Positions 1 through 64,000 of a stretch of DNA of 64,000 nucleotides are shown here, piece after piece. Made by a program: the position numbers and the translations under genes. The stretch lies in assembly GCF_001418685.1 (NCBI RefSeq), contig NZ_LIVM01000003.1:1-64000 (forward strand), read 5' to 3'. How positions within the stretch are numbered: the stretch's first letter is position 1; each line of letters begins with the position of its first letter. Under the pieces are notes generated by a model that was not told the DNA's origin, searched no databases, and saw only the letters and a list, made by a program, of their open reading frames with translations. The DNA comes from Apibacter mensalis. Lineage in GTDB: Bacteria; Bacteroidota; Bacteroidia; Flavobacteriales; Weeksellaceae.

Positions 1-1059
1 TCCTTATTGGAAAAAGGTACGGTTGAAGTGAGCCAAGCTGTGGAAAGACAAAAGCTTAAACGCCGGCACGTGTTGTTTTTAGAAGCTAAGACCAATAATC
101 CTAACTTACGTTTGGGAGACATCGTGAAGCTCAAAGCCTGGATGCCTAAAAGTGGGCTGTTTAAGGACGGAGAAGTTCCTTTGGAGCAGTACAAGATCAT
201 AGAAATCACCCATTATCAAGACATTACCGAAGGTTATTACAATGAATTGGTAGGAATACCTGTCCATAACATCGTTCCGGAATATATGGACGAAGATGCT
301 CTGCCGCTATGCGAAGAGCAATCGGCCATAGTAACCGATAACAACGATCCGCAAGGAATGAGCAGAATACGAGTACAATTTCCCTGGCAGAAGCCCTTTA
401 ACGGAATGACCCCGTGGATCCGCTCCATTACTCCCTATGCAGGGAAAGGAAAGGGAATGCACATTGTACCGGAGATAGGCGAAGAGGTAATCGTTACTTT
501 TGAAAACGGAAATGCCGAAAAGCCGGTGAGCTTGGGTGCCATGTTCAACGGGGAAGCTAAATCCGGACATGGGGGTGCCGGAAATTATATGAAAGGCTTG
601 CAAACGGTCAGCGGAAATAAATTACTAATGAACGACCAAAAGGGTTCTGTTTTATTGGAAGATCATGGGAAAACAAGCATGAAATTTGACGGTGCGGGCA
701 ATTCTTCTATAGGTACTTCGTCTTCTCAAGTTATTACGGTTGGAGGCTGTAAGGAAGCTCCGGATGGTAAATCTTTACTAAAAATGGACAAGGACGGCAA
801 TATCAATCTGGAAGGAAAAACTAAAATTACTCTTAAAGTTGGGAATAACACCATTACCCTGACAAAAGACGGAATATTCACCAAGGCAGAAACAGGGGAA
901 GTTAAAACCATTGCAAAAGCAGGTTCGGTTACCATTAAAAGTGAATCCGATCAAATTACCATTAGCGCCTCAACCGCTAATACTATAGAAGGTGCGGATA
1001 TACAGATTTTTGGTAATGGAAGTATAATAGTAGATTCCCCCGACACCGACATAACCTAA
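1..1059 (+). CDS. vgrG: VgrG-type type VI secretion spike protein (5' end cut by window)
   Basis: This is the C-terminal 352 codons of a Vgr-family spike protein. The reading frame is open from base 1, so the true start lies outside the window. The visible part holds a gp5-like OB-fold core: DPQGMSRIRVQFPW, then the family motif EIGEEVIVTFENGNAEKP, followed by GAMFNG. After it come repetitive short beta-strand stretches (SVLLEDHGKTS, NINLEGKTKITLKV) expected of the trimeric needle. VgrG proteins sit at the tip of the type VI secretion tube, carry a PAAR-like tip and deliver effectors into rival cells. The next gene starts 15 bases downstream and encodes such a PAAR-like effector, so the two are very likely co-transcribed and co-delivered. 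The family call is secure; the cargo pairing is inferred from adjacency. Confidence 0.9.
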   Translation, partial: SLLEKGTVEVSQAVERQKLKRRHVLFLEAKTNNPNLRLGDIVKLKAWMPKSGLFKDGEVPLEQYKIIEITHYQDITEGYYNELVGIPVHNIVPEYMDEDALPLCEEQSAIVTDNNDPQGMSRIRVQFPWQKPFNGMTPWIRSITPYAGKGKGMHIVPEIGEEVIVTFENGNAEKPVSLGAMFNGEAKSGHGGAGNYMKGLQTVSGNKLLMNDQKGSVLLEDHGKTSMKFDGAGNSSIGTSSSQVITVGGCKEAPDGKSLLKMDKDGNINLEGKTKITLKVGNNTITLTKDGIFTKAETGEVKTIAKAGSVTIKSESDQITISASTANTIEGADIQIFGNGSIIVDSPDTDIT

Positions 1060-1074
1060 CCCAAACACAGGAAT

Positions 1075-2670
1075 ATGCCACATGAATTAGAATACATAGT
1101 CGATCAGGCAGTCATGTTATGCGACGAAGGAATAAAACCCGATTACTTTAACAGCACGCATAATGCCAATGTAAAAATAAACGGATGTAAAGTCTGCACC
1201 ACCGCCGATAAAATCCCAATAACCAATATACCCGCATTTGGGATATGCCAAAAAACGCAACAACCCTGCGTACCGGCTCCGTTAGAATGGAAAGACACCT
1301 ACAAAGTAAAAGTCAAAGGCAACCAAACCCTACTCTATAAAAGCACCTTACCGTGCAGCTTAGGCGGCAAAATAGAATTTATAACCAGCGGACAAATCCC
1401 CGTAAGCCGAGAAGACTTAGATAAACTGACCGAAGAAAACGCCGAAGACCCGCCGCAAGAAGAAGAGGACGGCTTAAGTTGGTGGGATGTAGTAGAAATG
1501 GTACCCTTTATAGGCGGTGCGGTCGGTATAGTACGTTCAGGAAGTAAAGGAGACTGGGTAGGCATTGGATTGAGCGCAGCCTCTTTAGCACTAGATATAG
1601 GAGGAGTATTTTCCTTAGGCGCAGGAAATGCCGCTTCAGCAACAGTAAAAACAGGAAAACTAGCAAAAGCGGCCAGTAAAGTAGGCAAGGCAGCATCCAA
1701 AATAAGTAAAGCCGCCCTGACCGCAGGCGGAAAACTGCTAACCAAAGCAAGCGCTAAAGCAGCAGCCAAAGCCCTTGCCAAAAAAACCGACGACATAATC
1801 ATACGGTACGGCAAAGTATGCGTATTTGCCTGTTTTCCTGCCGGAACGCCTGTTCACACACAGCAAGGCATAAAAAAAATAGAACAAATACGCGAGGGCG
1901 ATCGGGTATGGTCGCAGCACCAAACCAGCGGCGAAATAAGCCTGAAAAAAGTAACCGCCATTATCCGCAAAGAGATAGACACCACCGTACAAATAGAACT
2001 GGAAGGCGAAACCATAGAAACCACCGCCGAACACCCCTTCTATACCAAACAAGGCTGGAAAGATGCCGCCGACCTCACCGAACAAGACCACATACAAACC
2101 AAAAATAAAAAATGGTACCGCGTAAAAGGACAAAACTTTCTTTATACTAAGAAAAAAGTCTATAATTTTGAAGTAGAAGACTGGCACACCTACTTTGTGG
2201 GCAAACTCGCTTGGTGGGTGCATAACGCTAAGCCTTGCTTGAGCAGTATAAAACATTTACCAGAATGGTTAAAAAAAATAGTAAAAGGAAATTACTTTAA
2301 TTATATTAGGCAAAGTTTTTATAAAAGGATCGGCGGTTTTAATGAGGTTGTTTTACAAACAGGCAAAAGGCTTGACAGCTACATACCCGGTGTAGAAATA
2401 GTAAGCCGAAAATTTACACAGTTAGGGAAAGTAACAGAAAGAACAGCAAAAAAATATATTGATGAAATCACTAGCAAATACGCCCCCGGTACGGTTATCA
2501 AAAACACCAAACGTAATGCGGAAGCCATTGCAAGAGGAGGAGACAAATTGAAAGGAAAGATGATTTTAGAAGTACCTAGACAAACAGAAAAAATTTCCAA
2601 AGAAGTTTTAGAGTACGCGGCTAAACGTAACGTAACAATAAGAGATGTATCAGGTAAAATATATAAATAA
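1075..2670 (+). CDS. Type VI effector: DUF4280 (PAAR-like) + pre-toxin Hint + C-terminal nuclease-like toxin
   Basis: A 531-residue polymorphic toxin. Residues 1-105 are a DUF4280 domain (VMLCDEG, ITNIPAFGIC, PCVPAP, LPCSLGGKI), the PAAR-like tip that caps VgrG. Residues 136-235 are an Ala/Gly/Lys-rich helical, partly hydrophobic stretch. Residues 251-385 are a Hint autoprocessing domain: CFPAGTPV with the first Cys at 253, TAEHPFYT, and the end block WVHNA. Residues 386-531 are the toxin. The D434, E441 and SRK446 spacing with FTQL looks like a restriction-endonuclease-fold (Tox-REase-type) nuclease, but this assignment comes from motif memory only. Base composition drops sharply after the Hint end. 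The gene follows vgrG by 15 bases and is followed by its likely immunity gene. DUF4280 and Hint calls are strong; the nuclease call is moderate. Confidence 0.88.
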   Translation: MPHELEYIVDQAVMLCDEGIKPDYFNSTHNANVKINGCKVCTTADKIPITNIPAFGICQKTQQPCVPAPLEWKDTYKVKVKGNQTLLYKSTLPCSLGGKIEFITSGQIPVSREDLDKLTEENAEDPPQEEEDGLSWWDVVEMVPFIGGAVGIVRSGSKGDWVGIGLSAASLALDIGGVFSLGAGNAASATVKTGKLAKAASKVGKAASKISKAALTAGGKLLTKASAKAAAKALAKKTDDIIIRYGKVCVFACFPAGTPVHTQQGIKKIEQIREGDRVWSQHQTSGEISLKKVTAIIRKEIDTTVQIELEGETIETTAEHPFYTKQGWKDAADLTEQDHIQTKNKKWYRVKGQNFLYTKKKVYNFEVEDWHTYFVGKLAWWVHNAKPCLSSIKHLPEWLKKIVKGNYFNYIRQSFYKRIGGFNEVVLQTGKRLDSYIPGVEIVSRKFTQLGKVTERTAKKYIDEITSKYAPGTVIKNTKRNAEAIARGGDKLKGKMILEVPRQTEKISKEVLEYAAKRNVTIRDVSGKIYK

Positions 2671-3267
2671 ATCAAAATAAAGGAAATAAACTATGATAGT
2701 AAAGTATTTAGGGTTTTTTATGCAAAAAATAAAAGATCAAGGTAGCTCCGTTGCACTATGGGACACATGGAATAATACTAAATTTGAGAAAAAAGTAGAA
2801 AAAGGCAAACTCACCTCTGAAGAAGTCGCTAAATATAACCACGAGCATTTATTGGGATATGAGTTTTGCGTATTACACTCCGAAAAATCACTTTACCCCT
2901 ATTGTTACGTTACGATAGTGCCTAGAAATAAACATGTTGGCGTTGATTTTATCGATAATGAAGGTCGCAACTATTTATCTTATCTTTTTAATGAAGTAAA
3001 AGAAGACCGCACCTTATTTTTAGAAGAAGTTTGGTTTTATCAATTTATCCCAGGAAACAGCAGCGAAGACCAAGAGTACCGTATGCACTTTGCATTTGAT
3101 CAGGACGGAAACTATGCTGCCCGAAAATATATCGATTCTAAGGGGAAATACGAAGATTACGAAGGCAATCAAAAACTCGACTTTTCAGGCTTATACGAAA
3201 AATATCCCGAATTTGGACAATACGAAGGCATAATCCAACTCGAACGCCCGGTGTTGAATGATATTAT
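2590..3267 (+). repeat. Direct repeat unit 1 (toxin tail + immunity gene)
   Basis: Bases 2590-3267 realign with 4034-4711 at a constant offset of 1444 with no gap. The unit covers the last 27 codons of the toxin, the 22-base spacer with the ribosome binding site, and almost all of the immunity gene. From about 3065 to the end only one base differs. Confidence 0.93.
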
Positions 3268-3274
3268 TTCTTGA
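2693..3274 (+). CDS. Putative immunity protein, copy 1 (cognate to the preceding toxin)
   Basis: A 193-residue acidic soluble protein with no signal peptide and no family that I recognise. It starts 22 bases after the toxin stop, with a Shine-Dalgarno-like AAAGGA about 10 bases before ATG. In polymorphic toxin loci the gene right after the toxin normally encodes the immunity protein that binds and blocks the toxin in the producer cell, so this function is inferred from position. A second gene at 4137 encodes a protein differing at only 12 of 193 positions by my hand alignment. Those differences fall mostly in residues 17-100, while residues 127-192 are identical. It could instead be an adaptor, but its size and place favour immunity. 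Confidence 0.72.
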   Translation: MIVKYLGFFMQKIKDQGSSVALWDTWNNTKFEKKVEKGKLTSEEVAKYNHEHLLGYEFCVLHSEKSLYPYCYVTIVPRNKHVGVDFIDNEGRNYLSYLFNEVKEDRTLFLEEVWFYQFIPGNSSEDQEYRMHFAFDQDGNYAARKYIDSKGKYEDYEGNQKLDFSGLYEKYPEFGQYEGIIQLERPVLNDIIS

Positions 3275-3293
3275 TATAACAAATCAAAAATAG

Positions 3294-3350
3294 GCATCTG
3301 ATAAAGCTGTACGTATACTAGATGATATTTCTAAATTACCCGGATTATAA
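3294..3350 (+). pseudogene. Possible orphan toxin C-terminal tail (fragment 1)
   Basis: A 19-codon in-frame remnant ending in TAA; it reads ASDKAVRILDDISKLPGL. A TAG lies directly upstream in the same frame. It sits 23 bases before the immunity-type gene at 3374, which matches the toxin-to-immunity gap at 2670-2693 and the second tail at 4005-4114. I read it as the end of a displaced toxin module whose immunity gene was kept. It is too short for an independent family call and could be chance. Confidence 0.4.
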
Positions 3351-3373
3351 AATTAATTAATAATATTAAACAT

Positions 3374-3982
3374 ATGTACACATTAAAATTCGCACAATAC
3401 AATAACACTATGAAAGAAGTAATGTCTGAAGAAGATACTTTAGAGAATATAGTAGATCTTAGCCTTGATAGGAAACCAACAGCAGAAGACAAAAAACATC
3501 TCAAGAATGCAGAAGATTGGGCCAAGTATGCTTTTGATAATGATAAAGAATACTATGTCACCTTTTTTAAAGGTGGTGAGCCTATAGCATGCGTAAATAA
3601 TTATTTTGAAACGATAAGTATTGATTTTCTAACTTATCATAATGGTGAATTGTTTATTTATCTTTTTATGGTTTATGATAAAGAAAAAGGATCGCATAAT
3701 AAGGATGTGGATGGAAAAATATTTTTACGTCAGATTAATTTATATGATGAAGATGCAGATAAAAGAATAACTAATGAAATTTTTTTTAAGGATAACGGCA
3801 TTATGAATGTTGAGACCATTACAGAAACAAAAAGACCGGAGTTTAGAATGGATTATGAAGAAAAAGAAACCCAAGTAAACTTATCACATAATTGGCTAAG
3901 AAAACCCCAAAATTACACAGATTACGAATACTTATTTGATTATCAAAACATTTTAAAACCTGAATATTTAGATTTACCATAA
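3374..3982 (+). CDS. Putative orphan immunity protein, unrelated to its neighbours
   Basis: A 202-residue acidic soluble protein without signal peptide or recognised domain. It shows no visible similarity to the 193-residue immunity pair on either side. It lies between two toxin-tail remnants and is in the same orientation as the effector operon. The most likely role, by position only, is an immunity protein retained after its own toxin module was lost, still guarding against relatives that carry that toxin. The start ATG at 3374 gives the longest frame; a second in-frame ATG lies 12 codons in (NNTMKEV). Its base composition is low in GC like the toxin tip, unlike the DUF4280-Hint part. Confidence 0.6.
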   Translation: MYTLKFAQYNNTMKEVMSEEDTLENIVDLSLDRKPTAEDKKHLKNAEDWAKYAFDNDKEYYVTFFKGGEPIACVNNYFETISIDFLTYHNGELFIYLFMVYDKEKGSHNKDVDGKIFLRQINLYDEDADKRITNEIFFKDNGIMNVETITETKRPEFRMDYEEKETQVNLSHNWLRKPQNYTDYEYLFDYQNILKPEYLDLP

Positions 3983-4004
3983 TATTTTATTGTGCATTCT
4001 TGTA

Positions 4005-4114
4005 GTTATTAAAAACCCCGAACGTAATGCGGAAAAATTTCCAAAGAAGTTTTAGAGTATGCGGCTGAAAAGGGTGTAACAATAAGAGATGTATCAGGTA
4101 AAATATATAAATAA
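4005..4114 (+). pseudogene. Decayed second copy of the toxin C-terminus
   Basis: Bases 4005-4033 read VIKNPERNAE, matching VIKNTKRNAE at toxin residues 474-483. Then a deletion removes about 20 codons and shifts the frame. From 4034 the toxin frame resumes as KISKEVLEYAAEKGV and continues through TIRDVSGKIYK to the same stop (4112-4114). In the upstream frame the join produces a TAG. Substitutions such as AEKGV for AKRNV show this was a different allele, not a fresh copy. It is placed exactly as the intact tail is: 22 bases before the immunity paralogue at 4137. This is an orphan toxin tip with its immunity gene. Confidence 0.88.
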
Positions 4115-4711
4115 ATCAAAATAAAGGAAATAAACTATGATAGTAAAGTATTTAGGATTTTTTATGCAAAAAATAAAAGATCAAACAAGTTCAGTAAGCA
4201 GATGGGACACATGGAATAATACCAAATTTAGAAATAAAGTAGAAAAAGGCAAACTCACCTCTGAAGAAGTCGCTAAATATAACTACGAGCATTTATTGGG
4301 ATATGAGTTTTGCGTACTACACTCCGAGAAATCACTTTACCCCTATTGTTACGTTACGATAGTGCCTAGAAATAAACATGTTGGCGTTTATTTTATCGAT
4401 AATGAAGGAAGAACATATTTAAAATATCTTTTCGATGAAGTAAAAGAAGACCGCACCCTATTTTTAGAAGAAGTTTGGTTTTATCAATTTATCCCTGGAA
4501 ACAGCAGCGAAGAGCAAGAGTACCGTATGCACTTTGCATTTGATCAGGACGGAAACTATGCTGCCCGAAAATATATCGATTCTAAGGGGAAATACGAAGA
4601 TTACGAAGGCAATCAAAAACTCGACTTTTCAGGCTTATACGAAAAATATCCCGAATTTGGACAATACGAAGGCATAATCCAACTCGAACGCCCGGTGTTG
4701 AATGATATTAT
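4034..4711 (+). repeat. Direct repeat unit 2 (toxin tail + immunity gene)
   Basis: Second copy of the 678-base unit at 2590-3267, same strand, no gaps. Differences are concentrated in the first half of the immunity gene. The distal half is almost identical, which points to recent duplication or gene conversion. Recombination between the copies would delete the gene at 3374. Confidence 0.93.
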
Positions 4712-4718
4712 CTTTTAA
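4137..4718 (+). CDS. Putative immunity protein, copy 2
   Basis: A 193-residue paralogue of the protein at 2693, 181 of 193 residues identical by hand count. It keeps the same AAAGGA ribosome binding site and the same 22-base distance from a toxin tail, but that tail is now only a remnant. Differences include GSSVAL to TSSVSR near residue 20, FEKK to FRNK at 31-34, D85Y and S96K. Several reverse charge or bulk, as expected where an immunity protein must fit a variant toxin surface. By position it is an orphan immunity gene for the related allele whose toxin has been lost. The biochemical function is not shown by sequence. Confidence 0.72.
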   Translation: MIVKYLGFFMQKIKDQTSSVSRWDTWNNTKFRNKVEKGKLTSEEVAKYNYEHLLGYEFCVLHSEKSLYPYCYVTIVPRNKHVGVYFIDNEGRTYLKYLFDEVKEDRTLFLEEVWFYQFIPGNSSEEQEYRMHFAFDQDGNYAARKYIDSKGKYEDYEGNQKLDFSGLYEKYPEFGQYEGIIQLERPVLNDIIF

Positions 4719-4739
4719 TTTATTTATAAATATAAAAAT

Positions 4740-5324
4740 ATGATTAGTTGTATAAAATACGATTCGAAGCAGAGAAAAAGAGAATATTTTGAAATAGATG
4801 ATTTAGAAACTCTAATTATTCAATTTGAATCATTACCCGATTATTCAGGAACCACCCTTGAGTTAAAAAAAAACACTATTAAATTAAAATTTCAAGTAAC
4901 CTATGATGATTATTATAGAATCACCTTTTACGTAGAAGAGCATGATAAATCTATTTTGGAGAAAAAAGAATTTGGGCTTAAATGCATAACTTTATTTTTT
5001 GAAGATGATGAAAAATTTAAAGATTTAGCTGAAAACCCTTTAGAGTATTTCAAAAAAGACAGAAAGGTTACTAGATCAGAAATTTTTAATGACCAGATAA
5101 ATACTACTGTTATATCACAAACTAAAAAAAATTTAATTAATGCCCAAATTTACAAAACCTATAAAGGAAAAAACTATACTAAAGAAGAATGGGTAAAATT
5201 AGAACAAAAGTTATTCGAAACTTATGCCCAAAAAAATAATTTGAGAACCGCTATAGATATAGAAAAAGAAAAGAGGAAAAAAGAAGGAGGCTTTTTCTTA
5301 GGCGAGAAAGAAGTAAAGGATTAA
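4740..5324 (+). CDS. Hypothetical protein of the effector island, possible immunity protein
   Basis: A 194-residue, charged, soluble protein that I do not recognise. Its C-terminal third is Lys/Glu-rich and probably helical (KNYTKEEWVKLEQK, then KKEGGFFLGEKEVKD). It begins 21 bases after the immunity paralogue stop and shares its strand, so it may be the last gene of the same transcript. Its residues around YAQKNNLRTAID recur in a broken gene at 5859-6041 as YAQKYNLRTAID, so it belongs to a family that had at least two members here. An immunity or effector-chaperone role is possible; there is no direct evidence for either. Confidence 0.55.
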   Translation: MISCIKYDSKQRKREYFEIDDLETLIIQFESLPDYSGTTLELKKNTIKLKFQVTYDDYYRITFYVEEHDKSILEKKEFGLKCITLFFEDDEKFKDLAENPLEYFKKDRKVTRSEIFNDQINTTVISQTKKNLINAQIYKTYKGKNYTKEEWVKLEQKLFETYAQKNNLRTAIDIEKEKRKKEGGFFLGEKEVKD

Positions 5325-5417
5325 TTAATAGATATAAGTAATATCAAACACAGTGTAGTTAAGCGGTTAAATTCTGCTTAAACTAAATAATAGAAACGAA
5401 AGTAAAAACATGCATTA

Positions 5418-5771
5418 ATGGAACATACTATAACAGAAGATTCCGTATTGCAATGTAATATGGATACTACCTCATCCCAATTATCAGTAACAAGTCAGCA
5501 ATTGTTTTCAATAGATAATAAATTCGTCGCCACATAAAAAGATAAACAACCCATACAAAATATAAAACTCTTCGGAAAGTGCAAATTAAAACCAACTGCA
5601 GGTGGATATTTGCCATGTATGCCTAGTCCTGAGTGTTGGAAACAAACATCTAATAAAAATAAAATTAATGAATCTTTATTATTGCTTAATACATCCATCT
5701 GCACCTGTTCAATGGGCGGGACAATTACGATTAAAAATAAAGGGTATACAGGAGATAACTTATCTGATTGA
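5418..5771 (+). pseudogene. Stand-alone DUF4280 (PAAR-like) gene with an in-frame stop
   Basis: From ATG at 5418 one frame runs 118 codons to TGA at 5769-5771 and is interrupted only by TAA at 5535-5537 (codon 40). On both sides the translation carries DUF4280 features: VLQCNMD, then QPIQNIKLFGKC, YLPCMPSP, and CTCSMGGTI. The length and motif order match the spike-tip domain at the start of the 1075 effector but without any toxin. A single nonsense mutation is the simplest reading. Sequencing error or stop readthrough are the alternatives. The intact form would be a separate T6SS tip protein that pairs with a VgrG and an unfused effector. Confidence 0.85.
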
Positions 5772-5818
5772 TACTAATTTTGAGAATCAAGTAAAGTAAA
5801 GCTAAATTTTTATAGAAA

Positions 5819-5861
5819 AGTAACGGAATGACCCCGTGGATTCTATCCATTAGTCCCTATG
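5819..5861 (+). pseudogene. Fragment of a second vgrG
   Basis: Bases 5819-5860 translate to SNGMTPWILSISPYE, matching FNGMTPWIRSITPYA in the OB-fold of the VgrG at the window start (near base 400). DNA identity is high over this stretch, then homology ends abruptly inside the start of the next broken gene. This is a scrap left by recombination with another vgrG copy. Confidence 0.8.
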
Positions 5862-6041
5862 AAATATCCTAACACTTACCCAAATGAATTAACAGACAAA
5901 GTGTTAGATTATTATCATGAACATGGTTTATGGGAGGCTAGAAAAATAGAAGAACGGTGAAAAATCAAGGAAGAGGAACTATGGAAACAATATGCCCAAA
6001 AATATAATTTAAGAACCGCTATAGATGAAAAAAAATATTAA
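5859..6041 (+). pseudogene. Broken small gene related to the 4740 protein
   Basis: From ATG 5859 the frame runs to TAA 6039-6041 with a single internal TGA at 5958-5960. The part after the stop (EEELWKQYAQKYNLRTAID) resembles the C-terminal region of the protein at 4740. The first 33 codons (starting MKYPNTYPNELTDKVLDYY) have no match in the window. The ATG arises right at the vgrG scrap junction, so the start may be artificial. I read it as a decayed relative of the 4740 gene, linked to the dead DUF4280/vgrG set next to it. Confidence 0.6.
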
Positions 6042-6111
6042 ATTATTTTCTGTTGTCTTACATTTTAAAGAAATCTTATAGGTAACGGTGATAGTTTAAA
6101 TTGCTTTTTTA

Positions 6112-9100
6112 TCACACATAAATCACCTCCAAATCTAGTGAAGAGATATATACTAATAATTTACTTTCAACTTTTTTACCCATGCCAACTAAGACTTGTT
6201 CGTATAATTCAATTTGTTTTTTATGTCCGGGTAATTTTTCTCCGGTTTTAAAATCAATGAGTATTAACGAATCTTGCTTTTCAATGATTCGATCCGGACG
6301 ATAAATTTTTCCTTCGTATATAATTTCTCGTTCTTTATAAGAAACGATTCCTTTTGAAAAATATTTTTTTAATTGAGGGCTAGAAACCATTCTATGAACA
6401 ATCTTTTCAATTTCCATTTCCTGACCCAATTGAATCATTCCTGATATTGCTAATTTTTTAATCACAAATGGCAAATCATCCAGCGTGTTGATTTCTGCTA
6501 AAATAGCATGTACACTATTTCCATAATGGATTTCCTTATTTTCTTCACTATAAAATTTATGGGCTTCGGAACTTACCTTTATTTTAGAATTCCAGCTTTC
6601 TGAGGTCCATTGAATTTCTTCTTCCCGAATAATACTTTTTTCGCTTTTTTCTTTCTTTTTCTTGAAATCGGAGGTTGGATACATCTCAATTATATCTTCA
6701 GCACATATACCCTGTTTATTTAAATATTCACCTAATGGACTTAATTTATCTTTTTTTTCTTCCAGTAAAAATAATTGTTGTGAAGCTCGTGTTGTGGCAA
6801 CGTATTGTATACAAAGCTCATCTATTTTATTTTCAAATTCTCGAATTGTTACTACTTCCTTTATATTTTCACCGGTATCATCTAATCCCGATTTTGAAGA
6901 AGTATAAAATTTATCGAAACCAATGTACAATTCTTTTTCAAGAGGAAACCAGTATTCTTCTTTATTAGAATTGCTTTCGATCATAGGATAAATTACTACT
7001 GGAAATTCCAGTCCTTTAGACTTATGTATAGTCATGATCTGAATAGCGTTTCTATTATCGGGAAACCGTATGGACAGTCCCGGGCTTTTTAATTCCCAAT
7101 TTTCTAAAAATTCCTCCAGACTTATTACTCCCTTCTTTTCCAGCTGAACAATCAAATCTAATAAGGCTGAGATATACAAATCTTCTTTTGCTCCAAAACC
7201 CAGCGAATTAATAAATTCTTCAGCAAAATCATAAAAGCTTAAATGATATACTTGTTGATAAGGTAAGGGAATATTCAGTGTTTCGTGAAACCAACTAACT
7301 ATATTGTCAAAGTCAAGATCTTTTATATTACTAATTTCTTCAGTAAAATCATCAAATTCTACTCTACCTAATGTATGGAGAAGATGTAACATTCTTACCA
7401 AGTTTTCTTTATCTTCCGGGTTGGAAATCCATTTTAAAGCATAAATTATGGCTTGTACTTCGGGTGATGATATAACTAATAAAGCTTCTTCCGTCAAAAT
7501 CGGATACCCTTTTTCTGCTATCTTATCTACAATGGAAATACTATGTTTTTTATTTCTGACTAAGATAGTTATATCTTTAAAAACAAAACCATTCTGCAAA
7601 GATTCTTCAATTATCTCAACAATTCTCTCTTCTAATTGATTTTCTTTTTGAGGAGAGATAAATGACACCTGCACCCTCCCCCCTTCTTGTAAATGGGAAA
7701 TCTGCTGTGCGTGAGTACCAAATAAAGAACTATATTCAGAATTATTTACTAAATAAGTGGATAAATATTGATAATATTTATTATTAAAATCAACAATATT
7801 GGGTAAGCTTCTAAAATTATTCTGTAAAGTTTGTACCTGTATCCCCTTTTCTTCTGCCAAGGCAATAAGGTTAATTAATATTTCAGGATTCCCGGAACGA
7901 AATCTATAAATTGCCTGTTTAGGATCTCCGACAAGAGTTATGGAATTTCCTTCAGAAACTTTTGCATTATCTAAAAGCGGCACCATATTATTCCATTGGA
8001 GTTGTGAAGTATCTTGAAATTCATCTATAAAATAATGATTATATCTGCTTCCTAATTTTTCATAAATAAAGGCAACAGGTTCTTCTTTTAAATGGGTTCC
8101 TATAATAGGATTTACATCTGAAAGAAAAACTACATCATTTTCTGTTTTTCTCTTATGCAAAAATCGGTTTATTTCTGATTGCAATTCAATGGTAATCAAA
8201 TTTTTACGAACTGAATCATCTACTTTAATTCTAATAATCGCTTGTTTTATTTTATAAAAGGCATCTATAATTTGCGGAGCAATGGCTTTAATATTTTCCT
8301 CTTTTGTAGATTTAGATTTTGCATATTTTTCTTCATCACAAAAAGCTTTATAGTAGGAAGAAGAAATGTTAACACTGAGTATTTTACTAGGATCATGCAT
8401 TTTATAAAAAAAACCGGCCATACCTCTTGCTCCTTGATAAAAATCTCCCACTTCCAAACTGTTAGATTCAATGAGTGCTATAATAGCAGCTGCAGTTTCT
8501 TGAATTAAGGTATAATTTTCCTTAACTCGCTTAATTAGCAGTTGATTTAATCTTTTAAAATCATCCAACTCTTTTGTAGTTAATGAATTTATCTGTTCGA
8601 GGTTTTTTTCCTTCATAAAGTTTTGTGAGGAAGTAATCAACTCCTTTCTGATGTCTGTAGTAGATTCGTTCTCGAATTTCCAAAATATATAATTTAAAAT
8701 AACTTCTGCAAAAGGGTTTTCTGTACCTAATTCGTCTACTAATTCATCAATTGATTGTTTAAGATAATCGGAAGAATCCAGTTCCACCGCAAAAGAATAC
8801 GATAATCCCAGTTCTTTGGTAAAAGCCTTCATCAACCTTAAATTAAATTTATCAATGGTGCTGATTGAAAACAATGAATAGTGGTGTAGTATATAGGATA
8901 ATGCCTTATAGGATCGTTGATGTAATTGGTAAATATCTAAGTCTAATTCTTGAGATAATTGCTGTAAAACTATATTGGATTTATATTTTTTTTCATCAGA
9001 AAAGTCTTTTAACCATGAAAGTATGCGCGTTTTCATTTCGTTGGCTGCTTTATTGGTAAAAGTTATTGCTAATATAGATCGCACAGTCTCGACAGAATCA

Positions 9101-9192
9101 TTTTGCAATAATATATAAAGGTAGTTTTTAACTAAAGTGAAAGTTTTTCCTGCACCTGCTGATGCATTGTATATGGTATAGTTTGAACTCAT
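6112..9192 (-). CDS. AddA/RecB-like UvrD-family helicase with C-terminal nuclease
   Basis: A 1026-residue superfamily-1 DNA helicase. The Walker A motif ASAGAGKTFT is at residues 10-19, the DExx box at YFIDEFQDTSQLQW, motif IV/V region at TIHKSKGLEFPVV, and motif VI at VATTRASQQLFLL. The C-terminus carries a PD-(D/E)XK nuclease core: RPDRIIEK followed by LILIDFKTGEK, with the Asp and Lys in place. This matches the AddA-type subunit of bacterial double-strand-break end-processing enzymes. No AddB-like partner is next to it: upstream is the cydAB terminator, downstream the effector-island debris. It starts 18 bases beyond that terminator hairpin, and no clear promoter of its own is visible in the 84-base gap. 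Confidence 0.9.
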   Translation of the reverse strand: MSSNYTIYNASAGAGKTFTLVKNYLYILLQNDSVETVRSILAITFTNKAANEMKTRILSWLKDFSDEKKYKSNIVLQQLSQELDLDIYQLHQRSYKALSYILHHYSLFSISTIDKFNLRLMKAFTKELGLSYSFAVELDSSDYLKQSIDELVDELGTENPFAEVILNYIFWKFENESTTDIRKELITSSQNFMKEKNLEQINSLTTKELDDFKRLNQLLIKRVKENYTLIQETAAAIIALIESNSLEVGDFYQGARGMAGFFYKMHDPSKILSVNISSSYYKAFCDEEKYAKSKSTKEENIKAIAPQIIDAFYKIKQAIIRIKVDDSVRKNLITIELQSEINRFLHKRKTENDVVFLSDVNPIIGTHLKEEPVAFIYEKLGSRYNHYFIDEFQDTSQLQWNNMVPLLDNAKVSEGNSITLVGDPKQAIYRFRSGNPEILINLIALAEEKGIQVQTLQNNFRSLPNIVDFNNKYYQYLSTYLVNNSEYSSLFGTHAQQISHLQEGGRVQVSFISPQKENQLEERIVEIIEESLQNGFVFKDITILVRNKKHSISIVDKIAEKGYPILTEEALLVISSPEVQAIIYALKWISNPEDKENLVRMLHLLHTLGRVEFDDFTEEISNIKDLDFDNIVSWFHETLNIPLPYQQVYHLSFYDFAEEFINSLGFGAKEDLYISALLDLIVQLEKKGVISLEEFLENWELKSPGLSIRFPDNRNAIQIMTIHKSKGLEFPVVIYPMIESNSNKEEYWFPLEKELYIGFDKFYTSSKSGLDDTGENIKEVVTIREFENKIDELCIQYVATTRASQQLFLLEEKKDKLSPLGEYLNKQGICAEDIIEMYPTSDFKKKKEKSEKSIIREEEIQWTSESWNSKIKVSSEAHKFYSEENKEIHYGNSVHAILAEINTLDDLPFVIKKLAISGMIQLGQEMEIEKIVHRMVSSPQLKKYFSKGIVSYKEREIIYEGKIYRPDRIIEKQDSLILIDFKTGEKLPGHKKQIELYEQVLVGMGKKVESKLLVYISSLDLEVIYV

Positions 9193-9203
9193 TCTGCTGA
9201 AAA

Positions 9204-9239
9204 TTAAAAAAAGGATTTAACAAAATTAGTTAAATCCTT
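9204..9239 (-). terminator. Rho-independent terminator after cydB
   Basis: An 11-bp perfect stem (AAGGATTTAAC with GTTAAATCCTT) and 7-base loop at 9211-9239. On the minus strand it is followed by a run of T (9210 down to 9204). It lies about 40 bases after the cydB stop and just before the start of the helicase gene. Confidence 0.9.
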
Positions 9240-9276
9240 GGTACCATATAATTTTATAAATTATTTAAGCTTTATT

Positions 9277-10281
9277 CTATCTTCTTTTTTGAAACGAATA
9301 AATCAAATGAAATACTCCCGGAAGAATAAAAATACTTCCTAACATAAGTGCCCAGGCTAACATGGCTATGGTTTTATGAATGTATTGATCTTCGATCAAA
9401 GATAAACTACCCTGTTTTAATATAACTAAGTTGGGATAATGTTGATAAGTTACCGCAAATAATATGGTTAGCACCTGAAACCCGGCTAATACCCGTATCC
9501 AAGAATATTTTTTTTCTTTAAGGGAATATAAAGTACCGAAAACAGAAACAGTTGCCAAACTTACGGCTATCCATCCGACTGTTTCCCCAAATATCCATTG
9601 AATTAGTGGAACGCATGAAAAATAAGCACATACAAATACTAATCCTCCACTTGCTATCACTACAAATAAAAATATTTTAAGCTTTTTAGTCAAATACTCA
9701 AGATCATCATAATTTTTAACCTGAGATAATGAATAGGACACTGCCAAATACCCACAAATGCTACAAGTAAAAACTCCCAGTGCACATCCAAACGGAGTAA
9801 GCCAACTCCATATATAGGCCGCCATAAAGTCGTTAGTTTTTACATCAATAGTTCCGGAAACAGTTGCAGCGGCTATCATTCCTAAGAAGAAAGGGGTTAT
9901 TACACTGGAATATCTAAATATTTTATTATAAACATATTGCCAATGATCTTTAACTGCATCGTAATTTCGAAAAGAAAATGCTGTGCCTCTGGCGATTATT
10001 CCTATAAGCATTAATAATAACGGTATATGCAAATAGGTTGATAGTACCGCATAGATATCAGGAAACCCTACAAAAAGAATAACGATTACAATAATCAACC
10101 ACATATGATTGGCTTCCCACACCGGACCCATTTCTTCGTACATGATTTTTTCAATTCTTTTTTCATTCTTATGCTTACTGAATAATTCTAAAATTCCCAC
10201 TCCAAAATCTGCACCTCCTAATAATAAATACAAAGCTATGGCTGTCCAGAGGAAAAAAATTACTACATATAAATAAAACAT
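9277..10281 (-). CDS. cydB: Cytochrome bd ubiquinol oxidase subunit II
   Basis: 334 residues, highly hydrophobic, about eight membrane segments, typical length for CydB. Near the N-terminus the family signature reads LYLLLGGADFGVGILELF, and then MGPVWEANHMWLI, which includes the conserved Trp-Glu-Ala-Asn. CydB pairs with CydA to form the bd-type quinol oxidase, which reduces oxygen at very low tension without pumping protons. It begins 3 bases after the cydA stop, so the two form one operon closed by the hairpin at 9204-9239. I see no cydX-like small gene next to it. Confidence 0.96.
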   Translation of the reverse strand: MFYLYVVIFFLWTAIALYLLLGGADFGVGILELFSKHKNEKRIEKIMYEEMGPVWEANHMWLIIVIVILFVGFPDIYAVLSTYLHIPLLLMLIGIIARGTAFSFRNYDAVKDHWQYVYNKIFRYSSVITPFFLGMIAAATVSGTIDVKTNDFMAAYIWSWLTPFGCALGVFTCSICGYLAVSYSLSQVKNYDDLEYLTKKLKIFLFVVIASGGLVFVCAYFSCVPLIQWIFGETVGWIAVSLATVSVFGTLYSLKEKKYSWIRVLAGFQVLTILFAVTYQHYPNLVILKQGSLSLIEDQYIHKTIAMLAWALMLGSIFILPGVFHLIYSFQKRR

Positions 10282-10284
10282 ACT

Positions 10285-11622
10285 CTATTTCTTATTAGGT
10301 TTATAATTCTTATCAGTTGAGTCATATAGTACAGGAACCATCTTCATTTGCCTATATAAAAGAAAAATCACGATTGCTGATAAGGAAATAAAAATGGCTG
10401 TGAATAAATAAAAAGAATAAGCAATACCCGGCATGGGTGTTACCGCATCGGCAGTCCTCATTATTTTATAAATAATCCAAGGTTGACGCCCAACTTCAGT
10501 TACTGTCCACCCGGCTTCTAACGCTATATATCCCAGTGGAGTCGCAACTACAAATAGTTTATAAAACCATTGCTTAGTAAGCCAGGTTTTCGTTTTGAAT
10601 GTTGCCAATATATAAATGACAGCCAGTATCATTAAAGCTACTCCTAACATAATCATAATTTGAAAGGAGTAATGCGTTATAGCTACAGGAGGTCTGTCTT
10701 CTTTAGGAAAATCTGTAATTCCTTTAACCGGATCTTTTACATTTCCATAAGCTAAAAAGCTTAGTAAACCCGGAATTTTTATGGCATAATCTACTCTTTC
10801 CTCCTTTTCATTAACAATGCCTCCTAGAATAAATGAGGCTGGAGCTTCCGTATGGAAATGCGCTTCCATGGCTGCTAATTTTTCAGGTTGTCTTTTGCTC
10901 ACATCTTTTGCGGAGATATCTCCACTTATAGGTTGAATCAAAGCAGCAATACATGCACAAGTAGCAGCAATTTTAAATGCTTTTTTATGAAATTCAATAT
11001 TCTTTTTCTTTAAGATCATAAAAGCATGTAAACCTGCTACAGCAAATCCGGTAGCAACAAATGCTGCTATAATCATATGTAAAGCTTGGGAAAACCATGC
11101 ATCATTGAACATTGCTTTTACAGGATCTATATTTACATAGTTCCCATTTATATAATCGAATCCGGCAGGGCTATTCATCCATGCATTAGCAGCCAAAACC
11201 AGTATACCTGACGACAATCCGCTAATTCCAACTAATAATCCTGTTAACCAATGAAACCAGGGATTAAATTTATTCCAACCGTAAAGAAAGAAACCTATAG
11301 CTATAGCTTCAACAAAAAAAGCAGTGCCTTCTAGAGAAAAAGGCATTCCAAAAATAGGACCTGCATGTTTCATAAATTCAGGCCACAGCAATCCTAATTC
11401 AAAAGAAAGCATAGTACCAGAAACCGCTCCGGTTGCAAATAATATTGCAATTCCTTTGCTCCACGCCTTAGTGAGACCTTTATATACTTCATCTCCGGTT
11501 TTTAAATATTTGTAATGTGCAATTGCCATAAAGAAAGGCATGACCATACCTATGCATGAAAATATGATATGGAATCCTAACGAAACTGCCATCTGAGATC
11601 GAGCAGCAATAAAATCATTCAT
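10285..11622 (-). CDS. cydA: Cytochrome bd ubiquinol oxidase subunit I
   Basis: 445 residues with about nine membrane helices. Haem ligands are recognisable: His in LGFHIIFS (residue 18), His in SQALHMIIA, and Met in the SFQIMIMLG segment. The signature GRQPWIIYKIMRT and FFVEAIAIGFFLYGW (with the haem-region Glu) are intact. At 445 residues it is shorter than the E. coli protein (about 522), so it is the short Q-loop type. It forms the quinol-oxidising, haem b/d-bearing half of the enzyme with CydB. A TAAATTTG box at 11645-11652 on the minus strand would place its promoter close to the ATG. Its presence suggests life at low oxygen. Confidence 0.96.
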   Translation of the reverse strand: MNDFIAARSQMAVSLGFHIIFSCIGMVMPFFMAIAHYKYLKTGDEVYKGLTKAWSKGIAILFATGAVSGTMLSFELGLLWPEFMKHAGPIFGMPFSLEGTAFFVEAIAIGFFLYGWNKFNPWFHWLTGLLVGISGLSSGILVLAANAWMNSPAGFDYINGNYVNIDPVKAMFNDAWFSQALHMIIAAFVATGFAVAGLHAFMILKKKNIEFHKKAFKIAATCACIAALIQPISGDISAKDVSKRQPEKLAAMEAHFHTEAPASFILGGIVNEKEERVDYAIKIPGLLSFLAYGNVKDPVKGITDFPKEDRPPVAITHYSFQIMIMLGVALMILAVIYILATFKTKTWLTKQWFYKLFVVATPLGYIALEAGWTVTEVGRQPWIIYKIMRTADAVTPMPGIAYSFYLFTAIFISLSAIVIFLLYRQMKMVPVLYDSTDKNYKPNKK

Positions 11623-11644
11623 CGAAAAAACAAATTAAAGGCTG

Positions 11645-11652
11645 CAAATTTA
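11645..11652 (-). promoter_or_regulatory. Putative -7 promoter box for cydAB
   Basis: Minus-strand TAAATTTG matches the Bacteroidetes -7 consensus TAnnTTTG. It lies 23 bases upstream of the cydA ATG, so the leader would be under about 20 bases. I see no clear -33 TTG at the usual distance. Confidence 0.45.
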
Positions 11653-12021
11653 TAATAATTCTTAACTTTTTAAATCATTTCGTAAAAAGTTTTATTAAAA
11701 GTTATCATTTACTTTACCACTATATTATACCAAATTAATTACTATTATTAAATAATTATACTTTATTATTATAAACAAATCATTAGCTTTTTCTTATTAA
11801 AAAAAACATTAAATAATCATTGCTATAAAATAAATAATTGAATGCAAGTAAAAAATCTATGTTAAAAATCAGTAGTACAAATTTTATCATCTTAACGTAG
11901 TAATAGTAAATAAAGGATACCTACTTTTTATTGATACTAAAATTATAGTAATACAAAATAATTCATAAGAATGCTATTATGTTATTAAACTTGGACAATT
12001 ATAATTAGTATTTTTGTAATT
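11653..12021. other. AT-rich gap between cydA and the vsr remnant
   Basis: About 370 bases of very AT-rich DNA with no open frame of note, no RNA-like fold and no repeat that I can see. The right end holds the TATTTTTG box that precedes the vsr remnant. Confidence 0.6.
12009..12016 (+). promoter_or_regulatory. Putative -7 promoter box before the vsr remnant
   Basis: TATTTTTG matches TAnnTTTG. A TTG lies at 11991-11993, 15 bases upstream, slightly closer than usual. It is 5 bases before the remnant's ATG. Confidence 0.35.
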
Positions 12022-12240
12022 ATGGATAGATTAACTAAAGAGCAAAGACAAAAAAATATGCAAGCCATAAAAGCTACAGGCTCAAAAATTTAGGCTAAAC
12101 TGGCAAAAAGTTTATTTGTACGTGATTATCGTTATCGAAAGAATGATAAATCTGTATTTAGAAAACCGGATCTAACTTTTAAAAAATATAAAATTGCAAT
12201 CTTTGTTGATAGCGAATTTTGGAATGGTAAAGATTGGAGT
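12022..12240 (+). pseudogene. vsr: Broken very-short-patch repair endonuclease (Vsr) gene
   Basis: The frame from ATG 12022 reads MDRLTKEQRQKNMQAIKATGSKI, then TAG (12091-12093), then AKLAKSLFVRDYRYRKN, KSVFRKPDLTF and IAIFVDSEFWNGKDW. This is the start and catalytic core of a Vsr-type mismatch endonuclease. Family members have KxE after the TGSK/TKS stretch, a PDL/PDI Asp and FVDGCFWHG. Here Gly is Ser, His is Asn, the protein is stopped at codon 24, and the last part of the family (about 50 residues) is missing, replaced by the tail of the convergent 12252 gene. Vsr repairs T:G mismatches made by cytosine methylation. No cytosine methyltransferase is visible nearby. Confidence 0.85.
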
Positions 12241-12251
12241 ACCTGTTTAAA

Positions 12252-12518
12252 TCATTTAGACATATACTTCCACGGATTTCGTTTAAATTCTTCTTTGCAG
12301 TGTGAACTGCAGAAGCCATACAACTTACCTTGATAGTTTAAGGTATCATTTAAATTATTACTAGTGGGCATTTCACAAACAGGGTCTAATTCATTTACAA
12401 TATTAACATTTGAAATGGTTTCCCCTTCCATAAAATGATTTTTATTCTTTAGCTCACAAGAATTCGTCAATAGCATTACAAAAATACTAAGCGCGATAAA
12501 ATTTACTTTTTTTTTCAT
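12252..12518 (-). CDS. Small YHS-domain lipoprotein
   Basis: 88 residues. The N-terminus is a lipoprotein signal: charged MKKK, a hydrophobic run, then LLTNSCEL with the lipobox Cys at about residue 20. The mature part holds a YHS metal-binding domain: ELDPVCEMP, then GKLYGFCSSHCKEEFKRNPWKY, with three Cys and one His spaced as in family members that bind copper or other heavy metals. It lies 27 bases downstream of ksgA on the same strand and may share its transcript. Its exact metal and partner cannot be told from sequence. Its 3' end abuts the truncated vsr remnant. Confidence 0.82.
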   Translation of the reverse strand: MKKKVNFIALSIFVMLLTNSCELKNKNHFMEGETISNVNIVNELDPVCEMPTSNNLNDTLNYQGKLYGFCSSHCKEEFKRNPWKYMSK

Positions 12519-12545
12519 TGTACAAAAATTTTAATATATCCGGTT

Positions 12546-13310
12546 TTATTTTGAGTTCCATAATCGAGCTAGATCTATAAAGTCATCTACCGACAATTGT
12601 TCAGCACGAAGATTTAAAAATCCATGTGATTCAAGACTTGGTGGAATGCTTAAGACTTTTAACGCATTTCTTAATGTTTTCCTCCTTTGATTAAATCCTG
12701 CTTTAATTAATTTTAAAAAAAATTCATCTTCTACTCCCTCAATATTATCCCTATACCGTATTAATCGTATAACAGCCGATTTTACCTTAGGAGGAGGTGT
12801 AAATACGTTTTCATGAACGGTAAATAAATATTCTACGTTATAATATGCTTGTGTAAAAACGGATAATATACCATAAGTTTTATTACCCTTTTGAGCAGCA
12901 ATTCTTTCAGCTACTTCCTTTTGGAACATACCTACCATTTCAGGTATTTTATGTTTATTTTCTAAAATTTTAAAAACAATTTGAGATGAAATGTTATAGG
13001 GAAAATTACCAATTACAGCAAAATTGTCTGAACATAATTCATCAAATTCTAATTTCAAAAAATCTCCAACAATATTTTTTTCCAGTTGAGGATAATTTAT
13101 TTTTAAATAGTCAACAGACTCCTTATCTATTTCAGCAACATATACTTTCACCTGTTTTTGCAGTAAAAATTGTGTAAGTACTCCCATACCCGGACCTACT
13201 TCCAATACCAAATCATAAGGATGATAGCTCAATGAATCCACTATTTTAGAAGCAATATTCCGATCATTGAGAAAATGTTGCCCTAAATGCTTTTTAGGTT
13301 TAACTTTCAA
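12546..13310 (-). CDS. rsmA: 16S rRNA dimethyladenosine transferase
   Basis: 254 residues, full length for KsgA/RsmA, which dimethylates two adjacent adenines near the 3' end of 16S rRNA during small-subunit maturation. Visible motifs: KKHLGQHFLND at the N-terminus, the SAM-binding VLEVGPGMGVLT, the catalytic NFPYNISSQIVFK, and PPPKVKSAVIRL. The start codon is TTG (13308-13310): the N-terminus KVKPKKHLGQHFL matches the family and the next ATG would cut off the SAM site. A TAATTTTG box lies at 13342-13349 on the minus strand. The YHS lipoprotein gene follows. Confidence 0.95.
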   Translation of the reverse strand: MKVKPKKHLGQHFLNDRNIASKIVDSLSYHPYDLVLEVGPGMGVLTQFLLQKQVKVYVAEIDKESVDYLKINYPQLEKNIVGDFLKLEFDELCSDNFAVIGNFPYNISSQIVFKILENKHKIPEMVGMFQKEVAERIAAQKGNKTYGILSVFTQAYYNVEYLFTVHENVFTPPPKVKSAVIRLIRYRDNIEGVEDEFFLKLIKAGFNQRRKTLRNALKVLSIPPSLESHGFLNLRAEQLSVDDFIDLARLWNSK

Positions 13311-13341
13311 CTGTATATTTATTTTAACAATAATTTATATT

Positions 13342-13349
13342 CAAAATTA
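13342..13349 (-). promoter_or_regulatory. Putative -7 promoter box for rsmA
   Basis: Minus-strand TAATTTTG fits TAnnTTTG, 32 bases before the proposed TTG start of rsmA. It supports a short leader and that start. Confidence 0.45.
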
Positions 13350-13398
13350 CACTAAAATAAATGAAGTTTTTATATTTTAGCGAATATTTTGAATATAT

Positions 13399-14298
13399 AT
13401 GGCCAATAAAACAGACAAGCTAAATAAGGGGAGGTTACGTTCTTCGAACATTACTGTAGTCATAAGTATTTCTTTAGTCTTATTTTTAATTGGAATCATT
13501 GGCATGATTATAATTAATGCCAATTCTTATATTGATTATTTGAAAGAACAGATGGTGATTGAAGTATTTTTTAAAAATGACAGAAATAAAAATAATGTAA
13601 TAAAAAACGAAAAAGCTCAGCTAAATTATCTTGATAGTATTAAAGTTAATTCCTATGTAAAAAAAGCTAAATATATATCTAAAGAACAAGCAACCTACAC
13701 CGCAAAGAAAGATTTAGGGGTAGATTCACAATCCCTTTTTGAAGAAGATATATTTCCTGCTTCCATTACTATTGCTTTAAAACCTGAATATACGGATTCA
13801 ATTCACATTGAAACCATAAAGAAACAGATTCAAAAGAATACGTTGGTAGATGAGGTAAAATCTGACAGTAATTTGTTAACCCAGATGAATAAAGGAGTTC
13901 GAAAAATTACTTTAAGTATTTCCATACTTGCCGGAATTATTTTATTAATTGCAATTTCTTTAATTAATAATTCCATACGATTGAAAATTTACGCTAAAAG
14001 ATTTTTAATTAAAACTATGCAATTAGTAGGTGCAAAACGTTTTTTCATTACAAAACCTTTTTTAATCCAAGCAATAATTTTAGGTGCTATAGGATCTGTA
14101 ATAGCATTGCTATTGTTATTTGCTGTAAATTATATGCTCATTCGATATAATATACTTCCACCTATTGTTGATTATACCAATCATATTATCTTGTCTTTAT
14201 TTATTTTACTTACAGGTGTTTTAATTACAACTGCGAGTACTTGGTTTGCAACCTGGAGGTATTTAAAGCTCAAGATAGATGATCTATATTACTCATAA
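13399..14298 (+). CDS. ftsX: Cell division ABC transporter permease FtsX
   Basis: 299 residues with the FtsX plan: a short cytoplasmic N-terminus, one membrane helix (about residues 19-45), a large extracytoplasmic domain (about 46-170), then three helices at about 172-192, 222-247 and 260-285. FtsX with the ATPase FtsE controls peptidoglycan hydrolases at the septum. The ftsE-type gene is not adjacent but at 23091-23783. The gene is followed by a DUF3098 gene and uppP in the same orientation, a familiar flavobacterial cluster. Start ATG 13399 is taken because the family's short Lys/Arg-rich N-terminus begins there. Confidence 0.9.
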   Translation: MANKTDKLNKGRLRSSNITVVISISLVLFLIGIIGMIIINANSYIDYLKEQMVIEVFFKNDRNKNNVIKNEKAQLNYLDSIKVNSYVKKAKYISKEQATYTAKKDLGVDSQSLFEEDIFPASITIALKPEYTDSIHIETIKKQIQKNTLVDEVKSDSNLLTQMNKGVRKITLSISILAGIILLIAISLINNSIRLKIYAKRFLIKTMQLVGAKRFFITKPFLIQAIILGAIGSVIALLLLFAVNYMLIRYNILPPIVDYTNHIILSLFILLTGVLITTASTWFATWRYLKLKIDDLYYS

Positions 14299-14324
14299 TT
14301 ATTTAATTGGCATAAAATTTAGTT

Positions 14325-14621
14325 TTGATGAAAAATAAGTATACAAAAAATATATATTCTGAATCTGATAAACCTTTTTTATTTGGAAAAAGAAACTTTA
14401 AATTCATGTTTATCGGATTAGGTTTAATTGCGCTGGGTCTTATTTTAATGACCGGACCGGATGCTAATACGGTAAATGGTGTTTATGATAAAAATAATTG
14501 GAACGAAGATATTTTTAGCTTTAGAAGGATCCGATTGGCTCCTATTCTTATTGTTTTTGGATTCATTGTTGAAATTTATTCAATCATGACAAACTCAAAT
14601 TCTAAAAAGAATCATAAATGA
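14325..14621 (+). CDS. DUF3098 small membrane protein
   Basis: 98 residues with two predicted membrane helices (FMFIGLGLIALGLILMTG and LAPILIVFGFIVEIYSIM). Between them is a short conserved-looking loop with GPDAN and the segment EDIFSFRRI. This matches the Bacteroidetes-only DUF3098 family, normally found between ftsX and uppP exactly as here. Its last codons overlap the uppP start by 4 bases (ATGA), so translation is coupled. The function is not known. By context a role in the inner membrane, linked to division or to lipid carrier recycling, is possible. Confidence 0.85.
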   Translation: MMKNKYTKNIYSESDKPFLFGKRNFKFMFIGLGLIALGLILMTGPDANTVNGVYDKNNWNEDIFSFRRIRLAPILIVFGFIVEIYSIMTNSNSKKNHK

Positions 14622-15439
14622 ATACTTTAGAAGCAATTATTATTGCTATCGTTGAAGGTTTGACAGAATATTTACCTGTTTCTTCCACTGCTCATATGAT
14701 TTTTACAAGTTCTATCTTAGGAATACAAGAAGATAACTTTGTAAAAATGTTTGAATATTGTATTCAATTGGGAGCCATTTTAGCAGTTGTCGTTTTATAC
14801 TGGAAAAAATTTTTTGATTTTAAAAGATTGAATTTTTATTTAAAATTAATATTTGCTGTTATTCCTGCTTTAATTTTAGGTAAATTATGCAACGAAAAAA
14901 TTGATGCCATTTTAGAAAAACCAATACCCATCGCGATTGTATTAGTTATAGGTGGATTTATACTCCTATTTATTGATCGTTTTTTTAAAAATCCTACGAT
15001 ACTCAAAGAAGAAGATATTTCTATTAAACAAGCTGTAATCATAGGTTTTTGGCAATGTTTGGCAATGATGCCCGGAACCAGCCGATCTGCTGCATCGATC
15101 ATTGGCGGAATGCAGCAAAAATTGAATAGAAACGTTGCCGCAGAATTTTCTTTTTTTCTAGCAGTTCCTACTATGTTAGCCGTAACAATATATTCTCTAA
15201 CTTTAAAAACATGGGAAGAAAATGGCATTGAAATGAAAGGTTACGAACTATTAGCTTCAAACACAAATCATTTATGGATCTTCTTATTAGGAAATTTAGT
15301 TGCTTTTATAGTCGCTGTCTTTGCCATCAAATTTTTTGTAGAAGTCATAAAAAAATTTGGGTTTAAAATTTGGGGATATTATAGAATTATTATTGGTACA
15401 TTATTATTAATTTATTTTATTTTTTACCAGCAAGTTTAA
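14618..15439 (+). CDS. uppP: Undecaprenyl-diphosphatase
   Basis: 273 residues, multi-pass membrane enzyme that removes phosphate from undecaprenyl pyrophosphate so that the lipid carrier can be reused for peptidoglycan and surface glycans. Signature motifs are intact: EGLTEYLPVSSTAH near the N-terminus and MMPGTSRSAASIIGG in the middle, which hold the catalytic Glu, Ser and Arg residues of the BacA family. It overlaps the DUF3098 gene by 4 bases. Downstream, after about 215 AT-rich bases, comes a different gene, so it appears to end the operon. Same lipid carrier as MraY and MurG in the later dcw cluster and the glycan genes at 18-23 kb. Confidence 0.96.
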   Translation: MNTLEAIIIAIVEGLTEYLPVSSTAHMIFTSSILGIQEDNFVKMFEYCIQLGAILAVVVLYWKKFFDFKRLNFYLKLIFAVIPALILGKLCNEKIDAILEKPIPIAIVLVIGGFILLFIDRFFKNPTILKEEDISIKQAVIIGFWQCLAMMPGTSRSAASIIGGMQQKLNRNVAAEFSFFLAVPTMLAVTIYSLTLKTWEENGIEMKGYELLASNTNHLWIFLLGNLVAFIVAVFAIKFFVEVIKKFGFKIWGYYRIIIGTLLLIYFIFYQQV

Positions 15440-15654
15440 AAATATCTATTTATTTTTTCATTACAAACTATTTTCTTGAAGCTAATAAATATACATAAAA
15501 GATTAAACTCTTATAAGTGTATACAAATTCACTAATAGTTTATTAAAAAATTGTTGTCCTAATAATCTTTCGCGAAAAAAATATGGACAAATTGATGAAG
15601 ATTGAGATTCTGATTTGTTTAACTAAATAAATATGTAAAAAACTTAATTGATTT

Positions 15655-16071
15655 ATGAGCGATATATTACATATAAGCATACAAAGTTTTTCATATAGAA
15701 ATGGTTACCCAGAAGATGTTTTAAAAAATGGAGGAGGATATGTTTTTGATTGTCGGGGGATTCTTAATCCTTACCATTTTGGAAACCTTCGTTTTTTAAC
15801 CGGAAAAGATAAAGAAATAGAAAATTTTTTTTTGTTAAAAACAAAAATGCCTAAATTTTTAAATCTGATAAAAGATATAATTTCCATTTCAATTAATGAA
15901 TATTTAAATAGAAGTTACCCCTATCTACAAATCAATTTCGGATGTACGGGGGGGCAACATCGTTCGGTTTTTTCTGCTGAACAAATCACTAAATTTTGTA
16001 AGGAAAAATACCCACAAACGAAAGTTACACTTCTACATACTAACCAAAATAATTGGCTAATTAAAAATTAA
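15655..16071 (+). CDS. Stand-alone RapZ C-terminal domain protein
   Basis: 138 residues that match only the C-terminal half of RapZ (YvcJ). Visible motifs: YVFDCRGILNPYHFG, RFLTGKDKEIENFF, and the signature FGCTGGQHRSVFSAE. The ATP-binding N-terminal kinase-like domain of full RapZ is absent, with no sign of it upstream. In E. coli the C-terminal domain binds small RNAs and a sugar-phosphate signal in control of glucosamine-6-phosphate synthase. Stand-alone forms occur in Bacteroidetes but their role is not settled. The start ATG at 15655 fits the domain boundary. Preceding and following gaps are AT-rich. Confidence 0.85.
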   Translation: MSDILHISIQSFSYRNGYPEDVLKNGGGYVFDCRGILNPYHFGNLRFLTGKDKEIENFFLLKTKMPKFLNLIKDIISISINEYLNRSYPYLQINFGCTGGQHRSVFSAEQITKFCKEKYPQTKVTLLHTNQNNWLIKN

Positions 16072-16083
16072 ATACTAATTTCT

Positions 16084-16380
16084 ATGAAATTTTTAAAAAA
16101 ACTATTTTTAATATTCGTTTTAACTTTATCTTTTTTCATGGATCAAAAGAATAGTTCTACACAACAATTAGGATACTATACTAACAAAACTTACATTCAA
16201 ACAGTAACTAAGTTTCAATGGGTAGAAAAACAAAGTTCCAATATATTAGAATTAATAAAACAAAACTCACAATATATTCTTATAACTAGAGTCAGTGTAA
16301 ATAATCGTTTTCCGGTTACCTATAAAATTTTTGATGAATTGAATCTTAAATTCGACGATTTAAAATATAAGGGTACTTAA
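16084..16380 (+). CDS. Small hypothetical secreted or membrane-anchored protein
   Basis: 98 residues, not recognised. The N-terminus (MKFLKKLFLIFVLTLSFFMD) looks like a signal peptide or single anchor, followed by a polar region with Asn, Gln and Ser. It starts 12 bases after the RapZ-type gene on the same strand and may share its transcript. No conserved motif is seen. The frame keeps sensible codon use over its full length, but the small size leaves doubt. Confidence 0.5.
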   Translation: MKFLKKLFLIFVLTLSFFMDQKNSSTQQLGYYTNKTYIQTVTKFQWVEKQSSNILELIKQNSQYILITRVSVNNRFPVTYKIFDELNLKFDDLKYKGT

Positions 16381-16773
16381 AATAGTGAAAATATCCCAAA
16401 CTTAAGTTTTATTATTAATTAATAATCTTTATACTAAAAAAATAAACTTATTCTTAAAACATTAAAAAAACTATAAAAACCAATTCCTATTTTAAATAAA
16501 AAATAAAAAGCAAATAAAACCTATCTATACTATGTTTTATAATATTCTTCTAACAATATAAATATAAAAGAAATTGATTTCACGGCTAAAAGTAATAGAA
16601 AAAAGACAATTTTGATATCAATGAAAATCTCTTTACCTACCTATTATATGATTATTCATGATAAATAAGAGAAAGAAATATGAGTGATACACTTCTAAAA
16701 ATAAAAATGAAGACTAATACCGTTATAAATAGTATTATAGAAAATAACATAATTACAACAAAACCTGAATAAA
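16381..16773. other. AT-rich gap with a possible 30-codon upstream reading frame
   Basis: About 390 bases, strongly AT-rich, with many short A and T runs. The one item of note is a short frame from ATG 16680 to TAA 16770-16772 (begins MSDTLLKIKMKTN), which ends 1 base before the panB start. No terminator hairpin or RNA fold is evident. Confidence 0.5.
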
Positions 16774-17589
16774 ATGTCTATACATTCGAATATCAAAAAA
16801 GTAACTACTGAAACTTTCAAAAAAATGAAAGCATCGGGAGAAAAAATCTCAATGCTTACGGCCTATGATTTTACTATGGCAAAATTGGCAGATGAAGGAG
16901 GTTTAGACGCTGTATTAGTTGGAGATTCTGCGGCAAATGTCATGGCTGGACACGAAACTACTCTGCCAATTACTTTAGAGCAGATGATTTATCATGCCCA
17001 ATCAGTATCCAGAGGGTTGCAAAGAGCCATGTTAGTGGTAGATTTACCCTTCGGAACTTATCAATCTGATCCTATTCAGGCCTATCATTCGGCAGTTAAA
17101 GTTATGAAAGAAACCGGAGCTGCTGCAATAAAAATTGAAGGAGGTTTGGAAATTAAAGAATCTATTAAGGCTATATTAAATGCCGGTATTCCTATAATGG
17201 GACATTTAGGATTAACCCCTCAATCCATCAATAAATTAGGTTCTTTTAAATTGAGAGCTAAAGAAAATGTTGAAGCTGAAAAATTAATTTCTGATGCGAA
17301 ATTACTTGAAGAACTTGGTTGTTTTTCTGTTGTATTAGAAAAAATACCGGCTCAATTGGGAGAAAAAATAACCCAAGAATTAAGTATCCCCACTATTGGA
17401 ATCGGCGCAGGAAACCAAACCGATGGACAAATTTTAGTGATTCACGATTTGTTAGGGTTAAATAAAGACTTTAAACCTAAATTTGCAAGAAAATATTTAC
17501 ACTTGCACGAGCAAATAGTAGAAGCTGTTTCACTTTATGTAAAAGATGTAAAAGATCAAGAATTTCCTAACAAAGAAGAAAGTTTTTAA
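16774..17589 (+). CDS. panB: 3-methyl-2-oxobutanoate hydroxymethyltransferase
   Basis: 271 residues, the usual PanB length. It transfers a hydroxymethyl group from methylene-tetrahydrofolate to 2-oxoisovalerate, the first step to pantothenate and coenzyme A. Motifs: [38 protein letters not shown] with the metal-binding Asp, KIEGG, and [14 protein letters not shown]. It stands alone here: no panC or panD is beside it, and the neighbours are unrelated. A 30-codon frame ends right before its start. Downstream is a 330-base gap. Confidence 0.96.
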
Positions 17590-17919
17590 ATAATTTAAAT
17601 TATTGAAAGAAACATCATAAAAGAATTTATTATGTATAAATTTCATTCATTCTTTTATTTATCAGCTAATGTAAACACACCTATTACTTAAAACAATTTT
17701 AATAAATAATTTGAAATGAAATTTTTATTGTAAATAGTATCATTTTTTAATATAATTTTGATTTATAGCCAGTTATAAAAAGGGTAAACTAATTTCATAA
17801 AGATAAATCGTAATTACGAAATTTCCAATATATAACTGATAACAATTAGGTAATAAATTTAACTAATTTGGAAAGATCTAAAATTTAATCGATTTACACT
17901 AAGAATAATTTATTAAGCT
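17590..17919. other. AT-rich gap between panB and the pseudouridine synthase gene
   Basis: 330 bases without a credible gene. A weak inverted repeat (AAAAGAAT at 17619-17626 with ATTCTTTT at 17649-17656, loop 22) could act as a poor terminator for panB. Otherwise nothing is seen. Confidence 0.5.
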
Positions 17920-18609
17920 ATGCTCAATGAAAAACAAATTCTTTTTGAAGATAACCATATCATAATTATCAATAAAAAAGCCGGGCAGATTGTTCAGGGG
18001 GACAAAACAGGAGATATATCCTTACTGGATGAAGTTAAATTTTATATCAAACAAAAATATTTGAAACCGGGGAATGTTTTTGCAGGGCTGGTTCATCGGA
18101 TCGATCGCCCTACTTCGGGCATTGTTATAATCGCCAAAACTAGTAAAGCGCTGACACGATTAACGGAAATGCTCAAAAAAAGAGAAATCAAAAAAACGTA
18201 CTGGGCAGTTGTAAAAAAAAAAGAGATTCCTGAAACTCAAAGATTAGTTCACTATTTAAAAAAGAATGAAAAAAATAATAAGGCAATTATTTATCATGAT
18301 CCTAATGCTAATACCGGTTCTAAAGAAGCTATTTTAACATACAAAATGATAAAGAAATCAGACCACTACCTGTTATTGGAAATTGATTTGGAAACCGGAA
18401 GACATCATCAGATACGAGCTCAACTCAGTGCTATTAAATGCCCCATAAAGGGGGATTTAAAATATGGCGCTGATCGTTCAAACGGTGATGGAAGCATACA
18501 TCTGTTAGCCAGAAAAATAGAGTTTATACACCCTATAAAAAAGGAAAAGATTAGGTTGGTAGCTCCTGTTCCTGAAAATGATAATTTGTGGAAAAGCTTT
18601 GAGCGTTAA
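17920..18609 (+). CDS. RluA-family pseudouridine synthase
   Basis: 229 residues. The catalytic motif is plain: GLVHRIDRPTSGIVI, with the nucleophilic Asp. Further family blocks are YWAVVKKKE, and TGRHHQIRAQLSAIKCPIKGD. It lacks an S4 domain, as do short members such as RluA and TruC types. The enzyme isomerises uridine to pseudouridine in rRNA or tRNA; the target site cannot be decided from sequence. It lies alone, convergent with the polysaccharide cluster, and its end overlaps the flippase gene end by 4 bases. Confidence 0.92.
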   Translation: MLNEKQILFEDNHIIIINKKAGQIVQGDKTGDISLLDEVKFYIKQKYLKPGNVFAGLVHRIDRPTSGIVIIAKTSKALTRLTEMLKKREIKKTYWAVVKKKEIPETQRLVHYLKKNEKNNKAIIYHDPNANTGSKEAILTYKMIKKSDHYLLLEIDLETGRHHQIRAQLSAIKCPIKGDLKYGADRSNGDGSIHLLARKIEFIHPIKKEKIRLVAPVPENDNLWKSFER

Positions 18610-19850
18610 TGTTTTTTGAAATGGAAATATACTGCAATCATATTGTAAAATCCGGAATATATATAAGCTAAACCGGTTGCTATTGCCGCTCCTAAAATTC
18701 CATAGTGAGGAATTAATAATAAACCCGTTAGTAGCTGTATGCTAATAGCTCCTACGGAAGCATAGATATTTTTTTTTAGTAAACCTAATGCGGCTGTAAT
18801 ATTTCCAAAAGGAATAAGTACAAGTAAAGAAAATACAGTTATGAGGATCAGGATATAAAATGCTGAAGTTGCATGATAATTACTCCCAAACAATAATTTA
18901 ATTATAAAATCTCCATATAAAAAAAATACCGCTATAAGTACAATTCCCAAACTAAAAAAAATAGTAAAATAATTTTTTATATATGTTTGAAAGTATTTTT
19001 TGTTATTAAAATTCTTTATAAAATTCGGATAATCTGTAACAATAAACATTTGAGCAATAAAAAATAAATTAAATGGAATAATTGATGAAATTCTATATTC
19101 TGCAATATTAATAGCCGATAGAAAGTACCCTACCATAAAAGTATCAATAGATGAAATGGATGTATGTAAAAAATTGGCAATCGAACTACCCAAAGAATAC
19201 TTCCAAAATTCTTTTTTGGAAACAGGAAGATTGGTGATGGCAACAAATTTAAGAGACTTTTTTAGTACACAATAAAAAAAGATACAAGATAATGATAATG
19301 AACAAACATATCCATATATCCCAAAGATTAAGCTAAGTAAAAATGAAAGTACTAATGTACAAACGTTAAACATCATATCCGTGATTGCATATCCAAAATT
19401 ATTATTTCGTATCTGATAATCTATCCGTATTTGAAAAAAAAAAGATAGACTAACCAAACGTAAGCTAAGAATCCATGAGATAGTTGTCAGCAATTTATAT
19501 TTTGTAGCAAAAAATAAACAAATAATAAGAAATAAAAATATTGTAATACCATTGAGCTTATTACCCACATTAAAATTATAATAGCTTAATACATCCTTTG
19601 CCTTATTGGTAGAGGCTAGAGATCCAAATCGAAGTAAACCATTTTGACTCCCCATATTTATAAAAGGCATAAGAAAAGACAAAATAGACAAGGCTAACGT
19701 AACCGATCCAAATTCCTCTTTAGTAAGTATTCTGACTATAAAAAACGAGTTGCCAACCATAGCCAATTTACTTACCACCTGAGATATTGCAATATATGCT
19801 CCCTTATTTTTTTTAAATTCAATTAAAAAAGATATTATACTTTTAATCAT
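18606..19850 (-). CDS. Polysaccharide flippase-like membrane protein (Wzx/MATE-like fold)
   Basis: 414 residues with about 12 membrane helices and few charged residues, in the pattern of oligosaccharide flippases of the MVF/MATE-like superfamily. The N-terminus (IAISQVVSKLAMVGNSFFIVRILTKEEFG) shows the family's first helix and the typical YG/FG turn. Such proteins flip lipid-linked sugar repeat units across the inner membrane. It ends a set of minus-strand glycan genes, 10 bases after the glycosyltransferase at 19861, and is probably co-transcribed with it. Specificity is unknown. Confidence 0.85.
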   Translation of the reverse strand: MIKSIISFLIEFKKNKGAYIAISQVVSKLAMVGNSFFIVRILTKEEFGSVTLALSILSFLMPFINMGSQNGLLRFGSLASTNKAKDVLSYYNFNVGNKLNGITIFLFLIICLFFATKYKLLTTISWILSLRLVSLSFFFQIRIDYQIRNNNFGYAITDMMFNVCTLVLSFLLSLIFGIYGYVCSLSLSCIFFYCVLKKSLKFVAITNLPVSKKEFWKYSLGSSIANFLHTSISSIDTFMVGYFLSAINIAEYRISSIIPFNLFFIAQMFIVTDYPNFIKNFNNKKYFQTYIKNYFTIFFSLGIVLIAVFFLYGDFIIKLLFGSNYHATSAFYILILITVFSLLVLIPFGNITAALGLLKKNIYASVGAISIQLLTGLLLIPHYGILGAAIATGLAYIYSGFYNMIAVYFHFKKH

Positions 19851-19860
19851 TAAACATTAT

Positions 19861-21000
19861 TTAGTGCATAACATGAGTATAAACTCTATCAAATTTTTTA
19901 GCTACATTTTTTATACTGAAATTCTTTTTAGAAAATTGATGCATAACGTCGGCTTCAGCAAATTCGATTGTACCTTTAATACATCTTTCCATTGCTTCAT
20001 ATAATTGATTTTCATTTCCTTTTTCAATAAGAATTCCAAATTTTGAAGGGAATAACTCAGATATTCCTCCCACATTAGTCGATATAACCGGTAATCCGCA
20101 GGAAAATGCTTCATTAATTACACAAGGTTGACTTTCCTTATTACTAAACATTACGAATGCATCTGCATTTTTCATTTTATTTGAAACCTCAACTTCAGAT
20201 AAGGCTCCAAAAGTAAAAATATAGTTTTCTAACCTATTATTTTTAATAAATTCTTTTATCATAGAATTATCCCCATCGCCTCCTATTTTAAGAGTAAATC
20301 TATAACCTGAATCGACCAGCCTTTTAGTAACATTCAAGATCCCAATTATGTTCTTATTTTCATTGACGAGGTTCGAAATATGAAGAAATACATTTTTTTT
20401 GCTTTTTTTACTTGAAGGTTTAAAAACTTCAGTATTTACGACATTGGGAATACTAATAAAATTTCCTTTAATCCCTTTTTTTCTCATATTTATTCCTAAA
20501 TCTGTACTTACCGGAATTATGTAACTTGCTTGAGAGCAAATTAATTTCATTATTATATTATAAAATCGACGGGATAAACTCAAATCTTTAGTGATCCAAC
20601 GTGACCAATGCTCGGTAACGACAAAATTTATATTTTTTTTTAACTTAAAATAACAGGCCAGAATTGCATAATAATGTAAGACATGAATGTGAATTAAATC
20701 AACCTTTTCTTCAATTAATTGGAACCCTTTACTATATGCTTTACATTTTTTCCAGGTGTTAAATAGCTTACAAGGACTTCCTCTATAATAGATTCTTAAG
20801 ATAAATAAGTTATTTTCTCTATCGGCAATAAGTTCAAATTCATTTTTTAATTTTTCATCTCTTTCAATGAAAAGAATACTTACCTTATGTAAGGTTGCAA
20901 TGGCTTGAGCATGTCGTAAGATAAAATTACCATTTTTAGGATTTTTTTTCGAAGGAAACCAATAAGGTAAAAAAAGAATATGTAATTTTTGCCGCATCAT
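19861..21000 (-). CDS. Glycosyltransferase, GT4-like
   Basis: 379 residues, GT-B fold. N-terminal domain begins LHILFLPYWFPSKKNPKNGN, typical for the acceptor-binding half. The C-terminal half carries the nucleotide-sugar site: LKIGGDGD, then FTFGALSEVEVSNKM and the retaining-GT motif ESQPCVINEAFSCGLPVISTNVGG. It is likely to add a hexose in surface polysaccharide assembly together with the flippase that follows at 10 bases. The start is ATG 21000, with another ATG directly after it. A minus-strand TATATTTG box lies 18 bases upstream. Confidence 0.9.
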   Translation of the reverse strand: MMRQKLHILFLPYWFPSKKNPKNGNFILRHAQAIATLHKVSILFIERDEKLKNEFELIADRENNLFILRIYYRGSPCKLFNTWKKCKAYSKGFQLIEEKVDLIHIHVLHYYAILACYFKLKKNINFVVTEHWSRWITKDLSLSRRFYNIIMKLICSQASYIIPVSTDLGINMRKKGIKGNFISIPNVVNTEVFKPSSKKSKKNVFLHISNLVNENKNIIGILNVTKRLVDSGYRFTLKIGGDGDNSMIKEFIKNNRLENYIFTFGALSEVEVSNKMKNADAFVMFSNKESQPCVINEAFSCGLPVISTNVGGISELFPSKFGILIEKGNENQLYEAMERCIKGTIEFAEADVMHQFSKKNFSIKNVAKKFDRVYTHVMH

Positions 21001-21017
21001 TAAAAGAGAACAAATTA

Positions 21018-21025
21018 CAAATATA
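21018..21025 (-). promoter_or_regulatory. Putative -7 box for the glycosyltransferase-flippase pair
   Basis: Minus-strand TATATTTG fits TAnnTTTG, 17 bases before the ATG at 21000. A TTG on the same strand (21044-21042) is 16 bases upstream, near the normal -33 spacing. Confidence 0.5.
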
Positions 21026-21032
21026 TTATTTT

Positions 21033-21040
21033 TATTTTTG
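21033..21040 (+). promoter_or_regulatory. Putative -7 box for the divergent glycosyltransferase
   Basis: TATTTTTG fits TAnnTTTG and lies 9 bases before ATG 21050, so the leader would be only a few bases. Together with the box at 21018-21025, the 49-base gap would hold two divergent promoters. Confidence 0.45.
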
Positions 21041-21049
21041 TCAATTGAA

Positions 21050-22177
21050 ATGGCACAACATAAAAAGGTATTAGTTTCTGTAATTAATAATATATCTACG
21101 GATCAGAGAGTAGAAAAAGTTTGTAATTCCTTATTTAAAAATGGTTATGAAATATTAATTATCGGAACTAATTATAATGGAATGCCTCCATTAAATAGAC
21201 CTTATTTTACTCAACGTTTTAAACTGATATTCCAAAAAAAATTTTTATTATTCGCTGAATTTAATTGTAAATTATTTGTGAAGCTGCTTTTTCAATCAGA
21301 TAAAAATACCCTATTATTAGCCAACGATTTAGATACACTTTTGCCTAATTATTTAGTTTCAAAAATTAAAAAAATTCCTTTAGTCTTTGACAGTCACGAA
21401 ATATATTCTGAGCTTCCATCCATACAAGGAAGATTCGCCCAAAAAGTTTGGAGAAAACTTGAAAAATATCTCATACCAAGAGTGAAACATTTCTATACCG
21501 TAAGTGAAGGATATGCAGATTTTTTTGAAAAAAAATACGGTAATCGTCCTTTAGTTATAAAAAACGTGCCTTTGCTTAATATTGCTTCATGTAAAGAAAA
21601 AAAGAGAACCATTGATCTACCGGAAAACACTCAAAACAAAAAAATATTATTATATCAGGGAGCTATTAACTCATGTAGAGGAATAGATAAAATGATCGAA
21701 GCAATTAATTTCATTGAAAATGCACAACTTTGGATTATAGGAAATGGCCCTTTAAAAAAAGATTATGAGAAATTATGTATAAAATTGCAGGTTGAAAATA
21801 AAGTTTATTTTTTTGGTGAAATTCCTCCGAAACAATTGAGACAAATTACTCCAATGGCTGACTTAGGGTTAAGTTTAGAAGAAGACGGAGGCTTAAGCTA
21901 TCGTTATGCTCTCCCCAATAAATTATTTGATTATATCCACGCAAAAATACCTATTCTAGGAACATATCTTCCTGAAATAAAGAATATAATTAATGAAAAT
22001 CAAATTGGAGAAGTTATTTCTGATCACTCAGCGTTTGAAATTTCAGAAAAAATAAAATTCCTAATTTCTAAAGGAAAAAAATATTATTTAACCAATTTGG
22101 AAAAAACTTCTGTAAAATACAATTGGGAAGCTCAGGAAATCATTTTATTAAATATTTTTCATCAGGCCAGTAAATAG
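21050..22177 (+). CDS. Glycosyltransferase, GT-B fold
   Basis: 375 residues from ATG 21050. An in-frame TTG lies at 21038 but overlaps the promoter-like TATTTTTG box, and the protein proper starts MAQHKKVLVSVINNISTDQRVEK, the common STDQRV beginning of bacterial GT4-like enzymes. The C-terminal half shows LLYQGAINSCRGIDKMIEA, LWIIGNGPLKKDYE and KLFDYIHAKIPILGTYLPEI, the donor-binding region. It lies divergent to the GT4/flippase pair and convergent with the GT2 gene, with a 16-base overlap at the end. Probably part of the same surface-glycan pathway; the sugar is unknown. Confidence 0.87.
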   Translation: MAQHKKVLVSVINNISTDQRVEKVCNSLFKNGYEILIIGTNYNGMPPLNRPYFTQRFKLIFQKKFLLFAEFNCKLFVKLLFQSDKNTLLLANDLDTLLPNYLVSKIKKIPLVFDSHEIYSELPSIQGRFAQKVWRKLEKYLIPRVKHFYTVSEGYADFFEKKYGNRPLVIKNVPLLNIASCKEKKRTIDLPENTQNKKILLYQGAINSCRGIDKMIEAINFIENAQLWIIGNGPLKKDYEKLCIKLQVENKVYFFGEIPPKQLRQITPMADLGLSLEEDGGLSYRYALPNKLFDYIHAKIPILGTYLPEIKNIINENQIGEVISDHSAFEISEKIKFLISKGKKYYLTNLEKTSVKYNWEAQEIILLNIFHQASK

Positions 22178-23055
22178 CATAAATACCCTATTTTATATAA
22201 TTGAAAAATTTTTAAATCTGCATTCTCAGATAATAAATTCTTTTTCATAAAATTGCGGTTTTTTTTGAATAGGTATTTAACAAATTTGACCCCATTTATC
22301 TTTTTTAAAAAAAAATAAAAATTAACCACTTTGATCCTTTTACACAAAATTTCTTCTTTTGATATTAAGGCAGCTAAATTTCTTATCGATTCTTCAGTCT
22401 TGTTTAAAAATACTGAGTTCACTTCAATTCCCTCATGATAAACAGGATTTTCAATAAATTCAAGTTTAATATTGTTTGTTTCAAGGGTTAATCCAAATAT
22501 CGTATCTTCATATCCATAATTTTGCTCTAAAACAGGGAAAAGGATGGATTGGAAGACGCTTTTTCTGACCATTAAATTGGCCGTTTTTAGATACAAATAG
22601 TTAGATTTATGATTTCTTTTTACAGAAATTTCTTCATAATTAATCCCGTATTTCCAACGTAAACACTTTTGAGTATTTTTATCCAAATTTCTTCTATATA
22701 CTATAGCTCCGTAAAAAACTTGACTATCATCATGGATAGATAAAACAAAAGTCTTCAGATAAATTGAAGTTACTGGAATAACATCTGAATCCATAAACAA
22801 TAACCATTCGTATTTAGCTTTTTGAGCTAATAAATTTCGAGCTTTAGCTCTTCCCTTGTTTTCATGGGAAATGATATATGAAATATTATTATTTTCACAA
22901 AATAACTGATTACTTTGGGTAATTTTACAATTGACAGAGGCGTCATCAAAAAAAATTATTTCATAAGGAACTTTTAATTTTGCCCCTTGTTTTAACAATT
23001 CTTTACCTAAATTTATTATGGAATAATTATAAACCGGAATAAGAATCGAAATCAT
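22162..23055 (-). CDS. Glycosyltransferase family 2 protein
   Basis: 297 residues, GT-A fold. N-terminus ISILIPVYNYS is the nucleotide-binding strand; FFDDAS and the metal-binding MDSDVIP (DXD-like) follow. A GYEDTIFGL block is the ED motif of acceptor activation. C-terminal region is basic and partly hydrophobic, with no clear transmembrane helix, so it is probably a soluble or peripheral enzyme. It overlaps the convergent gene by 16 bases. Located 35 bases downstream of ftsE on the same strand, but functionally it belongs with the glycan genes. Confidence 0.9.
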   Translation of the reverse strand: MISILIPVYNYSIINLGKELLKQGAKLKVPYEIIFFDDASVNCKITQSNQLFCENNNISYIISHENKGRAKARNLLAQKAKYEWLLFMDSDVIPVTSIYLKTFVLSIHDDSQVFYGAIVYRRNLDKNTQKCLRWKYGINYEEISVKRNHKSNYLYLKTANLMVRKSVFQSILFPVLEQNYGYEDTIFGLTLETNNIKLEFIENPVYHEGIEVNSVFLNKTEESIRNLAALISKEEILCKRIKVVNFYFFLKKINGVKFVKYLFKKNRNFMKKNLLSENADLKIFQLYKIGYLCYLLA

Positions 23056-23090
23056 AAAAAATAGATTTTACTATTCCAACTTCCTAAAAC

Positions 23091-23783
23091 CTAGATAAAA
23101 AGATCATTGGAATCACCATGATAAATCTTTCCATTTTCACATTTAATAGTTTTTGCCGGAAAGTTCTTTATCATCGAATAATCATGAGTAGCCATTAATA
23201 TTGTGCAATGATTTTGTTGAGCAATACCTTTAAGCAACAGCATAATCTCATTGGAAGTTTCAGGATCAAGATTTCCTGTTGGCTCATCAGCTAAAATTAA
23301 AGCCGGGTGGTTTAATAAGGCTCTTGCAATGGCTACCCGTTGCTGTTCACCACCAGAAAGCTCATGTGGCATTTTATGCTTTTTAGTTGCCATTCCGACA
23401 CTTTGTAGAACTTCCTCAATTCTTTCATTAATGGCATATTTATCTTTCCATCCGGTCGCTTTTAAAACAAATAATAAGTTCTTTTCTACACTTCTATCTG
23501 TCAATAGTTGAAAATCTTGAAATACAATACCTAATTTTCTTCTTAAGGTCGAAATTTCACTATCCTTCAAACTAACCAAATCAATATCAACTACTTTCCC
23601 CTGCCCCTCAAGCAAAGGGATATCTCCATATAAAATTTTTAACAAAGAGCTTTTCCCACTTCCTGTTTTACCAATGAGATAATAAAATTCTCCCTTTTCT
23701 AAGTTCATATTAACATGGCTTAGAACTAGAAAATTTTTTTGATAAACATTAGCATTTCTTAAGTACAAAATAGGCTCACTCAT
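23091..23783 (-). CDS. ftsE: Cell division ABC ATPase FtsE
   Basis: 230 residues. Walker [18 protein letters not shown]-loop [19 protein letters not shown] signature [16 protein letters not shown], Walker [13 protein letters not shown] and the switch His in MATHDYSM are all intact. The short, domain-only form and the FQDF...LTDRSV..N block fit FtsE, the partner of FtsX; a LolD/MacB-type ATPase is the alternative. The only FtsX-type permease in the window is at 13399, over 9 kb away, so the two would be expressed from separate transcripts. A minus-strand TATTTTTG box lies at 23826-23833. Confidence 0.85.
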
Positions 23784-23825
23784 TGGTAATAGTTATAAAA
23801 GTATTTATAAAGAGAATCAATTTCA

Positions 23826-23833
23826 CAAAAATA
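23826..23833 (-). promoter_or_regulatory. Putative -7 box for ftsE
   Basis: Minus-strand TATTTTTG, 42 bases before the ftsE ATG. No convincing -33 element is seen. Confidence 0.4.
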
Positions 23834-23908
23834 ACAATTTAAAATATATGGGTTATTTTACTTCATCTTAAAGTTTTGTTAAGAATCACTTATATAACAA
23901 TTTTTGAC

Positions 23909-23916
23909 TATTTTTG
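23909..23916 (+). promoter_or_regulatory. Putative -7 box for the M13 peptidase
   Basis: TATTTTTG fits TAnnTTTG, 22 bases before ATG 23939. This supports 23939 rather than the in-frame ATG at 23918, which would sit almost on the expected transcription start. Confidence 0.45.
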
Positions 23917-23938
23917 AATGAGATTTAATTTGGTAATA

Positions 23939-25957
23939 ATGAAAAGATTTATATTGTTTATCACAACAGCACTTATCCCTTTTACCGGAACATATGCCCA
24001 AAAACATGGAATTAATGAACAATACATGGACAAAAAAGTAAGACCGCAAGACGATTTTTACAATTACGTTAACGGAAATTGGATGAAAAATACTCAAATT
24101 CCCTCCGACCGATCAAGATGGGGAAGCTTTGACCAATTACGTGAATTTACAGATTCTATATCACTTACCATTTTAAAAAAATCAATTAATCAAAAATACC
24201 TAAAAGGATCAGAACAGCAGAAAATTAAAGACTTATATAATTCATTCATGAATATGGATGCTCGAAACAAACAAGGTATTACTCCTATTTATCCTTATTT
24301 AACAAAAGTAGATCAAGTAAAAAATATTTCGGATTTACAAAAGCTGCTTATTGAGTTTACTCCGTTAGGAATGAATCCTTTTTATGAATACAGTGTTCAA
24401 TCGGATTTAAATAACAGCAATAAAAATGCGGTATATTTAAATGATGTAACTTTAGGCTTAGGTAGGGACTATTACCAAAAAAATGATGAAAAATCTAAAA
24501 AAACATTACAAGATTATACCAACTATTTATCAAAATTATTTAAAGTAATTGGATACAAACAACCGGATAAAACCGCATCAGATATTGTTGCATTTGAAAA
24601 ACAATTAGCGTCCAATCTTTTAACTGTGGAGCAAATTAGAAATGCCCAACTTCAAAATAACCCCTATTCATTTACAAGTTTATCCAACTTGTCGAAAAAT
24701 ATAAATCTAACGGATTATTTCTTAAAGCTGGGAGTACAAGTAGACACAGTTATCATTCCTGAAAAAAAATATTTTGAAAATTTAGACAAAAATCTTACTG
24801 CACAAAATATTTCATTATTAAAAGACTATATAAAAATAAGCATAGTAAGAAATGCTGCCAACAGTCTAACGAAAGAACTTGATGATATACATTTCGATTT
24901 TTACGGCAAAACACTAAGTGGGCAATTGGAACAAAGATCAATGGAAAAACGTGCTCTTACTAGCATCAATTCATTAGTAGGTGAAGCATTTGGAAAGCTC
25001 TATGTAGCCGAAGTATTCCCGGAAGAAGCTAAGAGAAATGCTAAAGAACTAATTGAATATTTAAAAAAATCTTTTGCCATCCATATCAATAATTTAAAGT
25101 GGATGTCTCAACCAACAAAACAAAAGGCATTAGATAAGCTAAGTAAATTTATGGTCAAGATTGGATATCCTGATAAATGGAAAGATTACTCCAATTTAGA
25201 AATAAAATCTATTGAAGAAGGGGGATCTTACTTCCAAAATCAATTAAATGCTGTTGTTTTTAATTACCAAAGAAATAAAAATAAAATAGATAAGCCGGTG
25301 GATAAAACTGAATGGCTTATGTCTCCTCAAACTGTAAATGCATATTATAATCCTTCTTATAATGAAATTGTATTTCCTGCAGCTATTTTACAACCTCCAT
25401 TTTATAATTATACAGCAGATGCTGCTGTAAATTTTGGTGGAATTGGAGCCGTAATCGGTCACGAAATATCTCACGGATTTGATGATAGTGGCTCTCAATT
25501 TGATGGTGATGGAAATTTAAAAGACTGGTGGACTCCTATGGATAAAGAAAAATTTGAGGCAGCCACCCAAGCACTTGAGAAACAATTCAATGCTTACGAG
25601 CCCGTTTTAGGTTTGCATATAAACGGAAAATTAACATTAGGTGAAAATATAGCCGATTTAGGAGGAGTTGCCATTGCTTATGATGCATTGCAATTATATT
25701 TAAAAGATAAAGGTAATCCCGGTAAAATTGATAATTATACTCCGGAACAAAGGTATTTTTTATCTTGGGCAACTATTTGGAGAACAAAAAACAAAGATGA
25801 AGCTTTAATCAATCAAATTAAAACAGACCCACATGCCCCAGGTTACTATAGAGCTATGGCGCCTTTAGAAAATGTTGAAGGATTTTATAAGGCATTTAAT
25901 GTCCAAAAAGGAGATAAAATGTTTAAACCCAAAAAAGAAAGAATTATTATTTGGTAG
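23939..25957 (+). CDS. Secreted M13-family zinc metallopeptidase (PepO/neprilysin-like)
   Basis: 672 residues from ATG 23939. The N-terminus MKRFILFITTALIPFTGTYAQ is a clean signal peptide; using the upstream ATG 23918 would put seven hydrophobic, uncharged-rich residues ahead of it. M13 features: the NxY-type substrate segment at VNAYYNPSYNEIVFPAAILQ, the zinc site VIGHEISHGFDDSG (HExxH), the third ligand in LGENIADLGGVAIAYDAL, and the C-terminal DPHAPGYYRAMAPLENVEGF. It cleaves small peptides and is likely periplasmic or outer-surface attached. The rhodanese gene follows with a 2-base gap. Confidence 0.95.
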   Translation: MKRFILFITTALIPFTGTYAQKHGINEQYMDKKVRPQDDFYNYVNGNWMKNTQIPSDRSRWGSFDQLREFTDSISLTILKKSINQKYLKGSEQQKIKDLYNSFMNMDARNKQGITPIYPYLTKVDQVKNISDLQKLLIEFTPLGMNPFYEYSVQSDLNNSNKNAVYLNDVTLGLGRDYYQKNDEKSKKTLQDYTNYLSKLFKVIGYKQPDKTASDIVAFEKQLASNLLTVEQIRNAQLQNNPYSFTSLSNLSKNINLTDYFLKLGVQVDTVIIPEKKYFENLDKNLTAQNISLLKDYIKISIVRNAANSLTKELDDIHFDFYGKTLSGQLEQRSMEKRALTSINSLVGEAFGKLYVAEVFPEEAKRNAKELIEYLKKSFAIHINNLKWMSQPTKQKALDKLSKFMVKIGYPDKWKDYSNLEIKSIEEGGSYFQNQLNAVVFNYQRNKNKIDKPVDKTEWLMSPQTVNAYYNPSYNEIVFPAAILQPPFYNYTADAAVNFGGIGAVIGHEISHGFDDSGSQFDGDGNLKDWWTPMDKEKFEAATQALEKQFNAYEPVLGLHINGKLTLGENIADLGGVAIAYDALQLYLKDKGNPGKIDNYTPEQRYFLSWATIWRTKNKDEALINQIKTDPHAPGYYRAMAPLENVEGFYKAFNVQKGDKMFKPKKERIIIW

Positions 25958-25959
25958 TT

Positions 25960-26247
25960 ATGGATTTAAAAGAATTTTTAAAAAAAAGCACCGTAACCCT
26001 TCTAGACGTTAGAGAAAAATATGAGCTTATTAATGAAGGTCATGTTGAAGGAGCAGTTTTAATTCCCATGAATGAAGTACCCTCAAAAATAGAAGATATA
26101 CGTAAATTTTCTACTCCAATTATAGTTTTTTGCAGATCCGGTATACGATCCGAAAAAATAGTTAATTATCTAAAAAATAAAGGATTTAAAGAGATATATA
26201 ATGGCGGAGGATTTAAAGAAATTAATAAATTATTAAATTTATCCTGA
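25960..26247 (+). CDS. Single-domain rhodanese-like protein
   Basis: 95 residues from ATG 25960, 2 bases after the peptidase stop. An upstream in-frame TTG at 25951 would overlap that gene and is less likely. Rhodanese fold blocks are present: TLLDVREKYELINEGHVEGA, IPMNEVPSKI and the active loop IVFCRSGIRSEKIVNYL, where the Cys would carry the persulfide. It could act as a sulfurtransferase; the substrate is unknown. There is no signal peptide, so it is cytoplasmic despite its secreted neighbour. Confidence 0.88.
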   Translation: MDLKEFLKKSTVTLLDVREKYELINEGHVEGAVLIPMNEVPSKIEDIRKFSTPIIVFCRSGIRSEKIVNYLKNKGFKEIYNGGGFKEINKLLNLS

Positions 26248-26334
26248 AATCATACTTTGGCAAAATATTTGAGATAACGCTTTAAAAAATCAAAGAAGGC
26301 TTAAAAAGCTAAAAAATATAATTTAATATAATAT

Positions 26335-26796
26335 ATGAAAAATTTAATTAAAATTAGTATTACCAGTTTATTCTTATTATTTTTAGGTACTACGTTTCAA
26401 AGTTGTAATTCTACAAAACATGTCGTACAAAAGATAGATGATAAAGAATTACAAAATAAACTAGGGGGTACATGGTATCTAACGTCTATAGATGGTACTT
26501 TGGCAACAGAATCATTTAAAGGAAAAATTCCTACTTTAAATTTTGATTTTGATAAAAACAGAACCAATGGTTATTCCGGGTGCAATCAATATAATGGTTC
26601 ATTTGTTCTAACTGGAAATGTGTACAATCCCAGTCCTATGATATCAACACTTATGGCTTGTCCAGAATATAACCAAGAGCCTAGATTTTTAGAATTAATG
26701 GGTAAAAGAAGTTCTTTAGTATTTAGAAATTATACTTTACAATTTGTTCAAGATGGTAAAGTAGCACTTGAATTTACTCAATTAACAAAAAATTAA
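26335..26796 (+). CDS. META-domain lipoprotein (HslJ-like)
   Basis: 153 residues. N-terminal signal with lipobox TTFQSCNST, Cys at about residue 24. The rest is one META domain: LGGTWYLTSIDGT, NRTNGYSGCNQYNGSF and STLMACPEYNQEPRFLELM, ending with the beta strand KVALEFTQL. The domain occurs in HslJ, an E. coli outer-membrane-associated stress protein of unclear function. Likely anchored in the outer membrane. A hairpin with a T-rich tail follows, so it forms its own transcript. Confidence 0.9.
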   Translation: MKNLIKISITSLFLLFLGTTFQSCNSTKHVVQKIDDKELQNKLGGTWYLTSIDGTLATESFKGKIPTLNFDFDKNRTNGYSGCNQYNGSFVLTGNVYNPSPMISTLMACPEYNQEPRFLELMGKRSSLVFRNYTLQFVQDGKVALEFTQLTKN

Positions 26797-26830
26797 GAGG
26801 ATTATATTAAGAGATTCATCAAAATATAAT

Positions 26831-26871
26831 AAATAAGAGTATACTTTCACAAAATCACTCTTATTTTCTTT
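26831..26871 (+). terminator. Probable terminator after the META lipoprotein gene
   Basis: AAATAAGAGT at 26831-26840 pairs with ACTCTTATTT at 26857-26866, with a 16-base loop, followed by a T-rich stretch. The long loop and AT-rich stem make it moderate. Confidence 0.6.
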
Positions 26872-26887
26872 ACAACTAAAAAAGTTA

Positions 26888-26895
26888 TATATTTG
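26888..26895 (+). promoter_or_regulatory. Putative -7 box for rpsO
   Basis: TATATTTG fits TAnnTTTG, 37 bases before the rpsO ATG. This leaves a leader of about 30 bases, suited to translational control of a ribosomal protein gene. Confidence 0.45.
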
Positions 26896-26932
26896 CTGCT
26901 CAATACATAATAATCATTAAAATAATATTGGC

Positions 26933-27202
26933 ATGTATCTAACATCAGATGTTAAAAAAGAAATTTTTGCTAAACACGGTAAAGATGAAAAAAATACCGG
27001 TAGCGCCGAAGGGCAGGTGGCTTTGTTTACCTTTAGAATTAACCATTTAACCCAGCACCTTAAAAGAAATCATAAAGATTTCAACACAGAAAGAGCATTA
27101 GTGGCATTAGTGGGAAAAAGAAAAAAATTGCTTGATTATCTTAAGAAAAAAGATATTAAAAGGTATAGAGCAATTATTGCAGAATTAGGTATTCGTAAGT
27201 AA
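26933..27202 (+). CDS. rpsO: 30S ribosomal protein S15
   Basis: 89 residues, the usual S15 length. Family blocks: GSAEGQVALFTFRINHLTQHL, then KDFNTERALVALVGKRKKLLDYLKKKD, with the Arg/Lys-rich rRNA-binding helix, and the end YRAIIAELGIRK. S15 binds 16S rRNA early in small-subunit assembly. It is followed by a strong terminator and then pnp, the widely conserved rpsO-pnp order. In E. coli, S15 represses its own mRNA; no such fold can be shown here. Confidence 0.98.
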   Translation: MYLTSDVKKEIFAKHGKDEKNTGSAEGQVALFTFRINHLTQHLKRNHKDFNTERALVALVGKRKKLLDYLKKKDIKRYRAIIAELGIRK

Positions 27203-27211
27203 AAAAATTTT

Positions 27212-27241
27212 AAAGAGGCAATTAGTAAATTGCCTCTTTTA
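27212..27241 (+). terminator. Rho-independent terminator between rpsO and pnp
   Basis: A 12-bp perfect stem (AAAGAGGCAATT with AATTGCCTCTTT), 4-base loop AGTA, then T residues. It ends about 40 bases after the rpsO stop, so pnp probably needs its own promoter in the 220 bases that follow. Confidence 0.93.
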
Positions 27242-27463
27242 CTATCTTTTGAAAAAGTACAAAATGAAAAAAGGTTTAATTTTATAAGTTATATATTTTA
27301 TATATTTTAACACACTGAGCACTGAATTCCATTAATCTTTATTATTTTAACGGACTTGAGTGTTCTCTGGTGTTTTCCTATTTAAAATTACTAATTATTA
27401 TACCATTAACATCTTTTCTTTTTGCTTTATTATATTTTTTATTAACAAATTTTTTAATTTTTT

Positions 27464-29611
27464 ATGAAGATTCCAAAAGCAATTACCGAAAAAATTGTCT
27501 TGGATGATGGAAGAGAAATCATCTTAGAAACTGGAAAACTTGCAAAACAAGCAGATGGCTCTGTTGTAGTAAAATGTGGTGGAACCATGTTATTAGCTAC
27601 AGTGGTTGCTGCAAAAGAGGCTAATCCCGGAGTAGATTTCCTGCCACTTACAGTAGATTATAGAGATAAATTCTCTGCAGGAGGACGTATACCCGGTGGG
27701 TTCATGAAAAGAGAAGGAAGACCAACGGATGAAGAAATACTAACCATGCGCTTAGTAGATCGGGTATTACGCCCATTATTTCCCAGTGATTTTCATGCCG
27801 AAATACAGGTAATGATTCAACTCATTTCGTATGATGACTGCATACTTCCGGACTCATTAGCCGGATTAGCAGCTTCAGCTGCTTTAAGTATTACAGATAT
27901 CCCTTTTAATGGACCTATATCAGAAGTTAGAATTATTCGTCATAACGGAAAGTATATTATTAATCCAAGCCTAGCTCAAATGAATGAGGAATTTGATCTT
28001 GATATTATGGTGGGAGCATCTAAAGATTCAATCGTTATGATTGAGGGGGAAATGAGTGAAATTTCCGAAAAAGAAATGCTTGATGCTATTTTAGTAGCTC
28101 ATGAAGCCATCAAAATACAAATTGAAGCTGAAGAAAGACTAGCTGCTAAGATTGGAAAATCACAGCCAAAAAGAGAATATTGCCATGAAACTCATGATGA
28201 TGAATTGAGAACCGCTATTACAGATTTCTCATATCAAAAAATTTATGAGGTGGCCAAAACCCCTTCCGAGAAACAAGTGCGAAGTGAAAAATTTGATGCC
28301 ATTTTAGAGGAGTTTTTGTCAAGATATTCCGAAGAAGAATTGGAAGAGAAAAAATCCTTAGCCGCCACCTATTTTCATGATGTTCAAAAAAACGCTGTTA
28401 GACAACTTATATTAAATGAAGGTATTCGTTTAGATGGCAGAGATACTAAAACTATCCGACCTATTTGGTGTGAAGTTAATTATCTTCCAGGTTCACACGG
28501 ATCGGCCATTTTTACTCGTGGTGAAACTCAATCATTAACCACTGTTACTTTGGGTTGTTCATTGGATGCTAACCGAGTAGACAATGTAATTTCTCAACAC
28601 GAAGAAAAATTCTATTTGCATTATAACTTTCCTCCATTTTCAACAGGTGAAGTTAGACCGGTAAGAGGCGTTTCGAGAAGAGAAATAGGTCATGGTAACT
28701 TAGCACAGAGAGCCTTAAAATATGTTATCCCTGCAGATTCTCCTTACACCATACGTGTAGTTTCCGATATTTTAGAATCTAATGGATCTTCCTCTATGGC
28801 TACCGTTTGTGCAGGAACTTTAGCTTTAATGGATGCAGGAATTAAAATAAAGAAACCTGTATCCGGCATAGCTATGGGGTTAATAACAGATAAAGAATCA
28901 GGTAAATGGAGCGTTCTCTCTGACATTCTTGGAGACGAAGATCATCTAGGGGATATGGACTTTAAGGTAACAGGCACAGCCGATGGTATTACCGCTTGTC
29001 AAATGGATATTAAAATTCAAGGACTTTCCTTTGAGATAATGGAAAAGGCTTTAAATCAGGCGAAGGAAGGTCGTCTACATATTTTAAGTAAAATATTGGA
29101 AACCATCTCGACTCCTAATGCTCAATTGAAACCTAATGCACCTAAATTAATATCTTTGGAAATTCCTAAAGACTTTATTGGTGCAGTTATAGGACCTGGT
29201 GGAAAAATCATTCAACAACTTCAAAAAGATACCGGTACGGTAATTACGATTGAAGAAAGTAATGACGTAGGAAAAGTAGAAATATCAGGTATTGATCAAG
29301 CAAAAATTAATGAAGCTATTGAAAAAATAAAGCAAATAGCTTTTGTTCCAGAGATCGGAGCTATTTATAATGCTAAGGTAGTTTCTATTAAACCTTTCGG
29401 TGCATTTGTAGAAATTTCAAAAGGAGTAGAAGGACTGGTGCACATTTCTGAGTTGGAATGGAGGCGATTGGAAAAAGTAGAAGAATCAGTTATGCTTGGT
29501 GATATTATTAAGGTAAAATATTTAGGGGTCGATGACAAGAAAAAGATTAAGCTTTCAAGAAAGGTTTTATTACCTAAACCTGAAAAAAAAGAAACTGAAG
29601 GTAAAAAATAA
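27464..29611 (+). CDS. pnp: Polynucleotide phosphorylase
   Basis: 715 residues with the full PNPase layout: first RNase PH domain (about 10-220), an all-helical linker, second RNase PH domain with the catalytic part (about 310-540, including [16 protein letters not shown]), a KH domain ([20 protein letters not shown]) and a C-terminal S1 domain ([18 protein letters not shown]). It degrades RNA 3' to 5' by phosphorolysis. Start ATG 27464 follows a T-rich stretch with no Shine-Dalgarno signal. It stands downstream of the rpsO terminator and is followed by its own terminator. Confidence 0.98.
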
Positions 29612-29620
29612 ACCATTATA

Positions 29621-29657
29621 AAAAAAACAGGTTGATAAAATTTCAACCTGTTTTTTT
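29621..29657 (+). terminator. Rho-independent terminator after pnp
   Basis: Stem ACAGGTTGA with TCAACCTGT, extended by A and T tracts on both sides, 6-7-base loop. It starts 10 bases after the pnp stop and reads as a terminator in both directions because of the flanking A and T runs. Confidence 0.93.
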
Positions 29658-29875
29658 ATTAAGCTCATTAAAAAAAGTATACATCATCAACCTTTTTATA
29701 ACATTTTATTTACACAAAATCTTTTTGTAATAAAAATTACAATAAATTAAAAAAATTTAGATAATTCTCATCTCCTTCTATTTACCTTAAATCCTTTAAT
29801 TGGAAATAATTTATTTTGAACTTACAATACTTATAATCTTAATAATTTATATTTTTATAATTTAGTTTCATTTTC

Positions 29876-30409
29876 ATGAAAGAGTATAGACCCATATTTA
29901 TTAGCTTATTTAAATTTTTTTCTGTTTATTTAGTATTAACAGCATTATATTATTGGTATCTTACTTATTATCAAAATGAGCTTAAAACTTGCGATGAGTT
30001 TACCTATAGGGTAGCTAAACAATCTTCCTGTTTGTTAAATTGCATAGGAATTCCCAGCCAAGCAAAACATATAGACCAGGAAAATTACATGCGATTTTAC
30101 GTCAATAATAATTTCATAAGTATAGTTAACGAAGGCTGCAACACTTTATCGATAATCATTCTTTACATTTCGTTTATAATAGCTTTTGCAAATTCTTTGA
30201 GAAAAACATGTATTTACTTGATTATAACCGTATTACTTATATATTTTACTAATATTATAAGAATAAGTTTTATAAATTATATATTTTATTATTATCCGGA
30301 ATATGGTAAATTCAGTCATGATTATCTATTTCCGACTGTGATTTACGGATTAATAATGGTTTTATGGATTGTGTGGATCAAATATTTCATATTTAAAAAG
30401 AACAAATAA
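29876..30409 (+). CDS. xrtF: Exosortase family protein XrtF
   Basis: 177 residues, multi-pass membrane protein of the exosortase/archaeosortase superfamily. The three catalytic residues are in place: Cys in NEGCNTLSI, Arg in NIIRISFI and His in KFSHDYLFPTVIYG. Exosortases recognise a C-terminal sorting tail on secreted proteins and process it during export. The short form and its adjacent partner gene at 30412 are characteristic of the exosortase F system of Flavobacteriia. No target protein with a matching C-terminal tail is visible in this window. Confidence 0.9.
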   Translation: MKEYRPIFISLFKFFSVYLVLTALYYWYLTYYQNELKTCDEFTYRVAKQSSCLLNCIGIPSQAKHIDQENYMRFYVNNNFISIVNEGCNTLSIIILYISFIIAFANSLRKTCIYLIITVLLIYFTNIIRISFINYIFYYYPEYGKFSHDYLFPTVIYGLIMVLWIVWIKYFIFKKNK

Positions 30410-30411
30410 AT

Positions 30412-30855
30412 ATGAAAAAAACTAGTAAAATTATTGGAATTATACTAAGCATACTGTTGCTAATTTTAGTACGAAAATTCGAAATCACAATGTTTTATGA
30501 TCCCTTTCTTTCATTTTTTAAGCAGAAAGATTTTAATCATCACATTCCTCCTAAATTCGGCCTTATAAAACTTATCGTTTCGCTGATCTTAAGATACGGC
30601 TTAAATTCTCTTTTAACACTTGTAATCATACAATTATGGTACAATGACAAAAAAATTACGAAGGTATGTTTCCATATCTTAGTTTTTTGTTTTATTTTTT
30701 TTACAATCCTTTATATATTTTCTCTACTTACCAATTTTAGCTTAGGTTACATGCCTACATTTTATATAAGAAGGGTGCTAATTCAGCCTATATTATTACT
30801 ATTACTTATACCTGCAATTTATTATTATAAGAATTTACCCACTAATTCACGTTAG
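30412..30855 (+). CDS. Exosortase F system-associated membrane protein
   Basis: 147 residues, four predicted membrane helices, starting 2 bases after the xrtF stop. The loop MFYDPFLSFFKQKD and the helix after KLIVSLILRYGLNSLLTLVIIQ match the small protein always found beside XrtF in Flavobacteriia. Its role is unknown; a membrane partner or stabiliser of the transpeptidase is the natural guess. Its 3' end overlaps the convergent gene at 30842 by 14 bases. Confidence 0.85.
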   Translation: MKKTSKIIGIILSILLLILVRKFEITMFYDPFLSFFKQKDFNHHIPPKFGLIKLIVSLILRYGLNSLLTLVIIQLWYNDKKITKVCFHILVFCFIFFTILYIFSLLTNFSLGYMPTFYIRRVLIQPILLLLLIPAIYYYKNLPTNSR

Positions 30856-31123
30856 AATAATTATTATTAACTGGAGTATCTTGATTTTGTATTTTATTTC
30901 TCATAACCTCTCTTTCGGCTTCTCTAGCTTTCCTCTTAATACTTTGTGTTTTACTACTATAGCCGCTAATAGCACCTAATATGAGCCCTAAACCCGACCC
31001 TGCCAACAAACCTATAACCAAAGTAATTGTTAAAATAGGTTCTTTAGATCCATTGCACTGTATATATCCTAAAGCTATTCCTAAGATTAAAAATAGAATA
31101 CCGATAATTATTGAACTTTTCAT
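30842..31123 (-). CDS. Small two-helix membrane protein, unknown function
   Basis: 93 residues from ATG 31123 (the open frame extends further upstream, into rlmB, but the start MKSSIIIGILFLILGIALG gives a proper membrane helix). A second helix, TLVIGLLAGSGLGLILGAISGY, is Gly-rich. The C-terminus is charged (SIKRKAREAEREVMRN) and probably cytoplasmic. No family is recognised. It lies 38 bases after rlmB on the same strand and may be read through from it. Confidence 0.65.
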   Translation of the reverse strand: MKSSIIIGILFLILGIALGYIQCNGSKEPILTITLVIGLLAGSGLGLILGAISGYSSKTQSIKRKAREAEREVMRNKIQNQDTPVNNNYSNVN

Positions 31124-31161
31124 TATTATAATATATTTTAATTTAATAAATTTATAGAAAT

Positions 31162-31905
31162 TTATTTTTTTGAGTTTAAATTTTGCCTGACCACCTCGTA
31201 TAAAAAGGCACCACAAGCCACTGATACATTTAAAGAATCCGTTTTACCATAAATAGGCAGCTTTAATTTAGCATCGGAATTCTTAAGCAAATCTCTCGAA
31301 ATTCCTTTTTCTTCATTTCCTACAATTACAGCTAATGGAAGTTCCAATACTTCATCATATAAAATAGTATCAGTTTTCTCAGTAGCACCAACAACTTTTA
31401 TACCACTAAGCTTTAGAAACTCCAGTACTTTTAATAAATTCTTCTCTTTGCAAATTTTCAAATTATAGATAGCACCTGCAGATGTTTTAATAGAATCCGA
31501 ATTAATTGGAGCTGAACCTTCATCAGGAATAACTATAACATCAACCCCGACAATCTCTGCAGTCCTACATATGGCTCCAAAATTTCTAACGTCGGTTAAA
31601 TGATCTAAAATAAGCACTAGTGGCATTTTCCCATCATCAAACAATTGGGGTATCACATCCTCAATATTAAAAAATTGTACTGGAGAAAGAAAAGCACACA
31701 CTCCTTGATGATTCTTACGTGTTAATCTATTTAATTTTTCTACAGGAACATATTTTACACGAATACTTGCCTGTGAAAATTTCATTTTCAAGACCTTAAT
31801 ATTATCTCCCAATAAGCCATTTTGAATGAAAACCTTATCAAAAGTCTTTCCTGCTTCTAAGGCCTCCATAACCGGTCGTATTCCGAATATAAAATCTTTT
31901 TCCAT
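31162..31905 (-). CDS. rlmB: 23S rRNA (guanosine-2'-O)-methyltransferase, TrmH/RlmB family
   Basis: 247 residues. N-terminal substrate-binding domain begins FIFGIRPVMEALEAGKTFDKV, as in RlmB. The SPOUT knot motifs follow: LDHLTDVRNFGAICRTAE (motif 1 with Asn and Arg), AVIVGNEEKGIS (motif 2) and LKLPIYGKTDSLNVSVACGAFLYE (motif 3). RlmB methylates a guanosine in the peptidyl transferase loop of 23S rRNA. Length and motifs fit RlmB better than other TrmH enzymes. It sits 62 bases beyond engB on the same strand. Confidence 0.92.
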   Translation of the reverse strand: MEKDFIFGIRPVMEALEAGKTFDKVFIQNGLLGDNIKVLKMKFSQASIRVKYVPVEKLNRLTRKNHQGVCAFLSPVQFFNIEDVIPQLFDDGKMPLVLILDHLTDVRNFGAICRTAEIVGVDVIVIPDEGSAPINSDSIKTSAGAIYNLKICKEKNLLKVLEFLKLSGIKVVGATEKTDTILYDEVLELPLAVIVGNEEKGISRDLLKNSDAKLKLPIYGKTDSLNVSVACGAFLYEVVRQNLNSKK

Positions 31906-31967
31906 AAAGTAATAAGGATAAATTATAAATATCTATTCAATCTTATGATAATTATTTTGTTTATTAA

Positions 31968-32591
31968 TTAATCACCAAAATAAATATTATTCCTAGCCAG
32001 ATATTTATTGGTATCTTCAATAAAAGAGAGTATTTCTTCTTTTCCAATTTTCTTTTCAGAAGAAGATTTAAACATTTCTGGAAGATCATCCCAAGTTTTA
32101 CGTAATTCTTGAGAATACTTTTTAAAATTAAAAGAAAACTCCTTTTGTGTAACTTTATCCAACTTAGTGAAAATTAATGAAAAAGGAATTCCTTCTTCTC
32201 CCAGCCAATTTATAAAATCTAAATCAATTTGCATAGGTAGATGACGGGAGTCTATCAATACAAAAAGATTAACCAAATTTTTCCTAAATAACACATATTT
32301 TTCAATCATTTTAGAAAATGCAATCCTGCTTGATTTAGAAGCTTTAGCATAACCATATCCCGGTAAATCCGTTAAATACCAACTATCATTTATTAAAAAA
32401 TGATTAATCAATTGGGTCTTCCCAGGAGTGGATGAAGTTTTAGCTAATCCTTTCTTATTGGAAAGCATATTAATTAAAGATGATTTGCCCACATTAGATC
32501 TACCTATAAAAGCATATTCCGGCTTATCGCCTTCAGGACAATCTTCTATTAATTTACTGCTTTTTATAAACTCTGCTGAATATATATTCAT
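31968..32591 (-). CDS. engB: Ribosome biogenesis GTPase EngB (YsxC/YihA)
   Basis: 207 residues. G motifs: G1 [17 protein letters not shown]2 TPGKTQ, G3 DLPGYGYA and G4 FTKLDK. The compact single-domain form and the [18 protein letters not shown] block identify EngB, which is needed for large-subunit assembly. It begins 10 bases after the alpha/beta hydrolase stop, an arrangement known next to mraZ in flavobacteria. This pair is divergent from the dcw operon. Confidence 0.96.
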
Positions 32592-32601
32592 AGTTGATTT
32601 T

Positions 32602-33366
32602 CTACAATTTCATCTCTTTCAGCCAATTATAAAGAATATTGTTAAATTCATTCGGTTTTTCCATCATAGGTGAATGACCACATTGATCGACCCAAAATAA
32701 TTGAGAATTAGGAATACCTTCATGAAATTCTTCTGCGACTTCCGGTGGAGTTACATTGTCCTGTTTTCCCCAAATAAGACAAGTAGGTTGATAAATCTTT
32801 TTCAACTCTTTAGATAAATTATGCTTCATTGCACTTCTTGCAATATGTATTGTTTTTAAAACTTTACTCCTATCAGACAATGTTTCGTATACTTCTTCTA
32901 CTAATTCTTGGGTAGCTATCTTAGGATCATAAAAAACTTCTTCTGATTTCTTTTTCACATAATCGTAGCTGCCTCTTTTAGGATAAGACTCTCCAAAGCT
33001 TCTTTCATATAATCCTGAGCTACCGGTTAGTACCAAAGAATCAACAAAATGAGGCTTTTTTAAAGATATCATTAGTCCTAAATGTCCTCCTAAAGAATTT
33101 CCTAAAATAATAGACGGCTCATCAACAATTTTTTGTAGAAAGCTAATCACATAATTAGTTAATCCCATTACATTAGTCCTTAAAGTTGGAAGAGAATATA
33201 AGGGAAGTTCAATAGAATACACCTTGTAGCCATTTTTAGAAAAAAAATCAACTTGATCCGAAAAATTGCTTAAACTTCCCATTAAACCATGCAATAAAAC
33301 TATTGGTTTACCTTCTCCCCTTACCGTATATGCAAATTTTTTTTCTTTACGAAGATTAAAAATCAT
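32602..33366 (-). CDS. Alpha/beta hydrolase
   Basis: 254 residues. The oxyanion HG is in [14 protein letters not shown], the nucleophile in GNSLGGHLG, the acid in [11 protein letters not shown] and the catalytic His in [11 protein letters not shown]. All three catalytic residues are present, so it is an active serine hydrolase; the substrate cannot be told. There is no signal peptide. It is the first gene of the minus-strand pair with engB, diverging from mraZ across about 200 bases. Confidence 0.9.
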
Positions 33367-33508
33367 TAGTCCATCTTATTGCTGTGCAAATGCAAAAATA
33401 CATCATTTATTACTAAATAAAAACATTATTTACTAATAACTTTCCTTCTTCTTTATGTATAAAAAATGCTTTTTTATCTTATTATTTACCTCACAAAAGT
33501 TATTAACA

Positions 33509-33535
33509 AAAGTGGGTGAAAGTGGAATAAAGTGG
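33509..33535 (+). promoter_or_regulatory. Three MraZ-type operator boxes upstream of the dcw operon
   Basis: AAAGTGG occurs three times, at 33509-33515, 33519-33525 and 33529-33535, with an exact 10-base period. MraZ of E. coli and other bacteria binds TGGG-type direct repeats at this period in front of its own operon. The boxes end 28 bases before the mraZ ATG, where they would cover the promoter. Autoregulation by MraZ is therefore inferred. Confidence 0.8.
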
Positions 33536-33546
33536 AAAATAATTTC

Positions 33547-33554
33547 TACTTTTG
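33547..33554 (+). promoter_or_regulatory. Putative -7 box of the dcw operon promoter
   Basis: TACTTTTG fits TAnnTTTG. It lies 9 bases before ATG 33564 and directly after the MraZ boxes, which occupy the place of the -33 element. The transcript would start only a few bases before mraZ. Confidence 0.5.
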
Positions 33555-33563
33555 AAGACTAAT

Positions 33564-34031
33564 ATGGTAAATCTTATCGGAACATATGAATGCACCCTTG
33601 ATTCAAAAGGAAGAATCTTGCTCCCTTCAGCTTTGAAGAAGCAATTGGACACCCTTTTGCAGGAAGGTTTTGTACTTAAAAGATCCGTATTTCAGCCATG
33701 TTTAGAGCTTCATCCTATGTCTGAATGGAATCAGGTAATGAATAAAATAAATAAATTAAACCGTTTTGTAAAAAAAAACAATGATTTTATCCGTCAATTT
33801 ACAGCCGGTTTAAAAAATGTGGAAATTGATACCAGCGGACGATTGCAGATTAGCAAGGATTTGATACAATTTGCCAAGCTTGAAAAGAATATTGTAGTTG
33901 CAGCTGCTATTAATGTTATTGAAATATGGGACAAAAACCTTTATGAAAATTCTGTTAATGTAAACGATTTAGACTTTGCCAATTTAGCAGAGGAAGTAAT
34001 GGGTAAAATATCTGAAGATGAATTATCATAA
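33564..34031 (+). CDS. mraZ: Transcriptional regulator MraZ
   Basis: 155 residues from ATG 33564. An in-frame TTG at 33552 lies within the promoter-like box, and the family starts at MVNLIGTYECTLDSKGR. Two SpoVT/AbrB-type halves are seen: TLDSKGRILLPS and EIDTSGRLQIS. MraZ forms ring-shaped oligomers and represses the division and cell-wall operon by binding repeats in front of it. Such repeats are present at 33509-33535. Its end overlaps rsmH by 14 bases. Confidence 0.95.
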   Translation: MVNLIGTYECTLDSKGRILLPSALKKQLDTLLQEGFVLKRSVFQPCLELHPMSEWNQVMNKINKLNRFVKKNNDFIRQFTAGLKNVEIDTSGRLQISKDLIQFAKLEKNIVVAAAINVIEIWDKNLYENSVNVNDLDFANLAEEVMGKISEDELS

Positions 34032-34926
34032 GCCTGTATTGTTATATCAAAGTATAGATGCATTAATATCTAATCCAAAAGGTATTTATGTAGATTGTAC
34101 TTTTGGTGGTGGAGGGCATTCTCATTTAATTTTGGAAAAATTATCTCCTGAAGGGAAATTGTTTGCTTTTGATCAGGATTACGATGCTACGGCCAATATC
34201 ATCCACGATACCCGCTTTACTTTTATTCAACAGAATTTTCGTTATTTAAAAAATTCTTTACGATTCTATAAGGTCGATGCAGTGGATGGTATACTTGCCG
34301 ATCTAGGAGTTTCGTCCCACCAATTTGATATTCCGTTAAGAGGTTTTTCAACTCGATTCGATGGTCCTTTAGATATGAGGATGAACAGGAAACAATCCCT
34401 AAGTGCAAAAGATATTATTAACAACTACACAGAAGATCAACTAGCAGAAATTTTTTATTTATATGGAGAATTAAAACAATCTAAAAAAATTTCAAGAGAG
34501 ATTGTAGAATCAAGAAAGGAAAAACCCATAGAAACAACCTCTGCGCTTAAAGAGATATTGGAAAAAAGTATTCCGGCTTATAAGCAAAATAAATTCTTTG
34601 CTCAACTTTTTCAAGCGCTTAGAATTGAAGTTAATGATGAATTAAATGCTTTGAAAGAATTATTAATTCAAAGCTATGAAATACTTAAACCGGGGGGAAT
34701 ATTGGTGTTTATCTCTTACCATTCTCTGGAAGACCGATTAGTGAAAAAATTCTTAAAAACAGGTTTATTTAATGGAGAACCGGAAAGAGATGTTTTTGGA
34801 AATTGGAATAAACCTTTTGACATACCTTCCTCAAAGGCTATAATTCCAAACCATGAGGAAATTTTGGAAAATGCAAGAGCACGAAGTGCAAAGATGAGAA
34901 TAGCAATTAAACGGGAAAATGGTTAA
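34018..34926 (+). CDS. rsmH: 16S rRNA cytosine-1402 N4-methyltransferase
   Basis: 302 residues, full RsmH (MraW) length. Motifs: NYHKPVLLYQSIDAL at the start, SAM site VDCTFGGGGHSHLIL, LADLGVSSHQFD, FSTRFDGPLDMRMNR, and FISYHSLEDRLVKKF. It methylates C1402 of 16S rRNA in the decoding centre. Overlaps mraZ by 14 bases and ftsL by 8, which shows tight translational coupling in the operon. Confidence 0.97.
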   Translation: MNYHKPVLLYQSIDALISNPKGIYVDCTFGGGGHSHLILEKLSPEGKLFAFDQDYDATANIIHDTRFTFIQQNFRYLKNSLRFYKVDAVDGILADLGVSSHQFDIPLRGFSTRFDGPLDMRMNRKQSLSAKDIINNYTEDQLAEIFYLYGELKQSKKISREIVESRKEKPIETTSALKEILEKSIPAYKQNKFFAQLFQALRIEVNDELNALKELLIQSYEILKPGGILVFISYHSLEDRLVKKFLKTGLFNGEPERDVFGNWNKPFDIPSSKAIIPNHEEILENARARSAKMRIAIKRENG

Positions 34927-35269
34927 AAAAAGAACTAAAAATAAAAAAGCAAGAACTATTATAGACATACTAAAAGGAAAATTTTTAGTAGAGGGAGACG
35001 CTTTTTCCGTTTGGAAATTTATTTTATTTATGGTGATATTATCTTTAATTTCAATTTCTTCTTCTCATATAGTTGACGAAAAGGTTGTTGAAATTTCAGA
35101 ATTAAAAGAAAAATCAGAAGAATATAAAGCTAGATATGCATTAATACATAATAAACTAATGAAATTAAAAGTAGAATCAGAGTTGGAAGACATGGTTATC
35201 TCTGATTCCCTCTATGCATTAGACAAACAACCCTATAAAATTTTGGTACCCAAAGTTAAAGATGAATAA
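34919..35269 (+). CDS. ftsL: FtsL-like division protein
   Basis: 116 residues: a basic cytoplasmic start (KKRTKNKKARTIID), one membrane helix (about 38-56, VWKFILFMVILSLISISSS), then a coiled-coil-like stretch (EISELKEKSEEYKARYALIHN). This is the plan of FtsL, a bitopic protein that joins FtsQ and FtsB to activate FtsW/FtsI. Sequence conservation is low in this family, so the call rests on topology and on its place between rsmH and the PBP gene. Overlaps both neighbours by 8 bases. Confidence 0.85.
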   Translation: MVKKRTKNKKARTIIDILKGKFLVEGDAFSVWKFILFMVILSLISISSSHIVDEKVVEISELKEKSEEYKARYALIHNKLMKLKVESELEDMVISDSLYALDKQPYKILVPKVKDE

Positions 35270-37226
35270 TGAGCGGAAAAAAATATTAGCACGTGCTTAC
35301 TTGGTTGCAGCACTTATTTTATTATTTTCGGTGTCCGTGTTTGCACGGCTTATTTACATTCAAACTCATGACACTGAAAAATATAAAAATCTCGCTCAAA
35401 CAACCAATTTCAGAAATGTTGAGGTAGTTGCTGCAAGAGGAAATTTATATGCTTCCGATGGAATTTTACTTGCTACCACGATCACTAAATATGATATATA
35501 TATCGATATGAAGACTATTCGTGCTGAATTATATCAAAATAATATTGGCGCATTGTGTGATTCTCTGCAAAAAATGTTTAATAAACCAAGCTATTATTTT
35601 TATTCGAAATTAAACGAAGGAAAGAAAAAAGAGAATCAATATTTAAAATTAGCCAAAGGTCTTGATTACGAACAATTTGCAAGAATTAAAAACTTTCCGA
35701 TCCTAAATAAGGGAAAAAACAAAGGTGGCTTTATAGTTGAAAGAAGAAGAGAAAGAATAAAAACCATTTCAGGATTTGGAATTAGAACGTTAGGATTTGA
35801 TGATGAAAGGGGAAAATCCGGATTAGAAGGTGCTTTTTCCTGTTATTTGAAAGGTAAAAACGGTAGAGAAATTCAACAACGAATTAATCAAAAACAATGG
35901 AAACCCATTAATATTGAATTGGAACCTCAAGATGGAAATGATGTGTATACAACTATTGACATGAGGATTCAAGATATTGCTTACTCAGCTTTACAAGACC
36001 AGCTCGAAAAATCAGAAGCTGATCACGGTTGCGCCATAGTAATGGAAGTTTCTACCGGAAAAATCGTTGCACTTACCAATCTTCAACGAACTAAAGAAGG
36101 GGGATATGATGATTTGCGAAATTTTGCTGTATGGGAAGCTGCAGAGCCGGGATCAACATTTAAATCTATATCTATGTTGGCTCTTCTTGATGACGGATAT
36201 GTAGGACCCAATACTACTGTTGACATCGGTCCGGGTTATTGGAAATATTACAAACACACCATACGAGATGATCATGGAAGCGGTATTATCACACTTTCAC
36301 AGGTCCTTTCTCAGTCGAGCAATGTCGGAATATCTAAAATGATAGATAAATACTTTTCTAAAAACCCGCAAGATTTTCTAAATAAAATAAATTCTTGGGG
36401 AATAGATAAGAAAACATATATAGATATACCTGGAGAAAGTGTACCCTATATACCAAAATATGGTAAAAAATGGAGTCCTATAACTCTTGCTTGGATGTCA
36501 TTCGGATATGGGGTAAAACTCACTCCGCTGCAAATCCTTACTTTTTACAATGGAGTGGCTAATAACGGTAAATTAATGAAACCTCAACTTCTTTATAAAA
36601 TTGAAGCGAAAGGTATTCTCATCGAAAAATTTACACCTATTGTAATTAATCAAAAAATGGCTTCTCAAAAAGCAATTAACGATTTAAAAAAAATGTTAAC
36701 CTATGCAGTAGAAACCGGTACTTCTAAAAGTATTTATACTCCCAACCTGTCAATGGCCGGTAAAACAGGTACCGCTCAGGTTGAATACTGGAATAAAGGT
36801 AAAGGCAGACTATATCAAGCCTCCTTCTGCGGATTTTTTCCAGCAGATCAACCAGAATATTCTTGTATTGTAGTTATTAACAAACCCAAAAAAGGATTCT
36901 ATGGATCACAAGTCGCTGCTCCTGTTTTCAAAGAAATAGCAGGAAAAGTATATCTTAAGAAACCATTAAATCTACCTAAAGAAGATAAATCAAAAGAATC
37001 ACAAAAAATAAATTTATTAATAACAAAAAACCGAAAGCTAACTATTAACCCATCTACTACTCTGGTTCCAAACGTTATTGGGTATTATGGTAAAGATGCG
37101 ATACCTGCTTTAGAAAACCTGGGATTGAAAGTAGTTTATTCAGGAAACGGAAAAGTTATTGAACAATCTATTATTGGCTATCCTATAAAAAAAGGTATGA
37201 CTGTATATTTAAAATTAAGCGCATGA
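35262..37226 (+). CDS. ftsI: Division-specific transpeptidase (PBP, FtsI/PBP3-like) with a PASTA domain
   Basis: 654 residues. One N-terminal membrane helix (about 13-31), a PBP dimerisation domain, and the transpeptidase domain with SxxK at GSTFKSISM, SxN at QSSNVGISK and KTGTAQ. A single PASTA domain ends the protein (VPNVIGYYGKDAIPALE to TVYLKLSA). It cross-links septal peptidoglycan with FtsW. A C-terminal PASTA is usual for the Bacteroidetes homologue and for SpoVD types. Overlaps ftsL by 8 bases and murE by 4. Confidence 0.94.
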   Translation: MNNERKKILARAYLVAALILLFSVSVFARLIYIQTHDTEKYKNLAQTTNFRNVEVVAARGNLYASDGILLATTITKYDIYIDMKTIRAELYQNNIGALCDSLQKMFNKPSYYFYSKLNEGKKKENQYLKLAKGLDYEQFARIKNFPILNKGKNKGGFIVERRRERIKTISGFGIRTLGFDDERGKSGLEGAFSCYLKGKNGREIQQRINQKQWKPINIELEPQDGNDVYTTIDMRIQDIAYSALQDQLEKSEADHGCAIVMEVSTGKIVALTNLQRTKEGGYDDLRNFAVWEAAEPGSTFKSISMLALLDDGYVGPNTTVDIGPGYWKYYKHTIRDDHGSGIITLSQVLSQSSNVGISKMIDKYFSKNPQDFLNKINSWGIDKKTYIDIPGESVPYIPKYGKKWSPITLAWMSFGYGVKLTPLQILTFYNGVANNGKLMKPQLLYKIEAKGILIEKFTPIVINQKMASQKAINDLKKMLTYAVETGTSKSIYTPNLSMAGKTGTAQVEYWNKGKGRLYQASFCGFFPADQPEYSCIVVINKPKKGFYGSQVAAPVFKEIAGKVYLKKPLNLPKEDKSKESQKINLLITKNRKLTINPSTTLVPNVIGYYGKDAIPALENLGLKVVYSGNGKVIEQSIIGYPIKKGMTVYLKLSA

Positions 37227-38680
37227 AAAAGCTTTCAGACCTATTATATAAAGTATCTATTGAAAAACTCATTGGCAATGTTGGTTCTTCAATCAAAAAT
37301 ATATCATTCGATTCAAGAAAAGTTGAACAGGATTATATTTTCTTTGCTATAAAAGGACATGATTTAGACGGTCATAAATATTTATCTCAAGCTATATCTA
37401 AAGGAGCTTCTGTTATTATATGCGAAGAACTTCCCGAAGAGTTATTAGATCATATAACCTACATTCAAGTTAAAAATTCAAGTATAGCATTAGGTATAGT
37501 TGCTTCTAATTTTTATAACAATCCATCCGATAAATTGACACTTATAGGAATTACAGGAACCAACGGTAAGACCACAACTACAACTTTACTCTATAATTTG
37601 TTCACACAATTAGGATTTCGTTGCGCTTTACTGTCAACTATTGAAAACAGGATCTCTGATACAATTTTAAAATCTAATCATACGACTCCTGATCCCATAA
37701 CTATAAATCAATTATTGGCACAAGCGGTAGAGAATGGTTGTCAATATGCATTTATGGAAGTCAGTTCACACGGTATCTATCAAAATAGATTAGCAGGGCT
37801 AACTTTCAAAATCGGAGCTTTTACTAATATTACTCATGATCATTTGGATTATCATCAAACATTTTCCAATTATATAGCTGCAAAGAAGAAATTTTTTGAT
37901 GAATTACCCAAGACTGCTATTGCTGTCACTAATATAGATGATAAGAATGGTCTTATAATGCTTCAAAACACAAACGCTAAAAAAGTCACCTATTCTTTAA
38001 AATCGAATTCAATTTACAAGGGTAAAATTATTGAGAGCAGATTAGACGGAATGTTGTTACAATTTAGAAATCAAGAATTTTGGACGGTTTTAGCCGGAAA
38101 ATTTAATGCATATAATGAGCTTTTGGCTTATACGATTGCCTCTGAATTAGGTTTTGATCCCATAGTTGTAGTAACTGCAATAAGTAAATTGCAACGAGTA
38201 AAAGGACGCTTCGAAACCTATGTAAGTGATGAAAAAAAATACATTATTGTAGATTATGCCCATACTCCCGATGCTTTACAAAACATTTTGGAAGCTATAA
38301 ATCAATCGCGCACTAGGAATGAAAAATTAATTACTGTTTTTGGTTGTGGTGGACACAGAGATAAAGAAAAAAGACCTAAAATGGGAAATATTGCTACTAG
38401 GTTATCTGATTTAACTATTATCACATCAGATAATCCTAGAGATGAAAATCCCGATGAAATTATAAATGAAATTAAAGTAGGAATTGAGCCTCAAAATACC
38501 AATAAATATCTTACCATAACAGATAGAAAAGAAGCCATACAAACCGCCATTAAGATGGCAGAACCAAAAGATATAATCCTGATTGCAGGAAAAGGACACG
38601 AAAATTTTCAAGAAATTAATGGAAAATATTTTCCATTTGATGATATGAAAATAGCTAAAGAATTAATAAAAAATACATAA
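37223..38680 (+). CDS. murE: UDP-MurNAc-tripeptide synthetase MurE
   Basis: 485 residues, Mur ligase with N-terminal UDP-binding domain ([18 protein letters not shown]), ATP site [27 protein letters not shown], and C-terminal [13 protein letters not shown]. The DNPR motif is that of enzymes adding meso-diaminopimelate, so the wall should be of the DAP type, as in Gram-negatives. It adds the third residue to the peptidoglycan stem peptide in the cytoplasm. The next enzyme of the path, MurF, is not in this cluster. Confidence 0.96.
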
Positions 38681-38685
38681 AAAAG

Positions 38686-39909
38686 ATGCTTTACCATTTA
38701 TTTGACTTTTTAAATGTGCATTATTATATACCCGGAAGCGGATTATATAAGTATATTACATTCCGAGCCTTAGCAGCGGTATTAACATCTCTATTTATCT
38801 CTTTAATTATTGGTAAAAAAATTATCAAATTCCTTCGAAAAAAACAATTGGGTGAAATGGTAAGAGAACTCGGCCTTACTGGACAAAAAGAAAAAGAAGG
38901 TACTCCAACTATGGGGGGAATTATTATTATCTTGGCTACGTTAATTCCGGTACTTTTATTTTGTAAGTTAAATAACATCTATATTATTATACTTGTAATA
39001 TCCACTATTTGGATGGGTATTATTGGCTTTTTAGACGACTTCCTGAAAATTCATAAAAAGAATAAAGTTGGATTAAAAGGAGAATTCAAAGTTTTAGGTC
39101 AGATAAGCCTCGGTATTTTTGTGGGAATATTATTATATACTAATAAAGATATTGTTATCAAAGAAAAAATTGAGGGCTCACATAATATTGAATTTGCAAA
39201 AGACTTTTATCCTAAAGAAAAATCATTTAAGACTACTATTCCATTTTTAAAAAACAATCAATTTGATTACGGAAAAGTATTAAAATGGATTGGAATTAAT
39301 GAAAATGAATCAGAAAATTTAGTATGGATTATTTTAATTCCTGTAGTTATCACTATAGTAACGGCTGTTTCTAATGGAGCTAATCTCACGGATGGAATTG
39401 ATGGATTAGCAGCAGGAAGCTCAGTAATTATTGTTGTCACACTAGCTCTCTTTGCTTATGTTTCCGGAAATATAATGATGGCTGATTATTTAAATCTGAT
39501 GTACATACCTAATTCAGGCGAAATAGTAATATTTTCGGCAGCTTTTGCCGGTGCTCTGATAGGTTTCTTATGGTATAATACCTATCCGGCACAAATTTTT
39601 ATGGGTGATACAGGAAGTTTGACAATTGGAGGACTCATTGCCGTGTTGGCTATAGTTTTGAGAAAAGAACTTTTAATTCCGGTATTGTGTGGAATATTTA
39701 TAGTTGAAAACCTTTCAGTAATAATACAGGTAAGTTATTTTAAATATACTAAGAAAAAATATGGAGAAGGAAAAAGAATATTTTTAATGTCTCCTCTTCA
39801 CCATCATTTTCAAAAATTAGGATATCACGAAAGTAAAATAGTAACCCGTTTTTGGATTATTGGAATTATGCTGGCAATATTTTGTATCATAACCCTAAAA
39901 GTAAGATAA
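38686..39909 (+). CDS. mraY: Phospho-MurNAc-pentapeptide transferase MraY
   Basis: 407 residues, about ten helices. Motifs: [60 protein letters not shown] and [15 protein letters not shown]. It moves phospho-MurNAc-pentapeptide onto undecaprenyl phosphate to form lipid I. It is longer than the E. coli enzyme (360) because of an extra loop of about 50 residues between [10 protein letters not shown] and the NLTDG block, a feature of Bacteroidetes MraY. Starts 5 bases after murE. Confidence 0.96.
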
Positions 39910-39917
39910 AAAAATAC

Positions 39918-41252
39918 ATGAAAAAGCTAGTCATATTAGGAGGCGGAGAAAGTGGCGTGGGTGCTGCTATCTTAGGAAAAAAAGTAGGATTTGACGTTTT
40001 TCTTTCCGATATAGGTTCTATAAAAGAGGAATATAAAATAATTTTATCGGAAAATAAAATTCCATTCGAGGAAAAACAACACACCGAGCAAATAATTCTC
40101 AATGCTGATTGGATTATAAAAAGTCCGGGAATACCCAAAAAATCAAATTTAATTCAAAAAATCATTGAAAGAAAAATTCTTATTTCATCAGAAATAGAAT
40201 TTGCCGCTCAATATACAACGGCTAAGTTAATTGCAATTACCGGCTCAAATGGAAAAACAACCACAACTTCTCTTACTTATCATATTTATAAAAATGCAGG
40301 ATATAATGTAGGATTGGCAGGGAACATTGGTAAAAGCTTCGCTTGGCAGGTGGCTGAAGAAAATTTTGATTATTATATACTTGAAATCAGCAGCTTTCAA
40401 TTAGATGACATTCAAAACTTCAAACCGCATATTGCTATGGTTTTGAATATAAGTCCCGATCATCTTGACCGGTATGAATATAACTATCAAAATTATATAG
40501 ATTCAAAATTTACTATAACCAAAAATCAAGATAAAAACGATTATTTTATATATAACGAGGATGATCCAATGACAAAAAATTGGTTTCAAAATCATAACAC
40601 TAAAGCTGAAAGGCTTCCATTTTCATTAAATAAAAGAATAGAAAACGGTGCTTTTAGCGATAATGAAAACATAATCTTCCACATTAACTCGAATACTTTT
40701 AAAATGAAAATTAACGAATTAGCACTTACAGGAAAACACAATATTGCCAATTCAATGGCGGCAGGAATTGCAGGAAAGCTTTCCAAAATTAAAAATGACT
40801 TTATTAAACAAAGTTTAATGGACTTTGAAGCGGTAGAACACCGTCTAGAATTTGTTTTAAAAATTAATGGAATTAATTTTATCAATGATAGTAAGGCTAC
40901 CAATGTAAATTCTGTTTATTATGCTTTAGAAAGTATGAATACTCCAGTTATTTGGATTGTGGGAGGAACTGATAAAGGAAATGATTATAGCGAGCTAATT
41001 ACATTTGTACAAAAAAAAGTTAAAGCCATAGTTTGTTTAGGAATTGATAATGAAAAAATTATCAATACTTTTCAAGATATAGTTTCTGATGTAGTTGAAA
41101 CCAAATCCATGAAAGATGCAGTAAATGCAGCATACAGCCTAGGTTCTAAAGGAGATTCTGTTCTTCTTTCACCTGCTTGTGCAAGCTTTGATTTATTTAA
41201 AAATTATGAAGATCGAGGAAATCAATTTAAAGAGGAAGTCAGAAAACTTTAA
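39918..41252 (+). CDS. murD: UDP-MurNAc-alanine:D-glutamate ligase MurD
   Basis: 444 residues from ATG 39918, where the protein starts MKKLVILGGGESGVGAAILG; the longer frame into mraY has no Mur character. ATP site AITGSNGKTTTTSLTYH, EISSFQLDDI, NISPDHLDRY, and FINDSKATNVNSVYYAL. It adds D-glutamate, the second residue of the stem peptide. Starts 8 bases after mraY. All ligase motifs are intact. Confidence 0.96.
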   Translation: MKKLVILGGGESGVGAAILGKKVGFDVFLSDIGSIKEEYKIILSENKIPFEEKQHTEQIILNADWIIKSPGIPKKSNLIQKIIERKILISSEIEFAAQYTTAKLIAITGSNGKTTTTSLTYHIYKNAGYNVGLAGNIGKSFAWQVAEENFDYYILEISSFQLDDIQNFKPHIAMVLNISPDHLDRYEYNYQNYIDSKFTITKNQDKNDYFIYNEDDPMTKNWFQNHNTKAERLPFSLNKRIENGAFSDNENIIFHINSNTFKMKINELALTGKHNIANSMAAGIAGKLSKIKNDFIKQSLMDFEAVEHRLEFVLKINGINFINDSKATNVNSVYYALESMNTPVIWIVGGTDKGNDYSELITFVQKKVKAIVCLGIDNEKIINTFQDIVSDVVETKSMKDAVNAAYSLGSKGDSVLLSPACASFDLFKNYEDRGNQFKEEVRKL

Positions 41253-41255
41253 TAA

Positions 41256-42446
41256 ATGAGAAAATTAAAACAATACTTTAAGGGGGATATAACCCTATGG
41301 GCGGCAATTTTTCTAATTTCGTTAGCATCATTTCTACCCGTATATTCAGCCAGCTCTAATTTACAATACGTAGTTGGACAAGGATCTGTATTGGGGCATT
41401 TTGCCAAACATACCGGGTTCATCATAGTTGGTATGGGTATTGTTTTTATTTTTCAAAAAATTGATTATAAATATTTTGGCGGATTTTCCAAGTTACTGTT
41501 ACCGGTAGTTATTTTTTTATTGGTACTTACTTTAATGCAAGGAAAAAGTATTGACGGAGCAAATGCTTCCCGATGGTTAAAGCTTCCGGGCGTCCCATTC
41601 GCCTTTCAAACCTCAGTATTTGCAGCCTTAGTTTTAAATATATACGTTGCCCGATATCTTGATAGAAATAAAGATAAAGAAATAACATTCAATAATAGTT
41701 TTGTCCCTATATTACTACCTATATTTATGATAGTTGGACTTATTTTTCCTGCAAACGGATCTACCGGTATTTTAATATTTTTAATGGTTTTAGCTTTATT
41801 ATTTATCGGTGGATATCCTATTAAAATATTACTCTCAATTATCGGAATTGGTATAATTGTAGCTATTCTTTTTATAACTGTGGTGTTGAAATATCCGGAT
41901 ATGTTTTCCGGCCATAGGGTTCATACTTGGAAAAATAGAATTGAAAATTTCGCAGGAAAGGATGGAGAAGAGAGTTATCAAGTACAACAAGCTAAGGCCG
42001 CAATAATTCAAGGCGGCATAATACCAAGAGGTCCAGGAAAAAGTGCATTTAAACAATCATTACCTCAATCTTCTTCGGACTTTATATTTGCTATAATAGT
42101 AGAGGAATACGGTTATGGAGGTGTGTTTTTATGTTTTTTCCTTTATTTACTTATACTTTGGAGAATAATTGTTATTGCCACTAAGGTAGAAAATATATTC
42201 GGCACCTTGTTAGTAGTAGGTATCGGTCTACCGGTTATATTTCAGGCATTTTCTAACATGGCTGTAGCCGTTAATTTAATTCCGGTTACGGGACAGCCAC
42301 TACCCATTTTAAGTTATGGAGGAACATCCATGTGGGTAACTTATATAGCTTTAGGAATTATAATTAGTGTAAGTCGTGATATTGTTTCTAATGAAAACAC
42401 AAGTAAAGAAAATAATAAAGAAGATGTAAATTATGAAATCGCCTAG
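41256..42446 (+). CDS. ftsW: Peptidoglycan polymerase FtsW (SEDS family)
   Basis: 396 residues with about ten helices. SEDS landmarks: the catalytic-region EDFIFA equivalent at SSDFIFAIIVEEYGYGG, GANASRWLKLPG in the large loop, and the C-terminal VTGQPLPILSYGGTSMW. FtsW makes septal glycan strands from lipid II with the neighbouring PBP. Starts 3 bases after murD and overlaps murG by 14 bases. Confidence 0.96.
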   Translation: MRKLKQYFKGDITLWAAIFLISLASFLPVYSASSNLQYVVGQGSVLGHFAKHTGFIIVGMGIVFIFQKIDYKYFGGFSKLLLPVVIFLLVLTLMQGKSIDGANASRWLKLPGVPFAFQTSVFAALVLNIYVARYLDRNKDKEITFNNSFVPILLPIFMIVGLIFPANGSTGILIFLMVLALLFIGGYPIKILLSIIGIGIIVAILFITVVLKYPDMFSGHRVHTWKNRIENFAGKDGEESYQVQQAKAAIIQGGIIPRGPGKSAFKQSLPQSSSDFIFAIIVEEYGYGGVFLCFFLYLLILWRIIVIATKVENIFGTLLVVGIGLPVIFQAFSNMAVAVNLIPVTGQPLPILSYGGTSMWVTYIALGIIISVSRDIVSNENTSKENNKEDVNYEIA

Positions 42447-43533
42447 ATTTATAATAAGCGGTGGAGGAACCGGTGGACATATTTTTCCTGCAATTGCCAT
42501 TGCAGATGAAATAAAACACCGTATCCCCAATGCAGAATTTCTGTTTATAGGATCGGAAGATAAAATGGAAATGGAGAAAGTTCCTCAAGTCGGTTATAAT
42601 ATTGAAGGATTGTGGATCTCAGGGATTTCAAGATCGTCAGTACTGTCTAACTTTAAATTTCCTTTAAAAGTTATTTCCAGTATTTTAAAATCACGAAAAA
42701 TTATTAAATCTTTCAAACCGGATGCGGCAATAGGTACAGGAGGATATGCATCAGGCCCTGCCTTATATGTTGCAGCCAATGCTAACATTCCCACATTTAT
42801 ACAGGAACAAAATTCGTTTCCCGGTATAACTAATAGAAAGCTCGCTGCTAAAGCAAGAGGAATTTTTGTTGCTTATGAAGGTATGGAAAAATATTTTCCT
42901 AAAGATAAATTATATATTACGGGAAATCCGGTTAGAAAGTCTTTATTTGCTAATAAAATATCACAAGAACAAGCAAAAATAGAGTTAGGACTTAATCCAT
43001 TAAAATTAGTGATTTTGTCTATAGGAGGATCTCTGGGTTCAAGAACTATAAATAATTTTTGGAAAGAGAACTCCAAAATAATTGCGAATAACGAGGTTCA
43101 AATAATATGGCAAACCGGTAAATCTGATTATTCTGATATTATTACACATAATAGTTTAAAACATAACAATATATTTATTTCAGAATTTATTAAAAATATG
43201 TCTATTGCCTATGCTGCTGCTGATATTATTATATCTAGAGCCGGTGCTATAGCCATTTCGGAATTAACCTTAGCGGGAAAGCCCACCATACTTATACCTT
43301 TTCCTTATGCAGCTGAAGATCATCAGACTAAAAATGCACAGCAATTGGTCAACTCAAAAGCAGCAAAAATGATAAAAGATTCAGAAATTTCTCAAAAATT
43401 ATTGAATGAGATACAACATCTTTGTAACGATAAAAAAGAAAGAGAATTTTTGGCTAAAAATATTCTTAGCTTAGCTAAGCCTAATGCAACTGAACAAATT
43501 GTAACTCATATAATAAATGAATTAAAATTTTAA
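42433..43533 (+). CDS. murG: UDP-GlcNAc:lipid I N-acetylglucosaminyltransferase MurG
   Basis: 366 residues, GT-B fold (GT28). Motifs: ISGGGTGGHIFPAIAIADE, GTGGYASGPALYVA, QEQNSFPGITNRKLA, LSIGGSLGSRTIN, and SRAGAIAISELTLAGKPTILIPFPYAAEDHQ. It converts lipid I to lipid II at the inner face of the membrane. Overlaps ftsW by 14 bases. Confidence 0.97.
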   Translation: MKSPRFIISGGGTGGHIFPAIAIADEIKHRIPNAEFLFIGSEDKMEMEKVPQVGYNIEGLWISGISRSSVLSNFKFPLKVISSILKSRKIIKSFKPDAAIGTGGYASGPALYVAANANIPTFIQEQNSFPGITNRKLAAKARGIFVAYEGMEKYFPKDKLYITGNPVRKSLFANKISQEQAKIELGLNPLKLVILSIGGSLGSRTINNFWKENSKIIANNEVQIIWQTGKSDYSDIITHNSLKHNNIFISEFIKNMSIAYAAADIIISRAGAIAISELTLAGKPTILIPFPYAAEDHQTKNAQQLVNSKAAKMIKDSEISQKLLNEIQHLCNDKKEREFLAKNILSLAKPNATEQIVTHIINELKF

Positions 43534-43538
43534 TATAA

Positions 43539-44900
43539 ATGAAAAATATTCATACATATAAAAACTATTATTTTATAGGAATTGGAGGAATCGGAATGAG
43601 TGCTATAGCTCGTTATTTCAAATTTTCCAACGCAACAGTGTATGGATATGATAAGATACCTACTAAGCTTACTCATAACCTTGAAAATGAAAACATACCT
43701 ATCATTTATGATGATAATATTTCATTGCTTCCGAATACTATTTCCGTTGAAAATACGATTGTTATATATACACCGGCTATACCCGAAAATTTAAAAATTA
43801 AAAATTATTTTATTGATAATGGTTTTACACTTGTAAAACGATCTCAAATTTTAGGCGAAATCACCAAAAGTACCAGGTGTATAGCTATAGCAGGAACACA
43901 CGGAAAGACAACAACTTCGACTTTATTAGGCCATATATGTAAATATGCAAATCTTCCTGCAACAGCCTTTTTAGGAGGGATTTCTGCCAATTATAAATCT
44001 AATTTTATTTATAATGGCTCAAAGATTTCCATTGTGGAAGCAGATGAATTTGATCGGTCCTTTTTGACTCTTTATCCCAATATAGCAACCATAACATCCA
44101 CTGAATCAGACCATTTAGATATCTATAAAAATCATGAAAGTATTATAGATTCTTATAATCAATTTGCTGACTTGATTCCTGATAACGGATTTTTAATAGT
44201 GAAAAAGGGCTTACCCATAAAAGCTAAGCATCTTACTTACTCAGCCTATGAAAAGGCTGATTATTATGCTGAAAATATTCAACTAGTTAATGATCATTTC
44301 AAATTTGATTTAGTAACGCCTCATCAAATTATAAAAGATTTCATATTACCCATACCTGGAAAACACAATGTTGAAAATGCAATAGCCGCTTTAGCAATCG
44401 CTTTACAGTTAGATATTGAAGCTGAGGTATTACGCAGAGCATTAGCTGATTTCAAAGGTGTTTTACGCAGATTCAACAAACATGTATTTGAGAATAATAA
44501 AGTTTACATAGATGATTATGCACATCATCCGACTGAAATTAATGCAGTACTAGATACAATTAGAAATTTGTATCCTACAAAAAAATTGCTTACTGTATTT
44601 CAGCCTCACCTTTATTCCAGGACAGCAGATTTTGCTGAAGATTTTGCTAAAAGTCTCGGTAAAACGGATAAGCTTATTCTATTAGACATCTACCCTGCCA
44701 GAGAAATACCAATAGAAGGAATAACCTCCGAATGGCTTGCTGATAAAATACCACTTGATGATAAGGAAATAAGCTCGATAGATAATGTTTTAGAAACTAT
44801 TAAGACAAAAGATTTTGATGTACTCTTAACCATAGGAGCCGGTAACATAGATACTTTATATGATCCCATAATAAATTGGCTTAATGAAATTAAAATATAG
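43539..44900 (+). CDS. murC: UDP-MurNAc:L-alanine ligase MurC
   Basis: 453 residues. N-terminal Rossmann motif FIGIGGIGMSAIARYF, ATP site AIAGTHGKTTTSTLLGH, EADEFDRSFLTL, DDYAHHPTEINAVL and FQPHLYSRTADF. It adds L-alanine, the first residue of the stem peptide. Starts 5 bases after murG and overlaps ftsQ by 17 bases. Confidence 0.97.
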   Translation: MKNIHTYKNYYFIGIGGIGMSAIARYFKFSNATVYGYDKIPTKLTHNLENENIPIIYDDNISLLPNTISVENTIVIYTPAIPENLKIKNYFIDNGFTLVKRSQILGEITKSTRCIAIAGTHGKTTTSTLLGHICKYANLPATAFLGGISANYKSNFIYNGSKISIVEADEFDRSFLTLYPNIATITSTESDHLDIYKNHESIIDSYNQFADLIPDNGFLIVKKGLPIKAKHLTYSAYEKADYYAENIQLVNDHFKFDLVTPHQIIKDFILPIPGKHNVENAIAALAIALQLDIEAEVLRRALADFKGVLRRFNKHVFENNKVYIDDYAHHPTEINAVLDTIRNLYPTKKLLTVFQPHLYSRTADFAEDFAKSLGKTDKLILLDIYPAREIPIEGITSEWLADKIPLDDKEISSIDNVLETIKTKDFDVLLTIGAGNIDTLYDPIINWLNEIKI

Positions 44901-45612
44901 ATTTATAAAAATTTCTTTATTAGTAATACTATTAGGATTTATGATGAAATTTGCAGTACGAAGACATAACGAAAAAAATATAGATAACGTCAATATTCAC
45001 ATTGAAAATTCTGACTATGTACATTTCATTACAAATGCTATGATTACTGACATTATCAATCAATCATCAAAAAATGGAAAAAAAATTATTAAAATAAAAG
45101 ATATTGATATTTCAAAAACCGAAAAAAATCTGGATACTGTACCTTTTATATCGAATAGCAATGTTTATATAGACTTAAATGGATCCATAAATATAAATGT
45201 CGGTCAAAAAATTCCTGTTGCAAGAATTAAAACGCCAAATGAAGAATTTTATTTAGATCAATTCGGCACTAAATTTCCTTTGTCCAAAAACTTTTCATTA
45301 CCCTGTTTAATAGTATGCGGAGAAATCAAAGCTGAAGAATATAAGAAATTAGTAAAGCTGACTCGATTAATAACAGAAGACGATATTTTAAAAAATCACA
45401 TTATAAGCATCGATAAAGATAAAAAAAATAATTATAATTTACTTTTAAATGTAACAGGGGGATATATAGAATATGGTGATCTAAAAAACAACCATCAGAA
45501 ACTTACGAATTTGAAAGAATTTTATAAACAATATCTAGATTACGTGGGGTTTGGAGTTTACAAAAAAATAAGTTTAAAGTATGACAATCAAATAGTGGCA
45601 ACAAAGAGATAA
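44884..45612 (+). CDS. ftsQ: FtsQ-like division protein
   Basis: 242 residues: short cytoplasmic start, one membrane helix (about 8-24, ISLLVILLGFMMKFAVR), and an extracytoplasmic part. The segment KNLDTVPFISNSNVYIDLNGSININVGQKIPVARI matches the end of the beta domain usual for FtsQ, and LKEFYKQYLD resembles its C-terminal region. The N-terminal POTRA domain is only loosely recognisable. The call rests on topology, this segment and place between murC and ftsA. Confidence 0.85.
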   Translation: MKLKYRFIKISLLVILLGFMMKFAVRRHNEKNIDNVNIHIENSDYVHFITNAMITDIINQSSKNGKKIIKIKDIDISKTEKNLDTVPFISNSNVYIDLNGSININVGQKIPVARIKTPNEEFYLDQFGTKFPLSKNFSLPCLIVCGEIKAEEYKKLVKLTRLITEDDILKNHIISIDKDKKNNYNLLLNVTGGYIEYGDLKNNHQKLTNLKEFYKQYLDYVGFGVYKKISLKYDNQIVATKR

Positions 45613-45614
45613 AT

Positions 45615-46991
45615 ATGAACGACAACAATATTGCAGTAGGTTTGGATATAGGCACAACAAAGATTGTTGCTATAGTTGGTCAAAGGAACGACCATGGTAA
45701 ATTGGTTATTCTGGGAATGGGAAGAGCTAAAAGTTTAGGGGTTCATCGGGGTGTAGTAAATAATATTACTCAGACTATTGATTCAATTAAAAAGGCTATT
45801 AATGAGGCTGAAAAAGCCGCAAATTACAAAATCACCGATGTTACCGTAGGAATTGCAGGACAACATATTAGAAGCCTTCAACATAGCGATTATATTTCCA
45901 GACCTAACTTTGAAGATGTTATTGACGACACGGATATTGAAAAATTAAAAGAACAAGTACATAAACTGGTTATGTTGCCGGGTGAAGAAATCGTACATGT
46001 TCTTCCGCAAGAATACAAAGTAGATTCTCAATCTGAAATTATTGAGCCGCGTGGTTTTCATGGAAGCAGATTGGAAGCTAATTTTCATGTGGTAGTAGGA
46101 CAAATTTCTTTAATAAGAAATATTGCCAGATGTGTTAAAGAAGCCGGATTAAATTTAGTTGGAATAACTTTAGAGCCTCTTGCATCATCTGATGCTGTAT
46201 TGAGCCAAGAAGAAAAAGAAGCCGGTGTAGCTTTGATTGACGTGGGTGGAGGTACAACGGATATTGCCGTTTTTAAAGATAATATCATACGTCATACTGC
46301 AGTAATTCCTTTTGGAGGTAATGTAATTACAGACGATATCAAATCAGGTTGTTCAATAATTGAAAGGCAAGCAGAAATCTTAAAAGTCAAATACGGATCT
46401 GCCTGGCCTTCAGAAAATAAAGAAATAGAGGTCATTAGTATACCCGGATTGCACGGAAGAGATCCAAAGGAAATTACGGTCAAAAAATTATCTCAAATTA
46501 TTCATGCAAGAGTGGAAGAAATAATTTCATTAGCATACATGGAATTAAAAAATTACGGATGTGAAGAGCAAAAGAAAAAATTAATTGCAGGAATTGTAAT
46601 GACCGGAGGTGGTTCTAAATTAAAACATTTACGACAATTAACGGAATATACTACAGGAATGGATATACGTATCGGATACTGCAACGAACATCTGGCCGGG
46701 GGACAGCCTGAAGAATTGGCAAGTCCAGAATATGCAACAGCAATAGGACTTTTAATGACCGGACTTAAAAACCTTGATTTAAAGAAAAACAAAATTCAAC
46801 AGGAGCCAAAAAATATAAAGAATCCTGAAGCAATTGCAGAATCTCCTAACGAAAAAAATAGTCCAAATAATACTTTAAATATTGATCAAAAAAATTTGAA
46901 CGAAGAAAAGAAAAAAAATAAAGATAAGAAAAAATCAATATTTGCTTCTTTTCAAGAAAAATTTATTAAATATATTAACGATACAGAATAA
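45615..46991 (+). CDS. ftsA: Cell division protein FtsA
   Basis: 458 residues, actin-like ATPase: phosphate-1 motif GLDIGTTKIVAIVG, IDVGGGTTDIAVF (phosphate-2), and GIVMTGGGSKLKHLRQL (adenosine motif). SHS2 (1C) insert in the first half. After residue about 395 comes a Lys/Asn-rich linker, then IFASFQEKFIKYIND, a likely amphipathic membrane-binding helix. FtsA tethers FtsZ filaments to the inner membrane. Starts 2 bases after ftsQ. Confidence 0.96.
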   Translation: MNDNNIAVGLDIGTTKIVAIVGQRNDHGKLVILGMGRAKSLGVHRGVVNNITQTIDSIKKAINEAEKAANYKITDVTVGIAGQHIRSLQHSDYISRPNFEDVIDDTDIEKLKEQVHKLVMLPGEEIVHVLPQEYKVDSQSEIIEPRGFHGSRLEANFHVVVGQISLIRNIARCVKEAGLNLVGITLEPLASSDAVLSQEEKEAGVALIDVGGGTTDIAVFKDNIIRHTAVIPFGGNVITDDIKSGCSIIERQAEILKVKYGSAWPSENKEIEVISIPGLHGRDPKEITVKKLSQIIHARVEEIISLAYMELKNYGCEEQKKKLIAGIVMTGGGSKLKHLRQLTEYTTGMDIRIGYCNEHLAGGQPEELASPEYATAIGLLMTGLKNLDLKKNKIQQEPKNIKNPEAIAESPNEKNSPNNTLNIDQKNLNEEKKKNKDKKKSIFASFQEKFIKYINDTE

Positions 46992-47005
46992 ACCGATAGA
47001 AAACA

Positions 47006-48832
47006 ATGGATAATACAGAGAACAATAAGTTATTTTTTGAGCTGCCCAAAAATAAAACTTCTGCCATCAAAGTTATTGGTGTTGGAGGTGGTGGTAATAA
47101 TGCTGTTGGATATATGTATGATCAAGGGATTACAGGGGTAGATTTTATAATTTGTAATACAGATGCGCAGGCATTAATAAATAACCCTATCCCAAATAAA
47201 ATTCAACTAGGAAATACAATTACGGAAGGATTAGGTGCGGGAGCCAATCCTGAGATTGGTGAACAAGCTGCACTGGAAAGTATTGATGACATTAAAAGTG
47301 CTCTGGGTGAGCACACAAAAATGGTCTTCATTACTGCCGGAATGGGAGGAGGAACCGGCACAGGAGCTGCTCCAATTATTTCCGGAATTGCGAAAGAGAT
47401 GGGTATTCTAACTGTCGGAATAGTCACTATTCCGTTTTCCTTTGAAGGTAAAACCCGATTGGAACAAGCGGAAAAAGGTCTTGAAAAAATCAGGAAAAAT
47501 GTTGACTCTTTAATAGTCGTTAAAAACGATAAGCTTAGGGAACTATACGGAAATTTGGGCTATAAATCAGGATTTTCAAAGTCAAATGAGGTTCTTAGCA
47601 CTGCAGCAAAAGGAATCGCTGAGGTAATTACCAAAAATTACTCCATCAATATAGATTTACGTGATGCTAAAACCGTTCTGGCAGATAGCGGAACAGCTAT
47701 TATGGGATCTGCTATTTCTTCCGGCCCTAATAAAGCTCAAGATGCAATTATGACTGCATTAGATTCTCCTTTGCTTAATGATAATAAAATTACAGGTGCT
47801 AAGAATGTATTATTGCTTATTGTTTCCGGTGATGATGAGATAACTGTAGATGAAATAGGAATTATTAACGATCATATTCAATCTGAAGCCGGTAATAATA
47901 CAAATATTATTATGGGTATAGGTGAAGATGAAAGCTTAGGAGATAATATTAGCGTTACCGTAATTGCAACTGGATTCCCGGTAGATGATGAAAGAAACAG
48001 CGGTAAAGAAAAAGAAAAAATCGTACATACCTTAACAGATGATTTACCCACTTCCAACTCTTTGAATTTGGGAAATGGAAAAGCTACAGATTTTTATAGT
48101 CAGAAAGATAATAGCACTGTTGAGTCTACAATAATTCCTTCAATAAATAAAAAAAATTATGTTCAGGAAAAAACTGAAGAAAAAAATATTCAAAAAATAA
48201 TAACTTTAGAAGATGAAGAAGAAATAACTAGTTTTGGAATATCTAACCGACAAGATCCCACTATACCTTCATTTCATATCGATGAGGAAATAAATATTAT
48301 TAAAAAGGATGCAATTTCTACTAAAAATAATGAAACAACTTTATTTTCTAATATAGAAAATATATTCCAGGAAATTAAAGAAGACAAACTTCCAGAGTCT
48401 CTTGTAAACTCATCTACTATATTCACATTAGATGAGGCTGATGAATTTACTCAAAAAGTAAATTTACAAACAGAAACAGAAGAAGGAAGCTTTAATACTA
48501 GTAAAATTCAGCTCCCTGAAGATAAAAAGATCAGTTTCACAGAAAATCAAACAGTTTCGGAAGATAAAAATTATTCTTCAGAGTCTTTAAATGAGCTTAT
48601 GGAAAAGAAAATTCAGGAAAGGAGAGAAAGATTGAAAAAGCTTAATAGCAAATTTCAAGGATTATCTAAACAAAATGTTGATGAAGTAGAAAGAGTTCCT
48701 GCTTATAAAAGACAAGGTATTAATTTAGACGAAAATATAAATTCCAGTAAAAGCTCAGACATGTACTTCAATAAAAAAACCAATGAAGTTCAAATTCGAC
48801 CAAACAATTTTTTTCATGATAATGTTGATTAA
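47006..48832 (+). CDS. ftsZ: Cell division protein FtsZ with a long C-terminal linker
   Basis: 608 residues. GTPase core (about 18-330): VGGGGNNAVGYMYDQGITG, tubulin signature AGMGGGTGTGAAPIISG and T7-loop region. After it comes a disordered linker of roughly 250 residues rich in Glu, Lys, Asn and Ser, then a basic helix (ERRERLKKLNSKFQG) and the tip VQIRPNNFFHDNVD, a flavobacterial-type C-terminal peptide that would bind FtsA. E. coli FtsZ is 383 residues, so the linker is much longer. Forms the division ring. Starts 14 bases after ftsA. Confidence 0.97.
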   Translation: MDNTENNKLFFELPKNKTSAIKVIGVGGGGNNAVGYMYDQGITGVDFIICNTDAQALINNPIPNKIQLGNTITEGLGAGANPEIGEQAALESIDDIKSALGEHTKMVFITAGMGGGTGTGAAPIISGIAKEMGILTVGIVTIPFSFEGKTRLEQAEKGLEKIRKNVDSLIVVKNDKLRELYGNLGYKSGFSKSNEVLSTAAKGIAEVITKNYSINIDLRDAKTVLADSGTAIMGSAISSGPNKAQDAIMTALDSPLLNDNKITGAKNVLLLIVSGDDEITVDEIGIINDHIQSEAGNNTNIIMGIGEDESLGDNISVTVIATGFPVDDERNSGKEKEKIVHTLTDDLPTSNSLNLGNGKATDFYSQKDNSTVESTIIPSINKKNYVQEKTEEKNIQKIITLEDEEEITSFGISNRQDPTIPSFHIDEEINIIKKDAISTKNNETTLFSNIENIFQEIKEDKLPESLVNSSTIFTLDEADEFTQKVNLQTETEEGSFNTSKIQLPEDKKISFTENQTVSEDKNYSSESLNELMEKKIQERRERLKKLNSKFQGLSKQNVDEVERVPAYKRQGINLDENINSSKSSDMYFNKKTNEVQIRPNNFFHDNVD

Positions 48833-48853
48833 TCCATAACCTAAAGAAATAAC

Positions 48854-49300
48854 ATGAGCTTAGAAACTAAAATAATGAATGCGATGAAAATCGCTATGAA
48901 AGATAAAGATAAAGTAGCATTAGAATCTTTACGAGCTATTAAATCACAATTATTATTACTTAAAACTGATGGCAAGACAGAAGCTATTTCTCCTGACCAG
49001 GAAATAGCTTTATTACAAAGGTTAGTTAAGCAGAGAAAGGAAGCTTATGAACAATTTTTAACAAATAATAGAAATGAATTGGCTGAAAATGAATTAGCTC
49101 AAGCAAAAGTCATTGAGCAATTCCTCCCTACTCAACTTACTTTAGAAGAATTAGAAAAAGAGCTAAGAAAAATTATTGCAGAAACCGGTGCCCAAGACAT
49201 CAAAGACCTTGGTAAGGTTATGGGAATAGCCTCCAAAAAATTACAGGGAAAATCAGAGGGAAAAACAATATCAGAAACTGTTAGGAAGTTGTTATCCTAA
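48854..49300 (+). CDS. GatB/YqeY-domain protein
   Basis: 148 residues, a stand-alone YqeY domain as found in the tail of GatB and GlnRS. Blocks: ALESLRAIKSQLLLLKTDG, LLQRLVKQRKEAYEQF, AEVIEQFLPTQL-like AKVIEQFLPTQL, and DLGKVMGIASKKLQGKSEG. It may assist tRNA-dependent processes; the exact role is not established. It closes the dcw operon, 21 bases after ftsZ and just before a terminator. Confidence 0.93.
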   Translation: MSLETKIMNAMKIAMKDKDKVALESLRAIKSQLLLLKTDGKTEAISPDQEIALLQRLVKQRKEAYEQFLTNNRNELAENELAQAKVIEQFLPTQLTLEELEKELRKIIAETGAQDIKDLGKVMGIASKKLQGKSEGKTISETVRKLLS

Positions 49301-49315
49301 TTTATCTTTTATATT

Positions 49316-49342
49316 AAAGCCGATTGATTCAGTCGGCTTTTT
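49316..49342 (+). terminator. Terminator of the dcw operon
   Basis: AAAGCCGA (49316-49323) pairs with TCGGCTTT (49333-49340) around a 9-base loop and is followed by T residues. It lies 15 bases after the yqeY-like gene stop. Confidence 0.92.
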
Positions 49343-49519
49343 AATTTATACATAATCTTATTATCTATTTATCGATCTGCTTCATTATAATTTCTTAACA
49401 TAACCCGACCTATTATTTTATATAATTAAAATACTGTATGAACATTTTAAAGATTTAAAATTAAAATATGTTCTATAATTGAACTTATATTTTAATATAA
49501 AGATTATCTGGTAAATCAT

Positions 49520-51649
49520 TCAATCGATCATAGATAATTGAATCCTCTTTCGTTCATAATCTATTTCTATTATTTTTACTTCAACATACTGATGAAGATG
49601 CACAACGGTGCTGATATCATCAATAAATTCTTTACATACTTTGGATATATGCACTAATCCATTTTCTTTTATCCCTATATCTACAAAACAACCAAAATTA
49701 GTGATATTATTAATTATCCCAGGAACCCTCATTCCTAATTTTAAATCATCTATCGTTTTTAAAGAAGGATCGAAGGAAAACATTTTCACTTGGTTTCTCG
49801 GGTCTAATCCCGGTTTCTCCAACTCTTTTAAAATATCATTCAAAGTAAAAACCCCTACTTCTTCGGTGATGTAATTTTTACAATTTATTTTTTGAATTTG
49901 TTCTTTATTCCGGATTAAATCAGACAATTGAATTCCTAAATCTTTAGCCATTTTCATAACAATAGGATAGCTTTCCGGGTGTACCGAAGAATTATCTAAA
50001 GGGTTATCAGAAGTTGGAATTCTCAAAAAACCGGATGCTTGTTGAAAAACCTTTTCACCGAGTCTGGGTACTTTTTTTAAGTCTTGCCTAGTTGAAAATG
50101 CTCCCATTTCTGAACGATATTGAACTATATTTTCAGCCATCTTTTCCCCGATACCGGATACATAGGACAACAAGGATTTACTAGCTGTATTAAGGTTTAC
50201 ACCCACAGTGTTTACACATGAAATAACTACTGCATCTAATTCATTTTTTAATAAAGTTTGATCTACATCGTGTTGATATTGCCCAACCCCTATGGCTTTG
50301 GGGTCTATTTTTACCAGTTCAGCTAAGGGATCTGACAACCTTCTGCCTATTGAAACTGCTCCTCTTACGGTAACATCATAAGAAGGAAATTCTTCCCGAG
50401 CTAGTTTAGATGCAGAATATACAGAAGCACCTGCTTCATTTACCACAAAAACTTTTAAAGGGCGATCAAAAGCTATGGATTGTATTAATCGTTCCGTTTC
50501 TCTGGATGCTGTTCCATTACCTATAGAAATTGCATCAATTTTATAGGCGTTCACCAAAGATTTTATTTTTTTAATCGATTCTTTACCTTCTTTTTGGGGT
50601 GGATGAGGATATATCGTATCATTATGTAATAAATTCCCATTTTCATCCAAGCAAACCAACTTACATCCTGATTTGTATCCCGGATCAATAGCTAAAATTC
50701 TTTTTTCACCTAAAGGAGATTGCAGTAACAGCTGCTTTAAATTGGATGAAAAAACCTTAATGGCTACATGATCAGCAGACTCTTTCGCTTTCCGGAAAGT
50801 TTCATTACTTAAAGCCGGTTCTAACAAGCGTGAAAAGGAATCTTTTATTGCTAAAAGAAGTTGATCTTTAATTGTTTTTTCATTAGTTTTGATTATATGC
50901 TTACTTATAATATGTAAAGCTTCATCTGAATCAACTTTAACTTTTACGCGTAAAAACCCTTCTTTTTCACCTCGTAAGATCGCTAATATCCTATGGGAAG
51001 GCGAACGTTTAAAGTTTTCAGAAAATTCAAAATAATTTGAAAATTTTTGTGCTTCTTGTTCCTCTTCTTTCCCCTTTATCAACTTAGATTCCAGTATTGC
51101 TGTTTGTTGAAAAAAACGCCTTAAACTTGACCGTACGGAATTATTTTCGTTGATCCAGTCTGCAATAATATATCTGGCGCCTTGTAAGGCTTCCTCTACC
51201 GATGTTACATGATCAGAAATAAACTTTGAAACTAAAGTTTTTAAATCCGAAATTGCTTTCTGCGTCATTAAAATTTTTGCCAAAGGCTCTAAACCGTTTT
51301 CAATTGCTACAGACGATTTTGTTTTCCTTTTCTTTTTATAGGGTAAGTAATAGTCTTCTAAAACAGTAAGCTCAAAGCAACTATCAATTTTTTTTCTAAA
51401 ATCTTCGGTTAATGCTCCTTGCTCTTCAATGCTTTTTATGATAAAGTATTTACGTTTTTGAATTTCTTCAAAATTAGCTTTTAATTTGGATATGCTGAAT
51501 AATTGAATCTCGTCCAGGTTTCCGGTCATTTCCTTTCTATAACGAGCAATAAAAGGTATCGTATGATCTTCATTTAACAATCTTACAGTATTTTCTATAC
51601 TTTTTGGTGAAATATCAATCTGTTTCTGAATAAATGAAATCATATTCAT
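49520..51649 (-). CDS. tex: Tex-family RNA-binding protein
   Basis: 709 residues. Layout as in Tex: N-terminal helical Tex domain (residues 1-200, with NEDHTIPFIARYRKEMTG), a YqgF/RuvX-like domain (ILAIDPGYKSGCKLVCLD), helix-hairpin-helix motifs (LSYVSGIGEKMAENIVQYR) and a C-terminal S1 domain (VPGIINNITNFGCFVDIGI). Tex binds nucleic acid and is linked with transcription and stress. Start ATG 51649 is used; a second ATG is two codons in. It is convergent with the dcw operon. Confidence 0.95.
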   Translation of the reverse strand: MNMISFIQKQIDISPKSIENTVRLLNEDHTIPFIARYRKEMTGNLDEIQLFSISKLKANFEEIQKRKYFIIKSIEEQGALTEDFRKKIDSCFELTVLEDYYLPYKKKRKTKSSVAIENGLEPLAKILMTQKAISDLKTLVSKFISDHVTSVEEALQGARYIIADWINENNSVRSSLRRFFQQTAILESKLIKGKEEEQEAQKFSNYFEFSENFKRSPSHRILAILRGEKEGFLRVKVKVDSDEALHIISKHIIKTNEKTIKDQLLLAIKDSFSRLLEPALSNETFRKAKESADHVAIKVFSSNLKQLLLQSPLGEKRILAIDPGYKSGCKLVCLDENGNLLHNDTIYPHPPQKEGKESIKKIKSLVNAYKIDAISIGNGTASRETERLIQSIAFDRPLKVFVVNEAGASVYSASKLAREEFPSYDVTVRGAVSIGRRLSDPLAELVKIDPKAIGVGQYQHDVDQTLLKNELDAVVISCVNTVGVNLNTASKSLLSYVSGIGEKMAENIVQYRSEMGAFSTRQDLKKVPRLGEKVFQQASGFLRIPTSDNPLDNSSVHPESYPIVMKMAKDLGIQLSDLIRNKEQIQKINCKNYITEEVGVFTLNDILKELEKPGLDPRNQVKMFSFDPSLKTIDDLKLGMRVPGIINNITNFGCFVDIGIKENGLVHISKVCKEFIDDISTVVHLHQYVEVKIIEIDYERKRIQLSMID

Positions 51650-51876
51650 AGCAATTATTTTGTATCTAGGAATGGTTTGTATACTTTTTTATTTTATAAA
51701 AATAGGTATTATAAATTAATTGTTTTATCAAAAATTGATTTCATTTTGTATATTATAAAATTTATTTAAAAAGATAACCAAAATAAAATTTATTTTTACT
51801 ACTTGTACTTTATAAATTTTGTTAATTATCTTTAAAATGTCTATTATAAAATAGAGTCTTATATTGTTAAAACTTA

Positions 51877-51884
51877 TATTTTTG
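51877..51884 (+). promoter_or_regulatory. Putative -7 box for rsmG
   Basis: TATTTTTG fits TAnnTTTG, 17 bases before the rsmG ATG at 51902. No -33 TTG at standard spacing is evident. Confidence 0.4.
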
Positions 51885-51901
51885 TATATCTATTAATACC
51901 C

Positions 51902-52528
51902 ATGACAAACTTGATACAAAAGTATTTTCCGGAGATAACTGAGAAACAAATGCGTAGTTTCGAAAAACTTCCTGATTTGTATACAAAATGGAATGAAAAG
52001 ATAAACGTGGTATCAAGAAAAGATATAGATTCTTTACTTGAGAAACATGTACTCCATTCTTTGGGTATTGCAAAAGTAATCAAGTTTACTCCTACCACCA
52101 AAGTATTAGATATTGGTACTGGTGGCGGGTTTCCCGGAATTCCTTTAGCAATACTTTTTCCAGATTCACAATTTACTTTAGCAGATTCTATTGGAAAAAA
52201 AATCAAGGTTGTTAATGATATTGCTCAAATTTTAAATTTAAATAATGTAACCGGAATACACTCACGTGCTGAAAAAATTAAAGAAAAATTCGATTTTGTA
52301 GTAAGCAGGGCAGTAACCCAAATGCCCGTGTTTATGTCCTGGGTTAAAGGCAAATTTATATCTAAAAATATCAATAGTTTACAGAATGGCGTTTTGTATT
52401 TGAAAGGCGGAGATTTAACTGAAGAGCTGAAAAATTTTCCCGAGGCTACTATCTTTGAATTAAAAGATTATTTTGATCAGGAGTTTTTCAAAACTAAGAA
52501 AGTCGTTTATATTAAAAATATGCACTAA
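51902..52528 (+). CDS. rsmG: 16S rRNA guanine-527 N7-methyltransferase
   Basis: 208 residues, full RsmG (GidB) length. Motifs: KWNEKINVVSRKD, the SAM site LDIGTGGGFPGIPLAILFP, DSIGKKIKVVNDI, and FDFVVSRAVTQM. It methylates G527 of 16S rRNA. The next gene's start follows after 4 bases, suggesting co-transcription with the TPR protein. Confidence 0.96.
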   Translation: MTNLIQKYFPEITEKQMRSFEKLPDLYTKWNEKINVVSRKDIDSLLEKHVLHSLGIAKVIKFTPTTKVLDIGTGGGFPGIPLAILFPDSQFTLADSIGKKIKVVNDIAQILNLNNVTGIHSRAEKIKEKFDFVVSRAVTQMPVFMSWVKGKFISKNINSLQNGVLYLKGGDLTEELKNFPEATIFELKDYFDQEFFKTKKVVYIKNMH

Positions 52529-52532
52529 AATT

Positions 52533-55502
52533 ATGCGAAAAAAAATCCAATGGCTTATCCCATTATTAGGAGCAAATTTATTGGTAAATGCTCAATTATC
52601 TGAAATTTATTACAACAATTACCAGATAAGCAATGCTAAGGAATTATATGATAATGAAGCTTATAGAGGAACTCAATATATCATTAATGATTTAATTAAC
52701 TTTTCTAATCTGAGATCTTACCAATTGGAAATTGCTAATTTTTATGATGCTCTTATAAGCCTTATTTTACAAGATGAAGAAGCTGAAAAGAAATTTGATT
52801 CATTTACCACTAAATATCCGCAAAGTGTTTTAACTGAGAGAGCTCACCTTCAATTGGGAAATTACTATTTACTACATCAGGATTATTACCGTGCTGCAGA
52901 AGAACTTTCTAAAGTAACAATTGAGAAACTACCTCCTTATAGAAGAGCCAATCAATATATTAAGCTTGGATATGCGCAATTTATGAATCAGGATTTCGAA
53001 AATGCAGAAAAAAATCTTGAAAAAGGATCTTACACCAATCAATACAAAAATCAAATAACCTATTTATTAGGACACATAGCTTATGCAAACGGAGAGCATA
53101 TAGTAGCCAAGGAAAAATTTACTTCCCTATTAAACCAGCCTGAATTTTCTGAAAAGATCAAACCTTATATGGTTCAAATTTATTTTAATGATGGAGAATA
53201 TGATTCTGCAATTACTACAGGAAAGACTTTATTAGCATCTAATCAACATCCGGAACTAAAAAATGAAATTACAAAAATTATTGGAGAAAGTTATTTTAAA
53301 AAACAAAAATATGCTGAAGCAGAACCTTACCTTTCTTCTTATATAAAAAACAGCACCTCTCTAACTTTAAGCGACTATTATCAAATGGGATATGTATTAT
53401 ATCAAGCCAAGAAATATGAGGAAGCGGTTACCTATTTTAATAAAATTACCATAGGAGATATTTCACCTATTTCACAGAATGCATATTACCAGTTGGGTAA
53501 TTCCTATTTAAAAACGTATAAAAAGAAAGAAGCATTAACTGCTTTCAAAGCGGCTTCTGAAATGGATTTTGACAAAAAAATCCAGGAAAATGCATATTTA
53601 AATTATGCTAAATTGAGCTATGAAGTGGGTAATCCGTATGAATCTGTATCCAAAGTTTTAAATACGTACCTGAAAAAATATCCTAATTCCAAGCATCAAT
53701 TTGAAATCAATGAATTGTTAGTAAAATCATATATTAATTCGGAAAATTTTTCGGAAGCATCAGAGCTTCTTTCATCCATACCTAATAAATCTTTGGAGTT
53801 AAAACTTAAAGAGCAAGAAGTTGCTTATGCATATGGAGTACAATTATATAACCAGGGTAAGATTGAATCAGCCTCTACAGAATTTGAAAAAGCAATACTT
53901 TTAAGAAATAATTCACAATTTTATGCTCGATCTCTTTATTGGTATAGCGATTGTCAATATCAATTAGGAAATTACCAAAATGCTATTGATAAGTTACAAA
54001 TTTTGCAAAATTCCGGCATAACCATACCGGAAAGTTCTCAAGTAATGTATCAAAAAGGATATTCTTATTTAAAACTAAAGAACTTTGATCTTTCAGCAAC
54101 TGCATTCCAGGATTATCTTATAAATCCAAAACAAGAATTTAAAGCGGATGCTGAGGTACGACTTGCTGATGCTTTACTAGGTAGCAACCAGCTTAATCAA
54201 GCAATTCAGATGTATGATAAGGCTTATTCATCTAATATTGATGACAGGGAATATTCTCAATACCAAAAAGCTATCGTTTATGGCCTACAAAAAAATTATA
54301 AAAGCAAAATAACCGAGCTTGAAAAGTTCATAAAAGAATATCCTAAATCTGAAAAAATTACCGATGCTTACTTTGAACTAGGTAGAGCATATGCTGAAAC
54401 TGAAAATTATCATAATTCTAACAGTTCTTTTCAAAAAGTTATCAATTCTTCCAAAAATAATGATTGGGTAGTTATGTCATATCTTAATATAGCTGATAAC
54501 TTAACCAGCTTAAAAGAATACCAGAAAGCCATTGTAAATTATGGAACTATTGCTGACAATTACCCAAAAACTGATTATGCTTTACAAGCCATAACCGGTG
54601 CAAAAACTGCATTTATAGAAAGTGGTAAACAAAATGAGTACATTGAATGGGCTAAAAGAAAAGGTTATAATATGGATAGTACGGAAGCAGAAGAATTAAC
54701 TTTTATGTCTGCACAAAATAAATTTTCAACTAAAGATTATTTAGGGGCTTCTCAAGAATTTGCTACTTTCCTATCTAAATTTCCAGATACCAATCGTAAA
54801 ATAATTTCTTTATATTATTTAGGGGAAAGTTATTTTCAGCTGAATAATTATAATCAAGCTATTGGTGCACTAAAAGAAGTTTCAGAATCTTCCAATGAAT
54901 TTCAAGAAGATGCTTTGATTAGACTATCCCAAATTTATTTAAAACAAGAAAAAAATGAAGCCGCTCAAAATTCTTTGGAATCTTTGTATAAAATTACTTC
55001 AAATCAGAATTTTAAATCTTTTGCCGAGCTGGAGCTCATGTATATCTATTCTGACCATAAAGAGTATAATAAGGCGAATGAAATGGCTATAAAAGTACTG
55101 AATAATTCAAAAAATCCTTCCACTGTAAAAGAACAAGCCACTCTTATTAAAGCTCGAAGCTTATACATTTCCGGAAAAACAAATGAAGCAAAATCAGTAT
55201 TTGCAACTTTAGAACAATCTAAAAATAATGCTGTAAAAGCAGAAGCTCTATATTATAATGCATTATTTAAAAATAAGAATAAAAAATACGATGCTAGCAA
55301 TTCAGTTATTTTTAATTTGACATCAAAATACTCTGATCAGCAGTATTGGGGAGCTAAAGCTCTACTCATAATGAGCGACAATTATCTCAACCTTAAAGAT
55401 AATTATCAGGCTACGTATATATTAGAGCAAATTATAGAGAATTACAAAGAGTTTCAAGATGTTGTACAAGAAGCCCAAACTCAACTTAATAAAATTAAAT
55501 AA
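52533..55502 (+). CDS. Large periplasmic tetratricopeptide-repeat protein
   Basis: 989 residues from ATG 52533, which gives a signal peptide (MRKKIQWLIPLLGANLLVNAQ); the longer frame overlaps rsmG and lacks one. Almost the whole mature part is TPR or Sel1-like helical repeats, e.g. QMGYVLYQAKKYEEAVTYF, AYYQLGNSYLKTYKKKEAL, YYLGESYFQLNNYNQAIGAL, roughly 20 or more units. Such proteins are scaffolds that hold partners. The barrel protein follows after 21 bases, and this pair is likely co-expressed. A role in outer-membrane protein or lipid handling is plausible but unproven. Confidence 0.9.
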   Translation: MRKKIQWLIPLLGANLLVNAQLSEIYYNNYQISNAKELYDNEAYRGTQYIINDLINFSNLRSYQLEIANFYDALISLILQDEEAEKKFDSFTTKYPQSVLTERAHLQLGNYYLLHQDYYRAAEELSKVTIEKLPPYRRANQYIKLGYAQFMNQDFENAEKNLEKGSYTNQYKNQITYLLGHIAYANGEHIVAKEKFTSLLNQPEFSEKIKPYMVQIYFNDGEYDSAITTGKTLLASNQHPELKNEITKIIGESYFKKQKYAEAEPYLSSYIKNSTSLTLSDYYQMGYVLYQAKKYEEAVTYFNKITIGDISPISQNAYYQLGNSYLKTYKKKEALTAFKAASEMDFDKKIQENAYLNYAKLSYEVGNPYESVSKVLNTYLKKYPNSKHQFEINELLVKSYINSENFSEASELLSSIPNKSLELKLKEQEVAYAYGVQLYNQGKIESASTEFEKAILLRNNSQFYARSLYWYSDCQYQLGNYQNAIDKLQILQNSGITIPESSQVMYQKGYSYLKLKNFDLSATAFQDYLINPKQEFKADAEVRLADALLGSNQLNQAIQMYDKAYSSNIDDREYSQYQKAIVYGLQKNYKSKITELEKFIKEYPKSEKITDAYFELGRAYAETENYHNSNSSFQKVINSSKNNDWVVMSYLNIADNLTSLKEYQKAIVNYGTIADNYPKTDYALQAITGAKTAFIESGKQNEYIEWAKRKGYNMDSTEAEELTFMSAQNKFSTKDYLGASQEFATFLSKFPDTNRKIISLYYLGESYFQLNNYNQAIGALKEVSESSNEFQEDALIRLSQIYLKQEKNEAAQNSLESLYKITSNQNFKSFAELELMYIYSDHKEYNKANEMAIKVLNNSKNPSTVKEQATLIKARSLYISGKTNEAKSVFATLEQSKNNAVKAEALYYNALFKNKNKKYDASNSVIFNLTSKYSDQQYWGAKALLIMSDNYLNLKDNYQATYILEQIIENYKEFQDVVQEAQTQLNKIK

Positions 55503-55523
55503 TTACATCTAGCTTAGAAGTTT

Positions 55524-57272
55524 ATGAATATTCAATATAAAATACTGACTCTCATCATATTAGCAACCATCTTAACCACAACAGGATATTCTCAGATTAA
55601 AGAAGAAATATTAACTATTGGAAAAAAGAAAAATCCGGATGTTAATGTAAAAAATATAGAGAAAAAAAAGACTGAACCGGATAAATATCCGCCTTCCAAT
55701 GAAAACAACTCAATAAAAAAGGATTCATTAAATTATTCTATTATTGATGTTCCTGCAGTTTCTGAATTTCAGACTTCTCAACTCTCCCCTCAATCTTTAA
55801 ATACTGATTTTACTAATTCTTATTATGATAATCATGCAAAGATTGGATATGGAACTAGAAATACGGTGCTGGGTGATCTATATTTTAATTATCCGGTAAA
55901 TAATAATTTGACCGGTATAAAAGTGTCTGCACTTTCTACTGATGGTCCCAAAAACAAATATGATTGGAAGACCTCTTCTTCTACTATAGATGCAGAAGCT
56001 TTTTATATTTTTAAATTAAAAACCGGAAAATTACATTTTGCTGGAAATTATACCTACAACGGAACTAATTATTATGGTCTCAATACTCCTGAAATACATG
56101 CCAATCCCGGAATGAATTTAAGACAAACTACCAATCAACTTACCTTTAAATCCGATTATAATATGTATAGTAATAATTATCTGGATAAAGCCTTCTTAAA
56201 AGCCGGATATATGTGGGACAAATTTGATTCCAATGAAACTTTTATAGATCTCAAAGCAAAACTGGCCAAGAGTTCAGAAAATGCAAATCTTATGCTTCCC
56301 GGATTAAATTTTGGAGTAGAAGCTGATGTTTTGTTTAACTATACCTACACACATTTCGGATTAGATACAAAAAATAAATATTCTTTCTTAACTGCCGGAT
56401 TTTCTCCCGTATTACGAATTTCCAGCCAAGGTTCTTATCTGAAGGTTGGTGCTAATATTGCTTATAATGGTGAATGGGAAGGTAATAATACTAAAATTTT
56501 CTTCCATCCTAAAGCGGAATTTTTATTCAATGCTGCTAGAGAAATCAATGTATATGCAGGTATCGATGGTGGATTAAAACTTACTAATATGTCCGACTTA
56601 TTTTCAGAAAATCCTTATTTATATTCCAATCAACTGCTCAGACCTACCAATATTCTTTATAAAGTATATGGAGGGGTAAAAGGTGATATAGATGAAGGTA
56701 TTAAATACGAAGCAGAAGGATCCTTTAGTAAAGCCGAAAATCTTTATTTTTATATGAGAAATCCTTATGATCTTACTTTCCCTTCCATTTTAAAGCCTTA
56801 TAACAGATTAAATACTTTTAATGCAGTTTATGATGATGGTAATATTATTACCGTTAAAGGTGCTTTACAATATTTTTGGAAATCAGACCTGGGCATTGGA
56901 TTGGAGGGAGAATATCATAACTATGATCTTGATGAACTTAAACACGCTTATAATTTACCCAATTATAGGGTTGGTATAGACGCAAATTATAAAGCCCTAG
57001 AGGATAAATTAAAATTAGAAGCAAAATTGTTTTTTACCGGTGAAAGAAAGAGCAATTATTTCTACTACGACATAACCTCTTTATCGATTAAGGAGGGAAT
57101 AACAACTTTAGACAGTTATATTGACCTTAATTTTTCGGCTTCTTATAAATTGTTAACCAATTTCTCAATTTTTATAAACGGGACCAATTTATTCAGCAAA
57201 AACTATGAAAGATTTCAAGGCTATAAAGTCTTAGGAGCCCAAGTATTGGGGGGAATTTTGGTTCAATTTTAA
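55524..57272 (+). CDS. Outer-membrane beta-barrel protein, TonB-dependent-receptor-like, without plug
   Basis: 582 residues. A signal peptide (ILTLIILATILTTTGYSQ) is followed by a polar Lys/Pro/Asn-rich stretch (about 25-75) and then repeated amphipathic beta strands with aromatic girdles, ending ...KVLGAQVLGGILVQF, where a terminal Phe is the usual last residue of an outer-membrane barrel. No TonB box or plug domain is visible. It follows the TPR gene by 21 bases, so the two may form one system: a periplasmic scaffold and an outer-membrane pore or receptor. Ligand unknown. Confidence 0.85.
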   Translation: MNIQYKILTLIILATILTTTGYSQIKEEILTIGKKKNPDVNVKNIEKKKTEPDKYPPSNENNSIKKDSLNYSIIDVPAVSEFQTSQLSPQSLNTDFTNSYYDNHAKIGYGTRNTVLGDLYFNYPVNNNLTGIKVSALSTDGPKNKYDWKTSSSTIDAEAFYIFKLKTGKLHFAGNYTYNGTNYYGLNTPEIHANPGMNLRQTTNQLTFKSDYNMYSNNYLDKAFLKAGYMWDKFDSNETFIDLKAKLAKSSENANLMLPGLNFGVEADVLFNYTYTHFGLDTKNKYSFLTAGFSPVLRISSQGSYLKVGANIAYNGEWEGNNTKIFFHPKAEFLFNAAREINVYAGIDGGLKLTNMSDLFSENPYLYSNQLLRPTNILYKVYGGVKGDIDEGIKYEAEGSFSKAENLYFYMRNPYDLTFPSILKPYNRLNTFNAVYDDGNIITVKGALQYFWKSDLGIGLEGEYHNYDLDELKHAYNLPNYRVGIDANYKALEDKLKLEAKLFFTGERKSNYFYYDITSLSIKEGITTLDSYIDLNFSASYKLLTNFSIFINGTNLFSKNYERFQGYKVLGAQVLGGILVQF

Positions 57273-57338
57273 TGTATTTATGACATGAAAATAAATAACA
57301 TAAAAATTTTATTCTTTTATTAATTTAAACAGATATTT

Positions 57339-57560
57339 ATGATAGAAAAATTACGTACCCTATTTGAAGCAAACGGATTTGAAGTAATTTCCCGTGTTTC
57401 GGAAAAATTCGGCGTACGGGCGTCCAAACTAAGGCTTTTATTTATTTACCTGTCATTTATTACTTTAGGGGGGATTTTTGCTTTATATCTTACCGGTGCA
57501 TTTTTTCTGTGGATCAAAGACAGCATTGTCACTAAACGACCTTCCGTATTTGACCTATAA
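57339..57560 (+). CDS. PspC-domain small membrane protein
   Basis: 73 residues: an amphipathic N-terminal half (IEKLRTLFEANGFEVISRVSE), the PspC segment VRASKLRLLFIYLSFITLGGIFALYL with one or two helices, and a basic end. PspC proteins sense envelope stress in enteric bacteria, while in Bacteroidetes the short PspC-domain proteins have no assigned role. It follows the barrel gene by 66 bases and its end overlaps the convergent rhomboid gene by 6 bases. Confidence 0.85.
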   Translation: MIEKLRTLFEANGFEVISRVSEKFGVRASKLRLLFIYLSFITLGGIFALYLTGAFFLWIKDSIVTKRPSVFDL

Positions 57561-58355
57561 CTGCTCCTGATTTTTTAAAGAATCGTTTTCATCAACCTTA
57601 TGGAGATCGTTACCTTTTTTTGTTTCAGAAGTTGGATTAGATTCTGATGAATCCTTGTCATGAAAATATTCAGGATACTCCATTTGGTATATTTCCCAAA
57701 GTATTTCATCTTCAGATTGATCATATTCTTTCTTTTCCCAATGAGGTTTCTGTCTTTTTTTTCCAAATTTCCTTAACATATAAGCTAATATAAACCCTGT
57801 TGCAGCCCCTGAAAGATGACTTTCCCATGAGATATGTCGTTCATCGTAAATACCAAAAAACTCCCTGGGAAATATTCCCCAAACCATACTGCCATAGAAA
57901 AAAACGACTATCAATGATACAGCCATTAATGTTTTTTCATATCTAAAAATTCCGCTAAAAAAAAGAAATGAAGCCAATACATAAATAATTCCGCTGGCTC
58001 CTATATGACAGGACAAAATTGAGGAATCCATTATCGAGAAATTTGGTAATAGCCAAACCACAAAGCCTGATATTAACCATCCATTTAGTAATACAAAGTA
58101 AGCTAATCTTTCATAAAATTGAAAAGTAAAAAATGTTAATACAAATAAGGGTACTGTATTACTTAGTATGTGTGTGAGGTTTCCATGAAATAATGGTGCC
58201 AATATGATCCCCCTTAACCCACGAATGTTAAGAGGAATTATACCATAACATTCTTTGAAAGCTATCAGACTTTGTATTAGAAATATAAACCAAATTGCTC
58301 CTATAAGTATAGTTGGAACAATAATCGCTTCTTTACGTATAGGAAATTTATGCAC
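57555..58355 (-). CDS. Rhomboid-family intramembrane serine protease
   Basis: 266 residues with six or more helices. Catalytic Ser in CHIGASGIIYVLASFLFF (GxSG) and catalytic His in SWESHLSGAATGFILA; the N-terminal half has HGNLTHILSNTVPLFVL, the conserved HxxxN-type loop. It cleaves membrane proteins within the bilayer. The C-terminus is a long acidic cytoplasmic tail (about 200-266). The start is GTG at 58355 with an AGG about 8 bases before; no in-frame ATG is better placed. Targets unknown. Confidence 0.92.
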   Translation of the reverse strand: MHKFPIRKEAIIVPTILIGAIWFIFLIQSLIAFKECYGIIPLNIRGLRGIILAPLFHGNLTHILSNTVPLFVLTFFTFQFYERLAYFVLLNGWLISGFVVWLLPNFSIMDSSILSCHIGASGIIYVLASFLFFSGIFRYEKTLMAVSLIVVFFYGSMVWGIFPREFFGIYDERHISWESHLSGAATGFILAYMLRKFGKKRQKPHWEKKEYDQSEDEILWEIYQMEYPEYFHDKDSSESNPTSETKKGNDLHKVDENDSLKNQEQL

Positions 58356-58423
58356 TTACCTACATTTACAAATTAAAATGTTTTTTACAATACTGTAAAA
58401 TCAGAATATTTTAAATTACTTAA

Positions 58424-58452
58424 TAATAAAAACGGTAAGAAATATCTTACCG
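58424..58452 (-). terminator. Terminator after the DUF2911 gene
   Basis: CGGTAAGA (58433-58440) pairs with TCTTACCG (58445-58452), 4-base loop. On the minus strand it is followed by TTTTT. It lies about 29 bases after the DUF2911 stop and separates that operon from the rhomboid gene. Confidence 0.88.
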
Positions 58453-58480
58453 GTCCAGTTTTTTTTATGTTAATAACAAA

Positions 58481-59350
58481 CTATAGTATCTTTTTCCATT
58501 CTTTAATAGCTTCGGTATTTATTTTGATATAATCCTTATTTCCTTCTTTTTGAGCTCCTTCTAAAGATTTTTCAGCAGATTCAATAGCTCCTTTTATGTC
58601 TCCCAATTTAGCCTGAATTTGTGATTTAACTTTAAAAAACCAATAGGGGGATTCTCCTTGTTTCAATTCAATGGCTCTATTGATCCAATTCAAAGCTTTC
58701 TTCATATCTCCGTTGGATTGCAAATAATAATTTGCTGAAGCATAATAGGCATTAGCATCTGCTCTAGGGTTGGATAAAATACCATCTATACTTGCATTAG
58801 CTATTTTTTGTGTTGGTACATTGAAAGTTACATCTACCAGTACTTGATCCCACATAAATTGTAAATGTGCTGAGTTATCTGAAAGATTATTAATGCCTAT
58901 AGTAAATGATTCAACAGATTCGGCTAATTTTTTTACCGGTACAGTTGTCTTTAAAACTACCTTATTATTGTCCCATTTTTCAGGAGTTCCCCAATTTTCC
59001 GAATCTGAATAAAAAATTATCTCCCATTTATCTTCATAGGGTATCGTATATATAGCATATTTACCTTTTGGAATAGTTTTACCATCAATTTCAATATCAT
59101 CTCCAAACTTGATGGTCGTATTCTCATTGGCACCTGTTCTCCATACTTGTCCATAAGGTACCAGTCCGCCAAAAATTACTCTTCCTTTTTTATTAGGTCG
59201 AGAATATACATATTCTACATCTGTTAAACCAACCATCTGCTCAACTTCCGCTTTTAAACTTGCTGCCGGAGTTTTTACTTGTTGAGCTTCACTAAAAAGT
59301 GAAAAAGACAAAAGAACGGTTAGAGCGGTTAGTGAGATTATTTTTTTCAT
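58481..59350 (-). CDS. DUF2911 secreted protein
   Basis: 289 residues. Signal peptide MKKIISLTALTVLLSFSLFSEAQ. The DUF2911 domain follows (about 40-180): VEYVYSRPNKKGRVIFGGL, VPYGQVWRTGANENTTIKF and GKYAIYTIPYEDKWEIIFY. The C-terminal part (about 190-289) has TPR-like helices (ANAYYASANYYLQSNGDMKKALNWI). Family members occur across Bacteroidetes with unknown function. It starts 11 bases after glnS, and a terminator closes the pair. Confidence 0.92.
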   Translation of the reverse strand: MKKIISLTALTVLLSFSLFSEAQQVKTPAASLKAEVEQMVGLTDVEYVYSRPNKKGRVIFGGLVPYGQVWRTGANENTTIKFGDDIEIDGKTIPKGKYAIYTIPYEDKWEIIFYSDSENWGTPEKWDNNKVVLKTTVPVKKLAESVESFTIGINNLSDNSAHLQFMWDQVLVDVTFNVPTQKIANASIDGILSNPRADANAYYASANYYLQSNGDMKKALNWINRAIELKQGESPYWFFKVKSQIQAKLGDIKGAIESAEKSLEGAQKEGNKDYIKINTEAIKEWKKIL

Positions 59351-59361
59351 ATTTTATAACT

Positions 59362-61044
59362 TTATTTATTAGCGATTTTAGCCCAAGTATCTTTTAATGT
59401 TACTGTTCTGTTAAAAATAAGATGATCTTCCTTAGAATCGTCATCTACTGCAAAATAACCAAGTCTTTGAAATTGATATTTAGTACCAATTTTTGTACCA
59501 TACAGGCTGGGCTCGGCATATCCGTAAATAGTTTTTAAAGAATCCTGATTTAAGAAATTTAAAAAATCTCCCTCTTGTGTATCCGGAGATTCTTCTTTAA
59601 ATAGACGATCATAAATTCTTACCTCTATAGGTAATGCATGTTTTACCGATACCCAATGCAAAGTTCCTTTCACCTTTCTCATACTTTCCTCTGTACCGCT
59701 ACCGCTCTTACTTTTATCATCATACGTGCAATAAATAGTTTGTATTATACCATTTGAATCTTTTTCTATTGATTCAGCTTTAATAATATAAGCACCTTTT
59801 AATCTTACCTCTCCCCCTAAGGTCAATCGGAAAAATTTCTTTGGGGCTTCTTCCATAAAATCTTCTCTTTCAATATAAATTTCTCTTGAAAAGGGAACTT
59901 CTCTTTCTCCTGCTTCTAGGTTTTCCGGATTATTTTCAATAATAACTACCTCTTCCTTGTCCTCAGGGTAATTAGTAATTACAACTTTAACAGCATTAAT
60001 TACAGCCATCACTCGGGGTGCAATCTTATTTAAATGATCTCTGACCGTAAATTCTAATAAAGCAAAATCAATAATATTATCTCTTTTAGCTACCCCTACT
60101 CGTTCCATAAAATCTTTAATAGCTTCAGGAGTATACCCTCTCCTTCTCATTCCTGAAACTGTAGGCATACGTGGATCATCCCAACCCGATACATAGTTAC
60201 CTTCTACTAAACGCAATAATTTTCGTTTGCTGGTAATCGTATAACTTAAATTTAATCTGGCAAATTCGCGTTGCTTACTTTTAACTTTTGTAGGGTCATA
60301 AACTTGATCCAAAAACCATTCATATAAGGGTCTATGATTTTCAAATTCCAATGAACATAAGGAATGGGAAACCTGCTCTATATAATCCGATTCTCCATGT
60401 GTCCAATCATATAAGGGATAAATACACCACCGGTTACCGGTTCTTTGATGATGTTTTTTTAATATACGATACATAACCGGGTCTCTCATATTCATATTGG
60501 GAGATTTCATATCTATTTTTGCACGAAGCACACAACTTCCTTCCTCAAATTCTCCCTCTTTCATTCTTTTAAAAAGATCAAGGTTTTCTTCTATGCTTCT
60601 GTTTCTATAGGGACTTTCAATACCTTCTTCAAAAGGATTTTTTTTCTGCTCATTGATTTGTTCCGAGGTCTGATTATCTACATAAGCTTTTTCTTCTTTA
60701 ATCAATTTTACGGCCCATTCATATAATTGTTGAAAATAATCAGAAGCATAGCATTCCTTATCCCAAGTATAGCCCAACCATTCTACATCCTTCCTTATCG
60801 CATTTACATATTCTTGATCTTCTTTTACCGGGTTGGTATCATCAAAACGCAAATTAACAGGAACTTTATATTTCTGCCCCAATCCGAAATTTATCCATAT
60901 AGCTTTAATATGACCTATATGAAGATAGCCATTGGGTTCAGGTGGAAATCTAAACCTCAACTTTTCTTTAGGAAAACCGTTTTCCAAATCCTCTTCAATT
61001 ATCTGTTCTATAAAATTTAAAGTTTTTTTTTCTTCTTGGTGCAT
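59362..61044 (-). CDS. glnS: Glutaminyl-tRNA synthetase
   Basis: 560 residues, class I synthetase: HIGH site PPEPNGYLHIGHIKAI, the SK-type signature LSYTITSKRKLLRLVEG, and RFDDTNPVKEDQEYV. The catalytic and tRNA-anticodon-binding halves are both complete, ending with the beta-barrel region (GYFAVDDDSKEDHLIFNRTVTL). It charges tRNA-Gln directly. The DUF2911 gene follows after 11 bases. A TAAATTTG box lies 24 bases upstream on the minus strand. Confidence 0.97.
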   Translation of the reverse strand: MHQEEKKTLNFIEQIIEEDLENGFPKEKLRFRFPPEPNGYLHIGHIKAIWINFGLGQKYKVPVNLRFDDTNPVKEDQEYVNAIRKDVEWLGYTWDKECYASDYFQQLYEWAVKLIKEEKAYVDNQTSEQINEQKKNPFEEGIESPYRNRSIEENLDLFKRMKEGEFEEGSCVLRAKIDMKSPNMNMRDPVMYRILKKHHQRTGNRWCIYPLYDWTHGESDYIEQVSHSLCSLEFENHRPLYEWFLDQVYDPTKVKSKQREFARLNLSYTITSKRKLLRLVEGNYVSGWDDPRMPTVSGMRRRGYTPEAIKDFMERVGVAKRDNIIDFALLEFTVRDHLNKIAPRVMAVINAVKVVITNYPEDKEEVVIIENNPENLEAGEREVPFSREIYIEREDFMEEAPKKFFRLTLGGEVRLKGAYIIKAESIEKDSNGIIQTIYCTYDDKSKSGSGTEESMRKVKGTLHWVSVKHALPIEVRIYDRLFKEESPDTQEGDFLNFLNQDSLKTIYGYAEPSLYGTKIGTKYQFQRLGYFAVDDDSKEDHLIFNRTVTLKDTWAKIANK

Positions 61045-61067
61045 AATATAATATAGTTATAGACCTA

Positions 61068-61075
61068 CAAATTTA
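61068..61075 (-). promoter_or_regulatory. Putative -7 box for glnS
   Basis: Minus-strand TAAATTTG fits TAnnTTTG, 23 bases before the glnS ATG. Confidence 0.45.
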
Positions 61076-61219
61076 ATTCATTTTTAAAATTAATCTTCAT
61101 ATAATATTTCAAACATATAAAATATTTCGATTGATTTACTTTCAAGTAAGATAAAATCTAAAAAATATTTAAAATTAGCTAATTGTAACAATTTCATCAG
61201 TTAATCAGTCAAAAATGTT

Positions 61220-61227
61220 TAATTTTG
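61220..61227 (+). promoter_or_regulatory. Putative -7 box for the histidine kinase operon
   Basis: TAATTTTG fits TAnnTTTG and lies only 4 bases before ATG 61232. If used, transcription would start at or within the first codons, so either the mRNA is leaderless or the real promoter is farther upstream. Confidence 0.35.
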
Positions 61228-61231
61228 TACA

Positions 61232-62788
61232 ATGAAGGAACGTTTCATCCCCATTTTATCAGGATTAATGACTATTTCCCTTATAGTTTTTGTGGGATTG
61301 CAGATTTTTTGGTTAAAGCAAGCTATAGATGACGGAGAACAGGATTTTTCATCTCGGGTTTATAAAGCGTTAAATAACTCTTCCAAAAAAATTAATACAA
61401 TTGAAATTAACAAATTTTATAAACCTTTTACCAATTTTTACCAGGATATAAATAATCAGAAAGATTCCAGCACTATCCAAACAGCCATGAGTGTTATTGA
61501 TTCTCAGTCTGTTAAATATATCATTTATAAAAAAACAATTGTAAATAAAAAGCCACTAATCATTCCTTTTTCCAAAAAGGATACGTTGAAAATAACCAAT
61601 TTATTAACCGATGAAGGAGTTTTAAAAATTAAAAAAGATTCCCTTCATCCTAACATTAAACCGATAGAAAAAAACATAGAAAATAGTTTTGTAAGCCCTA
61701 AATTTACCTTAGATGAATTTGCAAGATTAAGTGTAAACCAAATGAGTCTGGAATCTAGAATTAATATGCAGCTAATAGATTCTGTGGTAAACTTAGAATT
61801 AAAAAAACATAATATTGATACTGATTTTAAATGCGGAGTTCTTAATAATAAGCTTCAATTGACTAAAATTCATAGTGATGATTTCATCTTAAGTAATAAG
61901 TTTACTCAAAATTACAATGTTGTTTTATTTTCTGATGGCAAAGATACTACTCAATATTATCTATCCGTGTATTTTCCTTCTAAACAATATTCCGTCCTTA
62001 ATCCAATTTTGGGAGCTATTGGAGTAACTGTTGCATCCACATTGGTTATTATTGCCATATACATCGCCTCTATATATTATATGTCTCAGCAAAAAAAGAT
62101 CTCTGAAATAAAAACAGATTTCATTAATAATATGTCCCATGAATTTAAAACTCCTATAGCAACCATTAATATTGCTACAGATGCGTTGAATTCTGAAAAA
62201 GTTCAATCAGAACCGGAAAAGATGAAATTTTATACCTCTTTAATAAAGCAAGAAAATGAAAGAATGAAAAAACAGGTAGAAATGGTTTTGCAAATGTCAA
62301 AACTTGAACGCAATGCACTTCAACTTATTAAAAAAGAAACCGATATTAGACAAATTTTAAAAAACAGCATTAAAACTGTTCGCGTACAAGTAGAACAAAG
62401 AGGGGGGACTATTAAAGAGCAATACTTAGCTGAAAAATATGTTGGAAATGTAGATGGGTTCCACCTTACGAATACTTTTGTAAATATATTAGACAATGCA
62501 AATAAATATTCACTTGAAAAACCTGAAATATCTGTTAAAACTTATAATGAAAAAAATGATTATGTAGTTGAAATAGCAGATAAAGGCAAAGGAATGTCTG
62601 AAAACGTTATAAAAAAAATATTTGAAAAATTTTATCGCGAAGAAACAGGAAATATACATAATGTAAAAGGTCACGGTCTAGGATTAGCCTACGTAAAAAA
62701 TATTATTAACTTACATAATGGTGGTATTAAAGTTGTTAGTAAATTACATAAAGGAACCACCTTTATTGTACGAATTCCTCTAAAATAA
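61232..62788 (+). CDS. Sensor histidine kinase
   Basis: 518 residues. Helix 1 at about 8-28 and helix 2 at about 265-287 flank a periplasmic sensor region of about 235 residues with no recognised fold. No HAMP domain is apparent after helix 2. Kinase core: H box MSHEFKTPIATINIA, N box NTFVNILDNANKYS, G1 VEIADKGKGMS, F box KIFEKFYRE and G2 GHGLGLAYVKNI. It autophosphorylates on His and passes phosphate to the response regulator encoded 7 bases downstream. The signal is unknown. Confidence 0.94.
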   Translation: MKERFIPILSGLMTISLIVFVGLQIFWLKQAIDDGEQDFSSRVYKALNNSSKKINTIEINKFYKPFTNFYQDINNQKDSSTIQTAMSVIDSQSVKYIIYKKTIVNKKPLIIPFSKKDTLKITNLLTDEGVLKIKKDSLHPNIKPIEKNIENSFVSPKFTLDEFARLSVNQMSLESRINMQLIDSVVNLELKKHNIDTDFKCGVLNNKLQLTKIHSDDFILSNKFTQNYNVVLFSDGKDTTQYYLSVYFPSKQYSVLNPILGAIGVTVASTLVIIAIYIASIYYMSQQKKISEIKTDFINNMSHEFKTPIATINIATDALNSEKVQSEPEKMKFYTSLIKQENERMKKQVEMVLQMSKLERNALQLIKKETDIRQILKNSIKTVRVQVEQRGGTIKEQYLAEKYVGNVDGFHLTNTFVNILDNANKYSLEKPEISVKTYNEKNDYVVEIADKGKGMSENVIKKIFEKFYREETGNIHNVKGHGLGLAYVKNIINLHNGGIKVVSKLHKGTTFIVRIPLK

Positions 62789-62795
62789 AAATATT

Positions 62796-63500
62796 ATGGA
62801 TAAAAAAGTAAAGCTATTATTAGTAGAAGATGATCCAAGCTTTGGTGCTGTTTTAAAAGATTACCTCTCTATTCACGATTACGATGTAACTCTATCCGTT
62901 GATGGTGAGGATGGTTTAGAAAAATTTAAAGCAGACAATTTTGACATTTGTCTATCCGATGTGATGATGCCAAAAAAAGACGGCTTTACATTAGCTAAAG
63001 AAATCATTGACATTAATCCAGATGTTCCGATTATCTTTTTAACAGCTAAAAATATGCGCGAGGACATTCTCACCGGATATAAACTTGGTGCTAATGATTA
63101 TATAACTAAACCGTTTGATTCTGAAGTTTTATTGTATAAAATTAACGCAGTTCTGCAAAGGAATTCTAATTCTTCCACTAGTTCTGAATATGAAGACAAA
63201 GAAATCTACGAAATTTCTAATTTTAAATTTAATACCAGGTTAAGACAATTAGAAGTTAATGGTAAAATGCACAAACTATCGCCTAAAGAGAACGAACTAT
63301 TAAAACTCCTATGCAAATATAAAAACGATCTCATGCCTAGAGAAGAAGCACTTACAAAAATTTGGCATAATGATAATTATTTTACTTCTCGCAGTATGGA
63401 TGTGTATATTGCTAAAATTAGGAAATTATTAAAAGATGATGACGATGTAGAAATTGTAAATATTCATGGAGAAGGATTTCGCTTGTTGGTGAAAGACTAG
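62796..63500 (+). CDS. OmpR-family response regulator
   Basis: 234 residues. Receiver domain (1-120): acidic pair LLLVEDDPS, phospho-acceptor Asp in CLSDVMMPKKDG, and the switch Lys in FLTAKN and YITKPFD. C-terminal winged-helix DNA-binding domain (about 140-232): LSPKENELLKLLC, SRSMDVYIAKIRKLLK and IVNIHGEGFRLL. Pairs with the kinase 7 bases upstream. Target genes are unknown; the MATE transporter gene lies 108 bases downstream. Confidence 0.95.
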   Translation: MDKKVKLLLVEDDPSFGAVLKDYLSIHDYDVTLSVDGEDGLEKFKADNFDICLSDVMMPKKDGFTLAKEIIDINPDVPIIFLTAKNMREDILTGYKLGANDYITKPFDSEVLLYKINAVLQRNSNSSTSSEYEDKEIYEISNFKFNTRLRQLEVNGKMHKLSPKENELLKLLCKYKNDLMPREEALTKIWHNDNYFTSRSMDVYIAKIRKLLKDDDDVEIVNIHGEGFRLLVKD

Positions 63501-63608
63501 CTATGAAATAGATTATTAATTGTCACTTATCAAAGAATTAATAGCCTATTCTTTAAATTTTAATTAACTAACTATTTATATTAAACAACAGACGATCTTA
63601 TTTTACGA

Positions 63609-64000
63609 ATGGAAGCTATAGATAAATCTCAAAACATATCAGAGTTAGAGAATGAAAAACCTCGAAAACTTATTTGGAAATATGCAATTCCGGCAATTAT
63701 AGGAACCATAGTAATTGCTTTATACAATATTATAGACAGCATTTACATAGGTCATGGAGAAAATTTGGGAGATCATGCTATAGGCGGACTGGGAGTTCTT
63801 CTCCCAATTATGAACCTTATCTCAGGAATAGGTATGCTAGTAGGATCAGGTGCTTCCACACGTACCTCTATTTTCTTAGGTCAAAAAGACATTAAATCAG
63901 CAAATTGCGTATTGGGTAATTCCATTGTATTAGCTATAGTATTAACCCTATTATTAATTATAGGTATTTATACCTATATGGACTCAATACTTACAGCTAT
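63609..64000 (+). CDS. MATE-family efflux transporter (3' end cut by window)
   Basis: The first 130 codons of a membrane protein from ATG 63609; the frame is open to the window edge. It starts with a short polar stretch, then KPRKLIWKYAIPAIIGTIVI, ALYNIIDSIYIGH and GASTRTSIFLGQKD, the first helices of a MATE/NorM-type Na+ or H+ driven multidrug transporter. It follows the two-component genes on the same strand and might be under their control, but this is only positional. Confidence 0.85.
   Translation, partial: MEAIDKSQNISELENEKPRKLIWKYAIPAIIGTIVIALYNIIDSIYIGHGENLGDHAIGGLGVLLPIMNLISGIGMLVGSGASTRTSIFLGQKDIKSANCVLGNSIVLAIVLTLLLIIGIYTYMDSILTA

Follow-up and report, generated by a model that had tools for sequence, protein, structure and literature searches.

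A predicted periplasmic TPR scaffold encoded beside a plug-less TonB-receptor-type barrel in Apibacter mensalis and across Bacteroidia

Two envelope genes lie close together on the forward strand of the window, which is the whole stretch of 64,000 nucleotides of an Apibacter mensalis contig that was analysed. The first encodes a protein of TPR-type repeats and the second a β-barrel protein (Table 1). An rsmG-like gene, so named by inspection, ends at 52528, and the TPR gene begins 4 bp later. An earlier note on this DNA had described an all-TPR protein of 989 residues with the barrel gene 21 bases behind it, and both descriptions hold when the reading frame is translated and the ORF coordinates are compared.

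Table 1 Features of the TPR-barrel locus, in positions of the window
Feature	Position	Strand	Remarks
TPR scaffold gene	52533..55502	+	989 aa; about 26 helix pairs of TPR type behind a signal peptide
Gap between TPR and barrel genes	55503..55523	+	21 bp
Plug-less TBDT-type barrel gene	55524..57272	+	582 aa
Barrel signal peptide, residues 1-23	55524..55592	+	Cleavage site by inspection
N-terminal tail, residues 24-100	55593..55823	+	Conserved; low model confidence; Lys/Pro-rich
Short alternating hydrophobic segment, residues 27-34, at TonB-box position	55602..55625	+	Not a canonical TonB box by score
β-barrel domain, residues 101-582	55824..57269	+	Structure model, fold searches

The Pfam models that exceed their cut-offs in the upstream protein are of TPR type. 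NCBIfam adds several TPR-bearing models, among which tol_pal_ybgF alone passes its cut-off; this match (TIGR02795, 196 bits against a cut-off of 90.1) is, however, spread as 8 repeat stretches across the 989 residues. The AlphaFold model, made with a 47-sequence alignment, has a mean pLDDT of 90.0 and contains 53 helices of at least 4 residues each from residue 30 to 988, with no strands. When this model was used for a fold search, the matches were generic repeat proteins.

The barrel protein has no family match in Pfam or NCBIfam at E ≤ 1, no meaningful relative among the sequences of solved structures in the PDB, and no tblastn match on plasmids. In its AlphaFold model (pLDDT 74.3), confidence is below 50 at residues 13-100 and a β-barrel extends from about residue 101. 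TonB-dependent transporters (TBDTs) account for all 50 rows among the matches listed by Foldseek (BtuB, 1nqg, E 2e-15) and for all 50 among those listed by VIA-align (FhuA, Z 21.6 over 437 residues, rmsd 3.0). These matches span residues about 91-582, and the 22-strand TBDT fold is assigned through them, as the strand count of the model is uncertain. No plug domain is found in the protein, either as a Pfam match at E ≤ 1 or as strands in residues 13-100, and the 77 residues of low-confidence tail are all that precedes the barrel after signal peptide removal. A PF07715 search of this genome returns 15 places, and the barrel gene is not among them. The earlier description of a barrel that resembles TonB receptors and lacks a plug is thus borne out by both fold searches, by Pfam and by the model.

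The tail in front of the barrel is polar and rich in Lys and Pro, as had also been described; 11 Lys and 4 Pro can be read off residues 24-71. It is conserved nearly as well as the barrel, with a mean share of the commonest residue of 0.32 vs 0.37 in 61 aligned sequences. All 61 have Gln24 as the first mature residue, Tyr71, and Lys or Arg at position 47. In its commonest form, the tail combines a short alternating hydrophobic segment with an aromatic-x-Pro motif and a D-A-x-K-[I/L] element.

The tails were scanned using a TonB-box matrix trained on 13 boxes from this genome's own plug-bearing transporters. Exclusion of 11 sequences without a recognisable cleavage site from 94 barrel sequences left 83 tails, the rows including repeats of one genome under two locus identifiers. 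No canonical TonB box was found in these 83, as their mean score is 1.6 bits vs 16-23 for the training boxes. Only 5 of the 83 reach p < 0.05, and the tail of this genome has a p of 0.08. Because of its poor score relative to the genome's own boxes, the segment at residues 27-34 is not called a TonB box, although it may be a degenerate docking strand. The absence of a TonB box, as described earlier, therefore stands as far as the scores go, but the tail is conserved and has a hydrophobic segment where a TonB box would be.

Pairing of the two genes was surveyed in 60 loci of the class, the first 40 of which were spread over families, while the next 20 were partly picked from families showing the motor genes described below. 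The TPR gene is directly upstream of the barrel gene on the same strand, within 265 bp, in 59 of the 60. Among 20 loci of the same family or order it is upstream in 18, within 183 bp in 16 of them and at 544 bp (L189) and 1104 bp (L199) in the other two. A first pass over 54 short loci gave an upstream TPR match in 52. Conservation outside this genome was the point, set beforehand, on which the earlier note had staked its proposal, and this neighbourhood survey finds the pairing conserved.

When loci titled Flavobacterium or Flavobacteriaceae, nearly all of them the former, are considered, the TPR gene is upstream in 78 of 80, usually about 1.1 kb away, and in the remaining two the contig ends before the TPR position. 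The intervening gene is PhzF-like by inspection in two loci (L039 and L043) and β-lactamase-like in another (L019). In three genomes (G002, G130, and G493), the TPR gene is not adjacent to the barrel gene and is present elsewhere. In two others (G518 and G406), the contig ends after the TPR relative. In five genomes (G424, G491, G401, G427, and G449), the 1.4-1.5 kb behind a TPR relative contain no barrel, and these count against tight coupling.

A single-sequence search finds the barrel in 63 of 80 genomes of the same family, at one place each except in G014, where it is in two pieces. At E ≤ 0.001, a barrel profile matches 283 of 296 class genomes, with the listed rows mostly full-length. 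The weakest of these matches are likely ordinary transporters. On the other hand, at most 4 candidates were scored per genome, so some barrels were missed; G412 is missed by the profile, yet its barrel adjoins its TPR gene. A wider profile, applied to the phylum, matches 238 of 296 genomes, strongly within the class and more weakly outside it (at most 133 bits), where some matches are full-length in frames of 570-620 aa, for example in G123 and G203. It is unusual for a nearly class-wide outer-membrane protein to be without a Pfam or NCBIfam family model. No paper describing the pair was found among titles and abstract openings outside subscription journals and preprints. The pair is missing from complete genomes and is therefore not universally essential, and three genera (g10, g21, and g28) lack it in every sampled member.

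This distribution bears on the idea that the pair is the missing surface-lipoprotein flippase of Bacteroidota, as an analogue of Slam made of two genes. TPRs and an outer-membrane barrel are combined in Slam (surface lipoprotein assembly modulator), which a TPR protein next to a barrel resembles, and the pair is nearly class-wide. Slam/DUF560 is a single protein, whereas the pair comprises separate genes, has the TBDT fold, is linked to a motor, and includes a barrel with no Pfam match at E ≤ 1. The SLP exporter is treated as unidentified in the accessible parts of two 2025 structural papers (PMC12578637, PMC12611786). The former, in the same parts, takes a flippase to be likely essential, or else several non-essential ones to exist, which fits poorly with the absence of the pair throughout the sampled members of the three genera. 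Furthermore, two genomes that lack the pair (G061 and G049) still encode lipoproteins with an export signal, here at least two acidic residues among the six that follow Cys. Among 30 lipoprotein-like ORFs, located in 38 stretches amounting to about 12 and 16 percent of the G061 and G049 genomes, 12 carry this signal, in a test by signal peptides only. In the same 38 stretches, tblastn with the SusC/SusD-type proteins of this genome found none. We consider the flippase reading improbable.

The surroundings of the pair were compared in a set of 38 loci. Protein clusters occurring in at least 5 of them are the barrel, the TPR protein, an FtsE-like ATPase, two glycosyltransferase-like families, and FolC-like, ExbB, TonB-like, and GyrB-like proteins, where names beyond the profiles were assigned by inspection. 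The FtsE-like ATPase is encoded upstream of the TPR gene on the opposite strand in 23 of the 60 class loci and 6 of the 20 family or order loci, a count that leaves out a 625-aa ABC protein in L192. Its best NCBIfam match is FtsE, at 239 bits, below the cut-off of 264.85.

The two glycosyltransferase-like families, found near the pair in 11 of the 38 loci each, raise the question of a polysaccharide exporter of the AlgK-AlgE, PgaA, BcsC, or PelB kind, for which a TPR scaffold with an open barrel is common anatomy. However, only a minority of loci have these genes, mostly at a distance of 3-5 places upstream, and no polymer synthase recurs beside the pair in the 38 loci, as named by inspection. 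The barrel fold is that of TBDTs, and we know of no role for a Ton motor in any of these exporters. Such an exporter is thus distinctly improbable.

Profiles detect genes for ExbB, ExbD, and a TonB-like protein in a row behind the barrel gene in 17 of the 60 class loci (L083, L101, L108, L110, L121, and L131-L142), in a sample partly chosen for motor genes. These loci belong to four families (f3, f8, f9, and f89). L083, L110, and L121 share the order TPR, barrel, membrane protein, ExbB, ExbD, and TonB-like, with ExbD annotated from ORFs matched by strand, and L108 has the same order, its ExbD being recognised by profile. A FolC-like gene follows the motor string in all five clustered cases. 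Pfam confirms the ExbB and ExbD of L083. The TonB-like protein is divergent, as TIGR01352 is over its cut-off in L108 only, matches weakly in L083 and L110, and finds nothing in L121. Neither this genome nor any of the 20 family or order loci has the motor beside the pair, and the same is true of 43 of the 60 class loci.

This genome has three places of the MotA/ExbB family. One is a four-gene set, ExbB-ExbD-ExbD-TonB (L127), another is a three-gene set, ExbB-ExbD-TonB-like, on contig C6 (L128), and the third has other surroundings (L129). The C6 ExbB scores 350 bits on the linked-motor profile vs 109 for the four-gene ExbB, with the profile including the C6 sequence itself. The C6 set is the relative of the motor in the pair-linked strings. 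Its TonB-like protein gave no family match. The C6 ExbB scores higher with TolQ than with ExbB (82 vs 50 bits), but the genome's other ExbB, as a control, behaves likewise (87 vs 55), and these scores were set aside.

Loss of the pair was examined in the 17 of 80 family genomes from which the barrel is missing. In 15 of them, all but G005 and G079, the scoring of up to 20 candidates in each genome gave no TPR match at 1e-30. A search for the motor ExbB then covered 35 genomes, chosen as 16 with the pair and 19 without it. The latter consist of 14 of the 15 TPR-tested family genomes (all but G019) and five others (G343, G481, G497, G599, and G539) without a TPR match and without any barrel match below 2e-8. 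The motor ExbB scores 220 bits or above (220-350) in every one of the 16 pair-bearing genomes. Among the 19 pair-lacking genomes, only G040 has it at 200 bits or above (213 bits), and this genome is a draft in 60 contigs; the barrel is present in its congeners G011 and G057. G033 has an 84-bit ExbB fragment, G539 has no ExbB match, and the other pair-lacking genomes have one or two ExbB paralogues of at most 139 bits, of a kind also present in pair-bearing genomes. The Fisher p for co-loss of pair and motor is 4e-9 by genome and 2e-5 by genus or lineage, where the lineages are not independent samples.

It could be conceived that the two envelope genes are mere neighbours, adjacent through ancestry without any joint function. 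The order of FtsE, TPR, and barrel genes may indeed be ancestral, and the wide spacing usual in Flavobacterium would suit this. However, adjacency survives across families whose surroundings otherwise differ, and TPR gene, barrel, and motor ExbB are missing together, making this the least probable of the readings considered here.

The gene order in four families and the co-loss thus tie the pair to an ExbB-ExbD-TonB-like motor. Because the two genes are paired and are lost along with a specific proton-channel motor, the TPR protein and the barrel are likely clients of that motor. If the barrel is such a client, the three-gene Ton motor gains a job beyond nutrient import.

A job within transport is nevertheless conceivable, where a specific ligand would be taken up or released with the barrel as a large channel, the TPR protein as a plug or receptor beneath it, and the three-gene motor opening the channel. 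The barrel shares the fold of BtuB and FhuA (Foldseek E to 2e-15, VIA Z about 21) and is linked to a Ton-type motor through gene order and co-loss, but it differs from these transporters by the lack of a plug and of a canonical TonB box, by its TPR neighbour, and by the absence of visible ligand genes; in the 38 loci, genes for binding proteins, transport, or metabolism do not recur next to the pair. The TonB1 system of Riemerella anatipestifer (exbB-exbD-tonB1) is like the C6 operon in its three genes and their similar sizes, the likeness coming from gene number and sizes only (PMC4446302). In the accessible parts of that paper, which deal with hemin and iron and do not mention the pair, the three-gene system can be deleted, its deletion alone has no effect on hemin uptake or iron-depleted growth, and it is called apparently unnecessary for iron uptake. 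According to the same parts, it sustains hemin transport without TonB2 and energises the hemin receptor OMhemR in E. coli, and hemin transport stops when tonB2 is also deleted. This keeps the transport reading alive, but we regard it as unlikely.

In the motor-linked loci, the motor genes are usually preceded, after the barrel, by a protein with an HU and/or SPOR domain. A Pfam scan covered 14 proteins that intervene after or follow the barrel. HU-CCDC81 is over the cut-off in 8 of the 14 (L083, L101, L110, L115, L131, L132, L136, and L143) and below it in L134 and L147. SPOR is over the cut-off in 6 (L110, L115, L121, L131, L136, and L143), below it in 3 (L083, L132, and L141), and not detected by Pfam in L101, L134, L138, L140, and L147, so that neither domain is seen in L138 or L140. 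SPOR binds denuded septal glycan.

Since the pair is kept together class-wide and tends to be lost with one motor, its products are probably the outer parts of an envelope-spanning machine that has gone unrecognised. With moderate confidence, we favour a periplasmic scaffold and an outer-membrane element of a trans-envelope machine that has its own Ton-type motor and most likely works at the septum, a function predicted from sequence and modelled structure. The septum is our best guess because an HU/SPOR protein often comes after the barrel in motor-linked families and an FtsE-like ATPase is encoded upstream. The earlier proposal of a two-part envelope machine keeps its conserved pair and its plug-less TBDT-type barrel, but not its count of parts, as the ExbB-ExbD-TonB-like motor and, in some lineages, the HU/SPOR protein are linked as well.

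We infer a physical complex and its operation as follows. The TPR superhelix would be a scaffold in the periplasm, docked beneath the plug-less barrel in the outer membrane. The inner-membrane ExbB-ExbD-TonB-like motor would supply energy from the proton-motive force, and its TonB-like arm would pass through the peptidoglycan and pull the N-terminal tail of the barrel and/or the TPR protein. Several lineages would add a further part, a membrane protein whose gene comes immediately behind that of the barrel and which carries an HU-like domain in the cytoplasm and/or a SPOR domain in the periplasm. The most likely job would be to link invagination or tethering of the outer membrane to the wall at the division septum, with a role in outer-membrane constriction, as Tol-Pal does elsewhere. 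A plug-less transporter barrel would then serve as a force-bearing anchor.

Such a machine would be like Tol-Pal (TolQRA, TolB, Pal, and CpoB/YbgF) in having a proton-channel pair with a transducer, a periplasmic TPR protein, and an outer-membrane element, and the SPOR and FtsE-like neighbours provide a septal hint. On the other hand, its outer-membrane element is a barrel, its TPR protein has about 990-1100 aa, and its transducer is strongly like neither TolA nor TonB. Pfam detected no TolB or Pal domain in the string genes of L083 and L110, in a scan of ORFs of at least 130 aa that excluded some doubtful ones and the ExbD of L110.

Bacteroidetes have no identifiable tol-pal loci in a 2025 analysis (PMC12204202), which in its accessible parts proposes PorE as a tether and expects further systems that stabilise the outer membrane. 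PorE is thus proposed for the same gap, but it unites TPR, propeller, carboxypeptidase-like, and Pal-like domains in a single lipoprotein, whereas in the pair a TPR protein and a barrel are separate and come with a motor. We conceived, tentatively and with more doubt than belief, that Bacteroidia have replaced Tol-Pal by a machine of Ton parts, in which a dedicated motor pulls a plug-less barrel and a giant TPR scaffold and, in several lineages, an HU/SPOR protein joins nucleoid, septal peptidoglycan, and outer membrane at the closing septum. If the barrel is the client of the three-gene motor, how the outer membrane is stabilised or pulled in without Tol-Pal, a question raised in the accessible parts of PMC12204202, becomes testable. 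The Bacteroidota BAM subunits (BamA, D, G, H, M, and P; BamG-K and SurA) are not described, in the accessible parts of their reports, as a TPR protein with a TBDT barrel, and we set the likelihood that the pair is a BAM subunit low.

The HU/SPOR link to the pair is limited to some families. Among titles and abstract openings outside subscription journals and preprints, no paper was found that describes HU-CCDC81 together with SPOR. HU-CCDC81 domain 1 occurs in 94 of 119 genomes of the class, and when 30 of its places were inspected with 1.5-kb flanks, the barrel was alongside in one (L169). This genome encodes only an HU-only protein and one SPOR protein, the latter at an unlinked place.

Weak but full-length relatives of the barrel occur outside Bacteroidia, among them one in each of the genomes G123 and G203. 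In two genomes of the family, a beta-lactamase-like gene separates the TPR gene from the barrel gene, as called from a Pfam run on L019 of the two loci.

A single membrane protein, in class locus L110 and its relatives, bears both an HU-CCDC81 domain of the DNA-binding type and a SPOR domain of the septal-wall type, and could possibly link nucleoid to septum. Across the class, 94 of 119 genomes carry HU-CCDC81 domain 1. An HU-only protein of 132 aa, lacking the SPOR part, is encoded on the same contig as the pair, about 45 kb away. The TonB-like protein of the three-gene motor in Apibacter mensalis has no recognisable family match in Pfam or NCBIfam.

At the window start, a VgrG-like gene (Phage_base_V) is followed by a gene for a DUF4280 and pretoxin-HINT protein and by two small genes, strongly alike. 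This arrangement is that of a type VI effector accompanied by two copies of an immunity-like gene. Elsewhere in the window lies an EpsH gene of the exosortase family, with a small membrane-protein-like gene immediately 3′.

Coordinates of the features discussed
Feature	Location	Position
Barrel relative	G123:C51	36365-38074
Barrel relative	G203:C14	236068-237771
Beta-lactamase-like gene	L019	553-1440
Beta-lactamase-like gene	L024	447-1367
HU-CCDC81 and SPOR protein	L110	4685-5848
HU-only protein	L130	5878-6276
TonB-like protein	L128	6718-7626
Type VI-like group	window	7-5324
Small gene copy	window	2693-3274
Small gene copy	window	4137-4718
EpsH gene with small gene	window	29876-30855
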